Shown here: piece by piece, positions 1 to 64,000 of the stretch
Position numbering within the stretch: the first letter of the stretch is position 1
Layout: the number at the start of each line of letters is the position of its first letter
NCBI GenBank assembly: GCA_030536515.1
Contig: JAUNPV010000008.1
Coordinates: forward strand, 1-64,000
DNA length: 64,000 bases
DNA from: Eubacteriales bacterium
Lineage (GTDB): Bacteria; Bacillota; Clostridia; Oscillospirales; Oscillospiraceae
Direction of reading: 5' to 3'
Program-made: the position numbers and the translations under genes
The notes under the pieces: model-generated
Databases searched by the model: none
The model's input: only the letters and a program-made list of their open reading frames with translations
Told to the model about the DNA's origin: nothing

Positions 1-5
1 ATATT

Positions 6-701
6 ATGCAGTATTCAAAGGAAGAAAGTAAAGCAATATGGAATCAAAACGCTGAATTTTGGGATTGTGCAATGGGAGATGAATCAAATGATTTTCACAG
101 AGAAGTTGTCCGTCCCAAAGTAACAGAGCTTTTAAGACCTGATCCAACAGACTATATTTTAGACATTGCCTGTGGAAATGGGAACTATTCTGCATATCTT
201 GCAGAAAAAGGTGTCTCTGTTTTAGCTTTTGATTATAGTGAGAAAATGGTTGAACTGGCAAAAAAACGACAGAAACGATATGCTGATAACATCGAGTTTT
301 GTGTAGCAGACGCTACGGATGAAACAAGCCTGATGGCATTAAAAAGAAACAAGCCATTTACAAAAGCAGTTTCCAATATGGCGGTCATGGATATTACAGA
401 TATTAAGCCGCTTTTTACCACTGTTCATAAATTGATTGAGGATCACGGAGTGTTTGTATTTGCGACACAGCACCCCTGTTTTGTGACACTTACAGAAAAA
501 TACATGACACCGCACAGCTATTACGATATTGCGATTGAAGGACAGCCGCAAAAGCAATGTTACTATCATCGTTCTTTGCAGGATATTTTTAATCTGTGTT
601 TTGATACCGGCTTTGTCATTGACGGATTTTACGAAGAATGCTATTTCAATAAAGAAATGCCGGATATAATCATTGTCAGGGCCATAAAAATTGAGAAGTA
701 A
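6..701 (+). CDS. Class I SAM-dependent methyltransferase
   Basis: A 231-residue protein with a Rossmann-type methyltransferase fold. The SAM-binding motif I, LDIACGNG, lies at residues 52-59, followed by an acidic residue after the next strand (AFDYSEKM) and a VADATD segment typical of motif II/III. It should transfer a methyl group from SAM to an unidentified small molecule in the cytoplasm. Only five bases precede the ATG, so the ribosome binding site cannot be judged and the true start could lie upstream of the window. The gene is visibly AT-richer than the genes after 3.2 kb, as are the next three genes, which suggests acquisition. The substrate is unknown. Confidence 0.85.
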   Translation: MQYSKEESKAIWNQNAEFWDCAMGDESNDFHREVVRPKVTELLRPDPTDYILDIACGNGNYSAYLAEKGVSVLAFDYSEKMVELAKKRQKRYADNIEFCVADATDETSLMALKRNKPFTKAVSNMAVMDITDIKPLFTTVHKLIEDHGVFVFATQHPCFVTLTEKYMTPHSYYDIAIEGQPQKQCYYHRSLQDIFNLCFDTGFVIDGFYEECYFNKEMPDIIIVRAIKIEK

Positions 702-761
702 ATAGCAGATTTATTTCCCGTTTTGTGCCTCCATCGTTCTGTGCTGTTTCATTTGGTCTTG

Positions 762-872
762 CAGGAGGCTCATTGGATCGGACGGAAAGCTATGGGCTGC
801 GTTGAAGCATTAGAATACAACAAGTTTTACCGGAAAAAGAGCTATATGATTGTCAGCTCGAATATACACTGA
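762..872 (+). pseudogene. Possible remnant of an acetyltransferase C-terminus
   Basis: Reading from 762 gives an open stretch ending at a TGA (870-872) that contains GCVEALEYNKFYRKKSYMI. The LEYNKFYRKKSY pattern resembles the last helix and strand of a GNAT protein. No start codon with a ribosome binding site and no upstream domain are present between 702 and 762. It is best read as the tail of a lost gene; the family call is a guess from a short match. Confidence 0.25.
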
Positions 873-929
873 TTTAATAGAAATTCCAATTTGATGAACT
901 GGAAAATAGAAAATTTTGGAGGGGAACAA

Positions 930-1286
930 ATGTTACGACCAAAAGAAGTAGTATGTAAATGGGTAGATGCTTTTAACGGCCACGATGTTGATGCAATCGT
1001 GAGCCTGTACCACGATAGCGCAACCAACCATCAGGTGACAAATGAGCCGGTGGTTGGGATAGAGGCAATCAGAGAAATGTTCACAGCAGAATTTGCCACT
1101 GCCGATATGACCGCCATTGTAGAGAATATCTTTGAAGATGGACAGTGGGCGATTTTAGAATGGAAGGACCCTCTGGGACTGCGGGGATGCGGCTTCTTCC
1201 ATGTTGTAAATGGTAAAATCCTGTTTCAGAGAGGATATTGGGATAAGCTGTCTTTTTTGAAGCAGCACAACTTGCCTATTGAATAG
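930..1286 (+). CDS. SnoaL-like / NTF2-fold protein
   Basis: A protein of 118 residues when started at the ATG at 930, which follows a good GGAGGGG ribosome binding site; a longer frame from 891 lacks one. The opening pattern (VCKWVDAFNGHDVDAIVSLY), then VGIEAIREMF and a late GCGFFHVVNGKI, matches the cone-shaped SnoaL/NTF2 fold used by small polyketide cyclases, isomerases and many uncharacterised proteins. The role here is unknown. It lies between a methyltransferase and a GNAT protein in the same AT-rich patch and may be co-transcribed with the GNAT genes downstream (23-bp gap). Confidence 0.8.
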   Translation: MLRPKEVVCKWVDAFNGHDVDAIVSLYHDSATNHQVTNEPVVGIEAIREMFTAEFATADMTAIVENIFEDGQWAILEWKDPLGLRGCGFFHVVNGKILFQRGYWDKLSFLKQHNLPIE

Positions 1287-1309
1287 ATGCAGGGAATGGT
1301 GACTATAGC

Positions 1310-2188
1310 ATGGAGTATCAAACATTAGAAAAGACAGATACATTCTGTTTGTATCAAACATTCATGAAGGTGTTTTCTGATTATCAGGTGACTGTTGATA
1401 TGCCGTATGAAGCCTTTGAGATGAATCTCAAAAGAAATGGTTATATGCCCGATGTATCAGTTGGTGCTTTTGAACATGAACAGCTGGTAGGTTTCGTCTT
1501 AAATGGTGTGCGCTGCTGGGATGGAGTAAAAACAATCTATGACCTTGGTACCGGAGTGATTCCCTCTTTCCGAAAAAGAGGGATTACAAAGGAAATGCTG
1601 AATATTGTACAAGCCATATGTCAGGATAAGGGAATAGTGCGGTATCAGTTGGAGGCAATACAGGAAAATACCGCCGCAGTGTCTCTGTATAAAAGGCAAG
1701 GCTTTCAGGTTATACGTACTTTGAATTGCTATATGGCGGAAAGAAACGAAAGAAAATCAGGCAAACGAAAGCAGTGGCAAATCATTCATCCGCAAGCACT
1801 TACGGCTGAACAGTGGGAACTTGCGAAAAGTTTTTGGAATTGTTCTCCATCCTGGCAAAATTCCATTGATTCTGTGTGTGCCATAGCTGACTTGTTTGCC
1901 TATGTTCTTGCTGAAGTATCTGGAAATCTAATAGGCTATGGAATCATAAACAAATCGAACGGGGATATCGTTCAGTTAGCGGTAAAGCATGAATATCGCA
2001 GGCAGGGTGTCGCCACAGAAATTATGTGGTGTTTGCACGAACAAACCAGCAGCCCTAACATAAAAATGATTAACATAGATGAAAGAGATGAATCTTTGAA
2101 TGCCTTTCTAAAAAAGTCAGGATTTAGGATGTTTGTGAAGCAGTATGAAATGGAGAAGAAGCTATATCCGTTGAAGAAGATTTTGTGA
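1310..2188 (+). CDS. Two-domain GNAT acetyltransferase
   Basis: A 292-residue protein made of two GNAT-like halves. The N-terminal half has an acetyl-CoA motif (VIPSFRKRGITKEML) and the usual ending AVSLYKRQGF. The C-terminal half has a second one (LAVKHEYRRQGVATEIMW) and SLNAFLKKSGF. Such tandem GNAT proteins acetylate small molecules or proteins in the cytoplasm; some of them act on aminoglycosides, but nothing here fixes the substrate. It ends in a GTGA overlap with the next GNAT gene, so the two are translationally coupled. Base composition is AT-rich like its neighbours. Confidence 0.85.
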   Translation: MEYQTLEKTDTFCLYQTFMKVFSDYQVTVDMPYEAFEMNLKRNGYMPDVSVGAFEHEQLVGFVLNGVRCWDGVKTIYDLGTGVIPSFRKRGITKEMLNIVQAICQDKGIVRYQLEAIQENTAAVSLYKRQGFQVIRTLNCYMAERNERKSGKRKQWQIIHPQALTAEQWELAKSFWNCSPSWQNSIDSVCAIADLFAYVLAEVSGNLIGYGIINKSNGDIVQLAVKHEYRRQGVATEIMWCLHEQTSSPNIKMINIDERDESLNAFLKKSGFRMFVKQYEMEKKLYPLKKIL

Positions 2189-2820
2189 TTTCGTTCGGGA
2201 AACTTGCAAAAGAGCTGAACATGGCAATCAATATTACTTTACTTGAACAGTATAGTGGAGGAATAAATCTGGTGCAGTACGCAAAAAAGGTTATTTTAAA
2301 AAATAACAGGGAATGTTTGCTTCGAAATGCAGTTGGAGCAGATGCTGAAGAAATACATGAGGTGTTCAATCTGACCCATGCACAGACAGATTTTTTATGT
2401 ACATATCCGGATGAGAATTTGTTTGACACCAAGCAAGAACGAAATATTTTGCTGGAGAAAGAACGCAGCGCAAATGAAATTGAGATTTGTGCTGTTGTCG
2501 GTGGACATATTGTTGGAACTGCTGGTATTGAAGCTGTCGGGAAAAAGGATAAGGTCAAACATCGGGCGGAGTTTGGAATCAGTATTGAAAAAGGCTTCTG
2601 GGGCATTGGAATCGGTCATGCTTTAACTGTTGCCTGTGTAGAATGTGCAAAAGCTGCCGGATATATGCAGTTGGAGCTAAATGTTGTCAGTGAAAATCGC
2701 AGAGCGATTTCCTTGTACGAAGGCATAGGATTTCGTGAATATGGCAGGAATCCCAAGGGCTTTTGTTCTCGAAAAACAGGATGGCAGGAAATTGTCCTGA
2801 TGAGAATGGAGTTGGCTTGA
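2185..2820 (+). CDS. GNAT N-acetyltransferase
   Basis: A 211-residue protein if translation starts at the GTG overlapping the previous stop; an ATG at 2221 is an alternative. About 40 residues precede the GNAT fold, which begins near ECLLRNAVGADAEEIHEVF. The acetyl-CoA site is visible as FGISIEKGFWGIGIGHAL, and the closing segment as LNVVSENRRAISLYEGIGF. The architecture matches GNAT family proteins of the RimI/PhnO type. It is the last gene of the AT-rich patch and is followed by a strong hairpin. The substrate is unknown. Confidence 0.85.
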   Translation: MISFGKLAKELNMAINITLLEQYSGGINLVQYAKKVILKNNRECLLRNAVGADAEEIHEVFNLTHAQTDFLCTYPDENLFDTKQERNILLEKERSANEIEICAVVGGHIVGTAGIEAVGKKDKVKHRAEFGISIEKGFWGIGIGHALTVACVECAKAAGYMQLELNVVSENRRAISLYEGIGFREYGRNPKGFCSRKTGWQEIVLMRMELA

Positions 2821-2858
2821 AGAAAACTATTTATTGTGAATGAATTTTATCGGTGTAA

Positions 2859-2902
2859 CCGCTGCTGCATGGAATCAAAACCATGCGGCAGCGGCTTTTT
2901 TA
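2859..2902 (+). terminator. Intrinsic terminator after the GNAT gene
   Basis: A 14-bp stem (CCGCTGCTGCATGG against CCATGCGGCAGCGG, one G-U pair) with an 8-base loop is followed by CTTTTTTA. It ends the AT-rich gene group. Confidence 0.85.
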
Positions 2903-2911
2903 TTTCCGGTC

Positions 2912-3127
2912 TCATTCATACATCTCAAAAGCGAACATCGTCTCTTTCAGCAGCTTCTCATTTTCACAATTCAAGAGATACCGTATTGCTTGTTTTGCAA
3001 AAACATTGGAAATCATGGTATTCCAGTCGGCAAGCCGGAAGGGCTGGCTGTTGCCCTTTTCGTAGCCTCTGCCTTTCCAGTACGCCGCAAATTGCTTTGC
3101 CGCCTGCATTTGCTGATCCGACGTCAC
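2912..3127 (-). pseudogene. N-terminal stub resembling a type IIG/MmeI-like DNA methyltransferase
   Basis: A 71-codon frame on the minus strand starts at a GTG (3127) with a fine GGGAGGA ribosome binding site. Its first 30 residues (QAAKQFAAYWKGRGYEKG, then NSQPF) match the conserved N-terminus of large single-chain restriction-modification or methyltransferase proteins, which normally continue for 800-1,000 residues. Here the match stops at about residue 30 and runs into an unrelated tail (NTMISNVFAKQAIRYLLNC) that ends at 2912. The gene therefore appears deleted internally and fused to another reading frame. No catalytic motif survives, so no activity is expected. Confidence 0.55.
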
Positions 3128-3220
3128 ACCGATTCCTCCCTTTTTTCTTCTTTTCTTCCTCATATCACATTTCGCCCCTGTTTTCCAGCGGAATTTCATC
3201 TGCAAAAGCGAAATTACCGC

Positions 3221-3249
3221 TTGAGAATTCAGCCGCAGTCTGCTATAAT
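3221..3249 (+). promoter_or_regulatory. Sigma-A promoter for ychF
   Basis: TTGAGA (3221-3226), a 17-bp spacer and a perfect TATAAT (3244-3249) lie 56 bp before the ychF start. Confidence 0.85.
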
Positions 3250-3305
3250 AAAAAGGTTAATGCACACCAGAACGTCTGAACAAAACCGAAAGGGAGAATA
3301 TAGAT

Positions 3306-4403
3306 ATGAAACTCGGAATCGTGGGGCTTCCCAATGTGGGCAAGTCCACTCTTTTCAACGCCATCACCAACGCCGGCGTTCCCGCCGACAACTATGCCTT
3401 CTGCACCATCGACCCCAACGTGGGCGTAGTGAACGTGCCGGACGAGCGGCTTCAGTGGCTGGCCCAGCTGCACAACCCCAAGAAGCTGACCCCCGCCGTC
3501 ATCGAGTTCGTGGACATTGCGGGCCTGGTGAAGGGCGCCTCCAAGGGCGAGGGCCTGGGCAACAAGTTCCTCAGTAACATCCGCACCACCGACGCCATCG
3601 TCCACGTGGTCCGCTGCTTCGAGGACTCCAACGTCACCCACGTGGAGGGCTCCACGGACCCCCTGCGGGACATCGACATCATCAATCTGGAGCTGGTCAT
3701 GGCCGACATCGAAATGGTGGAGCGCCGCATCGACAAGTGCCAGAAGGCCTCCAAGGGCGGCAGCAAGCAGTTCGTCCACGAGGGCGAGGTGTTCACCGAG
3801 CTGCTGGCCCACCTGAACCAGGGCAAGCTGGCCCGGACCTTTGAAGCCGGCGAGGAGGACCTGGCCCTCATCGCCACCTCTGATTTGCTGACCCTGAAAA
3901 AGACCATTTATGTGGCAAATCTGGCAGAAAATGAAATCAACGACCCGGAAAGCAACCGCCACTACATGGCCGTCAAGGCCCTGGCCCAGGCCGAAGGCAG
4001 CGAGGTCCTGCCCATCTGCGCCAAGCTGGAGGCGGACATCGCCGAGCTGGACGACCCCGAGGAGAAGGCCATGTTCATGGAGGAGCTGGGCGTAGCCGAG
4101 TCCGGCCTGGACCGGCTGATTCGCAGCTCCTACGCCCTGCTGGGCCTCATCTCCTTCCTCACCGCCGGTGCCGACGAGTGCCGGGCCTGGACCATACGCC
4201 GGGGCACCAAGGCCCCCCAGGCCGCCGGCAAAATCCACACCGACTTCGAGCGGGGCTTCATCCGTGCCGAGGTCATCGCCTTCGAGGACATGAAGTCCTG
4301 CGGCACCATGTCCGCCGCCAAGGCCAAGGGCCTGGTGCGAAGCGAGGGCAAGGAATACGTCATGAAGGACGGAGATATTGTCAATTTCCTGTTCAATGTG
4401 TAA
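3306..4403 (+). CDS. ychF: Redox-regulated ATPase YchF (OBG family)
   Basis: A 365-residue cytoplasmic P-loop NTPase of full family length. GLPNVGKST (residues 7-15) is the G1 motif and DIAG is G3; the NxxE variant in place of NKxD at G4 is the reason YchF prefers ATP to GTP. The C-terminal TGS domain runs to the end, with EGKEYVMKDGDIVNFLFNV. YchF/Ola1 proteins bind ribosomes and take part in stress and redox responses. The start is supported by AAGGGAGAA upstream and by a consensus promoter. This is a single-gene unit, ended by a hairpin at 4410. Confidence 0.97.
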   Translation: MKLGIVGLPNVGKSTLFNAITNAGVPADNYAFCTIDPNVGVVNVPDERLQWLAQLHNPKKLTPAVIEFVDIAGLVKGASKGEGLGNKFLSNIRTTDAIVHVVRCFEDSNVTHVEGSTDPLRDIDIINLELVMADIEMVERRIDKCQKASKGGSKQFVHEGEVFTELLAHLNQGKLARTFEAGEEDLALIATSDLLTLKKTIYVANLAENEINDPESNRHYMAVKALAQAEGSEVLPICAKLEADIAELDDPEEKAMFMEELGVAESGLDRLIRSSYALLGLISFLTAGADECRAWTIRRGTKAPQAAGKIHTDFERGFIRAEVIAFEDMKSCGTMSAAKAKGLVRSEGKEYVMKDGDIVNFLFNV

Positions 4404-4409
4404 CGGAAC

Positions 4410-4436
4410 GCACCGCCTCCCAAAAGGAGGCGGTGC
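4410..4436 (+). terminator. Terminator hairpin after ychF
   Basis: An 11-bp perfect stem (GCACCGCCTCC / GGAGGCGGTGC) with a 5-base loop lies seven bases after the stop codon. It lacks a clean T-run, so termination may be partial. Confidence 0.6.
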
Positions 4437-4460
4437 CCGCCTGTTTCCGCAAACTTTAGG

Positions 4461-4489
4461 TTGCATTTTCCAGCGCAATCGTGTATAAT
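4461..4489 (+). promoter_or_regulatory. Promoter for tRNA-Pro
   Basis: TTGCAT (4461), a 17-bp spacer and TATAAT (4484-4489) lie 15 bp before the mature tRNA 5' end. Confidence 0.8.
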
Positions 4490-4504
4490 AATCACCAGCA
4501 AAAT

Positions 4505-4580
4505 CCGGGTGTGGCCCAGTTGGTAGGGCGCTTGATTTGGGTTCAAGATGCCGGGAGTTCGAATCTCCCCACTCGGACCA
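4505..4580 (+). tRNA. tRNA-Pro (anticodon TGG)
   Basis: The cloverleaf closes fully. The acceptor CCGGGTG pairs with CACTCGG, the anticodon stem CTTGA/TCAAG encloses the loop TTTGGGT (anticodon TGG), and the T arm is GGGAG-TTCGAAT-CTCCC. The 3' CCA is encoded at 4578-4580. It has its own promoter upstream and a long terminator immediately after. Its 3' end is repeated twice downstream (see the repeats at 4631 and 4778). Confidence 0.95.
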
Positions 4581-4619
4581 AACATCTCCTGACCGCTAAT
4601 GCGGTCAGGAGATGTTTTA
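4581..4619 (+). terminator. Terminator of tRNA-Pro
   Basis: A 16-17 bp perfect stem (AACATCTCCTGACCGC and its complement) with a TAAT loop ends in GTTTTATTT, directly after the CCA. Confidence 0.9.
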
Positions 4620-4630
4620 TTTGAGTGTAG

Positions 4631-4730
4631 AGATTCGAACCATTCAATCCAACAGCCCTGTGGGCTGTTGGTCATCCCCGGCTCGACGGGGATGACTCCT
4701 TAGCGTTCCGAATCTCCCCACTCGGACCCA
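4631..4730 (+). repeat. tRNA-Pro tail repeat, copy 1
   Basis: The unit starts with AGATTCGAAC, an inverted copy of the tRNA T-loop. It then holds two hairpins (AACAGCCC...GGGCTGTT and CATCCCCG...CGGGGATG) and ends with TTCCGAATCTCCCCACTCGG followed by ACC. That end matches the last bases of the tRNA-Pro, apart from an inserted C in the T-loop and one extra C at the end. The repeat period to copy 2 is about 147 bp. Confidence 0.75.
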
Positions 4731-4734
4731 AGAA

Positions 4735-4766
4735 GCAGAGAGGCTTCGGCCTCTCTGCATTTTTTA
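4735..4766 (+). terminator. Terminator following tRNA-tail copy 1
   Basis: A perfect 10-bp stem, GCAGAGAGGC / GCCTCTCTGC, with a TTCG tetraloop is followed by ATTTTTT. Each tRNA tail in this tract is followed by such a hairpin, as if a terminated tRNA end had been duplicated. Confidence 0.85.
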
Positions 4767-4777
4767 ATCCGATGGGA

Positions 4778-4876
4778 AGATTCGAACCATTCAATGCAAG
4801 GCTCCAGTGGAGCCTTGCTCATCCCCGGCTCGACGGGGATGACTCCTTAGTGTTCCGAATCTCCCCACTCGGACCA
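4778..4876 (+). repeat. tRNA-Pro tail repeat, copy 2
   Basis: Same layout as copy 1: inverted T-loop AGATTCGAACC, a hairpin (CAAGGCTCC...GGAGCCTTG in place of the first one), the shared CATCCCCG...CGGGGATG hairpin, then GTTCCGAATCTCCCCACTCG continuing to the CCA-like end at 4876. Confidence 0.75.
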
Positions 4877-4881
4877 AAAAA

Positions 4882-4913
4882 GCAGATAGGCCTCAATCTC
4901 TCTGCATTTTTTA
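4882..4913 (+). terminator. Decayed terminator following tRNA-tail copy 2
   Basis: GCAGATAG and CTCTCTGC pair with one mismatch, followed by ATTTTTTAAT. This is a worn version of the hairpin at 4735. Confidence 0.5.
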
Positions 4914-4925
4914 ATCCGACAGGAT

Positions 4926-4980
4926 GATTCGAACCATTCAATGCAAGGCTCCGGTGGAGCCTTGCTCATCCCCGGTGCAA
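4926..4980 (+). repeat. tRNA-Pro tail repeat, truncated copy 3
   Basis: The unit begins GATTCGAACCATTCAATGCA, then has the CAAGGCTCC...GGAGCCTTG hairpin and the start of the CATCCCCGG hairpin, and breaks off before any tRNA-like end. The nucleotidase stop codon follows at 4996. Confidence 0.65.
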
Positions 4981-4995
4981 CCGGAGCAGTGCGTG

Positions 4996-6537
4996 TCAAT
5001 CCGCCGAATGTGCCTCCAAATTTCCCGTTATCACGGAATAATTAGGGGGTCCCAATGGGGGGATTGTTTTATGGGCTTCGAAGTATTCCATGATGATATC
5101 AGACATTTCCCGGTCGTATTCCCGCAGTACTCTGCACTGTGCGTACATTTCGTATCCGCCGGCTCCGCTGGCCCGGTAGTCGCTGACGCAGATGGTAAGC
5201 ACCTGGTCCGGGCGCACCGGCTGGCCCTCCCGCATGAGCGTGACCACCCGGCTGCCCACCGGGCGGGCCGGGTCCACCGTGTAGGTGACTCCCGCAAAAT
5301 AGTCGTAGTTATAGTGCTCAACCTTGGGCTTCAGGAAGGCCTCCGATATTCGCAGCGTCCCATCCCGGTCCAGCGCAAAATAGGCAGCACTGTGCTCCAG
5401 GGCTTCACGGAGCACCGCTCCGGTGATTTCCAGCACCTTCAGGGTGTTCTGATAGGGGTAGGTGGTCAGCACGTCCCGGCGGCGGACCGATTGGGGAATG
5501 CCGGATATTTCGTTGGCCAGGCTGGTGGCGGATAGCTGAGCTCCGGAAAAATCCAGCTGGACCTGGTTGAAAAAGGCGGCAATCTCACTGCCCCGGCTGG
5601 CCATATTCAGCCTGGTGTCCGGAAGCAAGGGACGCTCCAGGCTGCCCACCGGGGTATCCAGCCACTTTTGAAGCGGCGCATTCCAGGACTCGATGGCCCT
5701 GGCCAGCTCAGCCGGGGCGGCCCCGGCCGCCATTCGTTTTTCCGAGGTGATTTTCACCTTTTCCCCGAAGGAAACGGTAATTTCATGGAATTCTCTGGCA
5801 TTTTCCGAGGGCTGCACCGTGAAGGTGCCCCACACCTCCCGCCCGGATACGCTCATGTGCTGATGTCCCGTCAGCAGAATGTCAAAATCCAGCTCCTGGC
5901 AGATGCGGTAGCCGATGTCCTCCGTGGTGCTGGACAGCCGCCGTCCTGTGTCCAGGTCCCGCTCAAAGCCGCCGTGATAGATGCACACGGTCAAATCGAC
6001 CCTGCCCTTCAGAGCTTCCAGCGCCCTCCGGGCGGCGGTGAAGGGGTCCGTCACCTGATACCCCTCCAGATGCTCCGGCTTCTCCCAGATGTTGATATAG
6101 TCCGTGACAATGCCCACAATGCCAATGCGGATGCCGTTTCCCATTACACGGATTTTGCCCGGGTAGGCCGCCGTGCCGTCCTGCCTCACCAGGTTCTCGC
6201 ACAGGCAGTCCGCCTGGAGCCCATCGATGTAGCGGGTCAGATAGGACACGCCGAAGTTGAAATCGTGGTTGCCCAGGGTCACATAGTCGTAGCCGCAGAG
6301 GTTCATCAGGTGCGCAACGGGCAGGGGGCTTTTTTCGCAGTCGTGGCAGTAGGCGGTAAAGGGGGACCCCTGCAGAGCATCGCCGCCGTCCAGAATCAGG
6401 GTGTTTTCATCCTTGTGAAACTGCCCGGCGCAGTGCAGCAGGCCCATGTTCTCCTGATTCCTGCCTGCCCAGGACATAGGTGAAAAGCACCCATGAACAT
6501 CTGAGGTAAAGTACAGTTTTACGGTTTTCTCCCCCAT
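4996..6537 (-). CDS. Cytoplasmic 5'-nucleotidase / metallophosphoesterase
   Basis: A 513-residue protein of the UshA/YfkN type. The N-terminal metallophosphoesterase domain shows the metal ligands TSDVHG (D13, H15), GGDALQGS (D53), GNHDFN (residues 89-94), IYHGGFERD and TGHQHMS. The C-terminal 5'-nucleotidase domain follows. Members hydrolyse nucleotides, cyclic nucleotides or related phosphoesters. No signal peptide is present, so it should act in the cytoplasm, unlike UshA. The start at 6537 was chosen for its GAGGGTGA site; an in-frame ATG further upstream would overlap phnE. It is the last gene of the phosphonate-type ABC operon, four bases after phnE, and so may process what that system imports. 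Confidence 0.88.
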   Translation of the reverse strand: MGEKTVKLYFTSDVHGCFSPMSWAGRNQENMGLLHCAGQFHKDENTLILDGGDALQGSPFTAYCHDCEKSPLPVAHLMNLCGYDYVTLGNHDFNFGVSYLTRYIDGLQADCLCENLVRQDGTAAYPGKIRVMGNGIRIGIVGIVTDYINIWEKPEHLEGYQVTDPFTAARRALEALKGRVDLTVCIYHGGFERDLDTGRRLSSTTEDIGYRICQELDFDILLTGHQHMSVSGREVWGTFTVQPSENAREFHEITVSFGEKVKITSEKRMAAGAAPAELARAIESWNAPLQKWLDTPVGSLERPLLPDTRLNMASRGSEIAAFFNQVQLDFSGAQLSATSLANEISGIPQSVRRRDVLTTYPYQNTLKVLEITGAVLREALEHSAAYFALDRDGTLRISEAFLKPKVEHYNYDYFAGVTYTVDPARPVGSRVVTLMREGQPVRPDQVLTICVSDYRASGAGGYEMYAQCRVLREYDREMSDIIMEYFEAHKTIPPLGPPNYSVITGNLEAHSAD

Positions 6538-6541
6538 TGTA

Positions 6542-7351
6542 TCACCCTCTTGCCAATTTTTTCCGAATTCGGGCGGAAATCGACTCAATCACCAGCACCA
6601 GCAGAATCAGCCCCAGTAAAATAGCACCCACCTCGTTCCATCGGTAGGAGCTCATGGCGAAAATCAGCGGTGCGCCAATGCCGCCTGCGCCCACAAGGCC
6701 CAGCACCGTGGCATCCCGGAGGTTCATGTCGAAGCGGTAAATCAGCGTTGACGTAAAGTCCGGGAACAGCTGTGGAAGAATGCCATAGCGTATCTTTTGG
6801 AATGTGGTGCAGCCGGCAGCGTCGAGGGATTCCAGGATTTTTCGGTCCAGGTCCTCAATGCTTTCGATGAACATTTTCGACACCATACCCACGGAGCACA
6901 GCGACATGGTCAGCAGCCCCGCAAAGGGCCCCGGGCCGGTGACCCGAATGAACATCAGCCCATAGATAAACGCCGGGACCGTGCGGATGGCCATAATCAC
7001 AAGCCTTCCCGCCAGCGCCACCGGCCTGGGCACCAGATTGGAGGCGGAGAGGAAGGACAGCGGCACCGAAATGACCGCGCCCACCATGGTACCGAGAAAG
7101 GCGATGCACATGGTTTCCAGCAGCAGATAGGGCACGCCGCTTGTGGTGGCGTTCAGCAGCAGCGCCCGGTCCGGGTGAAAAATGCCGGACAGGATATTGC
7201 CCGCCACCGTCAGGCCGTCCCCCTTGATATTGCGAAGCTCCACCGTGGTGGAGGACCAGGCCAGCAGGGCGGCAACGGCGAAGGCAATGGCCAGCTGGCG
7301 AAGCCAGACCTGCGGCGCAGCATCGTATGCTTTTTGAATCTCCGGTTTCAT
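6542..7351 (-). CDS. phnE: Phosphonate-type ABC transporter permease (PhnE)
   Basis: A 269-residue inner-membrane permease of the PhnE family. A membrane anchor near residues 20-35 is followed by several membrane helices (ETMCIAFLGTMVGAVISVPL and others). The EAA-type coupling loop is visible as ESLDAAGCTTFQKIRYGILP. It forms the channel with the second PhnE (7366-8187), is powered by PhnC and is fed by PhnD. The gene lies 14 bp downstream of the other permease gene, and the nucleotidase follows after 4 bp. The substrate could be a phosphonate, phosphite or a phosphate ester. Confidence 0.9.
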   Translation of the reverse strand: MKPEIQKAYDAAPQVWLRQLAIAFAVAALLAWSSTTVELRNIKGDGLTVAGNILSGIFHPDRALLLNATTSGVPYLLLETMCIAFLGTMVGAVISVPLSFLSASNLVPRPVALAGRLVIMAIRTVPAFIYGLMFIRVTGPGPFAGLLTMSLCSVGMVSKMFIESIEDLDRKILESLDAAGCTTFQKIRYGILPQLFPDFTSTLIYRFDMNLRDATVLGLVGAGGIGAPLIFAMSSYRWNEVGAILLGLILLVLVIESISARIRKKLARG

Positions 7352-7365
7352 ACGGTTCCCTCCCC

Positions 7366-8187
7366 TTATGTCAGGCGTTTCCGGATGGCATGACTGACCA
7401 GTTCAATGACCAGCACCGCCCCGAACAGCACCAGCAGAATCATGCCCACGCTGTCATACTCCCGCCAGCCGATTTTCTCGTTCAGAATCAGGCCCAGACC
7501 TCCCGCGCCCACATAGCCCAGAATGGACGCATAGCGGACATTGCCCTCCAGGCAGAACAGGCACACCGACAGATAGGCCGGCAGCACCTGGGGCAGCACC
7601 GCCGAGAGAAAGGCCCGGGTCTTTCCGGCACCCATCGCCTCCATTGCCTCAAAGGGGCCCATGTCCACAGTTTCAATCTGCTCAAACAGCTGCTTGCCCA
7701 CATAGGCAAATGTGAACACCCCAATGGCAAAGGTACCGGCCATGGTGCCCAGGCCGAAGATGTAGGTAGCAATCAGCGCCGACACCAGGGTGGGCAGCGT
7801 GCGCACCAGGCTCAGAAAGAGCCTGGCGAGCTGGACCACCACTTTGCTGGAAATCATATTGGATGCGGCAAGGATTGCAAAGGGCACCGCCAGCACGGAG
7901 CCTGCAAAGGACCCCAGCAGAGACATTTTAATGGTGTCCCACAGAGGCTTCCAGATTTTGGGCAGATATCCCATATTGGGCGGGAACATCTGCCGGAGGA
8001 TGACGAAAAACTCCTTTCCACGGCTTACAAGCGTGGCAAAGCGGAAGCCGGTAACCTTCACCGACAGGGCGCAGGCCAGCACCAGCAGCAGAAGAATCAG
8101 CGGCGCTCTGGACCGCTTTTCCTCCACCACGGCACCGCTGGCCAGCTTCATTGCCCTCGGCGGAAAAACTTTATCGTAAAGGCCCAT
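7366..8187 (-). CDS. phnE: Phosphonate-type ABC transporter permease (PhnE), second copy
   Basis: A 273-residue permease homologous to the gene downstream. There is a membrane anchor near residues 28-48 (ILLLLVLACALSVKVTG). The EAA loop reads EAMEAMGAGKTRAFLSAVLP and is followed by the conserved GNVRYASILGYVGAGGLG segment. Two different PhnE subunits probably form a heterodimeric channel, as in phnE1/phnE2 operons. It starts two bases after the phnC stop, indicating tight coupling. Confidence 0.92.
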   Translation of the reverse strand: MGLYDKVFPPRAMKLASGAVVEEKRSRAPLILLLLVLACALSVKVTGFRFATLVSRGKEFFVILRQMFPPNMGYLPKIWKPLWDTIKMSLLGSFAGSVLAVPFAILAASNMISSKVVVQLARLFLSLVRTLPTLVSALIATYIFGLGTMAGTFAIGVFTFAYVGKQLFEQIETVDMGPFEAMEAMGAGKTRAFLSAVLPQVLPAYLSVCLFCLEGNVRYASILGYVGAGGLGLILNEKIGWREYDSVGMILLVLFGAVLVIELVSHAIRKRLT

Positions 8188-8189
8188 GG

Positions 8190-8948
8190 TCAGCCCTCCG
8201 CTTCGGCGGGGACGTTTCCCCCGTAAATGCTGTCCAGCACCCCCTGGTCCACTTCCCCAGAGGGGCCGTCATAGACGATTTTCCCCGCCCGGATGCCGAT
8301 GATGCGGCTGGCATATGTAAGCGCCAGCTCCACATGGTGAATGTTCAGCAAAATGGTGATTCCCATTTCCCGGTTGATTTTGACAAAGTCCTCCATCACC
8401 TGTCTGGCCGTCACCGGGTCCAAGGCCGCCACCGGCTCGTCGGCCAGGATAATCTGAGGCTTTTGGGCCAGCGTCCTGGCCAGTGCCACCCGCTGCTGCT
8501 GGCCGCCGGAGAGCTGGTCTGCCCGGATGTAGGCCTTGTCCAGAATGCCAACCTGCTCCAGGGATTCCAGCGCCAGCAGCTTGTCGCATTTGGGGAATGC
8601 CCCCAGCACCACCCGCCACAGGGGCAGCTCGGGGACACGGGCCGTCAGCACATTCTGAATCACCGTCGTTCTGGTCACCAGGTTGAACGACTGGAAAATC
8701 ATGCCGATGCCCCGGCGGAATTTCCGGAGGCCCTTCCCCCGGAGGGTATGAACGTCGCAGCCGTTGACCGTCAGGCTGCCCGCTGTAATGTCGTGCATTT
8801 TGTTGATGGAGCGCAGGAGGGTAGACTTTCCGGCGCCGGACAGACCGATAATCGCCACAAATTCCCCCTGCCCGATTTCCAGGTCCACGCCGTCCAGGCC
8901 GACAACGCCGTTTGGATAGACCTTTGACACATTTTCAAATCGTATCAT
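8190..8948 (-). CDS. phnC: Phosphonate-type ABC transporter ATPase (PhnC)
   Basis: A 252-residue ABC ATPase with all motifs: Walker A GLSGAGKST (35-43), Q-loop MIFQSFNLV, signature LSGGQQQR, Walker B IILADEPVAALDP and a switch histidine in NIHHVEL. This matches PhnC, which energises uptake through PhnE. The start at 8948 is set by AAGGGGAAC and by where the family sequence begins (MIRFENVSKVY); a longer frame adds eight residues without support. A hairpin separates it from phnD upstream. Confidence 0.94.
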   Translation of the reverse strand: MIRFENVSKVYPNGVVGLDGVDLEIGQGEFVAIIGLSGAGKSTLLRSINKMHDITAGSLTVNGCDVHTLRGKGLRKFRRGIGMIFQSFNLVTRTTVIQNVLTARVPELPLWRVVLGAFPKCDKLLALESLEQVGILDKAYIRADQLSGGQQQRVALARTLAQKPQIILADEPVAALDPVTARQVMEDFVKINREMGITILLNIHHVELALTYASRIIGIRAGKIVYDGPSGEVDQGVLDSIYGGNVPAEAEG

Positions 8949-8969
8949 ACTGTTCCCCTTTTTTGGCAA

Positions 8970-9002
8970 CAAAGAGGATGATAGCCAGTATCATCCTCTT
9001 TG
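8970..9002 (-). terminator. Intergenic hairpin between phnD and phnC
   Basis: A 14-bp perfect stem (CAAAGAGGATGATA and its complement) with a 5-base loop and no T-run. Placed between the binding-protein gene and the rest of the operon, it probably stabilises or partly terminates the phnD message so that PhnD is made in excess. This role is inferred from position. Confidence 0.6.
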
Positions 9003-9026
9003 TCGGTTATTCTGTGTCTGCCAAAA

Positions 9027-10112
9027 TCAGCCTGCGCTCAGTTCCTGGATCAGCTTCTGGGCAGCCCGCTCGTTGTCATAGTCGGAGGCCACTGCCTTCT
9101 GGTAGCCGTTGTGGCTGTAGATGGCGATGACCTGCTTGCCGGCCTCGGTGTTGCCGATGTTGATAAAGGCCTCCTGAAGGGCGGCAATGAGTGCCTCGTC
9201 CATGATGGGGGAGTTCTTGCTGACGGAGATGGTGTCATTGTAGATGGGGGCAGTGACGCCGATGACGTTGGTCTCCTCCCAGATGGACTTCTCCCGGCTG
9301 AACTCGGTGTTCCAGCGCTCGGCATAATCCCGGCGGGCATCCGCATAGGTCATCAGCACGTCAATCTGGCCGGAGGCCAGCCGCGCGAAGGCGCTGGCGT
9401 AGGAATCGGCCTGGACGGCGTTGCTCAGGTCGGTGATTCCCTTTTCATAGCGGTTGAGCATCCACAGGCAGGGATAGATGTACCCGGCGGGAGAGGACGA
9501 GCCCATCACGCTCCAGCTGGCGCTGTCGATGTCCTCCCAGGTCAGCTCTTCTCCGGCGTTGACCTTGGCAGCCAGTTCCTGGCCCTTGGCGGAGGGGCCG
9601 GCAATCATCAGGGCCCGGTAGGAAACTGCCTGATTGGCGGAGGCCTCGGTGGGCTTTCCGTCGTTCCAGTCCTTGGCATCGTCAAAATCCTTGCTCAGGC
9701 CGTCCCGGGTGGCCGTCAGGATTACCTCGGCGCCGTCGTCATACAGCACATAGGTGCCGCCGGGGATAACGCCCACATCGGCCGTTCCGGCAACCAGTGC
9801 CTCGCCAACCGCCTCGTAGGTGGTGCCCACGGAGATCACCACCTCGCCCACATCGTAGCCCAGCTTCGCCAGCTCATCCTTCAGCAGCTGCTTCAGCGGC
9901 TCGGTGGCGGTCACAATTTCAGTGGGCTCTCTGGAGGGAACATAGTAGACGTTCAGCTTGTCCAGCTTGATATTTTCCTTCACAGTCTCTGCTGCTTTTG
10001 TTTCAGCCTGGACAGGGGTGGTAGGCTCTGCCTGGGGCTCTGCTTTGCCGCAGCCTGCCATCATGGATACCAGCAGCACCAGCGCAAGCAGCAATGCGAA
10101 ACTTTTTTTCAT
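9027..10112 (-). CDS. phnD: Phosphonate-type ABC transporter binding lipoprotein (PhnD)
   Basis: A 361-residue extracellular binding protein. The signal peptide is MKKSFALLLALVLLVSMMAG with a lipobox MMAGC, followed by a Q/T/E-rich linker. The fold begins at LNVYYVPSREPTEIVTATEP and shows the PhnD pattern LVAGTADVGVIPGGTYV, then the hinge segment YADARRDYAE. The anchored protein captures the ligand and delivers it to PhnE. The start at 10112 follows CAGGAGGAA. It is the first transport gene, after the regulator gene, and has a promoter candidate in between. Confidence 0.92.
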   Translation of the reverse strand: MKKSFALLLALVLLVSMMAGCGKAEPQAEPTTPVQAETKAAETVKENIKLDKLNVYYVPSREPTEIVTATEPLKQLLKDELAKLGYDVGEVVISVGTTYEAVGEALVAGTADVGVIPGGTYVLYDDGAEVILTATRDGLSKDFDDAKDWNDGKPTEASANQAVSYRALMIAGPSAKGQELAAKVNAGEELTWEDIDSASWSVMGSSSPAGYIYPCLWMLNRYEKGITDLSNAVQADSYASAFARLASGQIDVLMTYADARRDYAERWNTEFSREKSIWEETNVIGVTAPIYNDTISVSKNSPIMDEALIAALQEAFINIGNTEAGKQVIAIYSHNGYQKAVASDYDNERAAQKLIQELSAG

Positions 10113-10165
10113 TGGATAGTTCCTCCTGTTTTTATGGATTGAAGGTTTCCTTCCCTTCTGAATCC

Positions 10166-10174
10166 AGTATAACA
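10166..10174 (-). promoter_or_regulatory. Extended -10 promoter before phnD
   Basis: The minus strand reads TGTTATACT, an extended -10 element (TGn plus TATACT), 54 bp before the phnD start. No good -35 is visible. It may give the transport genes a start site separate from that of the regulator. Confidence 0.45.
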
Positions 10175-10216
10175 TAAAACCGGGAGGAAAATTTTTTCTT
10201 TTGCGGTAATATTTTC

Positions 10217-10975
10217 TCAATTTGTGCCGTGGGCATCCCGGCTGAAAAACGCCCCCATCAGCTCCTCAAAGGCCAGAATCACATGGCCGAAGAACTGGTT
10301 TGGAATGCCGCCCACCAGGGTCTGCCTGGCCCCGTCCACAATAAACAGCAGGTCCGCCAGCCGGGCCAGGGTGGAATCCCCCCGCCTTGTAAAGGCAATG
10401 ACCTTATAGCCGTTCTTCCGGGCCTGGCGGACATCGTTAATCACAGGCTCAGTCTCGCCGCTTTGGGAGATTGCAAAAATGACGGCGGGTTCAATATTGG
10501 TGGCCATGCCCCCGTTTTCCTTCTGGAATATCATAAAGTCATAGAAATGCACATTATTGAAGGCGAAAAACCCGCAGATGGACAGCCGCTGGACGATATA
10601 CGCCGCCACCACATCCGAAAACCCCTTTCCGGAGGTGAAAATCTTCTGGTCGTGATACTGCTCAAGATACACGCAGAACTGCTGCACCAGACTGTCGCTG
10701 TAGTTGTCCACAATCTGGGCCAGCGTCTCCACCTGGGCAGTCTCCGACAGGCGGCTTTTCTGCTGCATCAGATGATAATACAGCTCGCTGTACCCGTCAA
10801 ACCCCAGCCGCTTGCACATCTTCATAATCGACGTTGCGGAGGTATAGTTCTCATTGGCAAGCTGCTGGATTCCCACCCGCCGCTCGCCCTTTTCAATATG
10901 CCGGATAATTCCGGTGACGATTTTTGTCTCCTCCTCACTGAGGAGATTGGTAAAGAGATAATAGCTGCTGTTCAT
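10217..10975 (-). CDS. MurR/RpiR-family transcriptional regulator (HTH plus SIS)
   Basis: A 252-residue regulator. The N-terminal helix-turn-helix (residues about 1-75, with GIQQLANENYTSATSIMKM) is followed by a SIS domain of the sugar-isomerase type (FTSGKGFSDVVAAYIVQRL, then AISQSGETEPVINDV). SIS domains usually sense phosphorylated sugars. Its place at the head of the phnDCEE-nucleotidase operon, in the same direction, suggests it controls that operon in response to a phosphosugar or a related breakdown product. The start has a strong GGAGGAAAG site. Confidence 0.9.
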   Translation of the reverse strand: MNSSYYLFTNLLSEEETKIVTGIIRHIEKGERRVGIQQLANENYTSATSIMKMCKRLGFDGYSELYYHLMQQKSRLSETAQVETLAQIVDNYSDSLVQQFCVYLEQYHDQKIFTSGKGFSDVVAAYIVQRLSICGFFAFNNVHFYDFMIFQKENGGMATNIEPAVIFAISQSGETEPVINDVRQARKNGYKVIAFTRRGDSTLARLADLLFIVDGARQTLVGGIPNQFFGHVILAFEELMGAFFSRDAHGTN

Positions 10976-11030
10976 AAGCCTTTCCTCCGTTTGTCTGCGG
11001 ATTCATTCTGTTGGTTGTTGTAAACGCCAT

Positions 11031-11060
11031 GGAGCATACTATTCTGAAATAAAATGCTCC
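11031..11060 (-). promoter_or_regulatory. Inverted repeat upstream of the RpiR regulator
   Basis: GGAGCAT and ATGCTCC are spaced by 16 bases about 55-85 bp before the regulator start. It could be an autoregulatory operator. No convincing -35/-10 pair was found beside it. Confidence 0.3.
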
Positions 11061-11105
11061 TGGGCAAAACCATAGTTTGTGTACGTTTTGATAGAGAATA
11101 GCATA

Positions 11106-11145
11106 AAACCAGGCATTTCCGGTGTGCATCGGGAATGCCTGGTTT
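11106..11145 (-). terminator. Terminator of the aminotransferase gene
   Basis: AAACCAGGCATTTCC and GGGAATGCCTGGTTT form a 15-bp stem with a 10-base loop. On the minus strand it ends in GGTTTTA, six bases past the stop codon. Confidence 0.8.
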
Positions 11146-11150
11146 TTAGG

Positions 11151-12341
11151 TCAGCTCAGCCCGTATTCCTCTGCCAGGGATTGGAACTGGGGGAGGCTGC
11201 GGGCGATCATGTCCGGGCTGACGCAGTAGGCGATGCGGACGTAGCCGGGCATGGCGAAGGTGGAGCCGGAGACCAGGATGAGGTTGTGCTTTTTGGCGTT
11301 GGCCACGAAGCGTCGCTCGTCGGGCTCCGGGGATTCCATGAACAGATAGAAGGTCCCCTGGGGTCTGACGCACCGGAAGCCCATGGCCGTCAGAGCGTCG
11401 TAGAGGGTCCGGCGGTTTCTGTCGTAGAAGTCCACGTCGCACTTTTCCTCCAGGCACCTGGCGACCGCCTTTTGCAGCAGGCTGGGGGCGTTGATGAAGC
11501 CGCAGACCCGGTTGGCCACCGTCACGGCGTTGGCCATTTCCCGCCACTGCTCCATGGCGGGAGGCACTACCAGATAGCCAATCCGCTCCCCGGGGATGGA
11601 CAGGGTCTTGGAGAAGGAGTAGGCCACGAAGGTGTTGGGGTAGAATTTGGTCACATAGGGGATATCCACCCCGTCGTAGGCCAGCTCCCGGTAGGGCTCG
11701 TCGGCAATCAGGTAGATGGCGTGGCGGTATTCCTGCTGCTTGCGCTCCAGGATGGCTGCAATGGCCCGGAGGGTCTCGGCGCTGTACACCACGCCGGAGG
11801 GGTTCACCGGGTTGTTGATGAGCACCGCCTTGGTCCGGGCGTCAATCTTCCGCTCAAAATCCGCCAGGTCCGGCTGGAAGCTGGGCATCTGGGGGTCCAC
11901 CTCCACCACCCGGCCGTGGTAATTGCTGACGTAGCTGCGGTACTCCCCGAAATAGGGGCGGAACACCACCACATCGTCCTCAATGTCCAAAATGGCCTTG
12001 AAAATGATGTTGATAGCCCCGGCGGCCCCCACGGTCATCACAATGTTTTCATAGCTCAGGCCCAGGTCAAACCGCCGGTTCAGATGGTCCGCCACGGCCT
12101 GGCGCACCTCGGGATAGCCCGCATTGTTCATATAGCCGTGAAGGGCCAGGGAGTCCTCCTCCCGGAGGACCTCCATCAGCGCCTCGGTAAAGGCCCGGGG
12201 CACCGGGGCCACGGGATTGCCCAGGGAAAAATCAAAGACGTTTTCCGCCCCCACCTTGGCGGCCAGCTCCTGGCCCTCGATGAACATTTTCCGGATGGCA
12301 GAGGAATTTTCCAGATTGTAAAGCATTTGTTTTGACAGCAT
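11151..12341 (-). CDS. Class I/II pyridoxal-phosphate aminotransferase
   Basis: A 396-residue cytoplasmic fold-type I aminotransferase. NNPVNPSG (176-183), DEPY (214-217), the PLP lysine in SFSKTLSIPGERIGYL (K245) and R253 are all in place. The family makes or degrades amino acids with 2-oxoglutarate or pyruvate as partner; the preferred amino acid cannot be read from sequence. The start at 12341 agrees with a promoter 32 bp upstream and with family length; the longer frame upstream runs through the divergent intergenic region. Transcribed alone. Confidence 0.92.
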   Translation of the reverse strand: MLSKQMLYNLENSSAIRKMFIEGQELAAKVGAENVFDFSLGNPVAPVPRAFTEALMEVLREEDSLALHGYMNNAGYPEVRQAVADHLNRRFDLGLSYENIVMTVGAAGAINIIFKAILDIEDDVVVFRPYFGEYRSYVSNYHGRVVEVDPQMPSFQPDLADFERKIDARTKAVLINNPVNPSGVVYSAETLRAIAAILERKQQEYRHAIYLIADEPYRELAYDGVDIPYVTKFYPNTFVAYSFSKTLSIPGERIGYLVVPPAMEQWREMANAVTVANRVCGFINAPSLLQKAVARCLEEKCDVDFYDRNRRTLYDALTAMGFRCVRPQGTFYLFMESPEPDERRFVANAKKHNLILVSGSTFAMPGYVRIAYCVSPDMIARSLPQFQSLAEEYGLS

Positions 12342-12372
12342 AGCGGTCACTTCCCATTCACAAGATGGTGCT

Positions 12373-12401
12373 ATTATAGCGAAAAAGGCGGGGTAAGTCA
12401 A
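12373..12401 (-). promoter_or_regulatory. Sigma-A promoter of the aminotransferase
   Basis: On the minus strand, TTGACT (12401-12396), 17 bp and TATAAT (12378-12373). Confidence 0.85.
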
Positions 12402-12407
12402 TGCCGG

Positions 12408-12436
12408 TTGCAATTTTCCCGGGTTTGTGATAGGAT
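12408..12436 (+). promoter_or_regulatory. Promoter of the orphan gene at 12460
   Basis: TTGCAA (12408), 17 bp and TAGGAT (12431) with a TGn extension. It is divergent from the aminotransferase promoter, with six bases between the two -35 boxes. Confidence 0.65.
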
Positions 12437-12459
12437 GGTCGAAAAAGGAGGCTGAGGCC

Positions 12460-13446
12460 ATGGATAACAGAAGAAAGCCCGGATTGCTCCGCTTTGGGCA
12501 GACGCCGGAGGCCGCCCCGGCAGCCTTTCGGGAGATGACCGGCCTTGGGTATCTTGCTGCCGGGGATGTGCTGTCCACAGGCGACGGATTTTTTGCCGTC
12601 ACCCGGTCCCTGGCGGACCTGCTGCTGGGCCGGGGCATCACGGCTCTGGAAAGCAGCCGGGGGGAGGCCCTGGAATGCAGACTGTTTTTCGACGACTGGT
12701 ATCTCTACGCCCTGGGGCCGGAGGATGTCTGGGGGCTGTTTAAAATGCGGGAGCAGGAGCACGACGCCGAGCTGGGCCTTCGGGCGGACGGGGACACCCC
12801 CGGGGTGACGGTGTCCTTCATTGCGTTTCGGATGGAGGCCCTGCTGGACTGCCTGGCCAATCCCACACCCGCCAGCCGGGCCAACCTGGAGCGGGAGCTC
12901 AACCGGGTGGTGGCCAGCCGGGGCCAGCGGCACAGTCCTGCCATGAAGGAATATTTTGCCCGTGCCGAGGCCCTGGGGCCCTATCTCATTGCGGAGCTGT
13001 ATGTTCGGAAGATTGCCTCCCTTGCACCGGGCGGCGTCCTTCCCCTTCCCGGAGCCGCCCTCCGCCGGGTCACCGGCTCCCCCAGGGGCCGGATTGCAGC
13101 ATTTCTTGCGGCCAACAACCGGCGGGCCGGCTATCCGGTGTGGGACGGCCGGCAGATTATCCTCCGGGACCCGGACCGGCTGACTGAGTTCGAGCAGTAC
13201 GCCATTCTGGCCACCCACACCGCCAATTTGTCCTACAATTCCTTTGCCGCCGAGGTGTGCTTCCACGCCCGGTTCCTCACGGGCCTGGCCCGGCTGCCCA
13301 TTCCCCTGCTGGGCCGCAGCGTCTACGACAGCGCCATCCGGGCGGACATGACCATCGACGAGGGCGAGCTGGTGGGCCCCACCCCCTACTACCACCCCAA
13401 CAGCCGCCTGATGCGCCGGCAGCGCCGGTTCCACGGGGAGATATAG
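12460..13446 (+). CDS. Uncharacterised protein, 328 residues
   Basis: No family was recognised. The start at 12460 follows AAAGGAGG. The protein is soluble, with no signal peptide or membrane segment, and appears to be one or two mixed alpha/beta domains. Notable segments are CRLFFDDWYLYALGPEDVW near residue 70, an acidic stretch around HDAELGLRADGDTPGV and a C-terminal VGPTPYYHPNSRLMRRQRRF. It is flanked by its own promoter and by a bidirectional terminator, so it is a single-gene unit. GC-rich codon use matches the surrounding chromosome, giving no sign of recent transfer. Function unknown. Confidence 0.8.
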   Translation: MDNRRKPGLLRFGQTPEAAPAAFREMTGLGYLAAGDVLSTGDGFFAVTRSLADLLLGRGITALESSRGEALECRLFFDDWYLYALGPEDVWGLFKMREQEHDAELGLRADGDTPGVTVSFIAFRMEALLDCLANPTPASRANLERELNRVVASRGQRHSPAMKEYFARAEALGPYLIAELYVRKIASLAPGGVLPLPGAALRRVTGSPRGRIAAFLAANNRRAGYPVWDGRQIILRDPDRLTEFEQYAILATHTANLSYNSFAAEVCFHARFLTGLARLPIPLLGRSVYDSAIRADMTIDEGELVGPTPYYHPNSRLMRRQRRFHGEI

Positions 13447-13448
13447 TC

Positions 13449-13482
13449 AAAAAAGCAGCCATTTGTCCATGGCTGCTTTTTT
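13449..13482. terminator. Bidirectional terminator between convergent genes
   Basis: AAAAAAGCAGCCAT / ATGGCTGCTTTTTT, a perfect 14-bp stem with a 6-base loop, serves both the gene at 12460 and the methyltransferase at 13488. Confidence 0.93.
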
Positions 13483-13487
13483 CGCAT

Positions 13488-14228
13488 TTATCCGCAGGCG
13501 ATGAGCAGGGATTCGCTTTCGCTGTTTTGGGCAGGCGTCTTGTCAAAGCCGGAATACACCTCCACCCCTGCAAAGCCCAGCTCCTTTAGAAGTGCCTTGA
13601 TTTCCGCCAGAGCGTACAGGTGGGTCTGAAAATCCATCTGCTCTGTTCTGACCAGGGTTTCGCCGTCGTACAGCTCGTAGAGGCTGGGGGAAAACTGGGT
13701 CTGGGTTCCGGGGTCATAGTGGTCCCGGGTTTTCAGCACCAGGTCCCAGCCCTCCCGGGTTTTCACCGAGGCTGTCACCTTGTAATCCCGGTCCTCCGGG
13801 CAGATATCCGCCAGAGTCTCCACGGCGAAGACGAACCGTCCCCCCGGGGCCAGCAGACCCTTCATTTTGGCCAAAATCTCCCGGCACCGGTCCATATCCG
13901 TAAACAAGGACACCGAGCCGGAGGAGATGAAAATATAGTCAAACCGCTCATCGGTTTCGTACCCGGCAAGGTCGGTGCAGACCACCCTGGCCGCCGGGGC
14001 CTTCTGCATCAGCTTATCCAGCATCTCCCGGGAGCTGTCCACGCCGGTGATATCCAGGCCTCTTTCCAGAAAGGGCACGAAAAACCGGCCGCTGCCGCAC
14101 AGCGGCTCCAGAATCTTCATGCCCGGCCGGGCGTAGGACAGGTAAAATTCCAGCTCATCCCGGGGTGCCTCAGGGTGCAGCAGCTCATACATTTCCGTGC
14201 AGAGGCTGCCGTAGTAGTTTTTTTCCAT
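13488..14228 (-). CDS. SAM-dependent methyltransferase
   Basis: A 246-residue class I methyltransferase. Motif I is ILEPLCGSGRFFVPF, followed by DITGVDSSREML (acidic end of strand 2) and VCTDLAGYETDERFDYIFIS. The C-terminal half contains the beta-sheet cap usual in small-molecule methyltransferases. The start at 14228 follows TAGGAGAAT; the longer frame upstream lacks a site. Substrate unknown. It is convergent with the gene at 12460 and shares its terminator. Confidence 0.88.
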   Translation of the reverse strand: MEKNYYGSLCTEMYELLHPEAPRDELEFYLSYARPGMKILEPLCGSGRFFVPFLERGLDITGVDSSREMLDKLMQKAPAARVVCTDLAGYETDERFDYIFISSGSVSLFTDMDRCREILAKMKGLLAPGGRFVFAVETLADICPEDRDYKVTASVKTREGWDLVLKTRDHYDPGTQTQFSPSLYELYDGETLVRTEQMDFQTHLYALAEIKALLKELGFAGVEVYSGFDKTPAQNSESESLLIACG

Positions 14229-14490
14229 GGCTGATTCTCCTATTGGATACTTTTTGTGATCCAGCCTGACGGCCGGAGGGCCTTCCCGCCTTGATTTCCC
14301 GCTGGCGGAGACAGGCAGTCTCATCCCGGCCGTTGACGGGCACGACTGGGGTTGCTATTTTTTACAAAAGAATACTACTGTCGCTGGGGAAAATAACGCT
14401 TTCTGTCAAAACTAACCATTTTTCTCCCCAATCTTTTTCATGCTGTTTCTTAAAAAATCTTTGTGCTTCTCGGCTTGACTCAGCTGGAAT

Positions 14491-14853
14491 TTACCGTGTC
14501 AGCATTTCAACGGCTTCCTCTTGCGTAGCAACGAAAAACACATCCCTGCCCCGATTGCTTTCATAAATAAAGTCTTTCAGCGGCTTGCTTGTGTAATGAG
14601 AATAATCACCGTAAATTGCAATGCGGCCGCCGTAATTCACATATTTTTGCAGAATCTCACCTGCAAGTCCTTTGCTGAGGATGAAAAAGTCCTCTGTAAT
14701 CCATTTTTTATCGACAACGATGTTTTTCGTGCCAATATCGTATTTTGCAGACATCAGCACATCCAAGGCAGATTGTGCATCTGTGATGACGATTTCGTTA
14801 CTATTTACCACGGCACAAACGATGCCGTTGTTTTCAATTTTTGTCAGTTCCAT
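14491..14853 (-). CDS. DUF4180 domain protein
   Basis: A 120-residue protein matching DUF4180 along its length: VVNSNEIVITDAQSALDVLM, then TEDFFILSKGLAGEILQKY and the characteristic KPLKDFIYESNRGRDVFFV. The family function is not established. The fold resembles small alpha/beta proteins often found as single genes in Firmicutes. The start at 14853 follows TAGGAGATA. The gene is clearly more AT-rich than its neighbours, which suggests it came from elsewhere. Confidence 0.87.
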   Translation of the reverse strand: MELTKIENNGIVCAVVNSNEIVITDAQSALDVLMSAKYDIGTKNIVVDKKWITEDFFILSKGLAGEILQKYVNYGGRIAIYGDYSHYTSKPLKDFIYESNRGRDVFFVATQEEAVEMLTR

Positions 14854-14930
14854 TTTTCTATCTCCTATCAATTCATATCTGCTTATCGGGCTGGCTCAGC
14901 TTGTCATTGCAGGCCTGTTCGCTTTCCTGG

Positions 14931-14964
14931 TATGGCGGCCTGAGGGCAGGCCGCCATACATTTT
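14931..14964 (+). terminator. Orphan terminator hairpin
   Basis: TATGGCGGCCTG / CAGGCCGCCATA with a 4-base loop is followed by CATTTTTT on the plus strand. No plus-strand gene ends here. It is bracketed by GCTTATCGG (14881) and CCGATAAGC (14977), so it may be part of a small repeat rather than a working terminator. Confidence 0.5.
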
Positions 14965-14989
14965 TTCTGCGTTATGCCGATAAGCGCAT

Positions 14990-15520
14990 TTATGAAAGCC
15001 TGCATTCCATCTGGCAGTCAAAGGGCTCTGCCTCCGCATGGCCCTGGTGGTACTGGGCCGCCTCGGTGCAGCCCATGTGTCTGTAAAAGGCCTGGCTTTC
15101 CACGGCGGAGTGGGCGGAGATGTACAGCTTGGCCGCCCCCTGCTGCCGGGCCCAGTCCATGGCCGCCCGGAAGAGGACGGTCCCCACGCCCCGGCCCCGC
15201 AGCTCCCGGGACACGTGGAGGCTTCTCAGGTCCAGATACCGGTTCTCCCCGCCGAACAGCCCGTTTTCCACCGCCACAAAGCCCTTCAGCTTCCCATCCA
15301 GGAAGGCCCCGTACACCAGACCGCCGGTGGCGGCGGTGTTTTTCAAATGCCGGACCAGAGTGGCATAGTCCTCCGGGGACCAGTCGTCCACAAAGGGGTC
15401 GTCCCGGATGCACCAGCGGCCATTTTCCCGCCGCCAGCATTTGGTTACCACCTGACGGCGGTTAAAGCCGGAAAACAATTCCAGACACAGCTCCTCCGGC
15501 TCCAGGGTTCTGTATTCCAT
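14990..15520 (-). CDS. GNAT N-acetyltransferase
   Basis: A 176-residue GNAT protein. The acetyl-CoA pyrophosphate loop is SRELRGRGVGTVLFRAAMDW, and the closing segment is SAVESQAFYRHMGCTEA. The start at 15520 follows AAGGAGGCA. It is the last gene of the leftward operon that begins at 18399. The substrate is unknown. Confidence 0.88.
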   Translation of the reverse strand: MEYRTLEPEELCLELFSGFNRRQVVTKCWRRENGRWCIRDDPFVDDWSPEDYATLVRHLKNTAATGGLVYGAFLDGKLKGFVAVENGLFGGENRYLDLRSLHVSRELRGRGVGTVLFRAAMDWARQQGAAKLYISAHSAVESQAFYRHMGCTEAAQYHQGHAEAEPFDCQMECRLS

Positions 15521-15570
15521 ATATGCCTCCTTTTTTGTCACGGCGTTATTCCAAACAGCCATTTTGCCCG

Positions 15571-15891
15571 TTAAAGAAACACCTTCTGCACCAGCAGCAT
15601 ATACACCGCCGTGCCTCCGGCGATGCTCAGCAGAGTATTGTGCTTCCACCGGTGCAGCAGCAGGATAGCCCCGATGGCGATGGCCTCGGGCAGGCCGTGC
15701 CAGGCCGTGAAGGGGGCGTCCTTCAGGCAGTACACCACCAGCAGGCCGATAACCGCATAGGGCAGCACCGTGCCGAGATAGCTGACGAATTTCGGCGGCT
15801 CCTTCCGAAAAATCAGAAAGGGCGCAAACCGGGTGACCATGGTCCCCAGGACCACGGCGGCAATGGTGATGATTCTCTCAGCAGTGCTCAT
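15571..15891 (-). CDS. azlD: AzlD-family branched-chain amino-acid exporter subunit
   Basis: A 106-residue membrane protein with four predicted helices. The family motif [16 protein letters not shown], with its conserved TR, lies in the first helix, and [16 protein letters not shown] in a later one. AzlD is the small partner of AzlC in export of branched-chain amino acids or their analogues. Its ATG overlaps the azlC stop (ATGA), and the family boundary fits the start chosen at 15891. Confidence 0.9.
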
Positions 15892-16568
15892 GCAGCCGCC
15901 TCCCTTCCCGTCAGGGTAAAGCACAGCAGGATAAGGGCCATGGCGGGCAGGATGAACCCGCCGCTGCCGAACAGCGCCAGACACAGCGCCGAGGCACCCA
16001 GGCCGATGAGGGCAGGCCGGTGGTCCCGCCGGTCCTCCCACTGGTTCAGCAGCATCACCACGAACAGGGCCGTCATCACGAACTCGATGCCGGTGGTGTC
16101 AAAGTGGATGACATAGCCCGCCAGACCGCCCAGGGTGGCCCCCGCCACCCAGTAGGCCTGGTTCAGAGCCGTCACAAACAGCATGAACCACCCCCGGTCC
16201 ACCCCCTCCGGGGGCTCAGCGGTGCAGTTGACGGTGAAGCTCTCGTCGCACATCCCGAAAATCAGATAGAGCTTTTTCAGCCCCACGCCTTTGTATTTTT
16301 CCAGCATGGAAATGCCGTAAAACAGGTGCCGTGCGTTGACCATCAGCGTCAGAAGGAAGGCGTGGAGGGGGTGAAACGCCGACAGCAGCAGCTCCACGGT
16401 GACAAACTCCATGGACCCGGCGAATATAAACAGGCTCATCAGCATGGGGTACACAAAGGAAAAGCCCTTGCTCCGCATGAGAAAGCCGTAGGATATCCCC
16501 AGAAACAGAAATCCTACGCAGATGGGCAGGGTGTGGGGCAGGGCCGACCGGAAGGCCTTCCGCTTCAT
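15888..16568 (-). CDS. azlC: AzlC-family branched-chain amino-acid exporter subunit
   Basis: A 226-residue membrane protein with about seven helices. Family signatures are [18 protein letters not shown] in the first helix, [13 protein letters not shown], and [12 protein letters not shown] in the middle. It forms the LIV-E-type efflux pair with AzlD. The start at 16568 overlaps the DUF1653 stop (ATGA), so translation is coupled on both sides. Confidence 0.93.
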
Positions 16569-16789
16569 AGGCCCTCCTCCATCCTGGTAAACCGCCGGAC
16601 CTGTCTGCCGTCCGTCTCCACCAGCTCGTTCCACATGGCGGCGGGCCGTGCCCAGATGCCGCCCTCGCTGTACAGTGCCCGGTAAATAACCAGGGTCTCC
16701 TCAGTTTCCGAGTGCCGGGCCAAAAACAGCACCTCATAGTCCCTGCCCTTGTAATGGCGATACCGCCCGGGCCGGATATCATCGGTCAT
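16565..16789 (-). CDS. DUF1653 protein
   Basis: A 74-residue protein with the DUF1653 pattern: PGRYRHYKGRDYEVLFLARH at the start, TLVIYRALY in the middle and GGIWARPAAMWNELVE near the end. The domain is small and all-beta with no proven role; in this operon it lies between a DUF5655 protein and AzlC. Start chosen at MTDDIRPG. Confidence 0.87.
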   Translation of the reverse strand: MTDDIRPGRYRHYKGRDYEVLFLARHSETEETLVIYRALYSEGGIWARPAAMWNELVETDGRQVRRFTRMEEGL

Positions 16790-16814
16790 CGTGCTCACTC
16801 CTTTTTGTAGGGTG

Positions 16815-17189
16815 TTATTTATAAAGCGCAAACTGCCAGGCCTCGTCGAGCCAGCCCAGCAGCTCCTCGTCCAAATCCTCCCGGGCGGTGATGGGGACGT
16901 GGTGGGTCCAGCGGCCGGGGTAGGGCTCCACCGACTGGGCAATCCGGGGGGAGAGCTTCTGGTGGCTCAGGCCGAAGCTCACCAGCAGATACTCCCTGGG
17001 CCAGCCCTTGAGCCTGCGCATGGGCAGGGACGCCATGGCGAACACATGGCGGTTGCGGAAGGAAATCTGGGTTTTGGTGATTTTCAGGGTCATGTCCGGG
17101 TACCGCTCGTCCAGCTTCTCCCGCAGGGCGATATACAGGGGCAGCATCTGGGGCAGTTTGTCAAAAAATTGGAGCTCGTCAGCAGTCAT
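16815..17189 (-). CDS. DUF5655-like protein
   Basis: A 124-residue soluble protein whose core (DMTLKITKTQISFRNRHVFA, then HHVPITAREDLDEELLGWL) matches DUF5655, a domain also found next to DUF4287. The family has no known activity; its shape suggests binding of a small ligand or nucleic acid. Its start overlaps the stop of the RimJ-type gene upstream (ATGA). Confidence 0.75.
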   Translation of the reverse strand: MTADELQFFDKLPQMLPLYIALREKLDERYPDMTLKITKTQISFRNRHVFAMASLPMRRLKGWPREYLLVSFGLSHQKLSPRIAQSVEPYPGRWTHHVPITAREDLDEELLGWLDEAWQFALYK

Positions 17190-17722
17190 AGGTTACTCCT
17201 TTCGTCGTTTCGTCTGACCATGTGGATGTGGTCCTCCCAGCGGCCGTTGATGCACAGATAGGCCGGGGACAGGCCCTCGTTTTCATAGCCGTTTTTCTCC
17301 AGCACCCGCAGGGAGGCCCGGTTTCGGGGCATGACGTTGGCCTCAATGCGGTGCAGGTTCAGCTCCTCAAAGGCAAAGGCCGTCACCAGCCCCACCGCCC
17401 GGGTCATACAGCCCCGGTTTTGGAAATGTTTGTCCAGCTTGTAGCCCAGATGGGCGGACTGGAAGGCCCCCCAGACCACGTTGTTCAGGCCGATGGCGCC
17501 GATAATCTCCCCCTGGGGGCTTTGCAGGTAGAAGCGGTAGCCCCGCATCTGGGCCCGGTCCGCCTTCTCCTGGGCCAGCATCCCCCGCTGATATAGCAGG
17601 GTGTAAAATTCCGGGGGCCGCACCGGCTCGAAGGGCTGGAAAAACTCCCGGTTCCGCAGATAAAACCGCAGCACCGCCTCCCCCAGAACCGGGTCGGCGG
17701 GGACCAGCTTAAAGTCCTCCAT
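17186..17722 (-). CDS. GNAT acetyltransferase, RimJ/RimL type
   Basis: A 178-residue protein of the Acetyltransf_3 group. IIGAIGLNNVVWGAFQSAHL is the central strand pair, GYKLDKHFQNRGCMTRAVGL the acetyl-CoA loop, and ANVMPRNRASLRVLEKNGY the closing element. This group acetylates ribosomal protein N-termini or other amines. It overlaps the YjbR gene upstream by 14 bases. Confidence 0.9.
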   Translation of the reverse strand: MEDFKLVPADPVLGEAVLRFYLRNREFFQPFEPVRPPEFYTLLYQRGMLAQEKADRAQMRGYRFYLQSPQGEIIGAIGLNNVVWGAFQSAHLGYKLDKHFQNRGCMTRAVGLVTAFAFEELNLHRIEANVMPRNRASLRVLEKNGYENEGLSPAYLCINGRWEDHIHMVRRNDERSNL

Positions 17723-18077
17723 GGGTCAGCTCCCTCTGCCGTTTCCGGCTGAATCCCGCCAGCACCAGGCTGTAGGACTTGTCCAGCATGGCTTTCAGCA
17801 GTTCCTCCGGTACGGCCCCCTCCGCCTTGACGGAGTTCCAGTGGACCTTGTTCATGTAGTAGCCCGGGATGATGTCCCCATACTGCTGCCGGAGCAGGTC
17901 CCCCTCCGCCGGGGGCAGCTTGAGGGTGATGTAGACGGGCCTGTTTTCCTCGTCCAGGCACAGGGCGGCAAACAGCTTCCCGCCAATTTGGTAGCGGACC
18001 CAGTTCCAGTCGGCCTGGAGGTCCTTGGTAACGCCGGGCTTTGCCAGCAGATAGTCATCGAGCCACGGATAGTTCAT
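17709..18077 (-). CDS. MmcQ/YjbR family protein
   Basis: A 122-residue protein with the YjbR fold: a central NWVRYQIGGKLFAALCLDEE, PVYITLKLPPAEGDLLRQQY, then YMNKVHWNSVKAEG and a C-terminal helix ending in SYSLVLAGF. The family has a double-wing DNA-binding-like fold, but its function is unsettled. It starts one base after the upstream gene. Confidence 0.88.
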   Translation of the reverse strand: MNYPWLDDYLLAKPGVTKDLQADWNWVRYQIGGKLFAALCLDEENRPVYITLKLPPAEGDLLRQQYGDIIPGYYMNKVHWNSVKAEGAVPEELLKAMLDKSYSLVLAGFSRKRQRELTHGGL

Positions 18078-18078
18078 G

Positions 18079-18399
18079 TTAGTTCCCCTTTTCCATCAAA
18101 GTCAGCCAGGTTTCGTATTCCTCCCTGGGGTCCAGTGCAATGGCCCGGCGGATATAGTGCAGAGCCAGCGCCTGAGACCCCGGCGGGGTCAGGGTGACAA
18201 ACAGGTAATAGGCCATAAGGAAGCACAGGTGGGCCCCCTCCCGACTGTCCTCGCAGGCGTGGTAGGACCCAAGCAGAACAAAAAACAGATTCAGCCGGTC
18301 GGTTTCCGATGCAGAAAGGTAAAACCGGTCCAGGTCCCCCGGGGTGACGGACAGGGCGTTTGAAAGAATCGGGTCGTTCCAGTTGATTTTCAGCTTCAT
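18079..18399 (-). CDS. Small helical protein, possibly TPR-like
   Basis: A 106-residue soluble protein, first gene of the leftward operon. The start follows AAAGGAGGA. The C-terminal half, SQALALHYIRRAIALDPREE, looks like a single tetratricopeptide repeat, and the preceding helices (CFLMAYYLFVTL) could pack against it. No catalytic motif and no known family were recognised. Confidence 0.7.
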   Translation of the reverse strand: MKLKINWNDPILSNALSVTPGDLDRFYLSASETDRLNLFFVLLGSYHACEDSREGAHLCFLMAYYLFVTLTPPGSQALALHYIRRAIALDPREEYETWLTLMEKGN

Positions 18400-18430
18400 G
18401 GTGCATCCTCCTTTTCCGTTTCACTCCCAC

Positions 18431-18526
18431 CGTAGGGACAGCCCTTGCGGCTGTCCACCTGTCTGACCTATTTTGAGCTGTCGCAATGGGCCAGTGCAGC
18501 GGGAGGGGGCAAGCCCCTCCCCTACG
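18431..18526. repeat. Paired-hairpin repeat (CGTAGGG border) in a 5' UTR
   Basis: The left half is CGTAGGGACAGCCCTTGCGG with its arm closing at CTGTCC; the right half is GGGAGGGGGCAAGCCCCTCC ending CCTACG. The two hairpins face each other across a short spacer. The left half reappears, inverted, at 59090-59115. The element lies between the operon promoter (18530-18558) and the first gene, so it is transcribed as leader RNA. Confidence 0.75.
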
Positions 18527-18529
18527 GCT

Positions 18530-18558
18530 ATTATACCGCTTCAAAATGGGAAGCGCAA
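18530..18558 (-). promoter_or_regulatory. Promoter of the 18399-14990 operon
   Basis: On the minus strand, TTGCGC (18558-18553), 17 bp and TATAAT (18535-18530). Confidence 0.75.
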
Positions 18559-18573
18559 GGTTTTTTCCGGGAA

Positions 18574-18602
18574 AAAGCCCCAACCTGGTCGGTTGGGGCT
18601 TT
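18574..18602 (-). terminator. Terminator of the opp operon
   Basis: AAAGCCCCAACC / GGTTGGGGCTTT, a 12-bp stem with a 5-base loop, is followed by a T-run on the minus strand. It lies just after the DUF3899 gene. Confidence 0.88.
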
Positions 18603-18605
18603 CAG

Positions 18606-18998
18606 TTACATTGCGCTGTAGATTCCGAAGAAGATGAAGGCCAGGGCCAGGTAGACGAGGCCGGACAGCAGCAGGTATTTGGGGCTTTTGGCCTTGCTTT
18701 CCCGGTCCGCCCGGTACTGGGCGAAGGTGAAGCGGTCCTGCTCATAGCTGCGGCGGATGCGGGCCAGGCCCAGCTTCAGGGTGAAGCCCAGGCCGTCCAT
18801 GACGCCGCCGTTGTAGGTCCACCGCAGGCCGCCCCAGCCCAGCTGCAAGGCCCCGGCGGCAAAGAACCCGTCGCACAGGTACATCACAGCTTCCGCGGCT
18901 GATTGGGCGGTGAACAGCCCCTGAATGGTCCAGACAATCAGGGCCATCACCAGGCCGAAGGCCAGCTCCAGCAGGAGCTTCCAAAGGGGCCGGTCCAT
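18606..18998 (-). CDS. DUF3899-like membrane protein
   Basis: A 130-residue protein with three membrane segments, at about residues 8-28 (LLLELAFGLVMALIVWTIQG), 38-58 and 108-128. The core GALQLGWGGLRWTYNGGVMD fits DUF3899, whose function is unknown. Its start codon overlaps the oppF stop (TGATG), so it is translated with the peptide importer, and the operon terminator follows directly. It could be an accessory of the transporter, but that is inferred only from position. Confidence 0.75.
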   Translation of the reverse strand: MDRPLWKLLLELAFGLVMALIVWTIQGLFTAQSAAEAVMYLCDGFFAAGALQLGWGGLRWTYNGGVMDGLGFTLKLGLARIRRSYEQDRFTFAQYRADRESKAKSPKYLLLSGLVYLALAFIFFGIYSAM

Positions 18999-20071
18999 CA
19001 GTCGGCCTCGACAATCTTCCGGTAGGCGGCCAGCTCCTCGTCATTGCACAGCACGAAGTGGCCCGGGCAGACCTCCCGGAAGGAGGGCTGGCTGGTCCGG
19101 TAGTCGTGGTCCGCAATGGGGTTGTAGACAATGCGCTTGCGGTTTTTCTCGTAGTTGGGGTCCGGCTGGGGAATGGCGGACAGCAGGGACCGGGTGTAGG
19201 GGTGCAGGGGATGCCTGAACAGCTCGTCAGAATCCGCCAGCTCCACCATCTTGCCGAAGTACATCACGCCGATGCGGTCGGAGAAATACTTGACAACGCT
19301 CAGGTCGTGGGCGATGAACAAAATGGTGATGCCCAGCTCGTTTCTCAAATCGTTCAGCAGATTGATAATCTGAGCACGGATGGACACGTCCAGGGCGGAA
19401 ATGGGCTCGTCGGCAATGACCAGGCTGGGCTCCATCACCAGGCTCCGGGCCACGCCGATTCTCTGGCGCTGGCCGCCGGAGAACTCATGGGGATACCGGG
19501 AGGCGTGCTCCCGGACCAGGCCCACGGTTTCCAGCATTTCGAAAACCTTGTTGTCGATGTATTCCTTGTCCTTGATGCCCTTGATGACCAGGCCCTCGGC
19601 GATGATATCCCGGACGGTCATACGGGGGTCCAGGGAGGCGATGGGGTCCTGGAAAATCATCTGAATTTCGTTGATGAGCTTCCGGTCGGCGTGCTTGTGG
19701 TCGGACTGGGCGGCCTTCATCTGGGCCTTCTGGTCGGCAATGACAGCGTCCAGCTCGGCCAGCCTGGCGGGGTCCTTGCAGGACCGCTTTTCCTTCCGGG
19801 CGGCGGCAATGGCGTCCTTGTAGCTCTTGGTGCCGGCACAGATGCGCTGGCCCTTGAACCAGACGCTGCCGGAGGTGATGTCATAGAGCTTGATGATGGA
19901 CCGGCCGGTGGTGGTCTTGCCGCAGCCGGACTCGCCTACCAGGCCGAACACCTCGCCCTTCTTGATATCGAAGGAGACATTGTCAACGGCCTTGTTGACG
20001 GAATTTGCGTCCAGACGGAAATACTGGCAGAGGTTTTCCACTCTCAGCAGAACTTCGTTTTCATTAGCCAT
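18998..20071 (-). CDS. oppF: Oligopeptide ABC transporter ATPase OppF
   Basis: A 357-residue ABC ATPase. Walker A GESGCGKTT (46-54), Q-loop MIFQDPIASLDP (from 138), signature FSGGQRQR (197-204), Walker B LVIADEPISALD, and the OppF/DppF C-terminal extension with cysteines EVCPGHFVLCND. A basic, probably coiled segment of about 50 residues (80-132, with KDAIAAARKEKR) is inserted between Walker A and the Q-loop; ordinary OppF lacks it. The start at 20071 follows CGGAGGTG. The gene overlaps oppD by eight bases. Confidence 0.93.
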   Translation of the reverse strand: MANENEVLLRVENLCQYFRLDANSVNKAVDNVSFDIKKGEVFGLVGESGCGKTTTGRSIIKLYDITSGSVWFKGQRICAGTKSYKDAIAAARKEKRSCKDPARLAELDAVIADQKAQMKAAQSDHKHADRKLINEIQMIFQDPIASLDPRMTVRDIIAEGLVIKGIKDKEYIDNKVFEMLETVGLVREHASRYPHEFSGGQRQRIGVARSLVMEPSLVIADEPISALDVSIRAQIINLLNDLRNELGITILFIAHDLSVVKYFSDRIGVMYFGKMVELADSDELFRHPLHPYTRSLLSAIPQPDPNYEKNRKRIVYNPIADHDYRTSQPSFREVCPGHFVLCNDEELAAYRKIVEAD

Positions 20072-22208
20072 TGTTTTCACCTCCGAGCTTACTCATGCGT
20101 GCAATACGCTCTTTCACGATTTCGGGCATCTCCACATGAGGAGCGTTGGGATGGAGCAGCCAGGTGGCTGCATAGTGGGTGTCGCTGATTTGGAACATGG
20201 GGGGCTGCTCCTCGAAGTCGATTTGCAGGGCGTACTTGTTCCGGGCGGCGAAGGCGTCGCCCACAGGGGGATAAATCATGTTAGGCGGCGTGCCGGGGAT
20301 AGCCTCCAGCTTGTCCTTGCTGTTAAGGTCCGGAATGGAGGCCAGCAGCGCCCAGGTGTAGGGGTGGGCGGGATGGTAGAACACGTCCTCGGCGGTGCCG
20401 TATTCCACAATCTTGCCGGCGTACATGACGGCAATCCGGTCGGCCATGTTGGCCACCACGCCCAGGTCATGGGTGATGAAGATAACGGACAGGTCCCGCT
20501 CCCGCTTCAGGTTGTTGATCAGCTCCAGAATCTGGGCCTGAATGGTTACGTCCAGAGCGGTGGTGGGCTCGTCGCAGATGAGGATATCCGGGTCTGCGGT
20601 GAGGGAAATGGCAATGACAATTCTCTGGCGCATACCGCCGGAGAACTCGAAGGGATACTGGTGGTAGCGCTTTCTGGCCTCGCTGATGCCCACCTGCTCC
20701 ATAATGCGGATGGCGGTATCCTTGGCCATGGAGCGGGTGATGCGGTGAATCTCGCCCAGGGCGGTTTCGTGGAGCCAGCTGACATAGGTGGCGCTGCGCT
20801 TTCCAAAGTCAAACTTGGCCACGGCCTCGGTCCGGGCGGCGAACTGGTCTTTCAGGGTCACCAGAATGTGGCTGATGCTCTCCCGGGCGATGTCCAGGTC
20901 CACCAGGGCCAGGGGGGCCACCTTGCCGTTGGGGGTCTTGCCCTTTGCCACGGCGGCCTCGTACTTGGCGGTCTGCTTGTCGAAGCGGGCCTGCTCGGTG
21001 ACGTTGCCGGAGACACCCTTGTAGTAGGTATCCAGGGCGCTGGAGAAGCTGACGCGGAAGGTGTAGGCAGAGCTTTCCTTCACGGTCTCCAGGGGATCAA
21101 TGGCGGCCTCTACAGTATCGGCCAGGGCGGCAGCCTTCTTCTTGGCCTCGGCCTCGGCGGGCATTTCGCCGCCAAAGTAGCTCTCGGCCTCGGAAAGGGC
21201 GGCCATGGCGGCCTTCATGCCCTCCACGGACTTCCGGGAGGAATATTCCAGAGCGGCCCGGGCGGAGTCCATGAATTTGGTCATAAAGGGGCCGGTGAGG
21301 CTGGGGGAGGTGAGCTTGTTGAGCTCAGCGGCAGTCTCATTGCCCAGGGTCTTTCCGTCCAGCACCAGATAGCAGGCCAGGGCGAAGAAGTCGGGGGCCT
21401 CGCAGGCCAGGGCCTCCTCCACCAGGCTGCGCAGCTCCGTGACCACGGGGGTCAGGCCCTTGCAGCTCTTGGCGTGGACGGCCTCGCCGCACTGCTTCAT
21501 CAGCTGGGCGGTCAGGGATTTCATCTTCTCGCCGTCACGGACCACAAAGTGGTCGATGGCGCCGTTGCAGTAGTTTTTCAGCTCCCGGCAGTCGCCCTTG
21601 ACATCGGTGAGGGCATCCTTCTCGATGGCCAGCAGCATATCGTCGCAGGCCTTCAGGGCGGCAGCAGCGTTGGTGTGGGCGGTGTCGTAGGGGCCCTCGT
21701 ACTTGGCCTCGGTTTTGATAATCCGGCGGAAGGTCTCAAACAGGGCCTTGTCCTCGGCCAGGCCTGCGCCCACCATGGAGGCGCTCATGTGCTTCAGGCT
21801 GGTGTTCAGCTTTTTCCGGCACTCCCGGCGGTTGGCCTTGTTTTTCAGCAGCATGGCCTCGGTCAGCTGCTTGCCCACCCGCATGATGGGGTTCAGACTG
21901 GACAGGGGGTCCTGGAACACCATGGCGATTTTGTCGCCCCGGATGGCGTGGAAGTCCTCCTCACTGATTTTCAGCAGGTCCTTGCCGTCGTAGAGGATTT
22001 CGCCGCCCTCGACGATGGTGTTGTTGGCGGAGATGCCCAGAATGGTTTTGGAGGTGGCGGACTTGCCGGAGCCGGACTCGCCGACGATGGCCAGAGTCTC
22101 GCCCTTGTAAAGGTCAAAATTGATGTCACGGACAGCCTGGAGCTTGCCGTTGACAGTGCGGAAGGAAATGGTCAGGTCCTTCACCTGGAGTTTCTTTTCA
22201 GTGCTCAT
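20064..22208 (-). CDS. oppD: Oligopeptide ABC transporter ATPase OppD with a ~370-residue insertion
   Basis: The protein has 714 residues, whereas OppD is usually about 330-350. Walker A GESGSGKS (43-50) and Q-loop VFQDPLSSLNP (97-107) come at the expected places. The frame then runs through about 370 extra residues (122-495), rich in Ala, Lys and Glu and probably helical, before GISEARKRYHQYPFEFSGGM leads into signature FSGGMRQR (522-529), Walker B ILICDEPTTALD (542-553) and ITHD (578-581). The OppD C-terminal extension follows. All catalytic motifs survive, so the ATPase should work. The insert lies in the helical subdomain that contacts the permease. Its start overlaps oppC (ATGA). Confidence 0.93.
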   Translation of the reverse strand: MSTEKKLQVKDLTISFRTVNGKLQAVRDINFDLYKGETLAIVGESGSGKSATSKTILGISANNTIVEGGEILYDGKDLLKISEEDFHAIRGDKIAMVFQDPLSSLNPIMRVGKQLTEAMLLKNKANRRECRKKLNTSLKHMSASMVGAGLAEDKALFETFRRIIKTEAKYEGPYDTAHTNAAAALKACDDMLLAIEKDALTDVKGDCRELKNYCNGAIDHFVVRDGEKMKSLTAQLMKQCGEAVHAKSCKGLTPVVTELRSLVEEALACEAPDFFALACYLVLDGKTLGNETAAELNKLTSPSLTGPFMTKFMDSARAALEYSSRKSVEGMKAAMAALSEAESYFGGEMPAEAEAKKKAAALADTVEAAIDPLETVKESSAYTFRVSFSSALDTYYKGVSGNVTEQARFDKQTAKYEAAVAKGKTPNGKVAPLALVDLDIARESISHILVTLKDQFAARTEAVAKFDFGKRSATYVSWLHETALGEIHRITRSMAKDTAIRIMEQVGISEARKRYHQYPFEFSGGMRQRIVIAISLTADPDILICDEPTTALDVTIQAQILELINNLKRERDLSVIFITHDLGVVANMADRIAVMYAGKIVEYGTAEDVFYHPAHPYTWALLASIPDLNSKDKLEAIPGTPPNMIYPPVGDAFAARNKYALQIDFEEQPPMFQISDTHYAATWLLHPNAPHVEMPEIVKERIARMSKLGGENNG

Positions 22209-23749
22209 TCGTCGGACCCCCTCAATGCAGGATTAAATGCGTCACGCAGACCGTTGCCAAACAGGTTAAAGGAAATTTCCAGCAGGGAAATAAACAGGGC
22301 GGGGAAGAAAATAATGTGGGGGAAGCTGGACAAATACTCCCGGCCGTTGGCCAGCATGGAGCCGATGGAGGTCATGGTGGAGCTGTCCAGGTTCACAATG
22401 CCCAGGTAAGTCAGGGTGGACTCGGTGAAGATGACGCCGGGGATAATCAGCACGGCGCTGGTGACGATGGTGCCCAGAGCGTTGGGGAAGATGTGCTTGA
22501 ACATCAGCCGGGCATCGCTGGCGCCCAGGGTCCGGGCTGCCAGGATATACTCCTGGCCCTTGAAGCGGTAAAACTGCATTCTCACCGTGGCGGCCATACC
22601 AATCCAGCCTGTGAGCACGAAGGCAAACAGCAGCGACGGCACAACGCCCACCCGCTTTGCCAGGTGCAGCTGGAACAATGTTGCGGTGACGATGAAGGGC
22701 ACCCGGGCCAGCACCTCGGTGATGCGCTCCATGACCATGTCCACGCTGCCGCCGTAGTAGCCCTCGATAGCGCCGTAGACAGCGCCGATGAACAGGTTCA
22801 CCAGGGAGATGCAGATGGAGAAGGTCAGGGAGAACCGACCGGCAGCGCCCAGACGGGTGAGGATATCCTGACCCATGGCGTTGGTGCCGAAGAAGAAGCC
22901 GGGCTCAAAGCCGTAGCGGTACTGGAAGTAGGTGTACTTGAAAATCCGGCACTTGTAGGACACGGAGGAGGAGTCGCCGGTGACAGCGGCATAGCGGTAG
23001 CGGTTTTCGGCCTCGGGATTGTCAAGGCCGGGGTCTCCCTCGATGCGCAGGGAGCTGTAAGCGCCGTCGTTGCCCTTGGTCTTGTAATCATCCACAAAGT
23101 TGCCGTCGGCATCCAGCTTGGCCGCGCCCTTCTTGTTGGCCACGTACCAGATGTTGGCGTCGGTGGCCTTGGCATCGTTGGTGGCGGGGTAGATGACCTG
23201 GATGCCGGTCTCATTCTGCCAGGCCTGGAGGTCCTGGTACTGCTTCTCCGTCAGGGTCATGTAGGTAAAGCCGTTGTTGACGTAGGAGTCCAGGCGGACC
23301 TTATAGGCCTCCTTGCCCTTTTCGTCCACGGTTTTGCCGTAGTCTCTGAGGATGTTCTTGTGGCCGGTCTCCTCGCCGATGGCCCGGGCGTAGTTGTAGT
23401 TGGCGGGGCCGAGGACGGTGGTGTAGCCGCCGTCCCAGAAGGGGATGCCCAGCTTGACGAACAGGTTATTCTTAGGCTGGAGCTTGGTGTAGCTGAGGTA
23501 GGTGGTGTCGGTCAGAGCCAGGGAATAGTTGGTCTCGCACAGCAGCGGCACGAAAATGGAGTACAGCACCAGCATGATAATGATGATGGCGGCCACCACG
23601 GAGCTTTTGTTCTTGCAGAACCGGCGGAAGGCGTCCCGGAAGTAGCCAACCTGCTTGGTTTCAAACTTCTGGTCGTGGAGCTTGGCATCGGTGCCGATGA
23701 ACTTGAAGCGCTCCGGAGAAATATCGGGAATATTGTTATTTTTCATCAT
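22205..23749 (-). CDS. oppC: Oligopeptide ABC transporter permease OppC with a large extracellular insertion
   Basis: The protein has 514 residues, against about 300 for usual OppC. A cytoplasmic N-terminus and helix 1 (about 51-70) come first. Where a short loop normally leads to the conserved GTN/GTD-GRD segment, there are about 200 residues (72-280) rich in Tyr, Asp and Asn, ending at FFFGTNAMGQDILTRLG (286-301). The remaining helices and the EAA loop (YILAARTLGASDARLMFKHI, from 401) are normal. Topology puts the insert outside the cell, facing the binding protein. Start: two adjacent ATGs after GGGGAG; the first overlaps the oppB stop. Confidence 0.93.
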   Translation of the reverse strand: MMKNNNIPDISPERFKFIGTDAKLHDQKFETKQVGYFRDAFRRFCKNKSSVVAAIIIIMLVLYSIFVPLLCETNYSLALTDTTYLSYTKLQPKNNLFVKLGIPFWDGGYTTVLGPANYNYARAIGEETGHKNILRDYGKTVDEKGKEAYKVRLDSYVNNGFTYMTLTEKQYQDLQAWQNETGIQVIYPATNDAKATDANIWYVANKKGAAKLDADGNFVDDYKTKGNDGAYSSLRIEGDPGLDNPEAENRYRYAAVTGDSSSVSYKCRIFKYTYFQYRYGFEPGFFFGTNAMGQDILTRLGAAGRFSLTFSICISLVNLFIGAVYGAIEGYYGGSVDMVMERITEVLARVPFIVTATLFQLHLAKRVGVVPSLLFAFVLTGWIGMAATVRMQFYRFKGQEYILAARTLGASDARLMFKHIFPNALGTIVTSAVLIIPGVIFTESTLTYLGIVNLDSSTMTSIGSMLANGREYLSSFPHIIFFPALFISLLEISFNLFGNGLRDAFNPALRGSDE

Positions 23750-24723
23750 TTCTTACTCCCCATTCTGATTCTCGGATCAATGATACCGTAGCTGATATCC
23801 ACAACGATACCGGCAGTCAGGCCGATGAGGGTGTAGAAGGCGGACAGCAGCAGGAAGAAATTGTAGTCCAGTGCGGTGATGGAGTTGATCATCAGGTTGC
23901 CAACGCCGGGCACCACGAAAATGTTCTCGATGATGATGGAGCCCTGCATGACCAGAATCACCTCGGAGATGATGGAGGGGAAAATGGGCACCATGGCGTT
24001 GCGCAGAGCGTGGCGCACGGTGGTCTGGGCCCGGGTCAAGCCCTTGGTCCGGGCCAGCAGCAGATACTCGCTGGTCAGCACCTCGGTCAGCTCGGCCCGG
24101 GTGTAGCGGGCGTAGTAGGCGATGGAGCCCAGGGACATGGCCAGCACCGCAGGCACCATGGAGCGGAACATCACGCCGGAGAAATAATCGTTGCCGGCCT
24201 CCATGACCAGGGGGAACAGCTTCAGCTTGAAGCACAGGAAATACTGAATCATAAAGGCATAGACGTAGCTGGGCACGGAAATACCCACCATAATGCCGGT
24301 GGAAATGGCGTGGTCCTGCCACTTATTCTTTTTCAGAGCGGCGTAAATGCCCAGGCTCAGGCCCAGGGGCACCGCCAGGCAGGAGGCATACAGGTTGACA
24401 AGCACGGTGTTGGGCAGCTTTTTCAGGAACACCTCAAAGCAGTCCTGGCCCCGGTACAGCTTTTCGCTGATGCCCCAGTTGCCGCCGATGAGGGTGTTGC
24501 GGATAAACTTTCCATACTGGGCCATGAGGGGAATGGGGTTACCCTGCTTGTCCACCAGGCCCTGGCGGTAGCGGCTCTGCAGCACCAGCTCCATGTCCTT
24601 GCCGAACATGGTGGGGGTCTCATTGGGCAGCAGCCGAATGAGGATGAAGCAGACGGAGATGATTATAAAAAACGTCAAAAGCATGAAAACAACACGCTTT
24701 GCGACGTATTTTGCCGTATTCAT
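23746..24723 (-). CDS. oppB: Oligopeptide ABC transporter permease OppB
   Basis: A 325-residue permease of ordinary length. There is an N-terminal helix (VVFMLLTFFIIISVCFILIR), a first extracellular loop containing GGNWGISEKLYRGQ, then five further helices and the EAA motif LLLARTKGLTRAQTTVRHAL. It pairs with OppC to form the channel. The start at 24723 follows GGGAGGAAA. It is the only component of this system without a visible insertion. A 326-bp gap with a repeat and a hairpin separates it from oppA. Confidence 0.94.
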   Translation of the reverse strand: MNTAKYVAKRVVFMLLTFFIIISVCFILIRLLPNETPTMFGKDMELVLQSRYRQGLVDKQGNPIPLMAQYGKFIRNTLIGGNWGISEKLYRGQDCFEVFLKKLPNTVLVNLYASCLAVPLGLSLGIYAALKKNKWQDHAISTGIMVGISVPSYVYAFMIQYFLCFKLKLFPLVMEAGNDYFSGVMFRSMVPAVLAMSLGSIAYYARYTRAELTEVLTSEYLLLARTKGLTRAQTTVRHALRNAMVPIFPSIISEVILVMQGSIIIENIFVVPGVGNLMINSITALDYNFFLLLSAFYTLIGLTAGIVVDISYGIIDPRIRMGSKK

Positions 24724-24873
24724 AAGGTTTCCTCCCTATTGTATTTTTAGGAAAATGCCGTGAGGGGAAGCGCTATCCTCGGAAGGATGGCCGGCACTAA
24801 ACCGGCTTTGACAGGATAACTCCTATCCCATCACGAGAAAAGGCCGATGTAACGCCTTGTATATATTGGATGA

Positions 24874-24948
24874 CCCGTAGGGAACGGATTTATCCGTTCC
24901 GCTTCCGGGCGCTTCCCATACGGAACGGATAAATCCGTTCCCTACGGG
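24874..24948. repeat. Paired-hairpin repeat (CGTAGGG border), full copy
   Basis: A 28-bp arm beginning CCCGTAGGGAACGGATTTAT is repeated as a perfect inverted copy ending CCGTTCCCTACGGG, with about 19 bases between. Each arm is itself a hairpin (GGAACGGAT / ATCCGTTCC). Half copies occur at 42904, 59004 and 59135. Confidence 0.9.
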
Positions 24949-24977
24949 CTGAATCCGGACTTATTCCGGACAGCACG

Positions 24978-25009
24978 GTCTGGAATAGGGGTTTCCCCCT
25001 ATTCCAGAC
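24978..25009 (-). terminator. Hairpin at the 3' end of oppA
   Basis: A 14-bp perfect stem, GTCTGGAATAGGGG and its complement, with a 4-base loop and no T-run, lies 41 bases past the oppA stop. It probably stabilises the oppA message or reduces read-through into oppB. The rest of 24724-25049 holds the repeat at 24874 and no gene. Confidence 0.6.
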
Positions 25010-25049
25010 TTGCAGCTTATGGTGTATTTACCCGAAACCAGCCTGAAAA

Positions 25050-27515
25050 TCAGGTGTAATCCAGGGAGTTGTTGTTGGAGGCGACGTACTCGTCCCACTC
25101 AGCGTCGGTGTAGTTGAAGGTGATGTACTCGTAATCACCGAAGCCGATGGGGAAGATGTAATCCTCAGTGCCGTACTCCACCTGCTGGCCCTTCAGCTGA
25201 GCAGCGGAGTTGTCCATCAGGGGGATGAAGTTGAAGTTCAGCAGAACAGCGCCTTCCATCGCGCCCAGGATGTGCAGACGGGTCTCGGGGTCCTTCTCGG
25301 GGTAGCCGCACTTGTAGCCTTCCAGAACGGTGCCGTCGGCAGCGGTCAGGTCGGTGGGCTCGCCCATCATGACGGAGTACCAGTCAGTGACGGGAGCGGT
25401 GTAGTCCACGCCGTCGATGTTGATGGTCAGGTCAATCTTGGTGTAGTCAAATGCGCCGTCGTACTGATAGTTGGGCATGATGTATGCCTCCATCAGGCCG
25501 AAGGGATCCATGGCGGAGCCGGTCCAGCCCACACCGAACAGCATATCAACCTGGTTGTTCTTCAGAGCGTCGGAGAAGGCGTTGCCGATGGTGTCGTCCT
25601 TGGAGAAGGTCAGCTTGCCTTCCAGCTTGGTGCCCTTGACAGCCTCGGTGTAGTTGTTGACGATGTACTCATAGCCGTTGGTGTAGAACTTGGAGGTAGC
25701 GGAGGGCAGGCCGATCTTGATTTCGATGACGTCGTCCTCGTCCATCAGCTTCTGGGCAATGGCCTCGTCGTAGGCGATGTCGAACATCTCCTGAGCCTTG
25801 GCCAGGTTGTAGCCGGTGATGGAGTTGATAGCCTCGTCGATGTCAGCGTACAGCTTGCCTTCGCCGTAGTCCTCGCTCACGCCCCAGAACTTAGCCAGGA
25901 CTTCCTTGGACACGTCGGTGGAGCGGTAGGTCACGCCGTTGTCGGGGTCAGAGATAATCTGAGTGGAGAACAGGCCGAAGGCGGGGGTGTTGGTGGGAGA
26001 GGTAGCCAGGCAGAAGTTCTTGCGGTCCATAGCCAGGGACATAGCCTGACGGAAGGTGGGCAGAGTCAGAATGGTCTTGTTGATGTTGTCGCCGGCGTTC
26101 TTCTGAGCCTCTTCCAGACCGGCCTTGCCGGGGTTGAAGGCCATGGCGAAGGTGGAGTCGCCGGTGGCGTAGTAGGTGTAGTCGGACAGGGAGTAGGTCT
26201 CCATGTCGTCAGCGCCCAGGCTGTAGACATCCAGCTTGCCCTGCTGGAACAGCTCCAGACGGGTGGCAGCCTCGGGGACATAGTCGGTGACGACGCTGGT
26301 GGCCTGGTACTTGCCGTCCAGGTCGAAGTAGTTCTCGTTGCGCTCGAAGACGAACTGCTTGTCAGCCTGGAAGGAGGTCAGCTTGTAGGGTCCGAAGGAC
26401 ACGGTGGTCTCAGCGGAGGTGCCGTAGGTGTTGGAGTAAACGCCGTCGGTGACCTTGGCCAGGGAGTCATACAGGTCGGTCTTGACAACGTAGGAATCGG
26501 TCAGAGCGTACTTCAGGTAGAAGCCGTCCAGAGGCTTGTCGATGACGTAGACCAGCTCGTAGTCGCTCTTGGCAATCACGCCGACCTCGTCGAAGCTCAT
26601 CTCGGGGAAGACCTTCTCGTAGGCCAGGTAGTTGAAGGCGTCAGCCTCGGTCTCGCCCCAGGCGGGGTTGCCGGTGATGATGTCAACCAGCATAGCGTAG
26701 GTGTCGTCGGTCAGAGGAGCAACGCCGTTGGCATCAGCCAGGGCAGCCAGCTCTTCCCAGCGGTCCAGCTTGAAGTACTGCTCGCCGTAATTTTCAATGT
26801 AATTCTTCAGGGTGTCGCCGCTGGTCCAGTCCAGAGCCATGTCAACGGCAACGTAGCAGGCCTCACCGTCGGGGGTGGAGTAGGTGCCGTCGTCGTTCTT
26901 GGTCAGGTCGGCCAGGGTGTAGGCAGCGTTCACGCCGTTGTCCAGGTACTCGGTCTTGCCGTTGTACAGGTAGTTCTGAGCATTGTGGATGACCATGTTG
27001 CCGGTGTAGGTGCCGTCAGCACGGTAGTTCATGGCAACGGGGTCCAGCAGGCGCTTGTAGGACTCGACATAGTCAGTGGCGGTGATGGGGGTGCCATCCT
27101 CCCACTTGACGTTCTCGTTCAGCTTAATCAGCCATGCCTGGTTCACGGCGCCCTCCTCCAGGCCGTACTGGCCGATGTACTCGGCAGTCACGTCCTCAGG
27201 CTCGGCAGCGGCGGCATGGGGACGCAGCACGTAGCTGGTTCTGTCCTCATTGTAGTCAAACCGGTACAGACCGGCCACCACGTAATCCAGAATGGTGGAG
27301 TCGTCGTTGGTCTGGTTGGTGTGAGGGTTCCAGTTGGTGGGGAACACCTGCACAGCCTTGTTGTAGGTGTAGGTTGCGTCGGGGTCAGCGCTGGCTGCGG
27401 GAGCCTCGGTAGCGGCGCTTGCGTCGGTAGCGGGGGTCTCAGCAGGCTTGTTGCCGCAGGCAGCCAGGGACAGAGCCATAGCCAGAACCAGCAGCAGAGC
27501 AATCAGCTTTTTCAT
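25050..27515 (-). CDS. oppA: Oligopeptide-binding lipoprotein OppA, enlarged
   Basis: The protein has 821 residues; family 5 binding proteins are typically 500-600. The signal peptide MKKLIALLLVLAMALSLAAC carries a lipobox LAAC, followed by an Ala/Thr/Glu linker. The fold starts near TYTYNKAVQVFPTNWNPHT and contains NENVKWEDGTPITATDYVES, the usual family 5 signature region, and later TFRQAMSLAMDRKNF. Extra length is spread through the middle and C-terminal regions (for example the NYGEQYFKLDRWEELAALAD segment). It should capture peptides outside the cell and dock to OppB/OppC. It has a consensus promoter and an AGGAGGAAA site and heads the opp operon. Confidence 0.93.
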   Translation of the reverse strand: MKKLIALLLVLAMALSLAACGNKPAETPATDASAATEAPAASADPDATYTYNKAVQVFPTNWNPHTNQTNDDSTILDYVVAGLYRFDYNEDRTSYVLRPHAAAAEPEDVTAEYIGQYGLEEGAVNQAWLIKLNENVKWEDGTPITATDYVESYKRLLDPVAMNYRADGTYTGNMVIHNAQNYLYNGKTEYLDNGVNAAYTLADLTKNDDGTYSTPDGEACYVAVDMALDWTSGDTLKNYIENYGEQYFKLDRWEELAALADANGVAPLTDDTYAMLVDIITGNPAWGETEADAFNYLAYEKVFPEMSFDEVGVIAKSDYELVYVIDKPLDGFYLKYALTDSYVVKTDLYDSLAKVTDGVYSNTYGTSAETTVSFGPYKLTSFQADKQFVFERNENYFDLDGKYQATSVVTDYVPEAATRLELFQQGKLDVYSLGADDMETYSLSDYTYYATGDSTFAMAFNPGKAGLEEAQKNAGDNINKTILTLPTFRQAMSLAMDRKNFCLATSPTNTPAFGLFSTQIISDPDNGVTYRSTDVSKEVLAKFWGVSEDYGEGKLYADIDEAINSITGYNLAKAQEMFDIAYDEAIAQKLMDEDDVIEIKIGLPSATSKFYTNGYEYIVNNYTEAVKGTKLEGKLTFSKDDTIGNAFSDALKNNQVDMLFGVGWTGSAMDPFGLMEAYIMPNYQYDGAFDYTKIDLTINIDGVDYTAPVTDWYSVMMGEPTDLTAADGTVLEGYKCGYPEKDPETRLHILGAMEGAVLLNFNFIPLMDNSAAQLKGQQVEYGTEDYIFPIGFGDYEYITFNYTDAEWDEYVASNNNSLDYT

Positions 27516-27598
27516 TTTGTTTCCTCCTAATGTAATTTTTTATTCATGGTGGGTACATGAAATGGTTTCACTTCGCACCCATAAATAAAATCGGGTCT

Positions 27599-27627
27599 AT
27601 TATACCCTGTCCGTCACTCGCTGTCAA
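27599..27627 (-). promoter_or_regulatory. Consensus promoter of the opp operon
   Basis: On the minus strand, TTGACA (27627-27622), 17 bp and TATAAT (27604-27599). The leader of about 80 bases contains a hairpin region at 27551-27580 (GGGT...ACCC enclosing TGAAA/TTTCA). Confidence 0.92.
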
Positions 27628-27784
27628 ATGTTTTTCATCAATTCGTCAATTTTCACAACCCGCTCCCCCTTTTCCGCCCCCGTTTCCACCAAACCCCCAA
27701 ATCGCCCCTTTTCCCCACCCCCGTGCCCGGCTGTGATACCTTAATATAATAGTATCCACCCACCGACGGCGAAAACCTTCCCCC

Positions 27785-27971
27785 GCGCCCAATACCTTCC
27801 CCCGGGGGGAAGGTGGATTGCCCGAAGGGCAAGACGGATGAGGGATGGCGTGCACTTATGACTTGCAGCATCTGACGGTGGTGCAAACCGTGTCCAACCT
27901 GTCGCCATCCCTCATCAGTCACCAGTCTGTGGACTGGTGCCAGCTTCCCCCCGGGGGAAGCTATTGGTGCG
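27785..27971. repeat. Interspersed repeat, CCTTCCCCCGGGGG family, copy 1
   Basis: The outer ends CAATACCTTCCCCCGGGGGG and CTTCCCCCCGGGGGAAGCTA are near-inverted, and inside them GATGAGGGATGGCG faces CGCCATCCCTCATC. The middle differs from that of copy 2 at 29398. It has the shape of a small non-coding mobile element. The stretch from 27516 to 28528 holds no gene: it contains this element, the two copies at 27995 and 28147, and two promoters. Confidence 0.8.
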
Positions 27972-27994
27972 GTGGACGGCTTTGGGGTGCCCTG

Positions 27995-28115
27995 TAGGGG
28001 CGGGATATCATCCCGCCCGTCGGCCCCCGGCGAGGGGGCCGCTTCCCCGGTGCTGCGGCTTGCGCCGCCTGATTTGCCGGGGCAAATCAGCGGGAGGGAT
28101 AATATCCCTCCCCTA
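27995..28115. repeat. Paired-hairpin repeat, GC-rich type, copy 1
   Basis: Begins TAGGGGCGGGATATCATCCC and ends GGGATAATATCCCTCCCCTA, with CGGCCCCCGGCGAGGGGGCC and GATTTGCCGGGGCAAATC hairpins inside. The borders match the CGTAGGG family. Confidence 0.85.
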
Positions 28116-28146
28116 CGGGTGCGGAGGAAGGCTTTGGGCCCCTCCG

Positions 28147-28266
28147 TAGGGGCGGGATATCATCCCGCCCGTCGGCCCCCGGCGAGGGGGCCGCTTCCCG
28201 GTGCTGCGGCTTGCGCCGCCTGATTTGCCGGGGCAAATCAGCGGGAGGGTCAGTGACCCTCCCCTA
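28147..28266. repeat. Paired-hairpin repeat, GC-rich type, copy 2
   Basis: Almost identical to the copy 30 bp upstream, except that one C is missing from CTTCCCCGG and the right hairpin loop reads GGGTCAGTGACCC instead of GGGATAATATCCC. Such replaced right halves are the clue that these elements are modular. Confidence 0.85.
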
Positions 28267-28441
28267 CGGGGGTTGCGAATCCTGTCGCATTCATTTATGC
28301 AGCATATCGTGCATAAATATTTACTCACAAGCTGTATAAATCCATCGAATAACTGCACAATCTCCCCTGTCCTCCATCCTTTTATGAACAATACCCATTC
28401 TGCCGGTAAAATCCTCCACCAACCTTGTGCATTTCCCCCTC

Positions 28442-28470
28442 TTGACTGTGTATATTATTCGTTGTATAAT
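28442..28470 (+). promoter_or_regulatory. Consensus promoter of the amino-acid binding protein gene
   Basis: TTGACT (28442), 17 bp and TATAAT (28465-28470), 58 bp before the start codon. Confidence 0.9.
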
Positions 28471-28528
28471 TCACTCATTGACTCACCCCTTCCTGGAAGG
28501 GGCCAATGCTGAAAAAGGAGAGTTTCTT

Positions 28529-29335
28529 ATGAAAAAGTTATTTGCTGTTATTCTGACCGTTGCCATGGTCGCCGCCCTGTTTGCCGGCTGCGGTGCCAAG
28601 GAGGCCCCCGCCACCGAAGCGCCCACTGCTGCCCCGGCCGCTGCCATGACTGTGACCCCCGGCAAGCTGACCATGGCCACCTCCGCCGACTTCCCTCCCT
28701 ATGAGTTCACCAACGACGACGGCTCCTTCGCCGGTATCGACATCGACATCGCCCAGGCCGTGGCCGAGAAGCTGGGCATGGAGCTGGAGGTCCTGGACCT
28801 GGGCTTTGATGCCGCCCTGCTGGCCGTCCAGAACGGCAAGTCCGACATCGTCCTGGCCGGTGTCTCCGTCACCGAGGACCGCCAGCTGGTCATGGACTTC
28901 TCCGATTCCTACGCCACCGGCATCCAGAAGGTCATTATCAAGGAAGGCTCCGATGTGACCATGGACAACCTGGGCGAGAAGATGATCGGCTGCCAGAAGG
29001 CCACCACCGGCTACATCTACGCCTCCGACACCCCCGAAAACGGCGGCTACGGCGAGGACCACGTCATTGCCTACGAGGACGGCGCCACCGCTGTCCAGGC
29101 CCTGCTGAACGGCCAGATTGACTGCGTCATCATCGACGGCGCACCCGCAGAGGCCTTCGTGGATGCCAACCCGGGCCTGGCCATGCTGGACGGCACCTGG
29201 GTGGAGGAATCCTACGCCATCGGCATCGCCAAGGGCAACGCCGCCCTGGTGGAGGCCGTCAACGCTGCCCTGGCCCAGCTGAAGGCCGACGGCACCCTGG
29301 ACGCCATCGTGGCAAAGTACATTTCTGCGGAATAA
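28529..29335 (+). CDS. Amino-acid ABC transporter binding lipoprotein
   Basis: A 268-residue family 3 solute-binding protein. Signal peptide MKKLFAVILTVAMVAALFAG with lipobox FAGC and an Ala/Pro/Thr linker. The fold opens with LTMATSADFPPYEFTNDDGS, then GIDIDIAQAVAEKLG and the GKSDIVLAGVSVTEDR segment characteristic of polar amino-acid binders. A C-terminal YAIGIAKGNAALVEAVN matches the family. It feeds the permease at 29787. The start follows AAAAGGAGAG. Ligand (for example a polar or basic amino acid) not determinable. Confidence 0.93.
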   Translation: MKKLFAVILTVAMVAALFAGCGAKEAPATEAPTAAPAAAMTVTPGKLTMATSADFPPYEFTNDDGSFAGIDIDIAQAVAEKLGMELEVLDLGFDAALLAVQNGKSDIVLAGVSVTEDRQLVMDFSDSYATGIQKVIIKEGSDVTMDNLGEKMIGCQKATTGYIYASDTPENGGYGEDHVIAYEDGATAVQALLNGQIDCVIIDGAPAEAFVDANPGLAMLDGTWVEESYAIGIAKGNAALVEAVNAALAQLKADGTLDAIVAKYISAE

Positions 29336-29339
29336 AAAC

Positions 29340-29387
29340 GGAACATTCCCTGCGAACCATCCCCCGGGATGGTTCGCAGTCTGTTCC
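29340..29387 (+). terminator. Hairpin after the binding-protein gene
   Basis: CTGCGAACCATCCC / GGGATGGTTCGCAG (29350-29379) is a 14-bp perfect stem, extended by GGAACA/TGTTCC outside. It has no T-run. It probably protects the message or limits read-through to the permease. Confidence 0.6.
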
Positions 29388-29397
29388 CCAAAGCCTT

Positions 29398-29670
29398 CCC
29401 CAAATACCTTCCCCCGGGGGGAAGGTGGATTGCCCGAAGGGCAAGACGGATGAGGGATGGCGTGCACCTGGATTTAGTGAATAGTGAAGAGTGAAGAAGT
29501 AAGAGGTGAGGTATCGGCTTCGCCGATGATTTTGAATAAGTGGCGAAGCCACACCTTAACTATTCACTCTTCACTATTACTTCTTCACTAGCTTTCAGCT
29601 GTCGCCATCCCTCATCCGCCCCAGTGTGCGCACTGGGGCACCTTCCCCCCGGGGGAAGGAATTGGGTGCG
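29398..29670. repeat. Interspersed repeat, CCTTCCCCCGGGGG family, copy 2 (interrupted)
   Basis: Carries the same left end as the copy at 27785 (AATACCTTCCCCCGGGGGGA through GATGAGGGATGGCGTGCAC) and the same right end (GTCGCCATCCCTCATC to CCTTCCCCCCGGGGGAAGG). Its middle is replaced by a different long palindrome at 29475-29590. Confidence 0.8.
29475..29590. repeat. Palindromic insert nested in the interspersed repeat
   Basis: The left arm, TAGTGAATAGTGAAGAGTGA and onward, faces a right arm ending TTACTTCTTCACTA; both arms are built from GTGAA / TTCAC units around an inner ATCGGCTTCGCCGAT hairpin. It looks like a second element inserted into, or a variant core of, the repeat at 29398. Confidence 0.7.
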
Positions 29671-29711
29671 GGGAAGGTATTGGTGCGGGGGAAGGCTTTG
29701 GAAGGAATTGC

Positions 29712-29740
29712 TTGCAGAAAGCCGTTTTTTGTGGTAGAGT
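29712..29740 (+). promoter_or_regulatory. Possible promoter of the amino-acid permease genes
   Basis: TTGCAG (29712), 17 bp and TAGAGT (29735). It would allow the permease and ATPase to be expressed apart from the binding protein. Confidence 0.45.
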
Positions 29741-29786
29741 GTAAAAAAGGCGTTTTTCTGGAAACAATTACAAATGGAGTGATTTT

Positions 29787-30551
29787 GTGGAACAATACGA
29801 GCTTTGGAAGGCCCTGCTGCGGCAGGGGACCGACCTTCCCTTCTGGCAGGATTTCTATGTGAAATTCTACCAGGCATTTTTTGAAAACAACCGCTGGCAG
29901 CAGTATCTCAAGGGCGTGGGCACCACCCTGTGGGTCACGGCTCTGGCCCTGGCCCTGGGCATTGTGCTGGGCATTCTGGTGGCCGTCGTCCGGTCCGCCC
30001 ACGACCAGCAGCGGCCCGGCCGGAAAAATCCGGTGCTGTCCGCCGTCAACGGTCTGTGCCGGGTCTACGTCACCGTCATTCGGGGCACGCCCATGATGGT
30101 CCAGCTGCTGATTATGGGCATGGTGATTTTCGCCAGCTCCCGGGACTTTACCTCCGTGGGCGCTCTGACCCTGGGCATCAACTCCGGGGCTTATGTGTCC
30201 GAGATTATCCGGGGCGGCCTCATGGCCCTGGACCCCGGCCAGGCCGAGGCCAGCCGGTCTCTGGGCATGAACTATGTGGACACCATGCGCTTTGTGGTGA
30301 TTCCCCAGGCCTTCAAGGCCATTCTTCCGGCCCTGGGCAACGAGTTCATCATGCTTTTGAAGGACACCTCCCTCATCACCTACATCGGCGGCAAGGAGCT
30401 GCTGTACGCCGCCCAGGGCATCTACGGCCGGACCTACGAGGCCATGTACCCTCTGCTCATCACCGCATTTATGTACCTGATTCTGGTGGTTATTTTCACC
30501 TGGCTCCAGGGCATTCTGGAAAGGAGGCTGCGTCAAAGTGATCGACGTTAA
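29787..30551 (+). CDS. Amino-acid ABC transporter permease (HisM/GlnP type)
   Basis: A 254-residue membrane protein. The N-terminal helix region [20 protein letters not shown] is typical of polar amino-acid permeases, and the coupling loop is [20 protein letters not shown] followed by [17 protein letters not shown]. It starts at a GTG preceded by ATGGAGTG. It overlaps the ATPase gene by 14 bases. The binding protein is encoded 450 bp upstream, beyond an interspersed repeat that seems to have entered this operon. Confidence 0.92.
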
Positions 30552-31260
30552 GCATCTGAGCAAATCCTTCGGCGACCATCTGGTGCTGGACGACATCTCC
30601 GAGCAAATCTGCCCCGGGGACAAGGTGGTCATCATCGGCCCCTCCGGCTCCGGCAAGTCCACATTCCTGCGCAGCCTCAACCTGCTGGAATCCCCCTCCG
30701 GGGGCACCATCACCTTTGACGGCGTGGTCATCACCGACCCCAAAACCGACATCGACGCCGTCCGCCGGAAGATGGGCATGGTGTTCCAGCACTTTAACCT
30801 GTTCCCCAACATGACCATCCTGAAAAACATCACCCTGGCCCCGGTGCGCACGGGGCTGATGAAGCAGGCCCAGGCCGAGGAGCTGGCCATGAGCCTGCTG
30901 AAACGGGTGGGGCTGGAGGAAAAGGCTTCCGCCTATCCCAACCAGCTCTCCGGCGGCCAGAAGCAGCGCATCGCCATCGTCCGGGCCCTGGCTATGAATC
31001 CCCAGGTGATGCTCTTTGACGAGCCCACCTCCGCCCTGGACCCGGAAATGGTGGGCGAGGTGCTGGCAGTTATGAAGGAGCTGGCCAAGGGCGGCATGAC
31101 CATGGTGGTGGTCACCCACGAAATGGGCTTCGCCCGGGAGGTGGGCAGCCGCATCCTGTTTATGGACCAGGGCAAAATCCTGGAGCAGGGCCCCCCCGAG
31201 GCCGTCTTCGGCAACCCCCAGCACCCCCGGCTCAAGGACTTTTTGTCCAAGGTATTGTGA
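30538..31260 (+). CDS. Amino-acid ABC transporter ATPase (GlnQ type)
   Basis: A 240-residue ABC ATPase. Walker [11 protein letters not shown]-loop [13 protein letters not shown], signature [19 protein letters not shown], Walker [21 protein letters not shown], switch histidine in VVTHEMGF. The length and [12 protein letters not shown] region are typical of GlnQ/HisP. It starts at GTG after AAAGGAGGC and is the last gene of its unit, followed by a strong terminator. Confidence 0.94.
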
Positions 31261-31266
31261 TATTTT

Positions 31267-31295
31267 CCCCGCAGCCACGGCTGCGGGGATTTTTC
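31267..31295 (+). terminator. Terminator of the amino-acid importer
   Basis: CCCCGCAG / CTGCGGGG with a 6-base loop, then ATTTTTC. Confidence 0.9.
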
Positions 31296-31331
31296 TTTCT
31301 GAATATATGCTTATCGGCTTAACCATGGTAC

Positions 31332-31508
31332 AAGCCAAAGGCTCCCCTGTGTAAGGGGAGCTGTCACGGCGCAGCCGTGACTGAGGGGTTGAAAGGCTTC
31401 CCAGTATTGAGCAGCCGGTAACACGGTACAATGGGGAAGTGCGGCAGAACAACCCCTCCGACCCGGCTTGCGCCGGGCCACCTCCCCTTACACAGGGGAG
31501 GCTTGGCT
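31332..31508. repeat. Interspersed repeat with GGCTCCCCTGTGTAAGGGGAG ends
   Basis: The outer inverted ends are AAGCCAAAGGCTCCCCTGTG and CTTACACAGGGGAGGCTTGG. Inner hairpins are CACGGCGCAGCCGTG and CCCGGCTTGCGCCGGG, and GAGGGGTTG faces CAACCCCTC. It resembles short non-coding repeats seen in other gut Clostridia genomes. There is no coding sequence. One copy in this window. Confidence 0.75.
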
Positions 31509-31564
31509 GCGCCATCCCGATCAGCAATTATTTATTAAAAAATTATTATAATTTGCAAAAACTC

Positions 31565-31593
31565 TTTCCAAACGGGGACAAATATGTTATAGT
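31565..31593 (+). promoter_or_regulatory. Promoter of the cell-envelope operon
   Basis: TTTCCA (31565), 17 bp and TATAGT (31588) with a TGn extension, 42 bp before the glycosyltransferase start. Confidence 0.6.
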
Positions 31594-31634
31594 ATCTTGA
31601 ACATCTATGTAAAAAGTCATAAGAGGCGAAAAAT

Positions 31635-32756
31635 ATGCAAGATTTATCGAAAATTTCTGTTGTTCTGCCCTCTCTGGACCCGGATGAGAAGCTGGCGGCT
31701 GTGATTGACGGGCTGCTGGAATACGGCTTTTCCGATATCATCCTGGTCAACGACGGCAGCAAGCCGGAAAATCTCCACTATTTTCAGGAGGCCGCCGCTG
31801 CCCACCCGGAGATTCACCTGCTGCACCACGAGGTGAACCGGGGCAAGGGTGCGGCGCTGAAAAATGCCTTCCGGTACTTCCTTCAAAACAGGCCCCAAGG
31901 TCTGGGCGTGGTCACCGTGGACGGCGACAACCAGCACCACCCTGCCGACACCCGGGCCTGCTGCGAGAAAATGCTGGAAACCGGCCACGCCGTGCTGGGC
32001 TGCCGGGACTTCACCCTGGACCATGTGCCCGCCCGGAGCCGGTTCGGCAACCACACCACCTCCGCCATTTTCAAGCTCTTTGTGGGCATGACCATTTCCG
32101 ACACCCAGACCGGCCTGCGGGCCCTGCCCCGGTATGTGGTGGGGCAGCTGACGGAGGTGGCCGGGGACCGGTTTGAATACGAGACCAATATGCTGCTGGC
32201 CTTCAAAACCCTGGGCATCCCCTTTGACGAGGTCAAAATCCGCACAGTGTACATCGAGGAAAACAAAAGCTCCCACTTCCGGGTGATTCACGACTCCTGG
32301 CGGATTTACAAGCTGATTCTGGCCCACTTCTTCCGCTACACGCTCAGCTCCCTGGCAAGCTCCGTGGCGGACGTGGCACTGTATGCCCTGCTGTCGAAGT
32401 GGTTCTCCGCCGCCCTCAGCGGCATCGCCCTGACCACCGCCGCCGGCGGCATCGCCAGAATTCTGTCCTCCCTGCTGAATTTCTTTATGAATCAGCATCT
32501 GGTGTTCCGCACCAAGGTACATACAGGCAGGGCCATGCTGCGCTACTACTGCCTGGCCCTGCCTCAGATGGCCGCCCAGGTGCTGCTGACCGAGGGGGCC
32601 TACCGCCTATTCCGGGTGGGGGAAAGCGCCGGGTTTATGCGCACCCTGCTGTACACCCTGGTGATGGTGGCATTGTATTTTGTCAGCTACATGATCCAGC
32701 AGCGCTGGGTCTTTGCACCGCAAAAAAATGAAAACCGCGAGGTCGAGAAAGTATGA
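31635..32756 (+). CDS. Glycosyltransferase family 2 fused to a GtrA membrane domain
   Basis: A 373-residue protein. The N-terminal GT2 domain (about residues 5-215) has VVLPSLDPDEKLAAVIDGLL, ILVNDGSKPENL, NRGKGAALKNAF and the metal-binding VDGDN (D96, D98), and resembles polyprenyl-phosphate glycosyltransferases. The C-terminal GtrA domain (about 230-365) has four membrane helices and the typical FFMNQHLVFRTK and VALYFVSYMIQQRWVF. Such fusions transfer a sugar to undecaprenyl phosphate and may help it cross the membrane. First gene of a four-gene operon; it overlaps the next by four bases. Confidence 0.92.
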   Translation: MQDLSKISVVLPSLDPDEKLAAVIDGLLEYGFSDIILVNDGSKPENLHYFQEAAAAHPEIHLLHHEVNRGKGAALKNAFRYFLQNRPQGLGVVTVDGDNQHHPADTRACCEKMLETGHAVLGCRDFTLDHVPARSRFGNHTTSAIFKLFVGMTISDTQTGLRALPRYVVGQLTEVAGDRFEYETNMLLAFKTLGIPFDEVKIRTVYIEENKSSHFRVIHDSWRIYKLILAHFFRYTLSSLASSVADVALYALLSKWFSAALSGIALTTAAGGIARILSSLLNFFMNQHLVFRTKVHTGRAMLRYYCLALPQMAAQVLLTEGAYRLFRVGESAGFMRTLLYTLVMVALYFVSYMIQQRWVFAPQKNENREVEKV

Positions 32757-33910
32757 GCAAGAAAAATCAGGTCTACGATTACGCCGCCGAGGAAGGCGGC
32801 CGGGCGGCCCCCAAGCCCCCCAAGAAAAAGAAGAAGGGAACCCTGGGCCGGGTGGTCCGGCGGTTCTTCCTGGTGCTGTTTACGGTCATTGTTTTGCTGC
32901 TGGCCGCTCTGGTGCTGGCCGCCAACGTGATTTTCAACGGCCCCTCCCCTGCCGCCCAGGTGCTGCTGACCCAGACGCTGCTGGAGCCCTCCGCCACCAA
33001 GTGGATTCCCGCCCTGTTCATCGGCGAGGACCGGGTGGCTGAAATCAAGGCCGGCGCCGGCGTGACCCTCACCGACGAGGTGTCCAACACCGACCAGGTG
33101 GTCATCAACCGGGGCAATGCCTCCGGAGCCGCCGCCGACGAATGGGCCGATGACCCCGACGGCATCCGCTTCGAGGACTACGCCGGTGACACCTACAACG
33201 CCCACATTATGATTGTCCGGGACCCCAGCCAGGTGTATCTGGGCCTTTCCAACTACAACGGCTTCTCCCGGGACATCCCCGGCAAGCGCATCAACCAGGC
33301 CATGGAGGACGAGGGTGCTCTGGCCGCCGTCAACGCCGGTGCCTTCTTTGACAACGGCACCACCAGCCCCCAGGTGGGCTCCACCCCCGAGGGCGTCGTC
33401 TTCTCCGGCGGCCAGTGCCACTGGAAAACCGGCGCGCCCCCCAATGACAAGGGCTTCGTGGGCTTCAACACCGACGACGTGCTGGTGGTCCACACCGAGA
33501 ACATCTCCGAGGCCCAGGCCCAGGAGCTGAACATCCGGGACGGCTGCTGCTTCGGCCCCGTGCTCATTATGAACGGCGAGCCCAACATGGAGGCCTACGG
33601 CAGAGCCGGTATCAACCCCCGGACCGCCATCGGCCAGAGAGCTGACGGCGCTGTGGTGTTCGTGTGCATCGACGGCCGTCAGATTGGCTCCCCCGGCGGC
33701 TCCTTCGCCGACGTTATCGACATTATGACCGAATACGGCGTGGTCAACGCCTGCAACATGGACGGCGGCTCCTCCTCCGTGATGATGTACCGGGACACCC
33801 TGGGGAAATTCGGCGAGGCCGGTGCGCTGAAAATGATTAACAACTATTCTCTGCTCCAGTCGGAGCCCAGACGGATGCCCAACTACTGGATGGTCCGTCC
33901 GGCAGAATAA
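32753..33910 (+). CDS. Membrane-anchored phosphodiester glycosidase (NAGPA domain)
   Basis: A 385-residue protein. A lysine-rich cytoplasmic start (KPPKKKKKG) precedes one membrane helix at about 37-60, so the rest is outside. The NAGPA domain shows ALAAVNAGAFFDNG, RTAIGQRADGAVVFVCIDGR and the signature CNMDGGSSSVMMY near the C-terminus. Relatives cleave sugar-1-phosphodiester links or act in exopolysaccharide and teichoic-acid-like metabolism. Its start overlaps the glycosyltransferase stop (ATGA). Confidence 0.92.
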   Translation: MSKKNQVYDYAAEEGGRAAPKPPKKKKKGTLGRVVRRFFLVLFTVIVLLLAALVLAANVIFNGPSPAAQVLLTQTLLEPSATKWIPALFIGEDRVAEIKAGAGVTLTDEVSNTDQVVINRGNASGAAADEWADDPDGIRFEDYAGDTYNAHIMIVRDPSQVYLGLSNYNGFSRDIPGKRINQAMEDEGALAAVNAGAFFDNGTTSPQVGSTPEGVVFSGGQCHWKTGAPPNDKGFVGFNTDDVLVVHTENISEAQAQELNIRDGCCFGPVLIMNGEPNMEAYGRAGINPRTAIGQRADGAVVFVCIDGRQIGSPGGSFADVIDIMTEYGVVNACNMDGGSSSVMMYRDTLGKFGEAGALKMINNYSLLQSEPRRMPNYWMVRPAE

Positions 33911-33924
33911 GGGAGGGACAGGCC

Positions 33925-35637
33925 ATGTATCAAGGAAAATTTGACAAGAAAAAGAAGGGCGGCTCCAATGTCCAGGACATTCTGAGCCAGCGCAATCAGC
34001 CTGCGGCCCCGGATTTTCCCGAGCTGAAGCCCACGGCCCCCCGGAAGCCCCGGCCCGCCCCCCAGCAGCCCGGCGAGCGTCAGGCCCAGCGGCCCGCCGA
34101 GCGTCAGGCCCAGCGGCCCGCCGCTGCCCAGCGTCAGGCTGCAAAGCCCCAGGCCCCCAGGCCCCAGCAGGCCGCCCCTGCCAAGCCCCAGAAAAAATCC
34201 GGCCCCCGGCTGGGCGGCGTTATCTTCTACACCCTGTATTTCCTGTTTATCCTGCTGTTCTTCCTGGCCACCTTTGTGGGCCTCATCTGGCTGAAGGGGT
34301 GGCTGGTGAGCTTCGAGCGGGCCCAGCCCACCGCCAAGAGCCAGGAGGTCTTTACCCAGCTCTTTGAAAACCCGGACTGGGAGGCCCTGTACCAGGCCTC
34401 CGGCATTGCCGACTCCCCCTTTGAGGGCAAGGAGGCCTTCATGACCTACATGGAGGAAAAGGTGGGCGACCAGAAGCTGACCTACTATGAGACCTCCGCA
34501 GGCCTCTCCGGCGACAAGAAATTCGCCGTCCGGCTGGGCGACGAGAAGATTGCCACCTTCACCCTGGTGGACCAGAACCCCGACGACCCCGGTGCTTCCA
34601 AGCTGGAGCGGTTCACCAAGCTCCATGACTGGCAGCTGGGCGGCGTGGAGGTGTTCTTCCAGCGCAGCGGCAGCTACCGCATCGAGGTGGAGGCCGGTGC
34701 CACCGTCACCGTCAACGGCGTGGCTCTGGACGACAGCTTTATCATCCAGAAGGCCACCACCAAGGCCGAGGAGTACCTGCCCACCGGTGTCACCAGCGCC
34801 AGTATGTACACCATGGAGGTCACCGGCGTTGTGAATCTGCCTACGGTGACCGTCACCGGCAAGGACGGCAGCGAAAAGGCCGTCACCTATGACGAGGCCA
34901 CCCGCACCTTCACCCAGGCCACCGAGGCCAACACCATCGGCGATGCGGAGCGGGAGGTCGCCATCAAGGCCGCCCAGACCCACTGCCTGTATATGGTCAA
35001 AAAGGCAATCAAAAACGACGTGGCCAAGTATTTCGAGACCGACTCGCCTCCCTACAAGGCTCTGGGCAATATTGACCAAATTATCGTCCAGGACAACGCC
35101 GGTATGGAGTTTGCCAACATCCAGGTCTCCCAGTACGAGCGCTACAACGACTCCATTTTCTCCGTCCGGGTCACCATGGACCAGAACACCACCCGCCTGG
35201 ACGGCTCCGTTAAGACATTGCAGTTTGACCAGACCATGTTCTTCCACAAGAACGACAGCGGCAGCTGGAAGGTCTTCGACATGACCGGCAAGGACGTGTC
35301 CGCCCCCCAGGGCCAGGTCCGCCTGACCTTCCAGGATGCCAGCGGCAACGTCATCGACTCCGGCTTCTTCCTCACCGATGCCCGGGAGCTGATTACCCCC
35401 ATCATCTCCGTTCCCCAGGGCAAGGTCTTCTCCGGCTGGGTCCGGGAGACCGTGGATGAAAATGGTGTCACCAATCTGGACCTCATGTTCCAGCCCGACG
35501 AGACCGGCAAGGTCACCCTGCCTGAGGGCAGCAGCCTTCTGCCCATGACCCTGAAGCCCCTGTTCGAAAATCCCGATTCCGCCACGGCCGCCCCCGCGCC
35601 CACCGAGACCGGGGAGAATACGGAAGGAGCCGAATAA
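33925..35637 (+). CDS. Uncharacterised surface protein with Pro/Gln/Arg repeats and one membrane helix
   Basis: A 570-residue protein of no recognised family. The first ~95 residues are disordered and basic, with tandem GERQAQRP / AERQAQRP repeats. One membrane helix (about 100-125, IFYTLYFLFILLFFLATFVG) follows, then a ~430-residue extracellular part that seems to hold NTF2-like and beta-rich domains (for example YRIEVEAGATVTVNGVALDD, then SWKVFDMTGKDVSAP). The tail is rich in Ala, Pro, Thr and Glu. Its place between a phosphodiester glycosidase and a PAP2 phosphatase suggests a cell-wall role. The start follows GGGAGGGACAGGCC. Confidence 0.8.
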   Translation: MYQGKFDKKKKGGSNVQDILSQRNQPAAPDFPELKPTAPRKPRPAPQQPGERQAQRPAERQAQRPAAAQRQAAKPQAPRPQQAAPAKPQKKSGPRLGGVIFYTLYFLFILLFFLATFVGLIWLKGWLVSFERAQPTAKSQEVFTQLFENPDWEALYQASGIADSPFEGKEAFMTYMEEKVGDQKLTYYETSAGLSGDKKFAVRLGDEKIATFTLVDQNPDDPGASKLERFTKLHDWQLGGVEVFFQRSGSYRIEVEAGATVTVNGVALDDSFIIQKATTKAEEYLPTGVTSASMYTMEVTGVVNLPTVTVTGKDGSEKAVTYDEATRTFTQATEANTIGDAEREVAIKAAQTHCLYMVKKAIKNDVAKYFETDSPPYKALGNIDQIIVQDNAGMEFANIQVSQYERYNDSIFSVRVTMDQNTTRLDGSVKTLQFDQTMFFHKNDSGSWKVFDMTGKDVSAPQGQVRLTFQDASGNVIDSGFFLTDARELITPIISVPQGKVFSGWVRETVDENGVTNLDLMFQPDETGKVTLPEGSSLLPMTLKPLFENPDSATAAPAPTETGENTEGAE

Positions 35638-36228
35638 ATGTTAGCGCTTCTGAACCAGCTGGCAGTGTCCTTTGACCTGCCCATTCTGGACTGGATTCAG
35701 GCGAACCTGCAATGCGGGTTCCTGGATACCATCATGCCCATCATCACCCTGTTCGGTGACGGCGGCATCTTCTGGATTGCCTGCTCCCTGCTGCTGTTTG
35801 CCCTGCCCAAGACCCGCAAGACCGGCCTTGGAATGCTGATTGCCCTGGTCCTGGGGCTTCTGGTGTGCAACGTCACCCTGAAGCCTCTGGTGGGGCGGCC
35901 ACGGCCCTACACCTTCCAGGAGGAGCAGTTCGGCATCCACATCGCCCTGCTGGTGGAGGGACTGAAGGACTTCTCCTTCCCCTCCGGCCACACCATCGCC
36001 TCCTTCGAGGCCGCCGGGGTGCTGCTCATCAACAGCAAGAAGCTGGGCATTCCCGCCATGATTCTGGCGGTGCTCATCGCCCTGTCCCGGCTGTACCTGT
36101 ACGTACACTACCCCACCGACGTGATTTTCTCCGTCTTTGCAGGCCTGCTGTTCGCCGTCATCGGCAACGCCATCGCCCAGCGCATCAGCCTCCCCACCGG
36201 CAAAAAGGGGAAGTTTGAAGCAAAATAA
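35638..36228 (+). CDS. PAP2-family lipid phosphatase
   Basis: A 196-residue membrane protein with the three-part active site KPLVGRPRP (82-90), PSGH (115-118) and SRLYLYVHYPTD (150-161). Relatives such as BcrC dephosphorylate undecaprenyl pyrophosphate or phosphatidyl-glycerol phosphate at the outer face of the membrane. In this operon, recycling of the polyprenyl carrier used by the glycosyltransferase is the simplest reading. The ATG directly follows the previous stop codon. Confidence 0.92.
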   Translation: MLALLNQLAVSFDLPILDWIQANLQCGFLDTIMPIITLFGDGGIFWIACSLLLFALPKTRKTGLGMLIALVLGLLVCNVTLKPLVGRPRPYTFQEEQFGIHIALLVEGLKDFSFPSGHTIASFEAAGVLLINSKKLGIPAMILAVLIALSRLYLYVHYPTDVIFSVFAGLLFAVIGNAIAQRISLPTGKKGKFEAK

Positions 36229-36232
36229 AACG

Positions 36233-36263
36233 TGCCCGCCATCTGCGTGATGGCGGGCATTTG
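36233..36263 (+). terminator. Terminator of the cell-envelope operon
   Basis: TGCCCGCCATC / GATGGCGGGCA with a 5-base loop and a short TTTG. Confidence 0.75.
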
Positions 36264-36350
36264 CTATTTGTTCAAAAGAAAATCCGTAGGGCCCGGCATC
36301 CCTGACGGGCCTCCCGGGCTTGTATGAAGCAGCGAAAACTATAAGATTGT

Positions 36351-36489
36351 CATTGCGAGCCAGTCCTCAGACTGGCGTGGCAATCCGTTCTCTTTTTCAT
36401 TTTCCCGGAGGGAAAATGAACTGGCTGGCCTAACGGCCAGCCAGAGGGGATGCGGATTGCCACGCCAGTGTACCCACTGGCTCGCAATG
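36351..36489. repeat. Interspersed repeat, CATTGCGA family, copy 1
   Basis: CATTGCGAGCCAGT at the left faces ACTGGCTCGCAATG at the right. Inside, GGCAATCCG faces CGGATTGCC, with further hairpins (CCAGTCCTCAGACTGG; GGCTGGCCTAACGGCCAGCC). A second copy is at 62912. Confidence 0.85.
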
Positions 36490-36517
36490 GCATTACGGTG
36501 TGTTGCTTCCGGGGCCC

Positions 36518-37678
36518 TCAGCGGGCCTTCAGGCGGTTTAATTTTTCGCACATGAGTATCATCGTTGCGTTGATGATTCCCAGGTACAGCGGCAGCAGGG
36601 CCGGGGTGATGTGGTTTGCCAGGAAGCCGAAGACGGTGGGCATGGTCAGGCAGCCGATGTAGGCGCTGGCCATGAGCACGCCGATGATGGCCTGGGACCG
36701 CTCCGCCCCGAAAATGCCCGGGGTGGAGTGGATGATGCTGGGATAGATGGGTGCGCTGCCCAGACCCACCAGCAGCAGCCCCGCCATGGCGGCCCAGGGC
36801 CCCAGGGGCAGCACCATCACAATCATGCCCGCCACCATAATGGCCTGGCCCAGGCGAATCAGGTTCCGGTCATTGAGACGGTAGGTGATGAAGCCGCTGG
36901 CAAACCGGCCCAGGGTGATTCCGATTAAAAACAGGCTTCCCAGGGAGGCGGCGATTTCCTTCTCCATGCCCACCACCAGCACCAGATAGGAGCTGCCCCA
37001 GAGAATGGCGGTCTGCTCGGCGGCGCAGTAGCAGAAGAAGGCCAGCATAATCTCCTTCGCCCCGGGAATGGCCAGAATCTCCCTCAGGGACAGGGCTTTC
37101 TCCGTGCCCTTCTCCCCTTCCCCGGCTCCGGCGGATTTTTTCCACAGGGGCAGGCTGAAAAACAGCACCGCCGTCAGCAGAATCTGAAACACGCCGATAA
37201 TCCGGTAGCCGGTGCTCCAGCCCATGCCGCCGGTGAGGGCCATGCCGATGATGGAGGGCCCCGCCGAGGCCCCCACGCCCCACATACAGTGCAGCCAGCT
37301 CATATGGCGGCTGGCGTAGTGGAGGGCCACGTAGTTGTTCAGGCTGGCATCCACGCTGCCGGCCCCCAGGCCGTAGGGAATGGCCCAGAGAATCAGCTGC
37401 CAGTAGGCGGTGCTGGCGGAAAAGCCCAGCAGGGCGGCGGCGGTCAGCCCCACGCTCACCGCCGTCACCCGGCCGGTGCCGAAGGTTCTGGTCATCCGGT
37501 CGGACAGGAAGCTGGAGACAATGGTGCCCAGGGAAATCACCATGGCCACCATGCCCGCATAGGACACAGGCACATTCAGCTCCTGGCTCATAATGGGCCA
37601 GGCCGCCCCCAGCATGGCATCCGGCAGCCCCAAGCTGACAAAGGACAGATAAATGATAAGCAAAAGCAGATGAATCAT
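36518..37678 (-). CDS. Major facilitator superfamily transporter
   Basis: A 386-residue membrane protein with about 12 helices. The helix 1 region SFVSLGLPDAMLGAAWPIM and loop 2-3 SFLSDRMTRTFGTGRVTAVS are MFS signatures; a mirrored motif, LGRFASGFITYRL, opens the second half. The FHS-like GLPDAMLGAAWP start is shared with sugar and drug transporters, but the substrate is unknown. The start at 37678 follows GAGGTG, directly after a hairpin and T-run (see 37690). Confidence 0.88.
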   Translation of the reverse strand: MIHLLLLIIYLSFVSLGLPDAMLGAAWPIMSQELNVPVSYAGMVAMVISLGTIVSSFLSDRMTRTFGTGRVTAVSVGLTAAALLGFSASTAYWQLILWAIPYGLGAGSVDASLNNYVALHYASRHMSWLHCMWGVGASAGPSIIGMALTGGMGWSTGYRIIGVFQILLTAVLFFSLPLWKKSAGAGEGEKGTEKALSLREILAIPGAKEIMLAFFCYCAAEQTAILWGSSYLVLVVGMEKEIAASLGSLFLIGITLGRFASGFITYRLNDRNLIRLGQAIMVAGMIVMVLPLGPWAAMAGLLLVGLGSAPIYPSIIHSTPGIFGAERSQAIIGVLMASAYIGCLTMPTVFGFLANHITPALLPLYLGIINATMILMCEKLNRLKAR

Positions 37679-37689
37679 TGTTGCACCTC

Positions 37690-37730
37690 AAAAAAAGTAA
37701 CCGATGAAATTTGAATCATCGGTTACTTTA
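37690..37730 (-). terminator. Terminator/attenuator-like inverted repeat before the MFS gene
   Basis: AAAGTAACCGATGA and TCATCGGTTACTTT form a perfect 14-bp stem, and seven Ts follow on the minus strand. It can end the peptidase gene upstream. It also overlaps the -10 region of a candidate promoter for the MFS gene, so it could act as an operator or attenuator. Confidence 0.75.
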
Positions 37731-37752
37731 GCACATTTTGGCGGAAAGTCAA
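37725..37752 (-). promoter_or_regulatory. Candidate promoter of the MFS gene
   Basis: On the minus strand, TTGACT (37752-37747), 16 bp and TAAAGT (37730-37725). The -10 lies inside the inverted repeat at 37690-37730. Confidence 0.45.
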
Positions 37753-37762
37753 TAGGAATCCG

Positions 37763-39703
37763 TTATTTCAGCGAAAGTCCCAGATTCTCCCGGACGGCGG
37801 CGCGCAGCTCCACCATTTTGGGGTATTCCCAGAACAGCAGCAGCTTCTGCTCCGCCACGGTGGTCCCTTCTGGCTTGCCTCCCAGCACGAACATGGCGAA
37901 GGTGTCGGCGATGTCCTCGTGGAAGTAGTTGGCCCCGTAGCGGCTGACGTAGCAGGTGGGGTCCTTCTCATAGTCTCCCACGGCGGTCTCCCCCAGCTCC
38001 GACCAGAACCGGTCGTAGAAGTCCTTGCGCAATGACCCCTCCAGGAACCCCGCCGGGTCGTGGGTGGTTTTGCAGCGGCTCAGGTCAATCTGGGTGTTGT
38101 CCTCCAGCAGCACGTGGGCGTATTCGTGGAGCAGGGTGTAGGTCAGGCGGCTGAGGTCCCTGGTGTTTCCCTGCTCGTCGTAGACATCGTAGTAATCCAC
38201 CGCCAGCACGAACCGGGAATTGTCGGTAACGTCCCCCTCCTGGACCGGGGCGGTGTAGGCCAGGATGCTGCCTGCCCCGTCGGTGAACAGCTGAAAGCTG
38301 ACGATTTTCTTCCGGTACTGCTGGGGGAGGATGTCGCACAGCAGCTTCCAGACCCCCGCGTCCTCCGGGTCGGCGATGTCCGCCTGGCCGTCGGTCACCG
38401 GGTACTGGGCAAGCTGGTTGCTGATGCCCGGGGCGTATTTCCCCACGGTCACGGTGAAGTCCTCCTCCGTTCCCGTGAGGGTGATGTACTTGCTGTAAAT
38501 CTCGTCCTGCCAGGCCTCGTAGGGCTTCTCCTGCCAGTCGGTGCCTGCGTCGGTGGGCTGGCCGTACATGGCGATAAGCTGCTGGCGCAGTTCCGGGAGG
38601 GGGATGCCGGTTTCGGCAGGGCGCAGCTCGATGGTTTGCAGATAGCCGTTGCGGTAGATGTAATAGGTGTTCACCGGGGTCTGGCCGCCGAACCAGAGCA
38701 TGGAATAGCGGAAGCTGTCGTAGGTGTCCACCCAGCCGTCGCCCTCCACCTGCCAGTGGTCCGCCGCCTCCCCGGCAGCGCCGATGCGGTTTTCCGTGTC
38801 CTCCACCGATTCGTCAAAATAGATTACCGTCTGCCGGGTCTGGCGGTAGACCGGATTTCTGTCAATCCTGTCCTGCCGGGAGCCGGAGGCGGCCACGGTC
38901 TGCACGGTCTGGGCCGTGAGCCTGGCTGCCTGGGCAATGGGGTCCAGGTTCAGCTGGTCCGCCCGGTCGGCGGCGGTGTGGTAGAGATAGCCCCGGCCCT
39001 TCTGGGTCAGCAGCACCGAGGGGATTCCTGCCAGCTGGAAGGAGGCGTGGTCGCTGGCAGTCTCGGCGGTCAGCTCCAGCCCCTGGGCCGTCAGCAGGTC
39101 CGAAAGCCAGTTGGCCTGGCCGTCCATGGTGGCCGCCGTCACCCCCTTGGAGCCCAGGCCACCCAGCATATCCAGCTGGATGCAGCCCACCGTCCGGGCC
39201 AGCTCCTCCTCTGTCAGAGAGCCGGTGTAGAGCCGGGAGCCCTGCCTGCCGGTTTCCTCGGCGGTGAAGCTGATGAAGCGCAGCTCTGTGTCGGTTTTGA
39301 TATCCTTCACCAGGTCCGCCACGGCCAGCATGGCGGTAACGCCGGAGGCGTTGTCGTTGGCCCCGTAGCTGGAGGGGTCACTGTCGTGGTGGGCGGAAAT
39401 CACCAGAATATCGGCGTTTTCGGTTCGGGCAGGCTTCACGGCGATGACATTGGAGCCCGCCTTTCCCGCCCCGTCCTCATAGGGCTGGGTGGTCACCTGG
39501 TAGCCCATTTCTGTCAGCCGCCCCCGGATATAGTCCGCCGCTGCCTGCTCCCCCTGGGAGCCTACCGGCCGGGTCTGGGCGGCCAGGGTGTCCAGGTCCG
39601 TCAGAATCTGGTTCATATCCGGTTCCATTGGCTCTGCCTTCGCGCATCCGGCGGCTGCAAAGGCCAGAACCAGCAGCATCAGCATGGTCAGTGCTTTCTT
39701 CAT
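37763..39703 (-). CDS. Lipoprotein with M28 aminopeptidase and a second HExxH zincin domain
   Basis: A 646-residue exported lipoprotein: signal peptide with lipobox AAAGC (C20). The M28 domain (about 30-275) has all zinc ligands: H105 in ISAHHDSD, D117 in GANDNASG, E149/E150 in TAEETG, D178 in IQLDML and H242 in YHTAAD. The C-terminal part (about 290-646) has LLHEYAHVLLED (HExxH at 526-530) and FHEDIADTFAMFV (E596 as likely third ligand), the pattern of a separate zinc metallopeptidase. It should trim peptides outside the cell. It is transcribed alone from a strong promoter. The combination looks unusual. Confidence 0.88.
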   Translation of the reverse strand: MKKALTMLMLLVLAFAAAGCAKAEPMEPDMNQILTDLDTLAAQTRPVGSQGEQAAADYIRGRLTEMGYQVTTQPYEDGAGKAGSNVIAVKPARTENADILVISAHHDSDPSSYGANDNASGVTAMLAVADLVKDIKTDTELRFISFTAEETGRQGSRLYTGSLTEEELARTVGCIQLDMLGGLGSKGVTAATMDGQANWLSDLLTAQGLELTAETASDHASFQLAGIPSVLLTQKGRGYLYHTAADRADQLNLDPIAQAARLTAQTVQTVAASGSRQDRIDRNPVYRQTRQTVIYFDESVEDTENRIGAAGEAADHWQVEGDGWVDTYDSFRYSMLWFGGQTPVNTYYIYRNGYLQTIELRPAETGIPLPELRQQLIAMYGQPTDAGTDWQEKPYEAWQDEIYSKYITLTGTEEDFTVTVGKYAPGISNQLAQYPVTDGQADIADPEDAGVWKLLCDILPQQYRKKIVSFQLFTDGAGSILAYTAPVQEGDVTDNSRFVLAVDYYDVYDEQGNTRDLSRLTYTLLHEYAHVLLEDNTQIDLSRCKTTHDPAGFLEGSLRKDFYDRFWSELGETAVGDYEKDPTCYVSRYGANYFHEDIADTFAMFVLGGKPEGTTVAEQKLLLFWEYPKMVELRAAVRENLGLSLK

Positions 39704-39742
39704 GTTTGGTTCCTCTCGTTATTCTCTGTTTTTCTTGTTTAC

Positions 39743-39771
39743 ATAATACCGCAAAACCCAGTTATTGTCAA
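39743..39771 (-). promoter_or_regulatory. Promoter of the peptidase gene
   Basis: On the minus strand, TTGACA (39771-39766), 17 bp and TATTAT (39748-39743). Confidence 0.88.
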
Positions 39772-39815
39772 TCGCTTCGGTGAGAAGGATTTGTGAATTC
39801 TTTCTGAACCAGCCG

Positions 39816-39844
39816 TTGACAAAAAACGCCCTGCCCGGTATAAT
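39816..39844 (+). promoter_or_regulatory. Promoter of bioY
   Basis: TTGACA (39816), 17 bp and TATAAT (39839-39844), a perfect consensus. The start codon is only 20 bp past the -10 box, leaving a leader of about a dozen bases. Confidence 0.93.
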
Positions 39845-39863
39845 GCAAGGCGAGGTGAGAAAC

Positions 39864-40400
39864 ATGAATAACAAGAAAATTTTGGACACGGTCTACATCG
39901 GCGTTTTTGCCGCCCTCATGGCCGTCTGCTCCTGGATTATGGTCCCCGCCGCCGTGCCGGTGACCCTGCAAACCATGGGGGTGTTTACCGCCGTGGGCAT
40001 CCTGGGCGGGAAGCGGGGGACCCTGGCGGTGCTGGTTTACATTCTGCTGGGTGCCCTGGGCTTACCGGTTTTTGCGGGCTTTTCCGGCGGCATCGGCATT
40101 CTGCTGGGCTCCACCGGCGGTTACATTGGGGGATTTCTCCTGTCGGCCCTGGTGATGTGGCTGTTTGAGCGGCTCTGGGGCCGGGGGAAGCTGGTGCTGG
40201 CCATTTCCATGGTGGTGGGACTTCTGGTGTGCTACGCCGTGGGGACCCTCTGGTTTATGGCGGTCTACACCCGGACCACCGGCCCTGTGGGGCTGGCGGC
40301 GGTGCTGGGCTGGTGCGTCATTCCCTTCATCGTGCCGGACCTGGTGAAAATCGCCCTGTCCATGCTGCTGGCGGGACGGCTGCGGAGGTTTGTCAAATGA
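39864..40400 (+). CDS. bioY: BioY family biotin transporter (ECF S component)
   Basis: A 178-residue membrane protein with about six helices. The BioY pattern is clear: AAVPVTLQTMGVFTAVGILG, then LVYILLGALGLPVFAGFSGG and LLGSTGGYIGGFLLSALV, ending with WCVIPFIVPDLVKIALSM. It binds biotin and works with a shared ECF ATPase/T module encoded elsewhere. The start at 39864 follows GGCGAGGTGAG. It overlaps the DUF1284 gene by four bases. Confidence 0.94.
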   Translation: MNNKKILDTVYIGVFAALMAVCSWIMVPAAVPVTLQTMGVFTAVGILGGKRGTLAVLVYILLGALGLPVFAGFSGGIGILLGSTGGYIGGFLLSALVMWLFERLWGRGKLVLAISMVVGLLVCYAVGTLWFMAVYTRTTGPVGLAAVLGWCVIPFIVPDLVKIALSMLLAGRLRRFVK

Positions 40401-40795
40401 GCGGCGGTCCCATCCGGCTCCGGGCCCACCACGGGATGTGCCTGGCCTTCTTCGAGGGAAAGGGCTACAGCACCGCCTTCACCGCCCATATGCAGCAGGT
40501 CCTGGACGGCATAGCCGGGGACCCCACGGTGGAGCTGGTGACCCAGGGGGACATCGTGTGCAGCGCCTGTCCCAACCTGGCTGACGGTGTCTGCGTCACG
40601 GCGGAGAAGGTCCTCCGCTACGACAGCCAGGTCCTGGCCCTGTGCGGCCTGGAAGCCCACACCCGGCTCCCCTGGTCCGCATTTTCCCGGCTGGTAACCG
40701 AGCGCATCCTCCTGCCCCGCCGCCGGGAATCCATCTGCGGCGACTGCCAGTGGAACACCATCTGCAAGGCCCGGGAGGAAAGTCCGAATTTCTGA
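40397..40795 (+). CDS. DUF1284 domain protein
   Basis: A 132-residue cytoplasmic protein matching DUF1284: IRLRAHHGMCLAFFEGKGYS at the start, then DIVCSACPNLADGVC and RESICGDCQWNTIC near the end. The paired cysteines suggest an iron-sulfur cluster or zinc. The function is unknown. Coupling to bioY (ATGA) raises a link to biotin or to a biotin-dependent enzyme, but that is only inference. Confidence 0.88.
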   Translation: MSGGPIRLRAHHGMCLAFFEGKGYSTAFTAHMQQVLDGIAGDPTVELVTQGDIVCSACPNLADGVCVTAEKVLRYDSQVLALCGLEAHTRLPWSAFSRLVTERILLPRRRESICGDCQWNTICKAREESPNF

Positions 40796-40798
40796 AAA

Positions 40799-40832
40799 AC
40801 AGCCCTGCTCAATGCGAGCAGGGCTGAATTTA
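40799..40832. terminator. Terminator between convergent DUF1284 and MATE genes
   Basis: CAGCCCTGCTC / GAGCAGGGCTG with a 5-base loop, a T-run on the minus strand and ATTTATT on the plus strand. Confidence 0.85.
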
Positions 40833-42197
40833 TTATCGGAGCCTTTCCTTCCCATGAACCAGCACCCGGTCGATGGAGGCTTTGTAGACCAGCATCGCAA
40901 CCAGGGGTCCCAGCACGTCGGAGATGGGCTCGGCGTAGAAGGCGGCCTCGGCCCCCAGGAAGGCCGGGAGCAGAAACAAGGATGCAAAGTAGGCGGTCTT
41001 TCGCCACAGGGACAGGCTCAGGGCGTAGGGCACCTGGCCCAGGGCCGTGAAGCCGTCCACCACCTCAAACTGGATGCCAAGAGGGAGCAATGCCATGGTG
41101 CACACCCGGACGGCCCACAGGGCCTTTTGGGCCACCGCCGCATCCCGGGCGAACAGCCCCACAAACCAGTGTCCCCCCAGCCAGGCCGCCGCCGTCATCA
41201 GGGCCAGGAACACAAAGCAAAGCCGGAAAATGCACCGCTGGGCCTGCTTCACCCGGTCCATCTGACCGGCGCCGTAGTTGTAGCTGAGAATGGGCTGGGT
41301 ACCGCCGGTGATGCCCTCCAGGGGCATGGTCACCAGCAGCATGAAGCTCTGGGCAATGGTGGCGCAGGTCACCAGCACATCCCCCCGGCCCTGGCCGCCG
41401 CAGCGCTGAAGCACGGCGTTCAGGGCAATGATCATCACATTGTCCAATGCCGCAATGGAAAAGGGGGACAGGCCCATGAGAACCACCCGGCCCATGAGCC
41501 TCAGGCTGTAGCCGCCAAAGGAAATGGGAATCTCCGGCTGCCGGCCAAAGAGAAAGGCCAGCACATAGCTGCAGCTCAGCAGCTGAGACAGCACCGTGGC
41601 CACCGCCGCCCCGGCCACCCCCATGTCCAGGCCGAAAATAAAAACCGGGTCCAGCACAATATTGGTCACCGCCCCCAGAATCACCGCCTGCATGGCCTTC
41701 CGGGCAAAGCCCTGGCAGATGATGAACTGGCTCATGCCGGTGCTCAGCAGGGCGAACAGGGTGCCGCTGAGGTAGATGGAAAAATACCGGTCCGCATACC
41801 CAATGGTCTCAGCGCTGGCCCCAAACAGCAGCAGCATGGGCCTGCGAATGGGAATCAGCACCAGGGTCACCGCCAGGGACAGGATGCACAGCAGGGCAAA
41901 GCAGTTGGCCAGAATCTTCCGGGCCTTTTCCGTCTGCCCTGCGCCCATGGCAATGCCCATCAGCGGCGCGCCGCCTACGCCCACCAGAAAGGCGAAGGCC
42001 CCCACCATGGTGACCACCGGCCCGCAGACCCCCACCCCGGCCAGAGCCAGCTCCCCCACCTGGGGGATGTTGCCAATGTACATCCGGTCCACAATGCTGT
42101 AAAGCACATTGACCAGCTGGGCCAGCATACTGGGAACAGCAATGCGCAGCACCAGCCGCCCCACCGGATCGTTCCGAAGATCATTTTCCTGACGCAT
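40833..42197 (-). CDS. MATE family efflux transporter
   Basis: A 454-residue membrane protein with 12 helices in two homologous halves. The first half opens with DPVGRLVLRIAVPSMLAQLV, with the conserved VDRMYIGNIP. The second half has the mirrored PLEGITGGTQPILSYNYGAG. It exports drugs or metabolites in exchange for Na+ or H+. The start at 42197 has only a weak purine stretch upstream. The gene lies directly behind a hairpin array and two tRNA genes; no promoter of its own is obvious. Confidence 0.92.
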   Translation of the reverse strand: MRQENDLRNDPVGRLVLRIAVPSMLAQLVNVLYSIVDRMYIGNIPQVGELALAGVGVCGPVVTMVGAFAFLVGVGGAPLMGIAMGAGQTEKARKILANCFALLCILSLAVTLVLIPIRRPMLLLFGASAETIGYADRYFSIYLSGTLFALLSTGMSQFIICQGFARKAMQAVILGAVTNIVLDPVFIFGLDMGVAGAAVATVLSQLLSCSYVLAFLFGRQPEIPISFGGYSLRLMGRVVLMGLSPFSIAALDNVMIIALNAVLQRCGGQGRGDVLVTCATIAQSFMLLVTMPLEGITGGTQPILSYNYGAGQMDRVKQAQRCIFRLCFVFLALMTAAAWLGGHWFVGLFARDAAVAQKALWAVRVCTMALLPLGIQFEVVDGFTALGQVPYALSLSLWRKTAYFASLFLLPAFLGAEAAFYAEPISDVLGPLVAMLVYKASIDRVLVHGKERLR

Positions 42198-42214
42198 AAG
42201 AAGGCTTCTTTCTT

Positions 42215-42392
42215 GAGTGAAATCGTTTGCTTGCGCAAACTGTGAAATGTGGGCTGAAGCCCACGTGAAATTTTCTGCTGCGCAGAAAGTGAAATAAAAT
42301 TTGCCCCCCACGCACCGCAGTGCATTTCACGTGCGAAGCACATTTCACTCCGCAAAGCGGAATTTCACTTGCCCGAAGGGCAAATTTCACTG
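42215..42392. repeat. Hairpin array with 7-bp GTGAAAT/ATTTCAC spacers, array 1
   Basis: At least seven small palindromes (for example GTGGGCTGAAGCCCAC, TTTCTGCTGCGCAGAAA, GTGCGAAGCAC, TCCGCAAAGCGGA, TTGCCCGAAGGGCAA) are separated by GTGAAAT on the left side and ATTTCAC on the right side. The spacers can pair with each other across the array, so the transcript could fold into a branched structure. It lies between tRNA-Thr and the MATE gene. Confidence 0.85.
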
Positions 42393-42427
42393 AAAAAAGC
42401 ACTTGCCCAACAGGCAAGTGCTTTTTT
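42393..42427 (-). terminator. Terminator of tRNA-Thr copy 1
   Basis: AAAAAAGCACTTGCC / GGCAAGTGCTTTTTT, a 15-bp perfect stem with a T-run on the minus strand. Confidence 0.92.
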
Positions 42428-42428
42428 C

Positions 42429-42504
<76 letters not shown>

Positions 42505-42528
42505 AGATGTCTTTCAGACAGCTTTTGC

Positions 42529-42557
42529 ATTATACTGTATCCTGGGGGAAATGTCAA
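42529..42557 (-). promoter_or_regulatory. Promoter of tRNA-Thr copy 1
   Basis: On the minus strand, TTGACA (42557-42552), 17 bp and TATAAT (42534-42529). Confidence 0.92.
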
Positions 42558-42573
42558 GAAGTTTTTTATGTTT

Positions 42574-42701
42574 TGTGAAATATTTTGCTGAAGCAAAATG
42601 TGAAATGAAAAAAACCGCCCACGCCCGCAGGCATTTCACGTGCGAAGCACATTTCACTCCGCAAAGCGGAATTTCACTTGCCCGAAGGGCAAATTTCACT
42701 G
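42574..42701. repeat. Hairpin array with GTGAAAT/ATTTCAC spacers, array 2
   Basis: Holds ATTTTGCTGAAGCAAAAT between GTGAAAT spacers, then GTGCGAAGCAC, TCCGCAAAGCGGA and TTGCCCGAAGGGCAA between ATTTCAC spacers. The right part is shared with array 1; the left hairpins differ. Confidence 0.85.
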
Positions 42702-42736
42702 AAAAAAGCACTTGCCCAACAGGCAAGTGCTTTTTT
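42702..42736 (-). terminator. Terminator of tRNA-Thr copy 2
   Basis: Identical to the terminator at 42393. Confidence 0.92.
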
Positions 42737-42737
42737 C

Positions 42738-42813
<76 letters not shown>

Positions 42814-42837
42814 GGATGTCTTTTGGACAGCTTGAAT

Positions 42838-42866
42838 ATTATAGTATAAATTCTTCCAATTGTCAA
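42838..42866 (-). promoter_or_regulatory. Promoter of tRNA-Thr copy 2
   Basis: On the minus strand, TTGACA (42866-42861), 17 bp and TATAAT (42843-42838). The spacer sequence differs from copy 1, so it lies outside the duplicated part. Confidence 0.92.
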
Positions 42867-42903
42867 GCTATTTTTCACTGCTTCGCTGTAAAATCACCGT
42901 TTC

Positions 42904-42932
42904 CATACGGAACGGATAAATCCGTTCCCTAC
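42904..42932. repeat. Half copy of the CGTAGGG-border repeat
   Basis: CATACGGAACGGATAAATCC to GTTCCCTAC matches the right arm of the repeat at 24874. It lies next to the terminator of the ribosomal cluster. Confidence 0.8.
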
Positions 42933-42938
42933 TGCTGC

Positions 42939-42970
42939 AAAAAAGGGTGTGCCGGAACCGGCACACCCTT
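42939..42970 (-). terminator. Terminator of the ribosomal protein cluster
   Basis: AAGGGTGTGCCGG / CCGGCACACCCTT with a 2-base loop and six Ts on the minus strand, 18 bases past the rplQ stop. Confidence 0.93.
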
Positions 42971-42988
42971 CACCTGCAAAGAACCGGA

Positions 42989-43330
42989 TTACACCAGCTC
43001 GATGACTGCCATTTCAGCGGCGTCACCGCGGCGGGGGCCGGTACGGGTCACTCTGGTGTAGCCGCCGTTGCGGTCAGCGTACTTGGGAGCGATCTCCTTG
43101 AACAGCTTGTGAGCAACATCCTCCTTGGTGATGAAGGACAGGGCCTTGCGGTAAGCGGCCAGGTTGCCCTTCTTGCCCAGGGTGATCATCTTCTCGACCA
43201 CAGGCTGCACTTCCTTGGCGCGATAGAAGGTGGTCTCCATCTTGCCCTTCTCCAGCAGATCGGTGACCTGCTGACGCAGCAGGGCCTTTCTCTGAGTGCT
43301 GGTCTTACCCAGCTTACGAGTGCCGAACAT
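42989..43330 (-). CDS. rplQ: 50S ribosomal protein L17
   Basis: A 113-residue protein of the short Firmicutes form. It begins with [20 protein letters not shown] and ends with the [20 protein letters not shown] segment. It binds 23S rRNA near the exit tunnel. Last gene of the ribosomal cluster; the preferred ATG follows AAGGAGGAAA. Confidence 0.97.
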
Positions 43331-43369
43331 GAACGTTTCCTCCTTTTTAAAAGGTTAAACTAGACTTTA

Positions 43370-44326
43370 TTAGTTGCTGCCAGAATCCTCGCTGGCCAGG
43401 GACAGGCCCATCATCTCCAGCTTCTTCTGGACCTCGTCCAGAGACTTCTTGCCCATGTTGCGGACCTTCATCATGTCCTCACCGGTCTTGCCGATCAGGT
43501 CGGCCACGGTGTTGATGTTGGCGCGCTTCAGGCAGTTGAAGCTGCGGACGGACAGATCCAGCTCATCAATGGTCATGGACATCTTGGCGTCGGGGCGGTC
43601 GGCAGTCTTCTCCACCACGGTGGAGGAGGTGCTGACGGAATCGGACAGGTTGGTAAACACCGTCAGATGATCGCTGAGAATCTTGGCGCCCAGGGACACG
43701 GCGTCCTTGGCAGAGATGGTGGCATCGGTCCAGACCTCAAGGGTCAGCTTGTCGAAGTCGGTCTTATCGCCGACTCGGGTGGGCTCCACCGTGTAATTCA
43801 CCTTGGTGACAGGAGAATAGATGGAGTCAATGGGGATCACGCCGATGACGGTCTGGGCGGTCTTGTTCCGGTCAGAGGAAACATAGCCCCGGCCCTGAGA
43901 CAGCGTAATCTCCATGTTGAAAGTGGCATCCTCCCCCAGGGTGCAGATATGCAGCTCGGGGTTCAGAATCTCAACCTCAGCATCCAGGCTGATATCGCCG
44001 GCGGTGACCTCACAGGGGCCCACAGCGTCGATATGCACCGTCTTAATGCCCTGGCAGTGGAGCTTCGGCGTAATCCGCTTGACGTTCAGCACAATCTCGG
44101 TCACATCCTCGGTAACGCCGGGGATGGTGGAGAACTCGTGCATCACGCCCTGAATCTTCACAGAAGTGGCCGCATAGCCGGGCAGGCTGCTGAGCAGAAT
44201 ACGGCGCAGGGAGTTACCCAGAGTCATACCGTAGCCCCGCTCCAGAGGCTCTACGACATACTTGCCGTAAGAGGGGTCCTCAACGCAGTCCAGACAGGTG
44301 ATACGAGGTTTTTCAATTTCTACCAT
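43370..44326 (-). CDS. rpoA: RNA polymerase alpha subunit
   Basis: A 318-residue protein. The N-terminal domain has [35 protein letters not shown] and [14 protein letters not shown], which dimerise and seed polymerase assembly. The C-terminal domain (about 240-300) has [20 protein letters not shown], which contacts DNA and regulators. It lies in the canonical place between rpsD and rplQ. Confidence 0.98.
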
Positions 44327-44403
44327 GAAATAAAACCCTCCTTAAAGTTGTGGGGAGAATTCTCCCCACTTGACAAATAAGCGTACAGACAGGGGGGAGA
44401 TTA

Positions 44404-45000
44404 TTACTTGGAGTACAACTCGACGATGAGGTGCTCAGCAATCTCAAAGTCGATGTCGGCCTTGGTGGGCATCCCAATAATCTTACCCTGGAGGGTATTC
44501 TTATCACGATCCAGCCACTTGGGAGCAGCAACAAAAGCGTCGTCTTCCTTCAGCTTCTTGAAGAAAGCGTTGGAGGAGCTCTTCTCGGAAACAGCGATAA
44601 CGTCGCCGGCCTTCACCAGGTAGCTGGGGATGTTGACCCGGCTGCCGTTGACGGTGAAGTGGCCGTGGTTCACCAGCTGGCGAGCCTGACGGCGGGAGTT
44701 GGCGAAGCCCAGACGGTAGACAACATTGTCCAGCCGGCGCTCCACGAAGGTCAGCAGGTTTTCACCGGTGTTGCCCTCCTGGTGGGTAGCCTTCTCGTAG
44801 TAGTTCCGGAACTGCTTCTCCTGGATACCATAAACAAATTTGACCTTCTGCTTCTCGGTCAGCTGAGTAGCATACTCAGACTTCTTAGCTCTTCTCTGGC
44901 CGCCGGGGTTTTTGTTGGAAGTCTTGTTGTAACCCATTGCGGCAGGAGAAACGCCCAGCGTTCTGCAACGCTTCAGCACGGGCTGCATATTCTTAGCCAT
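44404..45000 (-). CDS. rpsD: 30S ribosomal protein S4
   Basis: A 198-residue protein. The S4 RNA-binding domain is visible as RLDNVVYRLGFANSRRQARQ, followed by LVNHGHFTVNGSRVNIPSYL. The N-terminal region lacks the zinc cysteines. S4 starts small-subunit assembly and often represses its own operon. Confidence 0.98.
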   Translation of the reverse strand: MAKNMQPVLKRCRTLGVSPAAMGYNKTSNKNPGGQRRAKKSEYATQLTEKQKVKFVYGIQEKQFRNYYEKATHQEGNTGENLLTFVERRLDNVVYRLGFANSRRQARQLVNHGHFTVNGSRVNIPSYLVKAGDVIAVSEKSSSNAFFKKLKEDDAFVAAPKWLDRDKNTLQGKIIGMPTKADIDFEIAEHLIVELYSK

Positions 45001-45025
45001 AACGCAAAATTCCTCCTATACCTAA

Positions 45026-45421
45026 TTAGACACGACGTCTCTTGGGAGGACGGCAACCATTGTGAGGAATGGGAGTGACGTCCTTAATCATAACAACTTC
45101 CAGACCGGCGGTCTGCAGGGCGCGGATAGCAGCCTCACGTCCCTGACCGGGGCCCTTGACATAGACCTCGACGGTCTTCAGGCCATGCTCCATGGCAGCC
45201 TTGGCAGCGGTCTCGGCTGCGGTCTGGGCTGCGAAGGGAGTGGATTTCCGGGAGCCACGGAAGCCCAGACCGCCGGAGGAAGCCCAGGACAGGGCGTTGC
45301 CTTCCAGGTCGGTGATGGTGACCATGGTGTTGTTGAAAGAGGAGCGGATATGGGCTGCACCCTTTTCAACGTTCTTGCGCTCGCGGCGGCGCTTGACGAT
45401 TTTCTTAGTAGCCTTAGCCAT
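45026..45421 (-). CDS. rpsK: 30S ribosomal protein S11
   Basis: A 131-residue protein with [40 protein letters not shown] and the C-terminal [18 protein letters not shown]. It forms part of the platform near the mRNA exit. Confidence 0.98.
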
Positions 45422-45436
45422 TGTATATCCCCCTCC

Positions 45437-45805
45437 TTACTTCTTCTTGTTGGCAATGGTCTTCTTGGGACCCTTGCGAGTACGTGCGTTGGTCTTGGTG
45501 CGCTGGCCATGGCAGGGCAGGCCACGGCGGTGGCGCAGGCCGCGGTAGCAGCCGATCTCGATGAGCCGCTTGGTGTTCAGAGCGGTCTCACGGCGCAGGT
45601 CGCCTTCGATGACGAAGTGATGCTCGATGGCATCACGCAGCAGGCCCTCCTGCTCCTCGGTCAGGTCCTTGACCCGGGTGTCGGGGTTGATGCCGGTCTC
45701 AGCCAGGACCTTCTTGGCCCGGGCGGGTCCGATGCCGTAGATATAGGTCAGGGCAACTTCGATCCGCTTGTCGCGGGGAAGATCAATACCAGAAATACGT
45801 GCCAT
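45437..45805 (-). CDS. rpsM: 30S ribosomal protein S13
   Basis: A 122-residue protein beginning [20 protein letters not shown] and ending with the basic [20 protein letters not shown] tail. It lies at the head of the small subunit, contacting the P-site tRNA. Confidence 0.98.
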
Positions 45806-45824
45806 TTTCTTTCAGCACCTCCTA

Positions 45825-45938
45825 TTAGCCTTGTCTCTGCTTATGCTTGGGGTTTTCGCAAATTACCATTACGCGACCCTTGCGCTTGATGATCTTACAC
45901 TTTTCGCACATGGGTTTAACGGACGGTCTTACCTTCAT
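45825..45938 (-). CDS. rpmJ: 50S ribosomal protein L36, zinc form
   Basis: A 37-residue protein: [20 protein letters not shown], then [18 protein letters not shown]11, C14, C27 and H32 form the zinc site. It was found by reading between infA and rpsM, the expected position, and is preceded by GGAGG. Confidence 0.97.
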
Positions 45939-45976
45939 ACTGTTTAACCTCCATATGAGAACGGATTTCTCTTGTT

Positions 45977-46195
45977 TTACTTACTTCTCCAGGTGATCCG
46001 ACCCTGGGTCAGATCGTAAGGAGACATTTGAACGGTTACTTTGTCACCGGGCAAGATCTTAATGAAGTTCATTCGGAGCTTGCCGGAAATGTGTGCCAGA
46101 ATGGTGTGTCCGTTGCCAATGTCGACTTTGAACATAGCATTCGGCAGTGCATCGGTAACGATGCCCTCAATCTCGATTACGTCGTCCTTAGCCAA
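45977..46195 (-). CDS. infA: Translation initiation factor IF-1
   Basis: A 72-residue OB-fold protein with [40 protein letters not shown] and [20 protein letters not shown]. It blocks the A site during initiation. Usual neighbour of rpmJ. Confidence 0.98.
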
Positions 46196-46199
46196 GTTA

Positions 46200-46511
46200 T
46201 TAACCTCCTAGGTCCTCGCTTGCAGTCTGCCTGGCATGGAATGCCAGATCTCTTCGTAATTCGCCGTTGAGCACTTTGTCGCCGGAGCGGAGCTTCTGGG
46301 CGACTCTGGTCTCAGAGCGAAGGACTTTTTGTACGTGCTTGCGCTTTTTGCGCTTGGGCCTGTCCAGCGTTCGGCCCTTTCCGTCCGCCAGGAACAGGAA
46401 AGTTTCGTCTGCGTCGATGACGTAGAACAGCCCCCCTGCATCCCGGCCGGTGGTGGAAACTACCACATCCGAAATTTCAATTTTCTCGATACTCGGTATA
46501 GCTGGATCCAT
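46200..46511 (-). CDS. KOW-domain RNA-binding protein (L14e-like)
   Basis: A 103-residue protein. A KOW-like beta-barrel start ([20 protein letters not shown]) is followed by [20 protein letters not shown], a basic patch. Proteins of this kind between map and infA are common in Clostridia and resemble archaeal/eukaryal L14e; they may bind rRNA, but no role is proven. It starts three bases after the map stop, with GAAGGA upstream. Confidence 0.82.
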
Positions 46512-46514
46512 AGT

Positions 46515-47270
46515 TCAAAGTCCTTCGGTGACGGTGAGTATTTCCGGCTCGCCGTCGGTGATGAGTACAGTATTTTCATAGTGGGCTGAGAGCCTGCCGT
46601 CGGCGGTTTTGACCGTCCAGCCGTCCTTGAGAACCCGGACGTCATAGACGCCCGCATTCACCATAGGCTCCACTGCGATGGTCATACCGGGCAGCAGCCT
46701 GGGCCCCCGGCCGGGTGCGCCGAAATTCGGCACCTCCGGCTCCTCATGCAGCTTCCGCCCTACGCCGTGACCTACGTAGGTGCGTACCACTGAAAAACCG
46801 TTAGACTCCACATACGTCTGGATGGCGTGGGAGATATCCTGCACACGCTTGCCCTTGGTGGCGAGCTTCATGCCCTCGAAGAAGGACTGCTTCGTCACAT
46901 CAATGAGCTTCTGTGCATCGGTGCTGATGGCACCACAGGCAAAGGTTGCAGCACAATCGCCATGAAAACCCTTATAGAACGCGCCCACGTCCACGGAGAC
47001 AATGTCGCCCTCTTTCAGGATGTACCCGTTGGGAATCCCGTGGATGACGGTCTCGTTGACGGAGATGCACGCACTTGCAGGGAAGCCGTTGTAATTCAGG
47101 AATGACGGTTTCGCACCCTGAGATACGATATAGTCGTAAACGGCCTGATCTATTGCCTTTGTCGAAACGCCGGGCCTTACCATTTCCCCTGCCAGAGCAC
47201 GGGCTGCCGCGGTAATTTTACAAGCCTGGCGCATGGACTCCAGCTCACGTTCATTTTTGATCGTGATCAT
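46515..47270 (-). CDS. map: Methionine aminopeptidase, type I
   Basis: A 251-residue cytoplasmic enzyme that removes the initiator Met. Metal ligands are visible in VSVDVGAFYKGFHGDCAATF, the catalytic region GHGVGRKLHEEPEVPNF, MTIAVEPMVNAG and AHYENTVLITD. Overlaps the adk stop by four bases. Confidence 0.97.
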   Translation of the reverse strand: MITIKNERELESMRQACKITAAARALAGEMVRPGVSTKAIDQAVYDYIVSQGAKPSFLNYNGFPASACISVNETVIHGIPNGYILKEGDIVSVDVGAFYKGFHGDCAATFACGAISTDAQKLIDVTKQSFFEGMKLATKGKRVQDISHAIQTYVESNGFSVVRTYVGHGVGRKLHEEPEVPNFGAPGRGPRLLPGMTIAVEPMVNAGVYDVRVLKDGWTVKTADGRLSAHYENTVLITDGEPEILTVTEGL

Positions 47271-47905
47271 ACCTTCGCCCCTATTGCCTTGAGGATGTCC
47301 TCGTTGGCGCCCTCGATGGACTGAGAGCCGTTGACCAGCCGCAGGCGGCCCAGCTTGCCGTAGAAGTCCTTCAGGACCTCGGTGGAAGCGTGGTAGACCT
47401 CCAGGCGGTGGCGGACGGTTTCGGGAGCGTCGTCCTTGCGGACAATCAGCGCCCCGCCGCAGGCGTCGCAGACGCCCTCAGCCCTGGGGGGATTGGCGGC
47501 AACGTGATAGCTGGCGCCGCACTTGCTGCACACCCGCCGGCCGGTCATCCGGCCCTCGATCTCGCTGTCGTCAACCTCAATGGAAACCACATGGTCGATT
47601 TTGATGCCCTTTTCTTCCAGAGCCTCAGCCTGGGCCAGGGTGCGGGGCACCCCGTCCAGGATAAAGCCGTTGGCGCAGTCGGGCATGGCAACCCGGTCGG
47701 CGACGATGCCGAGAATAAGCTCGTCGGGGACCAGATAGCCCTCGTCCATGAATTTCTTAGCCTTTTTGCCAAGCTCCGTACCATTTGCCATGGCCTCACG
47801 GAGCATATTCCCGGTAGAGATGGCGGGAATGGAGAGCTTCTGGGTCAGCAGCTCTGCCTGGGTTCCCTTTCCGGCGCCGGGCGCGCCCAGTAGAATGAGA
47901 TTCAT
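47267..47905 (-). CDS. adk: Adenylate kinase
   Basis: A 212-residue enzyme (ATP + AMP to 2 ADP). P-loop GAPGAGKGT (7-15), AMP site STGNMLREAM, and a zinc lid with C126, C129, C146 and C149 (VCSKCG, VCDACG), typical of Gram-positive long-form adk. Located between secY and map as in other Firmicutes. Confidence 0.98.
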   Translation of the reverse strand: MNLILLGAPGAGKGTQAELLTQKLSIPAISTGNMLREAMANGTELGKKAKKFMDEGYLVPDELILGIVADRVAMPDCANGFILDGVPRTLAQAEALEEKGIKIDHVVSIEVDDSEIEGRMTGRRVCSKCGASYHVAANPPRAEGVCDACGGALIVRKDDAPETVRHRLEVYHASTEVLKDFYGKLGRLRLVNGSQSIEGANEDILKAIGAKV

Positions 47906-47923
47906 TCTGCCATACCTCCTGAT

Positions 47924-49198
47924 TTAGTCCAGGAAGCCCTTGTAATGCCGCATGAGCATCTGTGCCTCCAGAGCCTTCACCGTCTCAAGGGCAACGCCCA
48001 CAACGATGATGACGGAGGTGCCGCCGATGGCCAGGTTGCGCACGCCAACCATCAGGTTGCCGGCCACAATGGGCAGCAGGGCGACGATGCCGAGGTACAC
48101 AGCACCAAAGACCACAATCTTATTGATGACCTTGTGGATGAAGTCGGCGGTGGGCTTGCCGGGACGGAAGCCGGGGATGAAGCCGCCGTTCTTCTTCAGG
48201 TTGTTGGAAATCTCCACGGGATCGTACTGGATGGTGGAGTAGAACCAGCTGAAGAAGAAAATCATCAGGAAGTAGATAAACGCATACATCCAGCTGTTGG
48301 CGCTCCACAGGTGGTCATACCACCAGTTGCCCTCGCCCACGCCGGTGAAGGCGCAGACCGTGGCGGGCAGGGAGCAGATGGACTGTGCGAAGATGACGGG
48401 CATCACACCGGACATACTGACCTTGATGGGCAGGTTGGTGTTCTGGCCGCCGTAGACCTTACGGCCCACCACGCGCTTTGCGTACTGGATGGGAATCCGG
48501 CGCTCGGCGTCGTTGATGAAGATGATGAACAGAATCAGAGCCGCAATGCCCACCAGGACAATCAGCACCTGCCACCAGGCCATGGAGACCATCCGGCCCA
48601 CCATGCCGGGAAGCCCGGAGATGATGTTGGCAAACAGAATCATGGAGATGCCGTTGCCGATGCCGAACTCGGTGATCTGCTCACCCAGCCACATCACCAG
48701 AGCAGAGCCGGCGGTGAAGGCCAGCACCACCACCAGGCCGGGCAGGAAGCCCGTCTCCACAATGGAGAAGCCGGAGGTGCCGTAGTTGACCAGCATCATA
48801 TAGTAGGCCCAGCCCATCAGCAGGCCAAGGCCCACGGTGGTCCAGCGGGTGATGCGGGCAATCTTCTTCTTGCCCTCCTCGCCGCCCTCCTTTGCCATCC
48901 GCTCCAGGGCGGGAATGGCAATGGTCAGCAGCTGGATGATGATGGATGCGTTGATGTAGGGCTGAATGCCCAGTGCAAAGACGGTGGCCCGGGAAAAGGC
49001 GGAGCCGGACATTGCATTGTACAGGCCCAGGATGGTGTTGGAAAGAACAGAGTTGAAGTAGCTTGCCAGGGCAGCGACGTCGATATAAGGAACAGGGATC
49101 ACATTGCCAACGCGGTAGATCAGCAGAATGAACAGTGTGAAGATGAGCTTCTTACGCAGTTCAGGAATCTTCCAAGCGTTCTGGAGTGTCTGTATCAC
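47924..49198 (-). CDS. secY: Preprotein translocase subunit SecY
   Basis: A 424-residue membrane protein with ten helices. It has KLIFTLFILLIYRVGNVIPV at helix 1, ALGIQPYINASIIIQLLTIA, and the C-terminal ALEAQMLMRHYKGF. It forms the channel for protein export. The start codon lies immediately downstream of the rplO stop. Confidence 0.98.
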   Translation of the reverse strand: MIQTLQNAWKIPELRKKLIFTLFILLIYRVGNVIPVPYIDVAALASYFNSVLSNTILGLYNAMSGSAFSRATVFALGIQPYINASIIIQLLTIAIPALERMAKEGGEEGKKKIARITRWTTVGLGLLMGWAYYMMLVNYGTSGFSIVETGFLPGLVVVLAFTAGSALVMWLGEQITEFGIGNGISMILFANIISGLPGMVGRMVSMAWWQVLIVLVGIAALILFIIFINDAERRIPIQYAKRVVGRKVYGGQNTNLPIKVSMSGVMPVIFAQSICSLPATVCAFTGVGEGNWWYDHLWSANSWMYAFIYFLMIFFFSWFYSTIQYDPVEISNNLKKNGGFIPGFRPGKPTADFIHKVINKIVVFGAVYLGIVALLPIVAGNLMVGVRNLAIGGTSVIIVVGVALETVKALEAQMLMRHYKGFLD

Positions 49199-49648
49199 TT
49201 ATACCACCTCGGCCTTTCCGCCTGCCTGCTCGATCTTTTCCTTAGCAGACTCAGAGAAAGCCGAAGCCTTGACAGTGATCTTCTTGGACAGGGTGCCGTT
49301 GGACAGCACCTTCAGGCCGTAGGGGCAGGCATTGATGATGCCGGCCTCCACCAGAGCGGCAGCGTCCACCACAGTGCCGTCCTCAAACACATTCAGAGCA
49401 GCCACGTTGACAGCGGTCAGGGGCTTTGCAAAGATGTTGTTGAAGCCGCGCTTGGGGATGCGGCGGGACAGAGGCATCTGGCCGCCTTCGAAGCCCACAC
49501 GGACCTTGCCGCCGGAGCGGGCCTTCTGACCCTTGTGGCCACGGCCGCCGGTCTTACCGTTGCCGGTAGCGATGCCGCGGCCCTTACGCTTGCCCACATG
49601 GGTGGAGCCAGCGACGGGAGAGAGCTCATGAAGTTTCATAATTCTCAT
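49199..49648 (-). CDS. rplO: 50S ribosomal protein L15
   Basis: A 149-residue protein with the glycine-rich N-terminus [20 protein letters not shown], the middle [18 protein letters not shown] and a C-terminal [20 protein letters not shown]. Late assembly protein of the large subunit. Confidence 0.98.
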
Positions 49649-49653
49649 CCTCC

Positions 49654-49836
49654 TTATTCAACTTCGGTGACCTGCAGCAGGTAACCGATCTTGGCGATCT
49701 TGCCACGGGTCTGGGTGTTGTCGGGCTGGATGGTGACCTGGCCGATCTTGCGAAGGCCCAGGGACGCAGCAGTAGCGATGTGCTTTTCCAGACGACCGTT
49801 CAGGCTCTTAACCAGGGTAATTTTCAGATTAGCCAT
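49654..49836 (-). CDS. rpmD: 50S ribosomal protein L30
   Basis: A 60-residue protein: [20 protein letters not shown], then [20 protein letters not shown]. Bacterial short form. Confidence 0.97.
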
Positions 49837-49850
49837 GTTAATTGCCCTCC

Positions 49851-50360
49851 TTAACCAACGATATCTTCTACGCTCTTACCACGGACAGCAGCGACCTGCT
49901 CGGGGGAACGCAGGGAAGTCAGGCCGTTCATGGTGGCCTTGACAACGTTCTGGGGGTTGTTGGAGCGCAGGCACTTTGCGCAGATGTTCTTGATGCCAAC
50001 AGCCTCCATGACGGCACGGACAGCGCCGCCGGCGATCACGCCGGTGCCTTCGGGGGCGGGCTTCATGAGAACGGTGCCGGCGCCGAAGATGCCGATGACA
50101 TCGTGGGGGATGGTGTCGCCGGCCAGGGAAACCTTGACCATGTTCTTCTTGGCATCGGCGATGCCCTTGAGAATAGCCTCGGAGACCTCAGCGGCCTTGC
50201 CCATGCCGTAGCCCACAGTGCCCTTGCCGTCGCCGACAACCACCAGAGCGGAGAATCTCATGGTACGGCCGCCCTTCACGGTCTTGGAGACACGGTTCAG
50301 GTAAACGACCTTCTCAATGAGCTCAGGGGCTTCATTGTTAGGAGTCTTATTGTAAGCCAT
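49851..50360 (-). CDS. rpsE: 30S ribosomal protein S5
   Basis: A 169-residue protein with the S5 signature [20 protein letters not shown], then [20 protein letters not shown] and [20 protein letters not shown]. It shapes decoding accuracy at the mRNA entrance. Confidence 0.98.
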
Positions 50361-50375
50361 TTCTTTTCCTCCTTC

Positions 50376-50735
50376 TTAGAACTTGAGGCCGGCCTCGCGG
50401 GCACCCTCAGCCAGAGCAGCCACACGGCCATGGAAAATATAGCCGCCGCGGTCGAAAACGACCTCCTCGATGCCCTTAGCCTTGGCGCGCTCTGCCAGGA
50501 CTGCACCCACCTTCTTGGCAGCCTCGCAGTTGCCGGTGGTACCCTCAAATTCCTTCTCCAGCGTATTGGCGGCCACCAGGGTCACGCCGTTCACATCGTC
50601 GATAATCTGAGCGTAGATGTTCGCATTGGAGCGGAACACGTTCAGACGGGGACGCTCGGGAGTGCCGGAGATCTTGCCACGAACACGGACGTGCCGCTTC
50701 ATGCGCATTGCATTCTTATTGATCTTGCTAACCAT
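50376..50735 (-). CDS. rplR: 50S ribosomal protein L18
   Basis: A 119-residue protein: [20 protein letters not shown], then [20 protein letters not shown] and a C-terminal [20 protein letters not shown]. Binds 5S rRNA with L5. Confidence 0.98.
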
Positions 50736-50750
50736 TTCGGCACACCTCCA

Positions 50751-51296
50751 TTACTTCTTGCCACCGGTCTTACCAACCTTACGGCGGATGACCTCAGTGG
50801 TATACTTGATGCCCTTGCCCTTGTAAGGCTCGGGGGGACGCTTGCCACGGACCTCGGCAGCGAACTGACCAACGGTCTGCTTGTCGATGCCCTTGACAAT
50901 GATCTTGTTGGGAGCGGGGACCTCCACGGTGATGCCGGGAATCTCGTCCATGATGACCTCATGGGAGTAGCCCAGACGCATGACCAGCTGGGTGCCCTTC
51001 TTCTCGGCACGGAAGCCAACGCCGTTGACCTCCAGCTCCTTGCTGTAGCCCTTTTCCACGCCCTCGACCATGTTGTGCAGCAGGGTGCGGGTCAGGCCGT
51101 GCAGGGACTTGTGCAGATGCTCCTCGTCGGGGCGCTCAACAGTCAGAACGTTGCCCTCGACCTTCAGGATCATGTCGGGATGGAAGGTGTAATTCAGGGT
51201 GCCCTTAGGGCCCTTCACGGTGACATTGTTGCCAGCGGCAATATCCACCGTCACGTTTGCCGGAATGATAACCGGCTTCTTACCAATTCTAGACAT
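50751..51296 (-). CDS. rplF: 50S ribosomal protein L6
   Basis: A 181-residue protein. It starts with [20 protein letters not shown] and ends with [20 protein letters not shown], the binding loop for the sarcin-ricin region. The start at 51296 was chosen on family grounds and on GGAGGA upstream. Confidence 0.98.
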
Positions 51297-51309
51297 TTGG
51301 AAATCCTCC

Positions 51310-51708
51310 TTACCAGACAAAGGCCAGGACTTCGCCGCCGATGTGCAGCTCACGAGCCTTCTTGTCGGTCATAACGCCCTTGGAAGTGGACACAATGGCG
51401 ATACCCAGGCCCTTGAGAACCTTGGGCAGCTCCTCAGCGCCGGCGTAGACACGCAGGCCGGGCTTGGAAACACGGCGCAGACCGGAGATGACCTGCTCCT
51501 TCTTGCCCAGATACTTCAGGGTGATGTGAATGGTGCCCTGGTTGCCGTTGTCCACCAGAGAGAAGGACTTGATGTAGCCCTCGTCCAGCAGAATCTGGGC
51601 AATGGCCTTCTTCAGGTTGGAAGCGGGGACATCCACGCTGTCGTGCTTTGCAGAGTTCGCGTTCCGGATACGGGTCAGCATATCTGCTACGGGATCGGTG
51701 ATTTGCAT
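51310..51708 (-). CDS. rpsH: 30S ribosomal protein S8
   Basis: A 132-residue protein: [20 protein letters not shown] at the start and [20 protein letters not shown] at the end. It binds 16S rRNA helix 21; in other bacteria it also represses the spc operon. A structured 141-bp gap precedes it. Confidence 0.98.
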
Positions 51709-51849
51709 ATAAATTTCCTCCTTATAGAAGTTACGGGCTTTACCCGTTCAGACCCGGAGGTATCCGGGGAATGCGCTCTGCACGAGGCAGAGCCATCTTC
51801 CCGGGACGCTCCGAATCATTCTTACATTTGAATCGGACCTATCCGATTA
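51709..51849 (-). promoter_or_regulatory. Structured intergenic leader before rpsH
   Basis: An unusually long gap for this cluster. It can form GCTCTGC/GCAGAGC (51775-51793) inside a GGGAA/TTCCC helix, ACGGG/CCCGT (51733-51747) and TCGGA/TCCGA near the rpsN end. No promoter is convincing. An S8- or S14-responsive element is a guess from its position. Confidence 0.4.
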
Positions 51850-52035
51850 TTACCAGCTGGCCTTGCGGACGCCGGGGATCTGGCCCTTGTATGCCAGCTC
51901 CCGGAAGCACAGACGGCAAACGCCGTAGTCCCGCAGGTAGGCATGGGGTCTGCCGCAGATCTTGCAGCGATTGTAGCGGCGGCTGGAGAACTTTGCCTCA
52001 GCCTGCTGCTTCAGGATCATAGACTTCTTAGCCAT
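51850..52035 (-). CDS. rpsN: 30S ribosomal protein S14, type Z
   Basis: A 61-residue zinc-binding form, also called rpsZ: C24, C27, C40 and C43 ([15 protein letters not shown]), ending in [11 protein letters not shown]. Typical of Firmicutes main operons. Confidence 0.98.
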
Positions 52036-52054
52036 GTTGTTTCTCCTCCTAAAA

Positions 52055-52597
52055 TCAAGCGGTGAAGGGAGCGCCGAGCAGAGTCAGCAGTTCCTTGGCT
52101 TCCTCGTCGGTGGCAGCGCTGGTGCAGATGCAGATATCCATACCGCGAATCTTGTCCACCTTGTCGTACTCGATCTCAGGGAAGATCAGCTGCTCCTTCA
52201 GGCCGAAGGCGTAGTTGCCGCGGCCGTCGAAGGAATTGGGGTTGATGCCCCGGAAGTCACGGACACGAGGCAGGGCCACGCTGAACAGCCGGTCCAGGAA
52301 CTCGTACATCTTGTCGCCCCGGAGGGTGACCTTGACGCCAACGGTTTCGCCCTCACGGAGCTTGAAGTTAGCGACGGACTTGCGGGCCTTGCAGGTAATG
52401 GGCTTCTGGCCGGTGATGGTGGCGATATCCTTGCAGATGGCCTCGATCTCCTTGGCGTTGTTCTTGCTGTCGCCGCAGCCAACGTTGACGATGACCTTCT
52501 CCAGCTTGGGAATCTGCATGACGCTCTTGTAGCCGAACTTCTTGTTCAGAGCGGGAGCGATCTCAGCAACATACTGCTCTTTCATTCTGTTAGCCAT
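52055..52597 (-). CDS. rplE: 50S ribosomal protein L5
   Basis: A 180-residue protein: [60 protein letters not shown]. Contacts 5S rRNA. The start at 52597 is supported by GAGGAGAG; an upstream ATG adds 12 poor residues. Confidence 0.98.
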
Positions 52598-52614
52598 ATT
52601 GATACTCTCCTCTC

Positions 52615-52920
52615 TCAGATTTCGGCGCCGCACTTGCGGCAGACGCGGACCTTCTTGCCGTCAACCACATTGTGGCCGACCCGAACGCCCTTGCCGCACT
52701 TCTCGCAGAACAGGGCGACCTTGCAGCTGCGGATGGGGGTCTCCTTCTTCACGATGCCACCGGTCTCGCCCTGACGGCGGGGCTTGGTGTGGCAGGTGGC
52801 GACGTTGACCTTCTCCACGATGACCTTGTTCTCAGCGGGCATAGCGACCAGCACCTTGCCCTTGACGCCCTTGTCCTTGCCGGACAGGACGATAACGGTA
52901 TCATTCTTCTTAATGTTCAT
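52615..52920 (-). CDS. rplX: 50S ribosomal protein L24
   Basis: A 101-residue KOW protein: [20 protein letters not shown]. The C-terminal part has two CxxC pairs ([16 protein letters not shown]) that could bind zinc. Initiates large-subunit assembly. Confidence 0.98.
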
Positions 52921-52935
52921 TCCTTCGGTTCCCCC

Positions 52936-53304
52936 TTAGATGACTTCGGGTGCCAGGGAGAGGATCTTCATGTAGTCTCTCTCACGCAGCTCACGTGCCA
53001 CCGGTCCAAAGATACGGGTACCCTTGGGGTTCCGGTCCTCCTTGATGATCACGGCAGCGTTCTCATCAAAGCGGACATAGCTGCCGTCCTCACGACGGAC
53101 GCCCCGCTTGGTACGGACGATGACAGCCTTGACCACATCGCCCTTCTTCACAGTGCCGCCGGGAGCAGCCTTGCGGACGGAAGCAACGATCACATCACCA
53201 ATGTTGCCGTACTTCCGGCGGGAGCCGCCCAGGACACGGATGGTGTGGATTTCCTTGGCGCCGGTGTTGTCGGCAACCTTCAGATAGCTTTCTTCTTGAA
53301 TCAT
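52936..53304 (-). CDS. rplN: 50S ribosomal protein L14
   Basis: A 122-residue protein beginning [20 protein letters not shown] and ending [19 protein letters not shown]. It sits at the subunit interface. Confidence 0.98.
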
Positions 53305-53319
53305 AGCTGGCCGACCTCC

Positions 53320-53580
53320 TTACTTCGCCTTTTCGATAATTCTGACCAGTCTCCAGCGCTTGTCCTTGGACAGGGGACGGGTCTCCATGACCTCCACGGT
53401 GTCGCCGATGCCGCACTCATTGTTCTCGTCGTGGGCCTTCAGCTTGTAAGTCCGCTTCATGGTCTTCTTGTACAGAGGATGCTGAACGCTATCCTCGATT
53501 GCAACCACAATGGTCTTGTCCATCTTGTCGGAGACGACCTGACCGATTCTGGTTTTACGGAATGCTCTACTTTCAGTCAT
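53320..53580 (-). CDS. rpsQ: 30S ribosomal protein S17
   Basis: An 86-residue OB-fold protein: [20 protein letters not shown], then [20 protein letters not shown] and [17 protein letters not shown]. Confidence 0.98.
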
Positions 53581-53593
53581 TTACGTATCCTCC

Positions 53594-53791
53594 TCAGACG
53601 TTGGTCTCTTTCTCACGAATAATGGTCTTGATGCGGGCAATATCCTTCTTGGTTGCAGCAATCTGCATGGGGTTGTCCAGCTGATTGGTTGCGTGCTGCA
53701 TCCGCAGCATGAACAGATCCTTCTTCAGCTCGTCCAGCTTCTTGGCCAGATCGGAAACGGACAAATTCTTCAGTTCCTTTGCCTTCATCAT
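53594..53791 (-). CDS. rpmC: 50S ribosomal protein L29
   Basis: A 65-residue two-helix protein: [20 protein letters not shown], ending with [18 protein letters not shown]. Two consecutive ATGs are possible starts (53791, 53788). It overlaps the rplP stop by one base. Confidence 0.97.
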
Positions 53792-54222
53792 TATTCACCA
53801 CCAATCTCGGTTTCGACTTCCTTGGCGATGATGCGCGTCTTGATGGGCAGCTTGTGCTGTGCCAGACGCAGAGCCTCACGGGCGATTTCTTCGGAAACGC
53901 CGCCGATCTCGAACATCACCTTCTGATTCTTAACGACTGCGACCCAGCCTTCGGGAGCGCCCTTACCGGAACCCATTCGGGTACCCAGGCCCTTCTTGGA
54001 ATAAGGCTTGTCGGGGAAAATTTTGATCCAGACCTTACCACCACGCTTGGTGTAACGGGTCATGGCGATACGGGCAGCCTCGATCTGGTTGCCGGTGATC
54101 CATGCGGGCTCCAGAGCCTGGATGCCGAAATCACCATAGGAAACCTTGTTACCGCGGGAAGCAGCGCCGGTCATACGGCCACGCTGAACCTTGAGGTACT
54201 TCACTCTGGTGGGCCTCAGCAT
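53791..54222 (-). CDS. rplP: 50S ribosomal protein L16
   Basis: A 143-residue protein: [20 protein letters not shown], then [20 protein letters not shown] and [20 protein letters not shown]. Needed for the A site of the large subunit. The start at 54222 fits the family; it follows GAGGCCACC. Confidence 0.97.
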
Positions 54223-54233
54223 TAGCGGTGGCC

Positions 54234-54995
54234 TCATTCTCTACGGGGAGAGGGGCGGTCGGCGCCAGTACGGCGGTCACCGCCATTGCGGCGGTCGCCG
54301 TTGCGGCGGTCGCGGCGCTCACGGCGCTCACGGGGAGCGGGCTCGGGAGCGGCAGCACGCAGGGTGGTGTTCAGAACCTCGCCCTTGTAAATCCAAACCT
54401 TCACGCCGATGCGGCCATAGGTGGTGGCAGCCTCAGCGAAGCCGTACTCGATGTCGGCACGGATGGTCTGCAGGGGGATGGTACCCTCGTGATAGGACTC
54501 GGAGCGGGCGATCTCAGCGCCGCCCAGGCGGCCGGCGCAGGTGACCTTGATGCCCTTGGCACCCAGGCGGGTGGCCTGCTGCATGGCCTTCTTCATGGCA
54601 CGGCGGAAGGAGATACGCTTCTCCAGCTGCTGTGCGATGTTCTCAGCCACCAGCTGAGCATTCAGGTCGGGGGAGCGGACCTCAACGATGTTCAGGTTGA
54701 CGCTCTTGCCCAGGCGGGCTTCCATATCCTTGCGCAGGTTCTCGATTTCGGCACCGGCCTTACCGATCACCACGCCGGGACGGGAGCAAACGATGTTGAT
54801 TTTGACCTTGCCATTGCTGCGCTCGATCTCAATCTTAGCGACGCCAGCGGCGTACAGCTTGTTCTTCAGATACTTACGGATGTTGTAATCCTCGACCACC
54901 AGGTCGCCGACCTTCTCCTCCCGGGCATACCAGCGGGAGTCCCAGTCCTTGATTACACCAACACGCAGTCCATGGGGATTAACTTTCTGACCCAT
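54234..54995 (-). CDS. rpsC: 30S ribosomal protein S3 with an Arg-rich tail
   Basis: A 253-residue protein; the usual length is about 215-220. KH domain region: [21 protein letters not shown]-terminal domain: [20 protein letters not shown]. After [12 protein letters not shown] the last ~40 residues are a low-complexity tail of RRD/RRNG repeats ([18 protein letters not shown]). The tail would lie near the mRNA entry site. Confidence 0.97.
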
Positions 54996-55008
54996 AGCTA
55001 CCTCCTGA

Positions 55009-55344
55009 TTAAGCCTTCTCGCTCACACCGATGGTGATGTGAGTGGTTCTCTTGTTGATCCGAACGAAACCACGGCGGGATGCGATGCGGCCGCGCTTGA
55101 GGATGGGGCCGGGGTTCGCAGTGACGGTGGAGACGTACAGATTTTCAGCGTTCATGCCGTGGTTGTGCTCGGCGTTGGCCACAGCGCTCTTGAGCAGCTT
55201 GGCCATAGGCTCGCAGGCAGACTTGGAAGTCTGGCTCATCAGAGCGGCTGCGGTCTTGACGTCCTTGCCACGGATCATATCACAAACCAGCTTGACCTTA
55301 CGAGGAGACATACGGACAAACTTAACATATGCAAATGCTTCCAT
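55009..55344 (-). CDS. rplV: 50S ribosomal protein L22
   Basis: A 111-residue protein: [20 protein letters not shown], then [20 protein letters not shown] and [19 protein letters not shown]. Its loop lines the exit tunnel. Confidence 0.98.
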
Positions 55345-55358
55345 TTTTTCGTACCTCC

Positions 55359-55637
55359 TTACTTGCTGTTAGCGGTCTTGCTGCCAGAGTGGCCCCGGAA
55401 GGTCCGGGTGGGAACGAACTCGCCCAGCTTGTGGCCGACCATATCCTCGGTGATATAGACAGGCACGTGCTTGCGGCCGTCGTGGACAGCGATGGTGTGA
55501 CCGACGAAGGAGGGGAAGATGGTGGAAGATCTGGACCAGGTCTTCAGAACCTTCTTGTCACCGGCCTTGTTCAGCTCCTCAACACGCTTGTACAGCTCAG
55601 GAGCGACGAAAGGGCCCTTCTTGATGCTTCTGCTCAT
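55359..55637 (-). CDS. rpsS: 30S ribosomal protein S19
   Basis: A 92-residue protein: [20 protein letters not shown], then [20 protein letters not shown] and [16 protein letters not shown]. Confidence 0.98.
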
Positions 55638-55649
55638 TTCATTTCCTCC

Positions 55650-56486
55650 TTACTTGCTGTTTCTGCGCTTGACGATGAACTTGTTGGTGGGGTTCTTCGT
55701 CTTACGAGTCTTGTAACCCAGTGCAGGCTTGCCCCAGGGAGTGACAGGGCCGGAGCGGCCGATGGGGGCGCGGCCCTCACCACCACCGTGGGGGTGGTCG
55801 CAGGGGTTCATAACGGAGCCACGGACGGTGGGACGGATGCCCATGTGGCGCTTCCGGCCAGCCTTGCCGATGTGGACGTTCTCATGCTCCAGGTTGCCAA
55901 CCAGGCCGATGCAGGCGGTGCAGTTGGTGCGGATGTAGCGCACCTCGCCGGAGGGCAGGCGAATCTGAGCCAGCTCGCCTTCTTTGGCCATCAGCTGTGC
56001 GGCGGCGCCGGCAGCACGGACCAGCTGAGCGCCGTGACCGGGCTGCAGCTCGATGTTGTGAATCACGGTACCGACGGGGATGTTGGCGATGGGCAGGCAG
56101 TTGCCGGGCTTGATGTCGGCAGCGGCGGAGGCGATGACGGAGTCACCGGCCTTCAGGCCCTGGGGAGCCAGGATGTAGCTCAGGGTGCCGTCCTCGTACT
56201 TGATCAGAGCGATGAAAGCGGAGCGGTTGGGGTCGTACTCGATACGCTCGACGTTGGCGGGCATATCGGTCTTCAGGCGCTTGAAGTCGATGATACGATA
56301 CTTGCGCTTGTTGCCGCCGCCGCGGTGGCGGACGGTGATGTGACCGTAGCTGTTGCGACCAGCAGACTTCTTCAGGGTCTCAACCAGGCTACGCTCAGGT
56401 TTTGCCTTCTTGTCCACGCCTTCGAAGCCGGAAGCAGTCATGTTACGGCGAGCGGGGGTGTAAGGCTTAAAAGTTTTAACAGCCAT
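55650..56486 (-). CDS. rplB: 50S ribosomal protein L2
   Basis: A 278-residue protein: [20 protein letters not shown], then [20 protein letters not shown] and the conserved [20 protein letters not shown] near the peptidyl transferase centre. Confidence 0.98.
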
Positions 56487-56516
56487 TTGCGTTTCTCTCC
56501 TTTATTGAGATTGGTT

Positions 56517-56810
56517 TTAGACCATGCCCTCGAAGAACTCGATGGTCTTAGAGTCAGCGGTCAGGGTGACAACGGCCTTCTTGTAGTCGGCCCGCTTGCC
56601 GGCGGGGTAGGCGCCGGTGCGCTTGAGCTTGCCCTGCATACGGATGGTGTTGACCTTGGCGACCTTGACGCCGAAAATCTGCTCAACAGCGGCCTTGATT
56701 TCGGTCTTGTTGGCGTTGATGTCCACCATGAAAACGTACTTCTTGTCAGCCACAGCCTCCATGGACTGCTCGGTGATGACAGGTCTTCTGATGATATCGT
56801 AAGCGTTCAT
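56517..56810 (-). CDS. rplW: 50S ribosomal protein L23
   Basis: A 97-residue protein: [20 protein letters not shown], then [20 protein letters not shown]. Docking site for trigger factor and SRP. Overlaps the rplD stop (TAATG). Confidence 0.98.
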
Positions 56811-57433
56811 TATGCGAATACCTCCTCAATCTTGGTCAGAGCGGCCTGATCGACAACCAGCTTGGTGGCGTTGACAACGTCGTAAACGTTCAGCAGGTTG
56901 GCGAAGGTGACCTGGCAGCCGGGGATGTTGCGGCCGGACTTCACCACATTCATGTCAGCCTCAGCGGTGACCACCAGGGTCTTGGCGGTGCAGCCGACGT
57001 TGGCCAGGAAAGCGGCGAACTCCTTGGTCTTGGGAGCGTCCATCTTGATGGAGTCGATGACCACCAGGTTGGTCTCCTGAGCCTTGGCGCTCAGAACGCT
57101 CTTCAGAGCCAGGCGCTTGGCCTTCTTGTTCAGGGTGTAACTGTAGTCCCGGGGCTTGGGGGCGAACACGATGCCGCCGTGAGTCCACTGGGGAGCACGG
57201 GTGGAGCCCTGACGGGCACGACCGGTGCCCTTCTGACGCCAGGGCTTGCGGCCGCCGCCGGAAACCTCTGCGCGGGTCAGAGCGCTCTGAGTGCCCTGAC
57301 GCTTGTTGGCCAGGTGGTTCTTGACCACATCGTGGACAACAGACTCATTGGGGTTAATGCCAAACACAGCTTCGGAGAGCTCGATCTCGCCAACCAGCTT
57401 GCCGGACATATCATAAACATTGGTCTTAAGCAT
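56810..57433 (-). CDS. rplD: 50S ribosomal protein L4
   Basis: A 207-residue protein: [20 protein letters not shown], then [20 protein letters not shown] (tunnel loop). In other bacteria L4 also represses the S10 operon. Confidence 0.98.
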
Positions 57434-57452
57434 GATTTAAGATCTCCTTTCC

Positions 57453-58175
57453 TTAGCCTCTTGCGGAAGCCTTCTGGGGGTTTCTGCCGGAAGCCTTCTG
57501 CGGGTTCTTGCTGATGCCGGCTGCTGCAGCGGTCTTGACCTTGTTGTTCTTCACAGTGTTGCGGATGTAGACCAGGCCGCCCTTAGGGCCGGGGATAGCA
57601 CCGCGAACAACGATCATGTTCAGCTCTGCGTCAACCTTAACGATTTCCAGGTTCTCAATGGTGACCTGCTCGTCGCCCATCTGACCTGCGCCGATCTTAC
57701 CGGGGAAGATGCGGGACTGGTGAGAGGAGGCGCCCATGGAGCCTGCGTGACGGTGGACAGGGCCGCCGCCGTGGGTCATGTCGATACGGGCAGCGCCGTG
57801 ACGCTTGATAACGCCCTGGTAGCCATGGCCCTTGCTGATGCCGGTGACGTCGATCATGTCGCCGGCGGTGAAGGTGTCAGCCTTGACAACGTCGCCGACG
57901 TTCATGTCAGCAGCCTTGTCCAGCTTGAACTCCTTCAGGTGCTTCTTAGCCTCGACGCCGGCCTTCTTCAGATGGCCAGCCTCAGGCTTGGTCAGCTTGG
58001 CTTCCTTCACATCTTCGAAGCCCAGCTGGACGGCCACATAGCCGTCGGTCTCGACGGTCTTCTTCTGAGTGACGACGCAGGGACCTGCTTCCACAACGGT
58101 AACAGGAATGACCTTGCCGCTCTCATCGAAGATCTGGGTCATGCCCACTTTTTTGCCGATGATTGCTTTCTGCAT
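57453..58175 (-). CDS. rplC: 50S ribosomal protein L3
   Basis: A 240-residue protein, about 30 longer than usual. Core: [20 protein letters not shown], then [20 protein letters not shown]. The extra C-terminal tail is Lys/Ala-rich with a duplicated NPQKAS ([18 protein letters not shown]). Confidence 0.98.
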
Positions 58176-58290
58176 TTTGGTTTTCTCCTTTTATTAGGTT
58201 ATTGGTTGACGGGAGCATTGGGTCTCCTGTCAACATGACCCGTCCGCCCGATGCCAGACAGTGCGGGCAGCTGTAAACGTTGTTACGTGA
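58176..58290 (-). promoter_or_regulatory. Structured gap between rpsJ and rplC
   Basis: 115 bp, long for this cluster. On the minus strand GTTGACAGGAG faces CTCCCGTCAAC (hairpin 58206-58235), and TGCCCG faces CGGGCGG. It could control rplC/rplD expression, perhaps through L4 or L3; this is inferred from position. Confidence 0.35.
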
Positions 58291-58599
58291 TTACAGCTTT
58301 ATCTCAATCTCAACACCAGCGGGAAGGTCCAGGCTCATGAGGGCCTCGACGGTCTTCTGGTTGGGGTTGAGGATATCGATCAGTCTCTTGTGGGTTCTGC
58401 GCTCGAACTGCTCACGGCTGTCCTTGTTGACATGGGGAGAGCGAAGGATGGTAACAACTTCCTTCTTGGTGGGCAGCGGGATGGGGCCGGAAACCTGGGC
58501 GCCGTTGCGCTTGCCGGTTTCCACGATCTTTGCAGCGCTGGAGTCGATCAGCTGGTGATCGTAAGCCTTCAGCCGGATGCGGATCATCTGATTTGCCAT
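58291..58599 (-). CDS. rpsJ: 30S ribosomal protein S10
   Basis: A 102-residue protein: [20 protein letters not shown], then [20 protein letters not shown] and [20 protein letters not shown]. First gene of the cluster; start after AAGGAGGAAA. Confidence 0.98.
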
Positions 58600-58870
58600 G
58601 GTTTGTTTTCCTCCTTGAAAATCACGTACTCAGTTTCTTTAGGTACCTGGGTACGGTCGAACTGTTTTGTCCGCGCCGCCGTGCGTATCACTCTAAGCCA
58701 TGAAAAATGGCCGACCGAGGCCGACCTTCCCTCCGGCGCAGCGATATACGCAAGCGCTTCCAGAAGCAGTTCAGCCGCCCGATGACCGGACATACTCCGC
58801 AGAAGTTACCGGTTTTCACCGCAATCTCCTGCATCATCGCATTGCTCGCATGGTTATCCCAATCGCAAGC
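58600..58870 (-). promoter_or_regulatory. S10 operon leader
   Basis: About 270 bases are transcribed before rpsJ. Local hairpins include GTACC/GGTAC around 58642-58655 and GGTCGG / CCGACC around 58710-58725. Long S10 leaders in other bacteria bind L4; whether this one does is not visible. No open frame with a ribosome binding site was found. Confidence 0.5.
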
Positions 58871-58876
58871 TCAATT

Positions 58877-58905
58877 ATATTATCATCCGAAGCCCCATTT
58901 GTCAA
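58877..58905 (-). promoter_or_regulatory. Promoter of the S10 cluster
   Basis: On the minus strand, TTGACA (58905-58900), 17 bp and TAATAT (58882-58877). Confidence 0.85.
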
Positions 58906-59003
58906 GCATTTTTTCAGAATTTTTCACAAAAATTTGCCGCATTTTTCTGTCATTCCGCCGATGGTGTTTGGTGTAAATGTTATGGCGTTTTTTGCAAATA
59001 CCG

Positions 59004-59161
59004 CCGTAGGGAACGGATTTATCCGTTCCGCAAAAATGCCACCCGCCCGGGTGGCATTTTTTATTGCGTAAGGAAGGGAAAGAAGGGCCGGACAGCCGCA
59101 AGGGCTGTCCCTACGCAAATCGCTTATGGATGCAGCGGAACGGATGAATCCGTTCCCTACG
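59004..59161. repeat. Composite of CGTAGGG-border half repeats
   Basis: It contains GCCGTAGGGAACGGATTTAT (left arm, 59004-59031), a terminator, then GGACAGCCGCAAGGGCTGTC with its CCCTACG end (59090-59115, the inverse of the half at 18431), and GCGGAACGGATGAATCCGTT with CCCTACG (59135-59161). Three half units of two types lie next to each other between rsgA and the S10 promoter. Confidence 0.8.
59032..59062. terminator. Terminator of the rlmN-rsgA operon
   Basis: AAAAATGCCACCCG / CGGGTGGCATTTTT with a 2-base loop; T-runs on both strands. It lies about 100 bases past the rsgA stop. Confidence 0.88.
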
Positions 59162-59165
59162 ATTT

Positions 59166-60053
59166 TTACTTGAGCTCCCACAGCTTAATCTGTGCCGCCT
59201 TTTCGTACAGCTTCAGATAACTGTCATACCGGGTCGGTTCGATATCCCCGGCCTCGGCGGCGGTGCGGACGGCGCAGCCGGGCTCTTTCCGGTGGGAGCA
59301 GTCCCGGAACTGGCAGGTTCCAAGATAACACCCAAAATCCGGGAAGGCGTACTGCAAATCCTCTTTCAGAATCACGTCCATCTGGTCGGTGTCGAAGGAG
59401 GAAAAGCCCGGGGTGTCCGCCACGTAGGTGTTGTCCCCCAGGCAATACAGCTCCACGTGCCGGGTGGTGTGGCGGCCCCGGCCCAGCTTTTCGGATACCT
59501 CCCCGGTGGCCAGGTTCAGTGCCGGGGCCAGGCGGTTCAGGATGCTGCTCTTGCCCACGCCGGAATTGCCGGTGAAGGCGGTGAGCTTTCCTTGAATGAA
59601 GGAGGCCAGCGCCTCCACCCCGCTGCCTGTCTCGGCGCTGGTGGAAATCACCGGGAAGCCTGCGTGCTCATAGATGCGCACCAGGTCCAGCGCCGGGTCC
59701 AAATCGCACTTGTTGACGCACAGGTACACCGGCACCCCCTGGGCGAGCGCAATGGCGGCCACCCGGTCGATGAGGTACGGCTCCGTCACCGGATTGACGT
59801 TGGCGGCGAAAATCACCAGAGCGTCGATGTTGGCCACCGCCGGCCGGACGAAGGAGTTGCGCCGGGGCAGGATTTTTTCCACCATGCCCCTGCCCCGCTC
59901 CACGGAAATCTCCACCAGGTCCCCGGTGAGGGGGGAATTTCCCTCCTTGCGCAGAATGCCTCTGGCCCGGCAGGTAACCAGGCCGCCGTCGGTCTGCACG
60001 TCATAAAAGCCGCTGAGAGAGCGCAGGATGCGCCCGGTTTTTTTCTCACTCAT
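59166..60053 (-). CDS. rsgA: Ribosome small subunit-dependent GTPase RsgA
   Basis: A 295-residue circularly permuted GTPase that checks 30S maturation. OB domain at the start (GRILRSLSGFYDVQTDGG); NKCD as G4, then SAETGSGVEAL, P-loop GNSGVGKSS, G3 DTPGFSSF. The C-terminal zinc finger is CYLGTCQFRDCSHRKEPGC. It overlaps the kinase gene by eight bases; the pairing of kinase and RsgA is common in Firmicutes, where PrkC can phosphorylate RsgA. Confidence 0.96.
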   Translation of the reverse strand: MSEKKTGRILRSLSGFYDVQTDGGLVTCRARGILRKEGNSPLTGDLVEISVERGRGMVEKILPRRNSFVRPAVANIDALVIFAANVNPVTEPYLIDRVAAIALAQGVPVYLCVNKCDLDPALDLVRIYEHAGFPVISTSAETGSGVEALASFIQGKLTAFTGNSGVGKSSILNRLAPALNLATGEVSEKLGRGRHTTRHVELYCLGDNTYVADTPGFSSFDTDQMDVILKEDLQYAFPDFGCYLGTCQFRDCSHRKEPGCAVRTAAEAGDIEPTRYDSYLKLYEKAAQIKLWELK

Positions 60054-62112
60054 CGCCGAACTTCACTTCCTGTGTGTTATAGAAGGTGCCGTTGATGTAC
60101 AGGTCGAAGGGAACGACGCCCTTGCCGGACAGCTCCACGGTGTTGCTGGTGACCCCGGCGGAAATCCATTTGCTTTCCAGAATGTCGTTGGTGCCGCTGA
60201 GGCAGATTTCCAGCTTGAAGTCCTCGTCCATTTCCGGCAGAGCGAAGGTGACGGGCACGGTGGTCAGCTCCGGCTGGGTGGGCTCGGTCTCCACGGTGGG
60301 GATGGTCTCCGGGGCGTTTTCATCGGGGCCGGTGGACACCCAGAGCTTAATCTGGGTGCTCACGTCCATGAGGGTATCCTCCTTGTGGGACTGCTTCACC
60401 ACCTCGCCGGCGGGCTTGATGTAGGTAATCTGCTCAATGACGATGTTGGTAAAGCCCATCTGCTCCAGATATTTCTGGGCCCGGTTGATTTCCAGCCCCA
60501 CCACGTTGGGCATCAGGGCCTCCTGGATATCGGTGCCGGTGCTGACGTAGAGGTACACCGTCTGGCCCGGGGTCAGGGGGGTGTCCTTGCTGGGCTCGGT
60601 GCGGATGACCTTGCCCGCCTCATAGATGTAGTTTTCCTCTGTTTTGCGCAGGGGCTGGAAGCCCTGGCTGATGAGGGCCGCCTCCGCCTGGTCCACGTCC
60701 ACGTTGACGTAGTCGTCCATCAGCTTCTGGGGCGGCTCCTTGCCCATGCTGACGGTGAGCCACAGGTCGGAGCCCTTCTGGACCTCCTCCCCGGGGGCCG
60801 GGTTCTGGGACATAATCTGCCCCTCGGCGTAGACCTCGCTGTACTGCTTGGGATTTAAGTGGATGACAAAATCCTCGTAGCGGGCCTCGAAGCCCTCGCC
60901 GTACATCTCGTATTTCAAATTGGGCACCTGGACCAGGTCCTTTTTCCGGTTCAGCAGGGCCCCGTTGAACAGGGCCACCAGGAACACCACAATGGCAATC
61001 ACCGCCACGGCGCTGCAAATGACAATGGCGGTTGTTGCAATGCGGCTGCGCTCCTCCACCCGGCGCTTTTCCTCGGCCTTGCGCCGCTGCTGGGTCCGGC
61101 GGACCAGCTCGGCGCTGCCGCCGATGTCCGCCTGAGGCAGCTTTCCGGTGCTGCGGCGCTTCGGCTCCTCCGGCCGGATGCCGGTTTTGGCCTGGACCAT
61201 CCGGTCGGCGGTGGTCCGGGCGGCAATGCCCGAGGGCAGGGTCCGGGTGGAATCGTCCAGCAGGGTGTGGTGCTGGAAGACGATGTTGGGGTTTTTCCGG
61301 AATTCCTCCATATCCTGAAGCATTTCCGTGGCGGAGGCGTACCGGTCCCGCAGCTCCAGGGCCATGGCCTTGACAATAATCTGCTCCAGGCCCACGGGCA
61401 TATTGGGATTTAAGGTGGAGGGCTTGGGGGCCCCGCCGTTGATGTGCTGAATGGCGACGGACACGGCGGATTCCCCGTCGTAGGGCGGCCGGCCGGTCAT
61501 CATCTCGTACATGACCACGCCCAGGGAATACAGGTCCGCCCGGTTGTCGGTGTGGCCGCCCTTGGCCTGCTCGGGGGAGATGTAGTGAACGGAGCCAAGG
61601 GCCTCCTTGGTCAGGGTGTTGGATTTATTCATAACCCGGGCAATGCCAAAGTCCATGACCTTGACAGAGCCGTTTTTCAGCACCATCACATTGTGGGGCT
61701 TGATATCCCGGTGGACGATGCCCCGGCTGTGGGCGTGTTCCAGGCCCTTGGCAATCTGCATGGCAAAGTGCAGTGTCTCCTTCCAGTTGAGCACGCCCTT
61801 TTTCTCCATATACTGCTTCAGGGAAATACCGTCAATCAGCTCCATGACGATATAATTTCCCTCGTCGGTGGAGGAAACGTCATAGACCTGGACGATGTTG
61901 GGGTGGCTGAGCATGGCCACCGCCTCGCCCTCCGCCCGGAACCGGCGGCGGAACTCCTCGTCCCTGGCAAATTCGTCTTTTAATATCTTGATGGCTACCA
62001 GCCGGTTCAGACGGTGGCAGCGGGCTTTATATACAACGGCCATGCCGCCGGTGCCGATGATTTCCAAAATCTCGTACCGGTTATCCAGCAGCCGTCCGAT
62101 ATATTGATCCAT
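60046..62112 (-). CDS. prkC: PASTA-domain serine/threonine kinase (PrkC/PknB type)
   Basis: A 688-residue membrane kinase. Kinase domain about 8-275: GTGGMAVVYKA, catalytic K42 in VAIKIL, HRDIKPHN (134-141), DFG (154-156) and the activation loop SNTLTKEALGSVHYISPEQA. A basic juxtamembrane region precedes one membrane helix (about 360-384). Outside are PASTA-like repeats beginning at VQVPNLKY, each ending in a W/LxVSxG pattern, then a C-terminal beta domain after a Thr/Pro/Glu linker. It senses cell-wall fragments and controls growth and dormancy. The start at 62112 follows GGAAGGAGC. Confidence 0.95.
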   Translation of the reverse strand: MDQYIGRLLDNRYEILEIIGTGGMAVVYKARCHRLNRLVAIKILKDEFARDEEFRRRFRAEGEAVAMLSHPNIVQVYDVSSTDEGNYIVMELIDGISLKQYMEKKGVLNWKETLHFAMQIAKGLEHAHSRGIVHRDIKPHNVMVLKNGSVKVMDFGIARVMNKSNTLTKEALGSVHYISPEQAKGGHTDNRADLYSLGVVMYEMMTGRPPYDGESAVSVAIQHINGGAPKPSTLNPNMPVGLEQIIVKAMALELRDRYASATEMLQDMEEFRKNPNIVFQHHTLLDDSTRTLPSGIAARTTADRMVQAKTGIRPEEPKRRSTGKLPQADIGGSAELVRRTQQRRKAEEKRRVEERSRIATTAIVICSAVAVIAIVVFLVALFNGALLNRKKDLVQVPNLKYEMYGEGFEARYEDFVIHLNPKQYSEVYAEGQIMSQNPAPGEEVQKGSDLWLTVSMGKEPPQKLMDDYVNVDVDQAEAALISQGFQPLRKTEENYIYEAGKVIRTEPSKDTPLTPGQTVYLYVSTGTDIQEALMPNVVGLEINRAQKYLEQMGFTNIVIEQITYIKPAGEVVKQSHKEDTLMDVSTQIKLWVSTGPDENAPETIPTVETEPTQPELTTVPVTFALPEMDEDFKLEICLSGTNDILESKWISAGVTSNTVELSGKGVVPFDLYINGTFYNTQEVKFGDE

Positions 62113-62132
62113 AGCGAAAAAGCTCCTTCCGT

Positions 62133-62864
62133 CTAAATCAAAACAAGAACGCTGGTCACATTGTCCGGGGCCCCCCGGGTTTTGGCAATGTTCAGCAGCC
62201 TGCGGCAGCAATACTGCTTGTTGACGCCGTGGACCACCTCAAAGAGAATCTCCTGGTCGTCCATGGTGTTGCTGAGGCCGTCGGAGCACAGCAGGAGGAA
62301 GTCCCCCCGGCTTACGTCCACGTGGTACATATCGCACAGGACTCTGGGCTCCGTGCCGATGGCCCGGGTGATGAAGTTCTTCCCCGGGTAGGATTTGGAA
62401 AGCTCCGGAGTCAGCTCCCCCCGGTCCACCATCATCTGCACCAGGGAGTGGTCCCTGGTAATTTGATTGATACCCCCGGCATTGATGGCGTAGCAGCGGC
62501 TGTCGCCCACGTTCACCACGGTCACGTGGCGGCCCCGGACCAGGGCAGCAACCAAAGTGGTGCCCATGCCGTCGAATTCCTCAAACTGGACCGCCTGGTC
62601 ATAGACGGTGAAGTTGGCCAGCTTCACGGCGCTGTGCATCATCATGTCAATCTGCTCCTGCTTCATGCCGGGCTTCCAGCACCGGCGGACCTCCTCCACG
62701 AAGACCTCCACCGCCAGAGTCGAGGCGATATTGCCGGATTTCGCCCCGCCCATGCCGTCACAGACAATGACCAGCAGGGTGCTGCGGTCCAGCTTTTCCA
62801 TTTGGTAGGCGTCCTGGTTCTGCTTGCGGACATTGCCAGGATCGGTCAGTCCCCAGCTTTGCAT
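62133..62864 (-). CDS. prpC: PP2C-type serine/threonine phosphatase (Stp1/PrpC)
   Basis: A 243-residue cytoplasmic phosphatase that reverses the kinase. Metal-binding motifs: GNVRKQNQDAYQ, VCDGMGGAKSGNIAS, GDSRCYAINAGGINQITRDH, LLLCSDGLSNTMDD and GAPDNVTSVLV. The start at 62864 follows GAGAGGAG. The gene lies 20 bp upstream of the kinase gene, the usual pairing. Confidence 0.96.
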   Translation of the reverse strand: MQSWGLTDPGNVRKQNQDAYQMEKLDRSTLLVIVCDGMGGAKSGNIASTLAVEVFVEEVRRCWKPGMKQEQIDMMMHSAVKLANFTVYDQAVQFEEFDGMGTTLVAALVRGRHVTVVNVGDSRCYAINAGGINQITRDHSLVQMMVDRGELTPELSKSYPGKNFITRAIGTEPRVLCDMYHVDVSRGDFLLLCSDGLSNTMDDQEILFEVVHGVNKQYCCRRLLNIAKTRGAPDNVTSVLVLI

Positions 62865-62911
62865 GGGCGTTGCTCCTCTCTCTTTGGTTTCTCTTTTCTC
62901 TTTCCCTATGT

Positions 62912-63017
62912 CATTGCGAACCAGCTCGCAAGCTGGTGTGGCAATCCGCTCTCCTTTATATGGAACAACGGGAATACGGATTGCCACAGCCAGTGTTGCG
63001 ACACTGGCTTCGCAATG
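62912..63017. repeat. Interspersed repeat, CATTGCGA family, copy 2
   Basis: CATTGCGAACCAGC at the left and GGCTTCGCAATG at the right, with GGCAATCCG facing CGGATTGCC inside. Shorter than copy 1 at 36351. It sits in the gap between rlmN and prpC, inside a probable operon. Confidence 0.85.
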
Positions 63018-63027
63018 ACAGAGTGTG

Positions 63028-64000
63028 TTATTTTTCCCTGGTATACTTCCTTCTCAGCTGGCCGCAGGAGGCGTCGATGTCGCCGCCCAGGGTCCGGCGG
63101 ACGGTTGCCGTGATGCCGCCGTCCTCCAGGGTCTTTTGGAAGGCCGCCACCGCCGCCCGGGTGCTGGGCTTCAGGGGGCTTTCCTCCACATGGTTCAGCG
63201 GAATCAGGTTGAAGTGGGCCGGCAGGCCCTTCAGCCGCCGCAGCAGCTCCTTTGCATCCTCCACCCGATCGTTGACTCCGTCAATCATGGCGTATTCAAA
63301 GGAAATGCGCCGGGAGGTGGCCTGGTAATACCGGCGGCAGGCATCCAGCAAAGCCTCGCTGGGATAGGCCCGGTTCACGGGCATAATCCTGCTTCGCACC
63401 TGGTCGTTGGGGGCATGGAGGGACACCGACAGGGTCAGCTGCAATTTCCGTTTGGCCAGCTCGTCGATTTTCGGCACCAGGCCGCAGGTGGACAGGCTGA
63501 TGTGCCGCATGGAGATATTCATGCCCGCCGGGCTGTTCACCAGCTCCAGAAAGCGCATGACGTTGTCAAAATTGTCCAGGGGCTCGCCAATGCCCATGAG
63601 CACGATGTGGGACACGGGCAGCCCCGAGTCCACCTGGGTGAACAGCACCTGGTCCAGCATTTCAAAGGGCTCCAGCCGCCGCACCAGTCCCCCCAGGGTG
63701 GAGGCGCAGAAGGCGCAGCCCATCCGGCAGCCCACCTCCGTGGAGATGCAGACGGTGTTGCCGTAGTGATAGCGCATGAGCACCGTCTCCACGCAGTTGC
63801 CGTCCGACAGCTCCCACAGATATTTTATGGTGCCGTCCTTCTGAGATTCCTGCTTTCTGAGGACCTTAGGGGCGTTGATGGGGTATTTGTCCGCCAGAGT
63901 GTCCCGGAGGCCCTTGGGCAGGTTGGTCATTTCATCGTAGGAGCGGACGCCCTTATGGAGCCAGGTAAAGACCTGCCCCGCCCGGAAGGCGGGCTGGCCC
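63028..64000 (-). CDS. rlmN: 23S rRNA (adenine-2503-C2) methyltransferase RlmN, 5' end outside the window
   Basis: A radical-SAM enzyme that methylates A2503 of 23S rRNA and also tRNAs. The frame is open to the window edge; upstream of an internal Met it continues QPAFRAGQVFTWLHKGVRSY, which is the normal N-terminal region of RlmN, so the gene starts beyond 64000. The cluster motif is CRMGCAFC, preceded by CISTEVG. Further signatures: MGIGEPLDNFDNV and SLHAPNDQVRSRIMPVNRAY, and the C-terminal RRTLGGDIDASCGQL with the catalytic cysteine. At least 323 residues are visible, close to the usual ~345. Confidence 0.96.
   Translation of the reverse strand, partial: GQPAFRAGQVFTWLHKGVRSYDEMTNLPKGLRDTLADKYPINAPKVLRKQESQKDGTIKYLWELSDGNCVETVLMRYHYGNTVCISTEVGCRMGCAFCASTLGGLVRRLEPFEMLDQVLFTQVDSGLPVSHIVLMGIGEPLDNFDNVMRFLELVNSPAGMNISMRHISLSTCGLVPKIDELAKRKLQLTLSVSLHAPNDQVRSRIMPVNRAYPSEALLDACRRYYQATSRRISFEYAMIDGVNDRVEDAKELLRRLKGLPAHFNLIPLNHVEESPLKPSTRAAVAAFQKTLEDGGITATVRRTLGGDIDASCGQLRRKYTREK

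Follow-up and report, generated by a model that had tools for sequence, protein, structure and literature searches.

Within the window, i.e. the whole stretch of 64,000 nucleotides that was analysed, a single minus-strand operon (18606-27515) encodes a binding protein (OppA), two permeases (OppB, OppC), two ATPases (OppD, OppF) and a DUF3899 protein (Table 1). Pfam matches in the operon comprised SBP_bac_5, BPD_transp_1, OppC_N, ABC_tran, oligo_HPY and DUF3899. The OppB/OppC and OppC/OppD genes overlap by 4 bases each and OppD/OppF by 17 bases, while DUF3899 shares one base with OppF (TGATG), in agreement with the translational coupling noted at the operon end. The open reading frames and their translations confirmed the original observation of enlarged OppA, OppC and OppD (821, 514 and 714 residues) next to an OppB of normal length.

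Table 1. Genes and added segments of the Opp operon (positions in the window).
Feature	Position	Strand	Basis
DUF3899 membrane protein (130 aa), proposed sixth component	18606..18998	-	PF13038; TGATG overlap, hydropathy, co-occurrence
OppF ATPase, 360 aa, GTG start	18998..20080	-	PF00005, PF08352; NF043078 415 bits, cut-off 800
OppF insert (44 aa), about residues 82-128, Walker A to Q-loop; borders approximate	19697..19837	-	motif spacing
OppD ATPase, 714 aa	20064..22208	-	PF00005, PF08352; NF043079 467.6 bits, cut-off 740
OppD insert (about 365 aa), residues 128-491, Q-loop to signature	20736..21827	-	motif spacing, hydropathy
OppC permease, 514 aa	22205..23749	-	PF00528 + PF12911; Opp3C 257.3 bits, cut-off 450
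OppC extracytoplasmic domain (~200 residues), about residues 72-285, TM1-TM2	22895..23536	-	alignments and hydropathy
OppB permease, normal length, 325 aa	23746..24723	-	PF00528; Opp3B 232.5 bits, cut-off 480
OppA lipoprotein solute-binding protein, 821 aa	25050..27515	-	PF00496 126 bits; lipobox in sequence
OppA insert, about residues 162-308	26592..27032	-	gap between two stretches aligned to 5kzt

Walker A, Q-loop, signature and oligo_HPY region are intact in both ATPases, as had been claimed. Walker A-to-Q-loop and Q-loop-to-signature spacings are 56 and 423 residues in OppD and 95 and 56 in OppF, compared with 55/58 and 51/57 in OppD and OppF of E. coli K-12, which places the OppD insert in the helical subdomain and the OppF insert at another site, ahead of the Q-loop. 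An OppF insert of about 50 residues had been noted; motif spacing yields 44. By hydropathy, the OppD insert contains no transmembrane (TM) segment. In OppA, residues 127-161 and 309-502 aligned to 75-109 and 134-307 of the 5kzt chain, and the excess over canonical binding proteins amounts to about 120 residues. The insert sites agree with those originally named, in OppA, on the outer side of OppC and in the helical subdomain of OppD; in OppC the site lies between TM1 and TM2.

The OppC ectodomain gave neither a Pfam or NCBIfam match nor a convincing PDB sequence match, and the OppD insert matched no Pfam or NCBIfam family, its best PDB match being sc-apCC-6-SLLA (a designed coiled coil by name; E 0.0037). 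For the inserts in general, no known fold was convincingly assigned by sequence, with matches to lipocalin and UHRF1 (E ≥ 0.023) judged to be noise. Homology of the OppD insert to the OppF N-terminal extension was rejected on comparison. The OppC ectodomain showed no profile-level relation to the OppB ectodomain of loci L046-L050 from the same genus (0.2% probability).

The best NCBIfam matches of ATPases and permeases were oligopeptide families, all with scores below the curated cut-offs of the Opp3B/Opp3C and the Mollicutes-type (MMSYN1_0167/0168) models (Table 1). Nickel chelates, opines and sugars are further substrates of family 5 binding proteins, and several NCBIfam models of such non-peptide type are listed for OppA. 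OppB and OppC match Opp3B and Opp3C best, and the Opp3-type permeases of Pediococcus and a Lactobacillus plasmid consist of the same subunits, in Pediococcus in identical gene order; these lack the inserts, however, and are of normal size (Pediococcus OppA 539, OppC 332, OppD 350 and OppF 326 residues). The OppD and OppF cores score best on MMSYN1_0167/0168, and the ATPases are enlarged in both systems, a comparison that rests on the NCBIfam models and on L046-L050, which resemble the Mollicutes type (OppD of L046 matches MMSYN1_0167 over its full length with 720.9 bits, slightly below the cut-off of 740). In L046-L050, unlike in the window, the OppD insert precedes the Q-loop (Walker A to Q-loop 290, Q-loop to signature 58), the enlarged permease is OppB (523-532 residues) instead of OppC, and OppF carries a C-terminal TM pair (assigned by eye). 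The window OppC has a large extracellular part after TM1 and so resembles the streptococcal Ami system (AmiACDEF), where one permease with such a part is predicted to clamp the binding protein; there, however, it is AmiC, which we take to be the OppB-like subunit, that is enlarged and AmiD (308 residues) that is not, whereas in the window OppC is enlarged and OppB normal. AmiC is described as 498 residues long, with residues 31-278 forming two predicted ectodomains that could clamp the binding protein (PMC11192437). E. coli OppABCDF and DppABCDF share the two permeases, two ATPases, binding protein and all ATPase motifs, but are without large inserts, and E. coli OppD and OppF possess a C-terminal Fe-S cysteine motif that OppD and OppF of the window lack.

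At least 562 OppC relatives were confirmed among at least 595 candidate stretches, and the best 80 contig loci, ranked by OppC match, were examined. All 80 encode a long OppC (499-563 residues), so an artefact of a single assembly does not account for the enlarged lengths, and wherever OppD was complete it was long, with three exceptions. The window operon belongs to a six-gene family found mostly in Clostridia assemblies. The long-OppC set used for counting comprised 88 systems, including, as a manual addition, L037 with its truncated OppC; as 80 of them were found through the OppC ranking, OppC length is selected there, while the other traits are not. The further loci L228-L253 overlap other samples, with at least four contigs equal in length to contigs of L079, L096, L104 and L115. 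OppA has at least 770 residues in 72 of the 74 long systems counted; in the remaining two (L060, L130) it is split over two ORFs, and these were excluded from the OppA/OppC length contrasts and distance tests. Motif matching yielded nothing for OppD of L175 and L181 or for OppF of L099, and motif-based counts omit all three (hence 78 OppF in the Fe-S count instead of 79). The OppD insert is present and at the same position in 79/82 complete OppD; L071, L073 and L131 lack it while retaining long OppA and OppC, and L070 lacks the OppF insert. In some relatives OppF has hydrophobic segments flanking an ectodomain, either ahead of the ATPase domain (12 loci) or within the Walker A-to-Q-loop insert (3 loci). 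No commonly conserved neighbour was found outside the six genes, the most frequent flanking family occurring at 13/76 loci. No place in the plasmid records covered the N-terminal part of OppD together with its insert to 80%, and DUF3899 had no match there.

The motif of four C-terminal Fe-S cysteines is absent throughout this clade (0/82 OppD, 0/78 OppF, those of the window included), and its loss maps to a single event (support 100/99) on an OppD tree of 28 rows. OppF of L176b, outside the Fe-S-less branch, is likewise without the motif and derives from a short ORF (279 residues). For E. coli Dpp, bound [4Fe-4S] clusters required for assembly are described (PMC12136057). OppD and OppF of Pediococcus and the Lactobacillus plasmid also lack the motif at normal size, so that cluster loss does not in itself demand add-ons.

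The DUF3899 protein of the window scores 24.6 bits on PF13038 (gathering cut-off 23.4; relative L098, 58.3 bits) and has two TM segments above the hydropathy threshold, while four inspected relatives have three. In 74 of the 78 long systems that leave at least 500 bases of room, DUF3899 comes immediately after OppF. Among 197 genomes at the order level, it was found in 26/26 with long OppD versus 2/171 others (Fisher p 1.9e-30, kinship ignored), and in both exceptional genomes the contig stops inside the Opp operon. It lies upstream of OppA in 3/4 loci named as spirochaetal, after OppC in L168, antisense between OppA and OppB in L178, and divergent from OppA in L170, which shows that its adjacency to Opp survives rearrangement. 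As counter-examples, DUF3899 lies apart from Opp in G272, and sub-threshold matches in G024 and G044 fall in stretches without Opp genes by profile; it was not found in L100, with only a weak match in L070. Its linkage is about as tight as that of the inserts and extends to normal-sized relatives, so DUF3899 looks older than the inserts.

The inserts had been proposed to have evolved together. Their co-occurrence (79/82 OppD) and the covariation of OppA with the OppC ectodomain (partial r 0.40, permutation p 0.002, n=59) agree with this, but neither OppA (partial r 0.04, p 0.27) nor the OppC ectodomain (partial r 0.10, p 0.074) covaried significantly with the OppD insert. Independent occurrence, named originally as evidence against the idea, was found in a minority (3/82 OppD, 1/79 OppF). 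Contact between these inserts was rejected as well: the membrane separates the outer OppC domain from the inner OppD insert, so that the OppA and OppC inserts cannot reach the latter. DUF3899 covaried with the OppF core (0.20), the OppD core (0.14) and OppA (-0.20). The blocks are not clean, as shown by OppA-OppB (0.50), OppA-OppD core (0.19, p 0.002) and OppC ectodomain-OppD core (0.14, p 0.024), and they may stem from exchange of operon halves instead of contact. The tree of OppBC conflicts with that of OppDF, each rejecting the other; the additions outside and inside were inherited as separate modules. Loss of the OppD insert by deletion in L071/L073 was suggested by the concatenated tree and opposed by separate trees of 71-73 chosen rows, in which their OppB/OppC are nested beside L063, OppF of the two loci clusters with L131 (support 88), and OppD of the two sits in an unresolved basal fork with L133 and all other insert carriers, just above L131. 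With modest support, a module swap would fit these trees better than deletion.

We favour, at a probability of roughly 0.55, a peptide importer whose OppC ectodomain acts as a clamp on OppA, with the cytoplasmic inserts as assembly or regulatory elements and DUF3899 as a dedicated sixth component. The system would be a type I ABC importer, probably for peptides, from the branch of the lactobacillar Opp3 and Mollicutes-type systems, its OppD and OppF devoid of C-terminal [4Fe-4S] ligands. Outside, the OppC ectodomain and the OppA insert would form an enlarged docking interface, the former clamping loaded OppA much as predicted for the AmiC ectodomains. Inside, the OppD insert (~365 residues) and the 44-residue OppF insert would be peripheral elements on the ATPase pair. 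DUF3899, translated right after OppF, would work with the ATPase side, presumably as a physical part of the complex, and together with the inserts may partly substitute for the lost Fe-S domains in assembly. More speculatively, and in our view rather doubtful, a single loss of the Fe-S clamp domains from both ATPases was followed by repeated recruitment of new membrane and helical elements (the OppD insert, DUF3899 as a genuine sixth subunit, and in relatives the OppF TM hairpin plus ectodomain) to hold the ATPases.

The cytoplasmic additions could instead be concerned with regulation rather than assembly, with the OppD insert and OppF extensions sensing a cytosolic or membrane signal and gating transport in a regulated importer or sensor. 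The position of the OppD insert on the helical subdomain, the hydrophobic segments around an OppF ectodomain in relatives and the fast evolution of the inserts would suit this, but they match no known regulatory domain and no neighbouring gene is conserved; we regard it as a tentative option. The divergence of the OppD inserts (mean identity 29% versus 78% for the core) also suits loosely constrained accretion, in which insertion-tolerant loops grew with little function, as do the natural systems without the OppD or the OppF insert. We nevertheless consider this unlikely, given the retention of the OppD insert and its position in 79/82 sequences, the persistence of DUF3899 beside Opp in altered gene orders and the covariation of the OppC ectodomain with OppA.

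The substrate range was addressed by the original suggestion of an importer tuned to longer peptides. OppA length and the summed OppB and OppC N-terminal length correlate strongly in raw form (r 0.89) and still in independent contrasts (r 0.41, p 2e-5, n=101), but the contrasts are weak by rank (Spearman 0.23, p 0.02), and within the long clade the rank correlation is not significant (Spearman 0.14, p 0.25), though r is 0.36 (p 0.002); after correction for kinship the relation is weak. Normal-sized Opp is moreover said to accept peptides of 3 up to 23 residues (PMC10569065), and tuning to longer peptides appears improbable. A non-peptide substrate, for which OppA would leave some room by scoring under the cut-offs of all its listed NCBIfam models, seems more improbable still, as oligopeptide families give the best scores for the two ATPases and the two permeases, and two named relatives from the Fe-S-less branch carry annotations as peptide systems.

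The favoured assignment would give DUF3899, a family of unknown function, a concrete and testable role, and the natural chimeras and insert-less relatives are available for probing the role of each added domain. The family raises the question of how Fe-S-less peptide transporters hold together, given that E. coli Dpp cannot do without its clusters; if repeated recruitment were true, in some ABC importers the ATPase subunit itself would span the membrane and be exposed on the cell exterior. Peptide uptake matters to gut fermenters, and the six-gene variant occurs in dozens of mostly uncultured species, many of them from gut or rumen.

The minus-strand operon of the window encodes OppA, OppB, OppC, OppD and OppF (821, 325, 514, 714 and 360 residues) and then a DUF3899 membrane protein of 130 residues, with adjoining genes overlapping by 1 to 17 bases from OppB through DUF3899. 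Each subunit was assigned to its expected Pfam family; the best NCBIfam models, Mollicutes MMSYN1_0167/0168 for the ATPases and Opp3B/Opp3C for the permeases, scored far below their curated cut-offs. Insert sites were mapped by Walker A-to-Q/Q-to-signature distances, which are 56/423 in OppD versus 55/58 in E. coli OppD, and 95/56 in OppF versus 51/57 in E. coli OppF. This places the OppD insert within the helical subdomain; the OppF insert occupies a different site, ahead of the Q-loop. The extra part of OppC falls between TM1 and TM2, on the outside, and OppA carries about 120 extra residues at 162-308. ORF lengths, motif distances and the TM1-TM2 position thus bore out the original prediction as to the sizes of OppA, OppC and OppD, an OppD insert in the helical subdomain and an OppC insert on the outer face. 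No Pfam or NCBIfam model matched the OppD insert or the OppC domain, and neither had a convincing match among PDB sequences. The inserts diverge much faster than the cores, with mean pairwise identities of 29% versus 78% for OppD (76 systems) and 38% versus 70% for OppC (87 systems).

Positions of the features described
Feature	Locus	Positions	Strand	Basis
Operon OppA to DUF3899	window	18606-27515	minus	
Putative amino-acid ABC importer	window	28427-31260		by eye
Two Gut-1 RNAs	window	42319-42813	minus	
OppD with C-terminal extension	L105	11585-14104		
OppF with hairpin	L105	14097-15770		hydropathy
OppF with hairpin	L122	13743-15482		hydropathy
OppF with hairpin	L126			hydropathy
Two large ABC proteins	L094	15425-20183		

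Related loci (L-numbers) yielded 126 systems, 88 with long OppC (including L037, with a truncated OppC) and 38 without; 80 of the 88 were found via OppC, so that OppC length itself was selected there. In this long set, the OppD insert was present in 79 of 82 complete OppD (exceptions L071, L073 and L131), the pre-Q insert in 78 of 79 complete OppF (exception L070), and OppA had at least 770 residues in 72 of 74 systems; in the other two, L060 and L130, it is split over two ORFs, which may be due to either a frameshift or an assembly error. No Q-to-signature insert was found in the 31 measurable OppD of the short set, measured after hand correction. A second sample was chosen by DUF3899 above cut-off, found in 28 of 197 order-level genomes; 26 of these loci made up the sample, the others being the window and genome G030. 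The OppD insert was present in 24/24 OppD seen there (Q-to-signature 424-452), OppC had 507-548 residues in 23/23, and complete OppA 822-890 residues in 22/22, with the contigs of L238 and L247 stopping inside the operon. The two samples, which share at least four contigs, agree, and the enlargements are found together across genomes, as had been anticipated.

Covariation was assessed by pairwise-distance correlations controlled for cores (n = 59 systems, 499 permutations, lowest possible p 0.002). OppA correlated with OppB (0.50), the OppC ectodomain (0.40, p 0.002) and the OppD core (0.19, p 0.002); it showed no link to the OppD insert (0.04, p 0.27) or to DUF3899. The OppC ectodomain gave 0.14 (p 0.024) with the OppD core and 0.10 (p 0.074) with the OppD insert. 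The latter correlated with the OppD core (0.48) and the OppF core (0.24), and DUF3899 with OppF (0.20, p 0.002) and the OppD core (0.14, p 0.006). The system is thus two modules more than one, although the split is not clean. The suggestion that the inserts evolved together finds support for OppA and the OppC ectodomain and none for either of these with the OppD insert; independent occurrence, as long OppA and OppC with an insert-less OppD, was limited to L071, L073 and L131 among 82 OppD.

The OppBC and OppDF trees reject each other (76 systems; log-likelihood differences 1872 and 980, AU p < 1e-100), which makes an exchange of operon halves probable; the covariation may therefore stem from this exchange rather than from contact. 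A comparable pattern is reported for Bacillus subtilis appAB versus appDF (PMC10569065). The OppBC tree nests L071 and L073 next to L063. Their OppF clusters with L131 (support 88), and their OppD belongs to an unresolved fork at the base, immediately above L131. Both resemble natural chimeras in which a long outer module works with an insert-less OppD.

In L044 and L167-L169, which form the sister group to the long clade, OppC has 378-410 and OppA 588-608 residues and OppD has no insert; L131, basal in the long clade, has all features but this insert. The OppC outer domain therefore seems to predate the OppD insert, judging from quick trees, of which the concatenated one joins halves with different histories. 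In E. coli Dpp, a C-terminal [4Fe-4S] cluster is bound by both ATPases, and ligand mutation leads to loss of the complex (PMC12136057). No four-cysteine motif of Dpp-like spacing was present in the long clade (82 OppD, 78 OppF). Of the OppD not in this clade, 18/18 without the motif fall in one branch of 106 rows (SH-aLRT 100), and 13/13 with it fall outside; OppF follows the same pattern, the one exception being L176b, a short ORF not in the branch. With named lactobacillar Opp added, the motif still changes once (28-row OppD tree, support 100/99). As the Fe-S-less branch also has normal-sized members, cluster loss permits enlargement without forcing it.

DUF3899 is the gene immediately after OppF in 74 of the 78 long systems that leave it 500 bases or more of room. 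Among the remaining four, it lies upstream of OppA in L059 and L060, L070 has a weak downstream match only, and none was found at the L100 locus. In the short set, it directly follows OppF in 1 of 21 systems with assigned OppF and room (L044); Pfam places it elsewhere in three loci: in L168 it comes after OppC, in L178 it lies between OppA and OppB in antisense, and in L170 it is divergent from OppA. In genome G272 it lies away from Opp. These last four genomes have same-branch Opp of normal or intermediate size, and the Fe-S motif was absent in 3/3 (L170, L178 and G272); DUF3899 looks older than the enlargement. Full-length long OppD occurred in 26 of the 197 order-level genomes, all among the 28 with DUF3899; among 40 closer relatives, counting the own genome, long OppD and above-cut-off DUF3899 occur in the same 8. 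Two matches below the cut-off, in G024 and G044, are in stretches without an Opp gene by profile search. Since the linkage persists through altered gene order, it points to a functional tie. The word 'DUF3899' was found nowhere in the open literature searched.

Alongside the 79 complete OppF of the long set, 12 relatives with an OppF of 802-844 residues (L075, L087, L092, L093, L098-L101, L103, L123, L127, L130) carry, by hydropathy only, two hydrophobic segments around an ectodomain of about 320 residues ahead of the ATPase domain. L075 sits apart from the other 11 in trees, so the extension was either passed on by transfer or had more than one gain or loss. Three further OppF have a TM-ectodomain-TM hairpin within the Walker A-Q insert, and the ectodomain in L105 gave a sub-threshold DUF3592 match (17.5 versus 25.3 bits). 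The L105 OppD, from Anaerocaecibacter muris, has 291 residues from signature to end versus about 194 in most others. L046-L050, from genomes of the same genus as the window, carry a second enlarged Opp, resembling Mollicutes-type systems; they enlarge OppB (523-532 residues), whereas the window enlarges OppC, their OppD insert precedes the Q-loop instead of following it, and their OppF ends in a TM pair (by eye). No profile relation was found between their ectodomain and that of OppC. Peptide ABC transporters have thus been enlarged repeatedly, at different sites. In L066, L112 and L124, a short-OppC operon stands directly upstream of the long-type operon, two different Opp in tandem; the short-OppC operon of L066 has an OppB of 499 residues.

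Divergent genes adjoining the operon look, by eye, like the binding protein, permease and ATPase of an amino-acid importer; this ATPase family is the commonest flanking one, yet at 13 of 76 loci only. The Gut-1 RNAs each lie beside a tRNA, a duplicated arrangement. Directly downstream of the L094 long operon, two ABC proteins of 704 and 889 residues have ATPase parts scoring best against LolD/bacteriocin-export models.

An OppC-profile scan with one genome per species confirmed at least 562 relatives among at least 595 candidate stretches. The best 80, which were examined, comprise 63 Clostridia, 4 Spirochaetia, 3 Bacilli, 3 Mollicutes, 2 Erysipelotrichia and 5 without class by record names, which may be loose because most titles denote metagenome assemblies, often of gut or rumen origin. 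An even phylum sample of 249 genomes gave OppC matches at E <= 1e-45 in 69, at full length in the window only, and DUF3899 exceeded its cut-off in 5, namely the window, L168, L170, L178 and G272.

Opp-type importers are known; the enlarged six-gene variant is apparently undescribed, no description having been found in the open literature searched, which misses most subscription journals. The nearest outside analogue of the OppC domain is AmiC, in which residues 31-278 are predicted to make up two ectodomains that could clamp its binding protein, a prediction and not a solved structure (PMC11192437). For this putative peptide importer we propose that, outside, the OppC domain would clamp the enlarged OppA, as AmiC might its binding protein, and that, on the cytoplasmic side, DUF3899 and the inserts would assemble or tune the ATPase pair.
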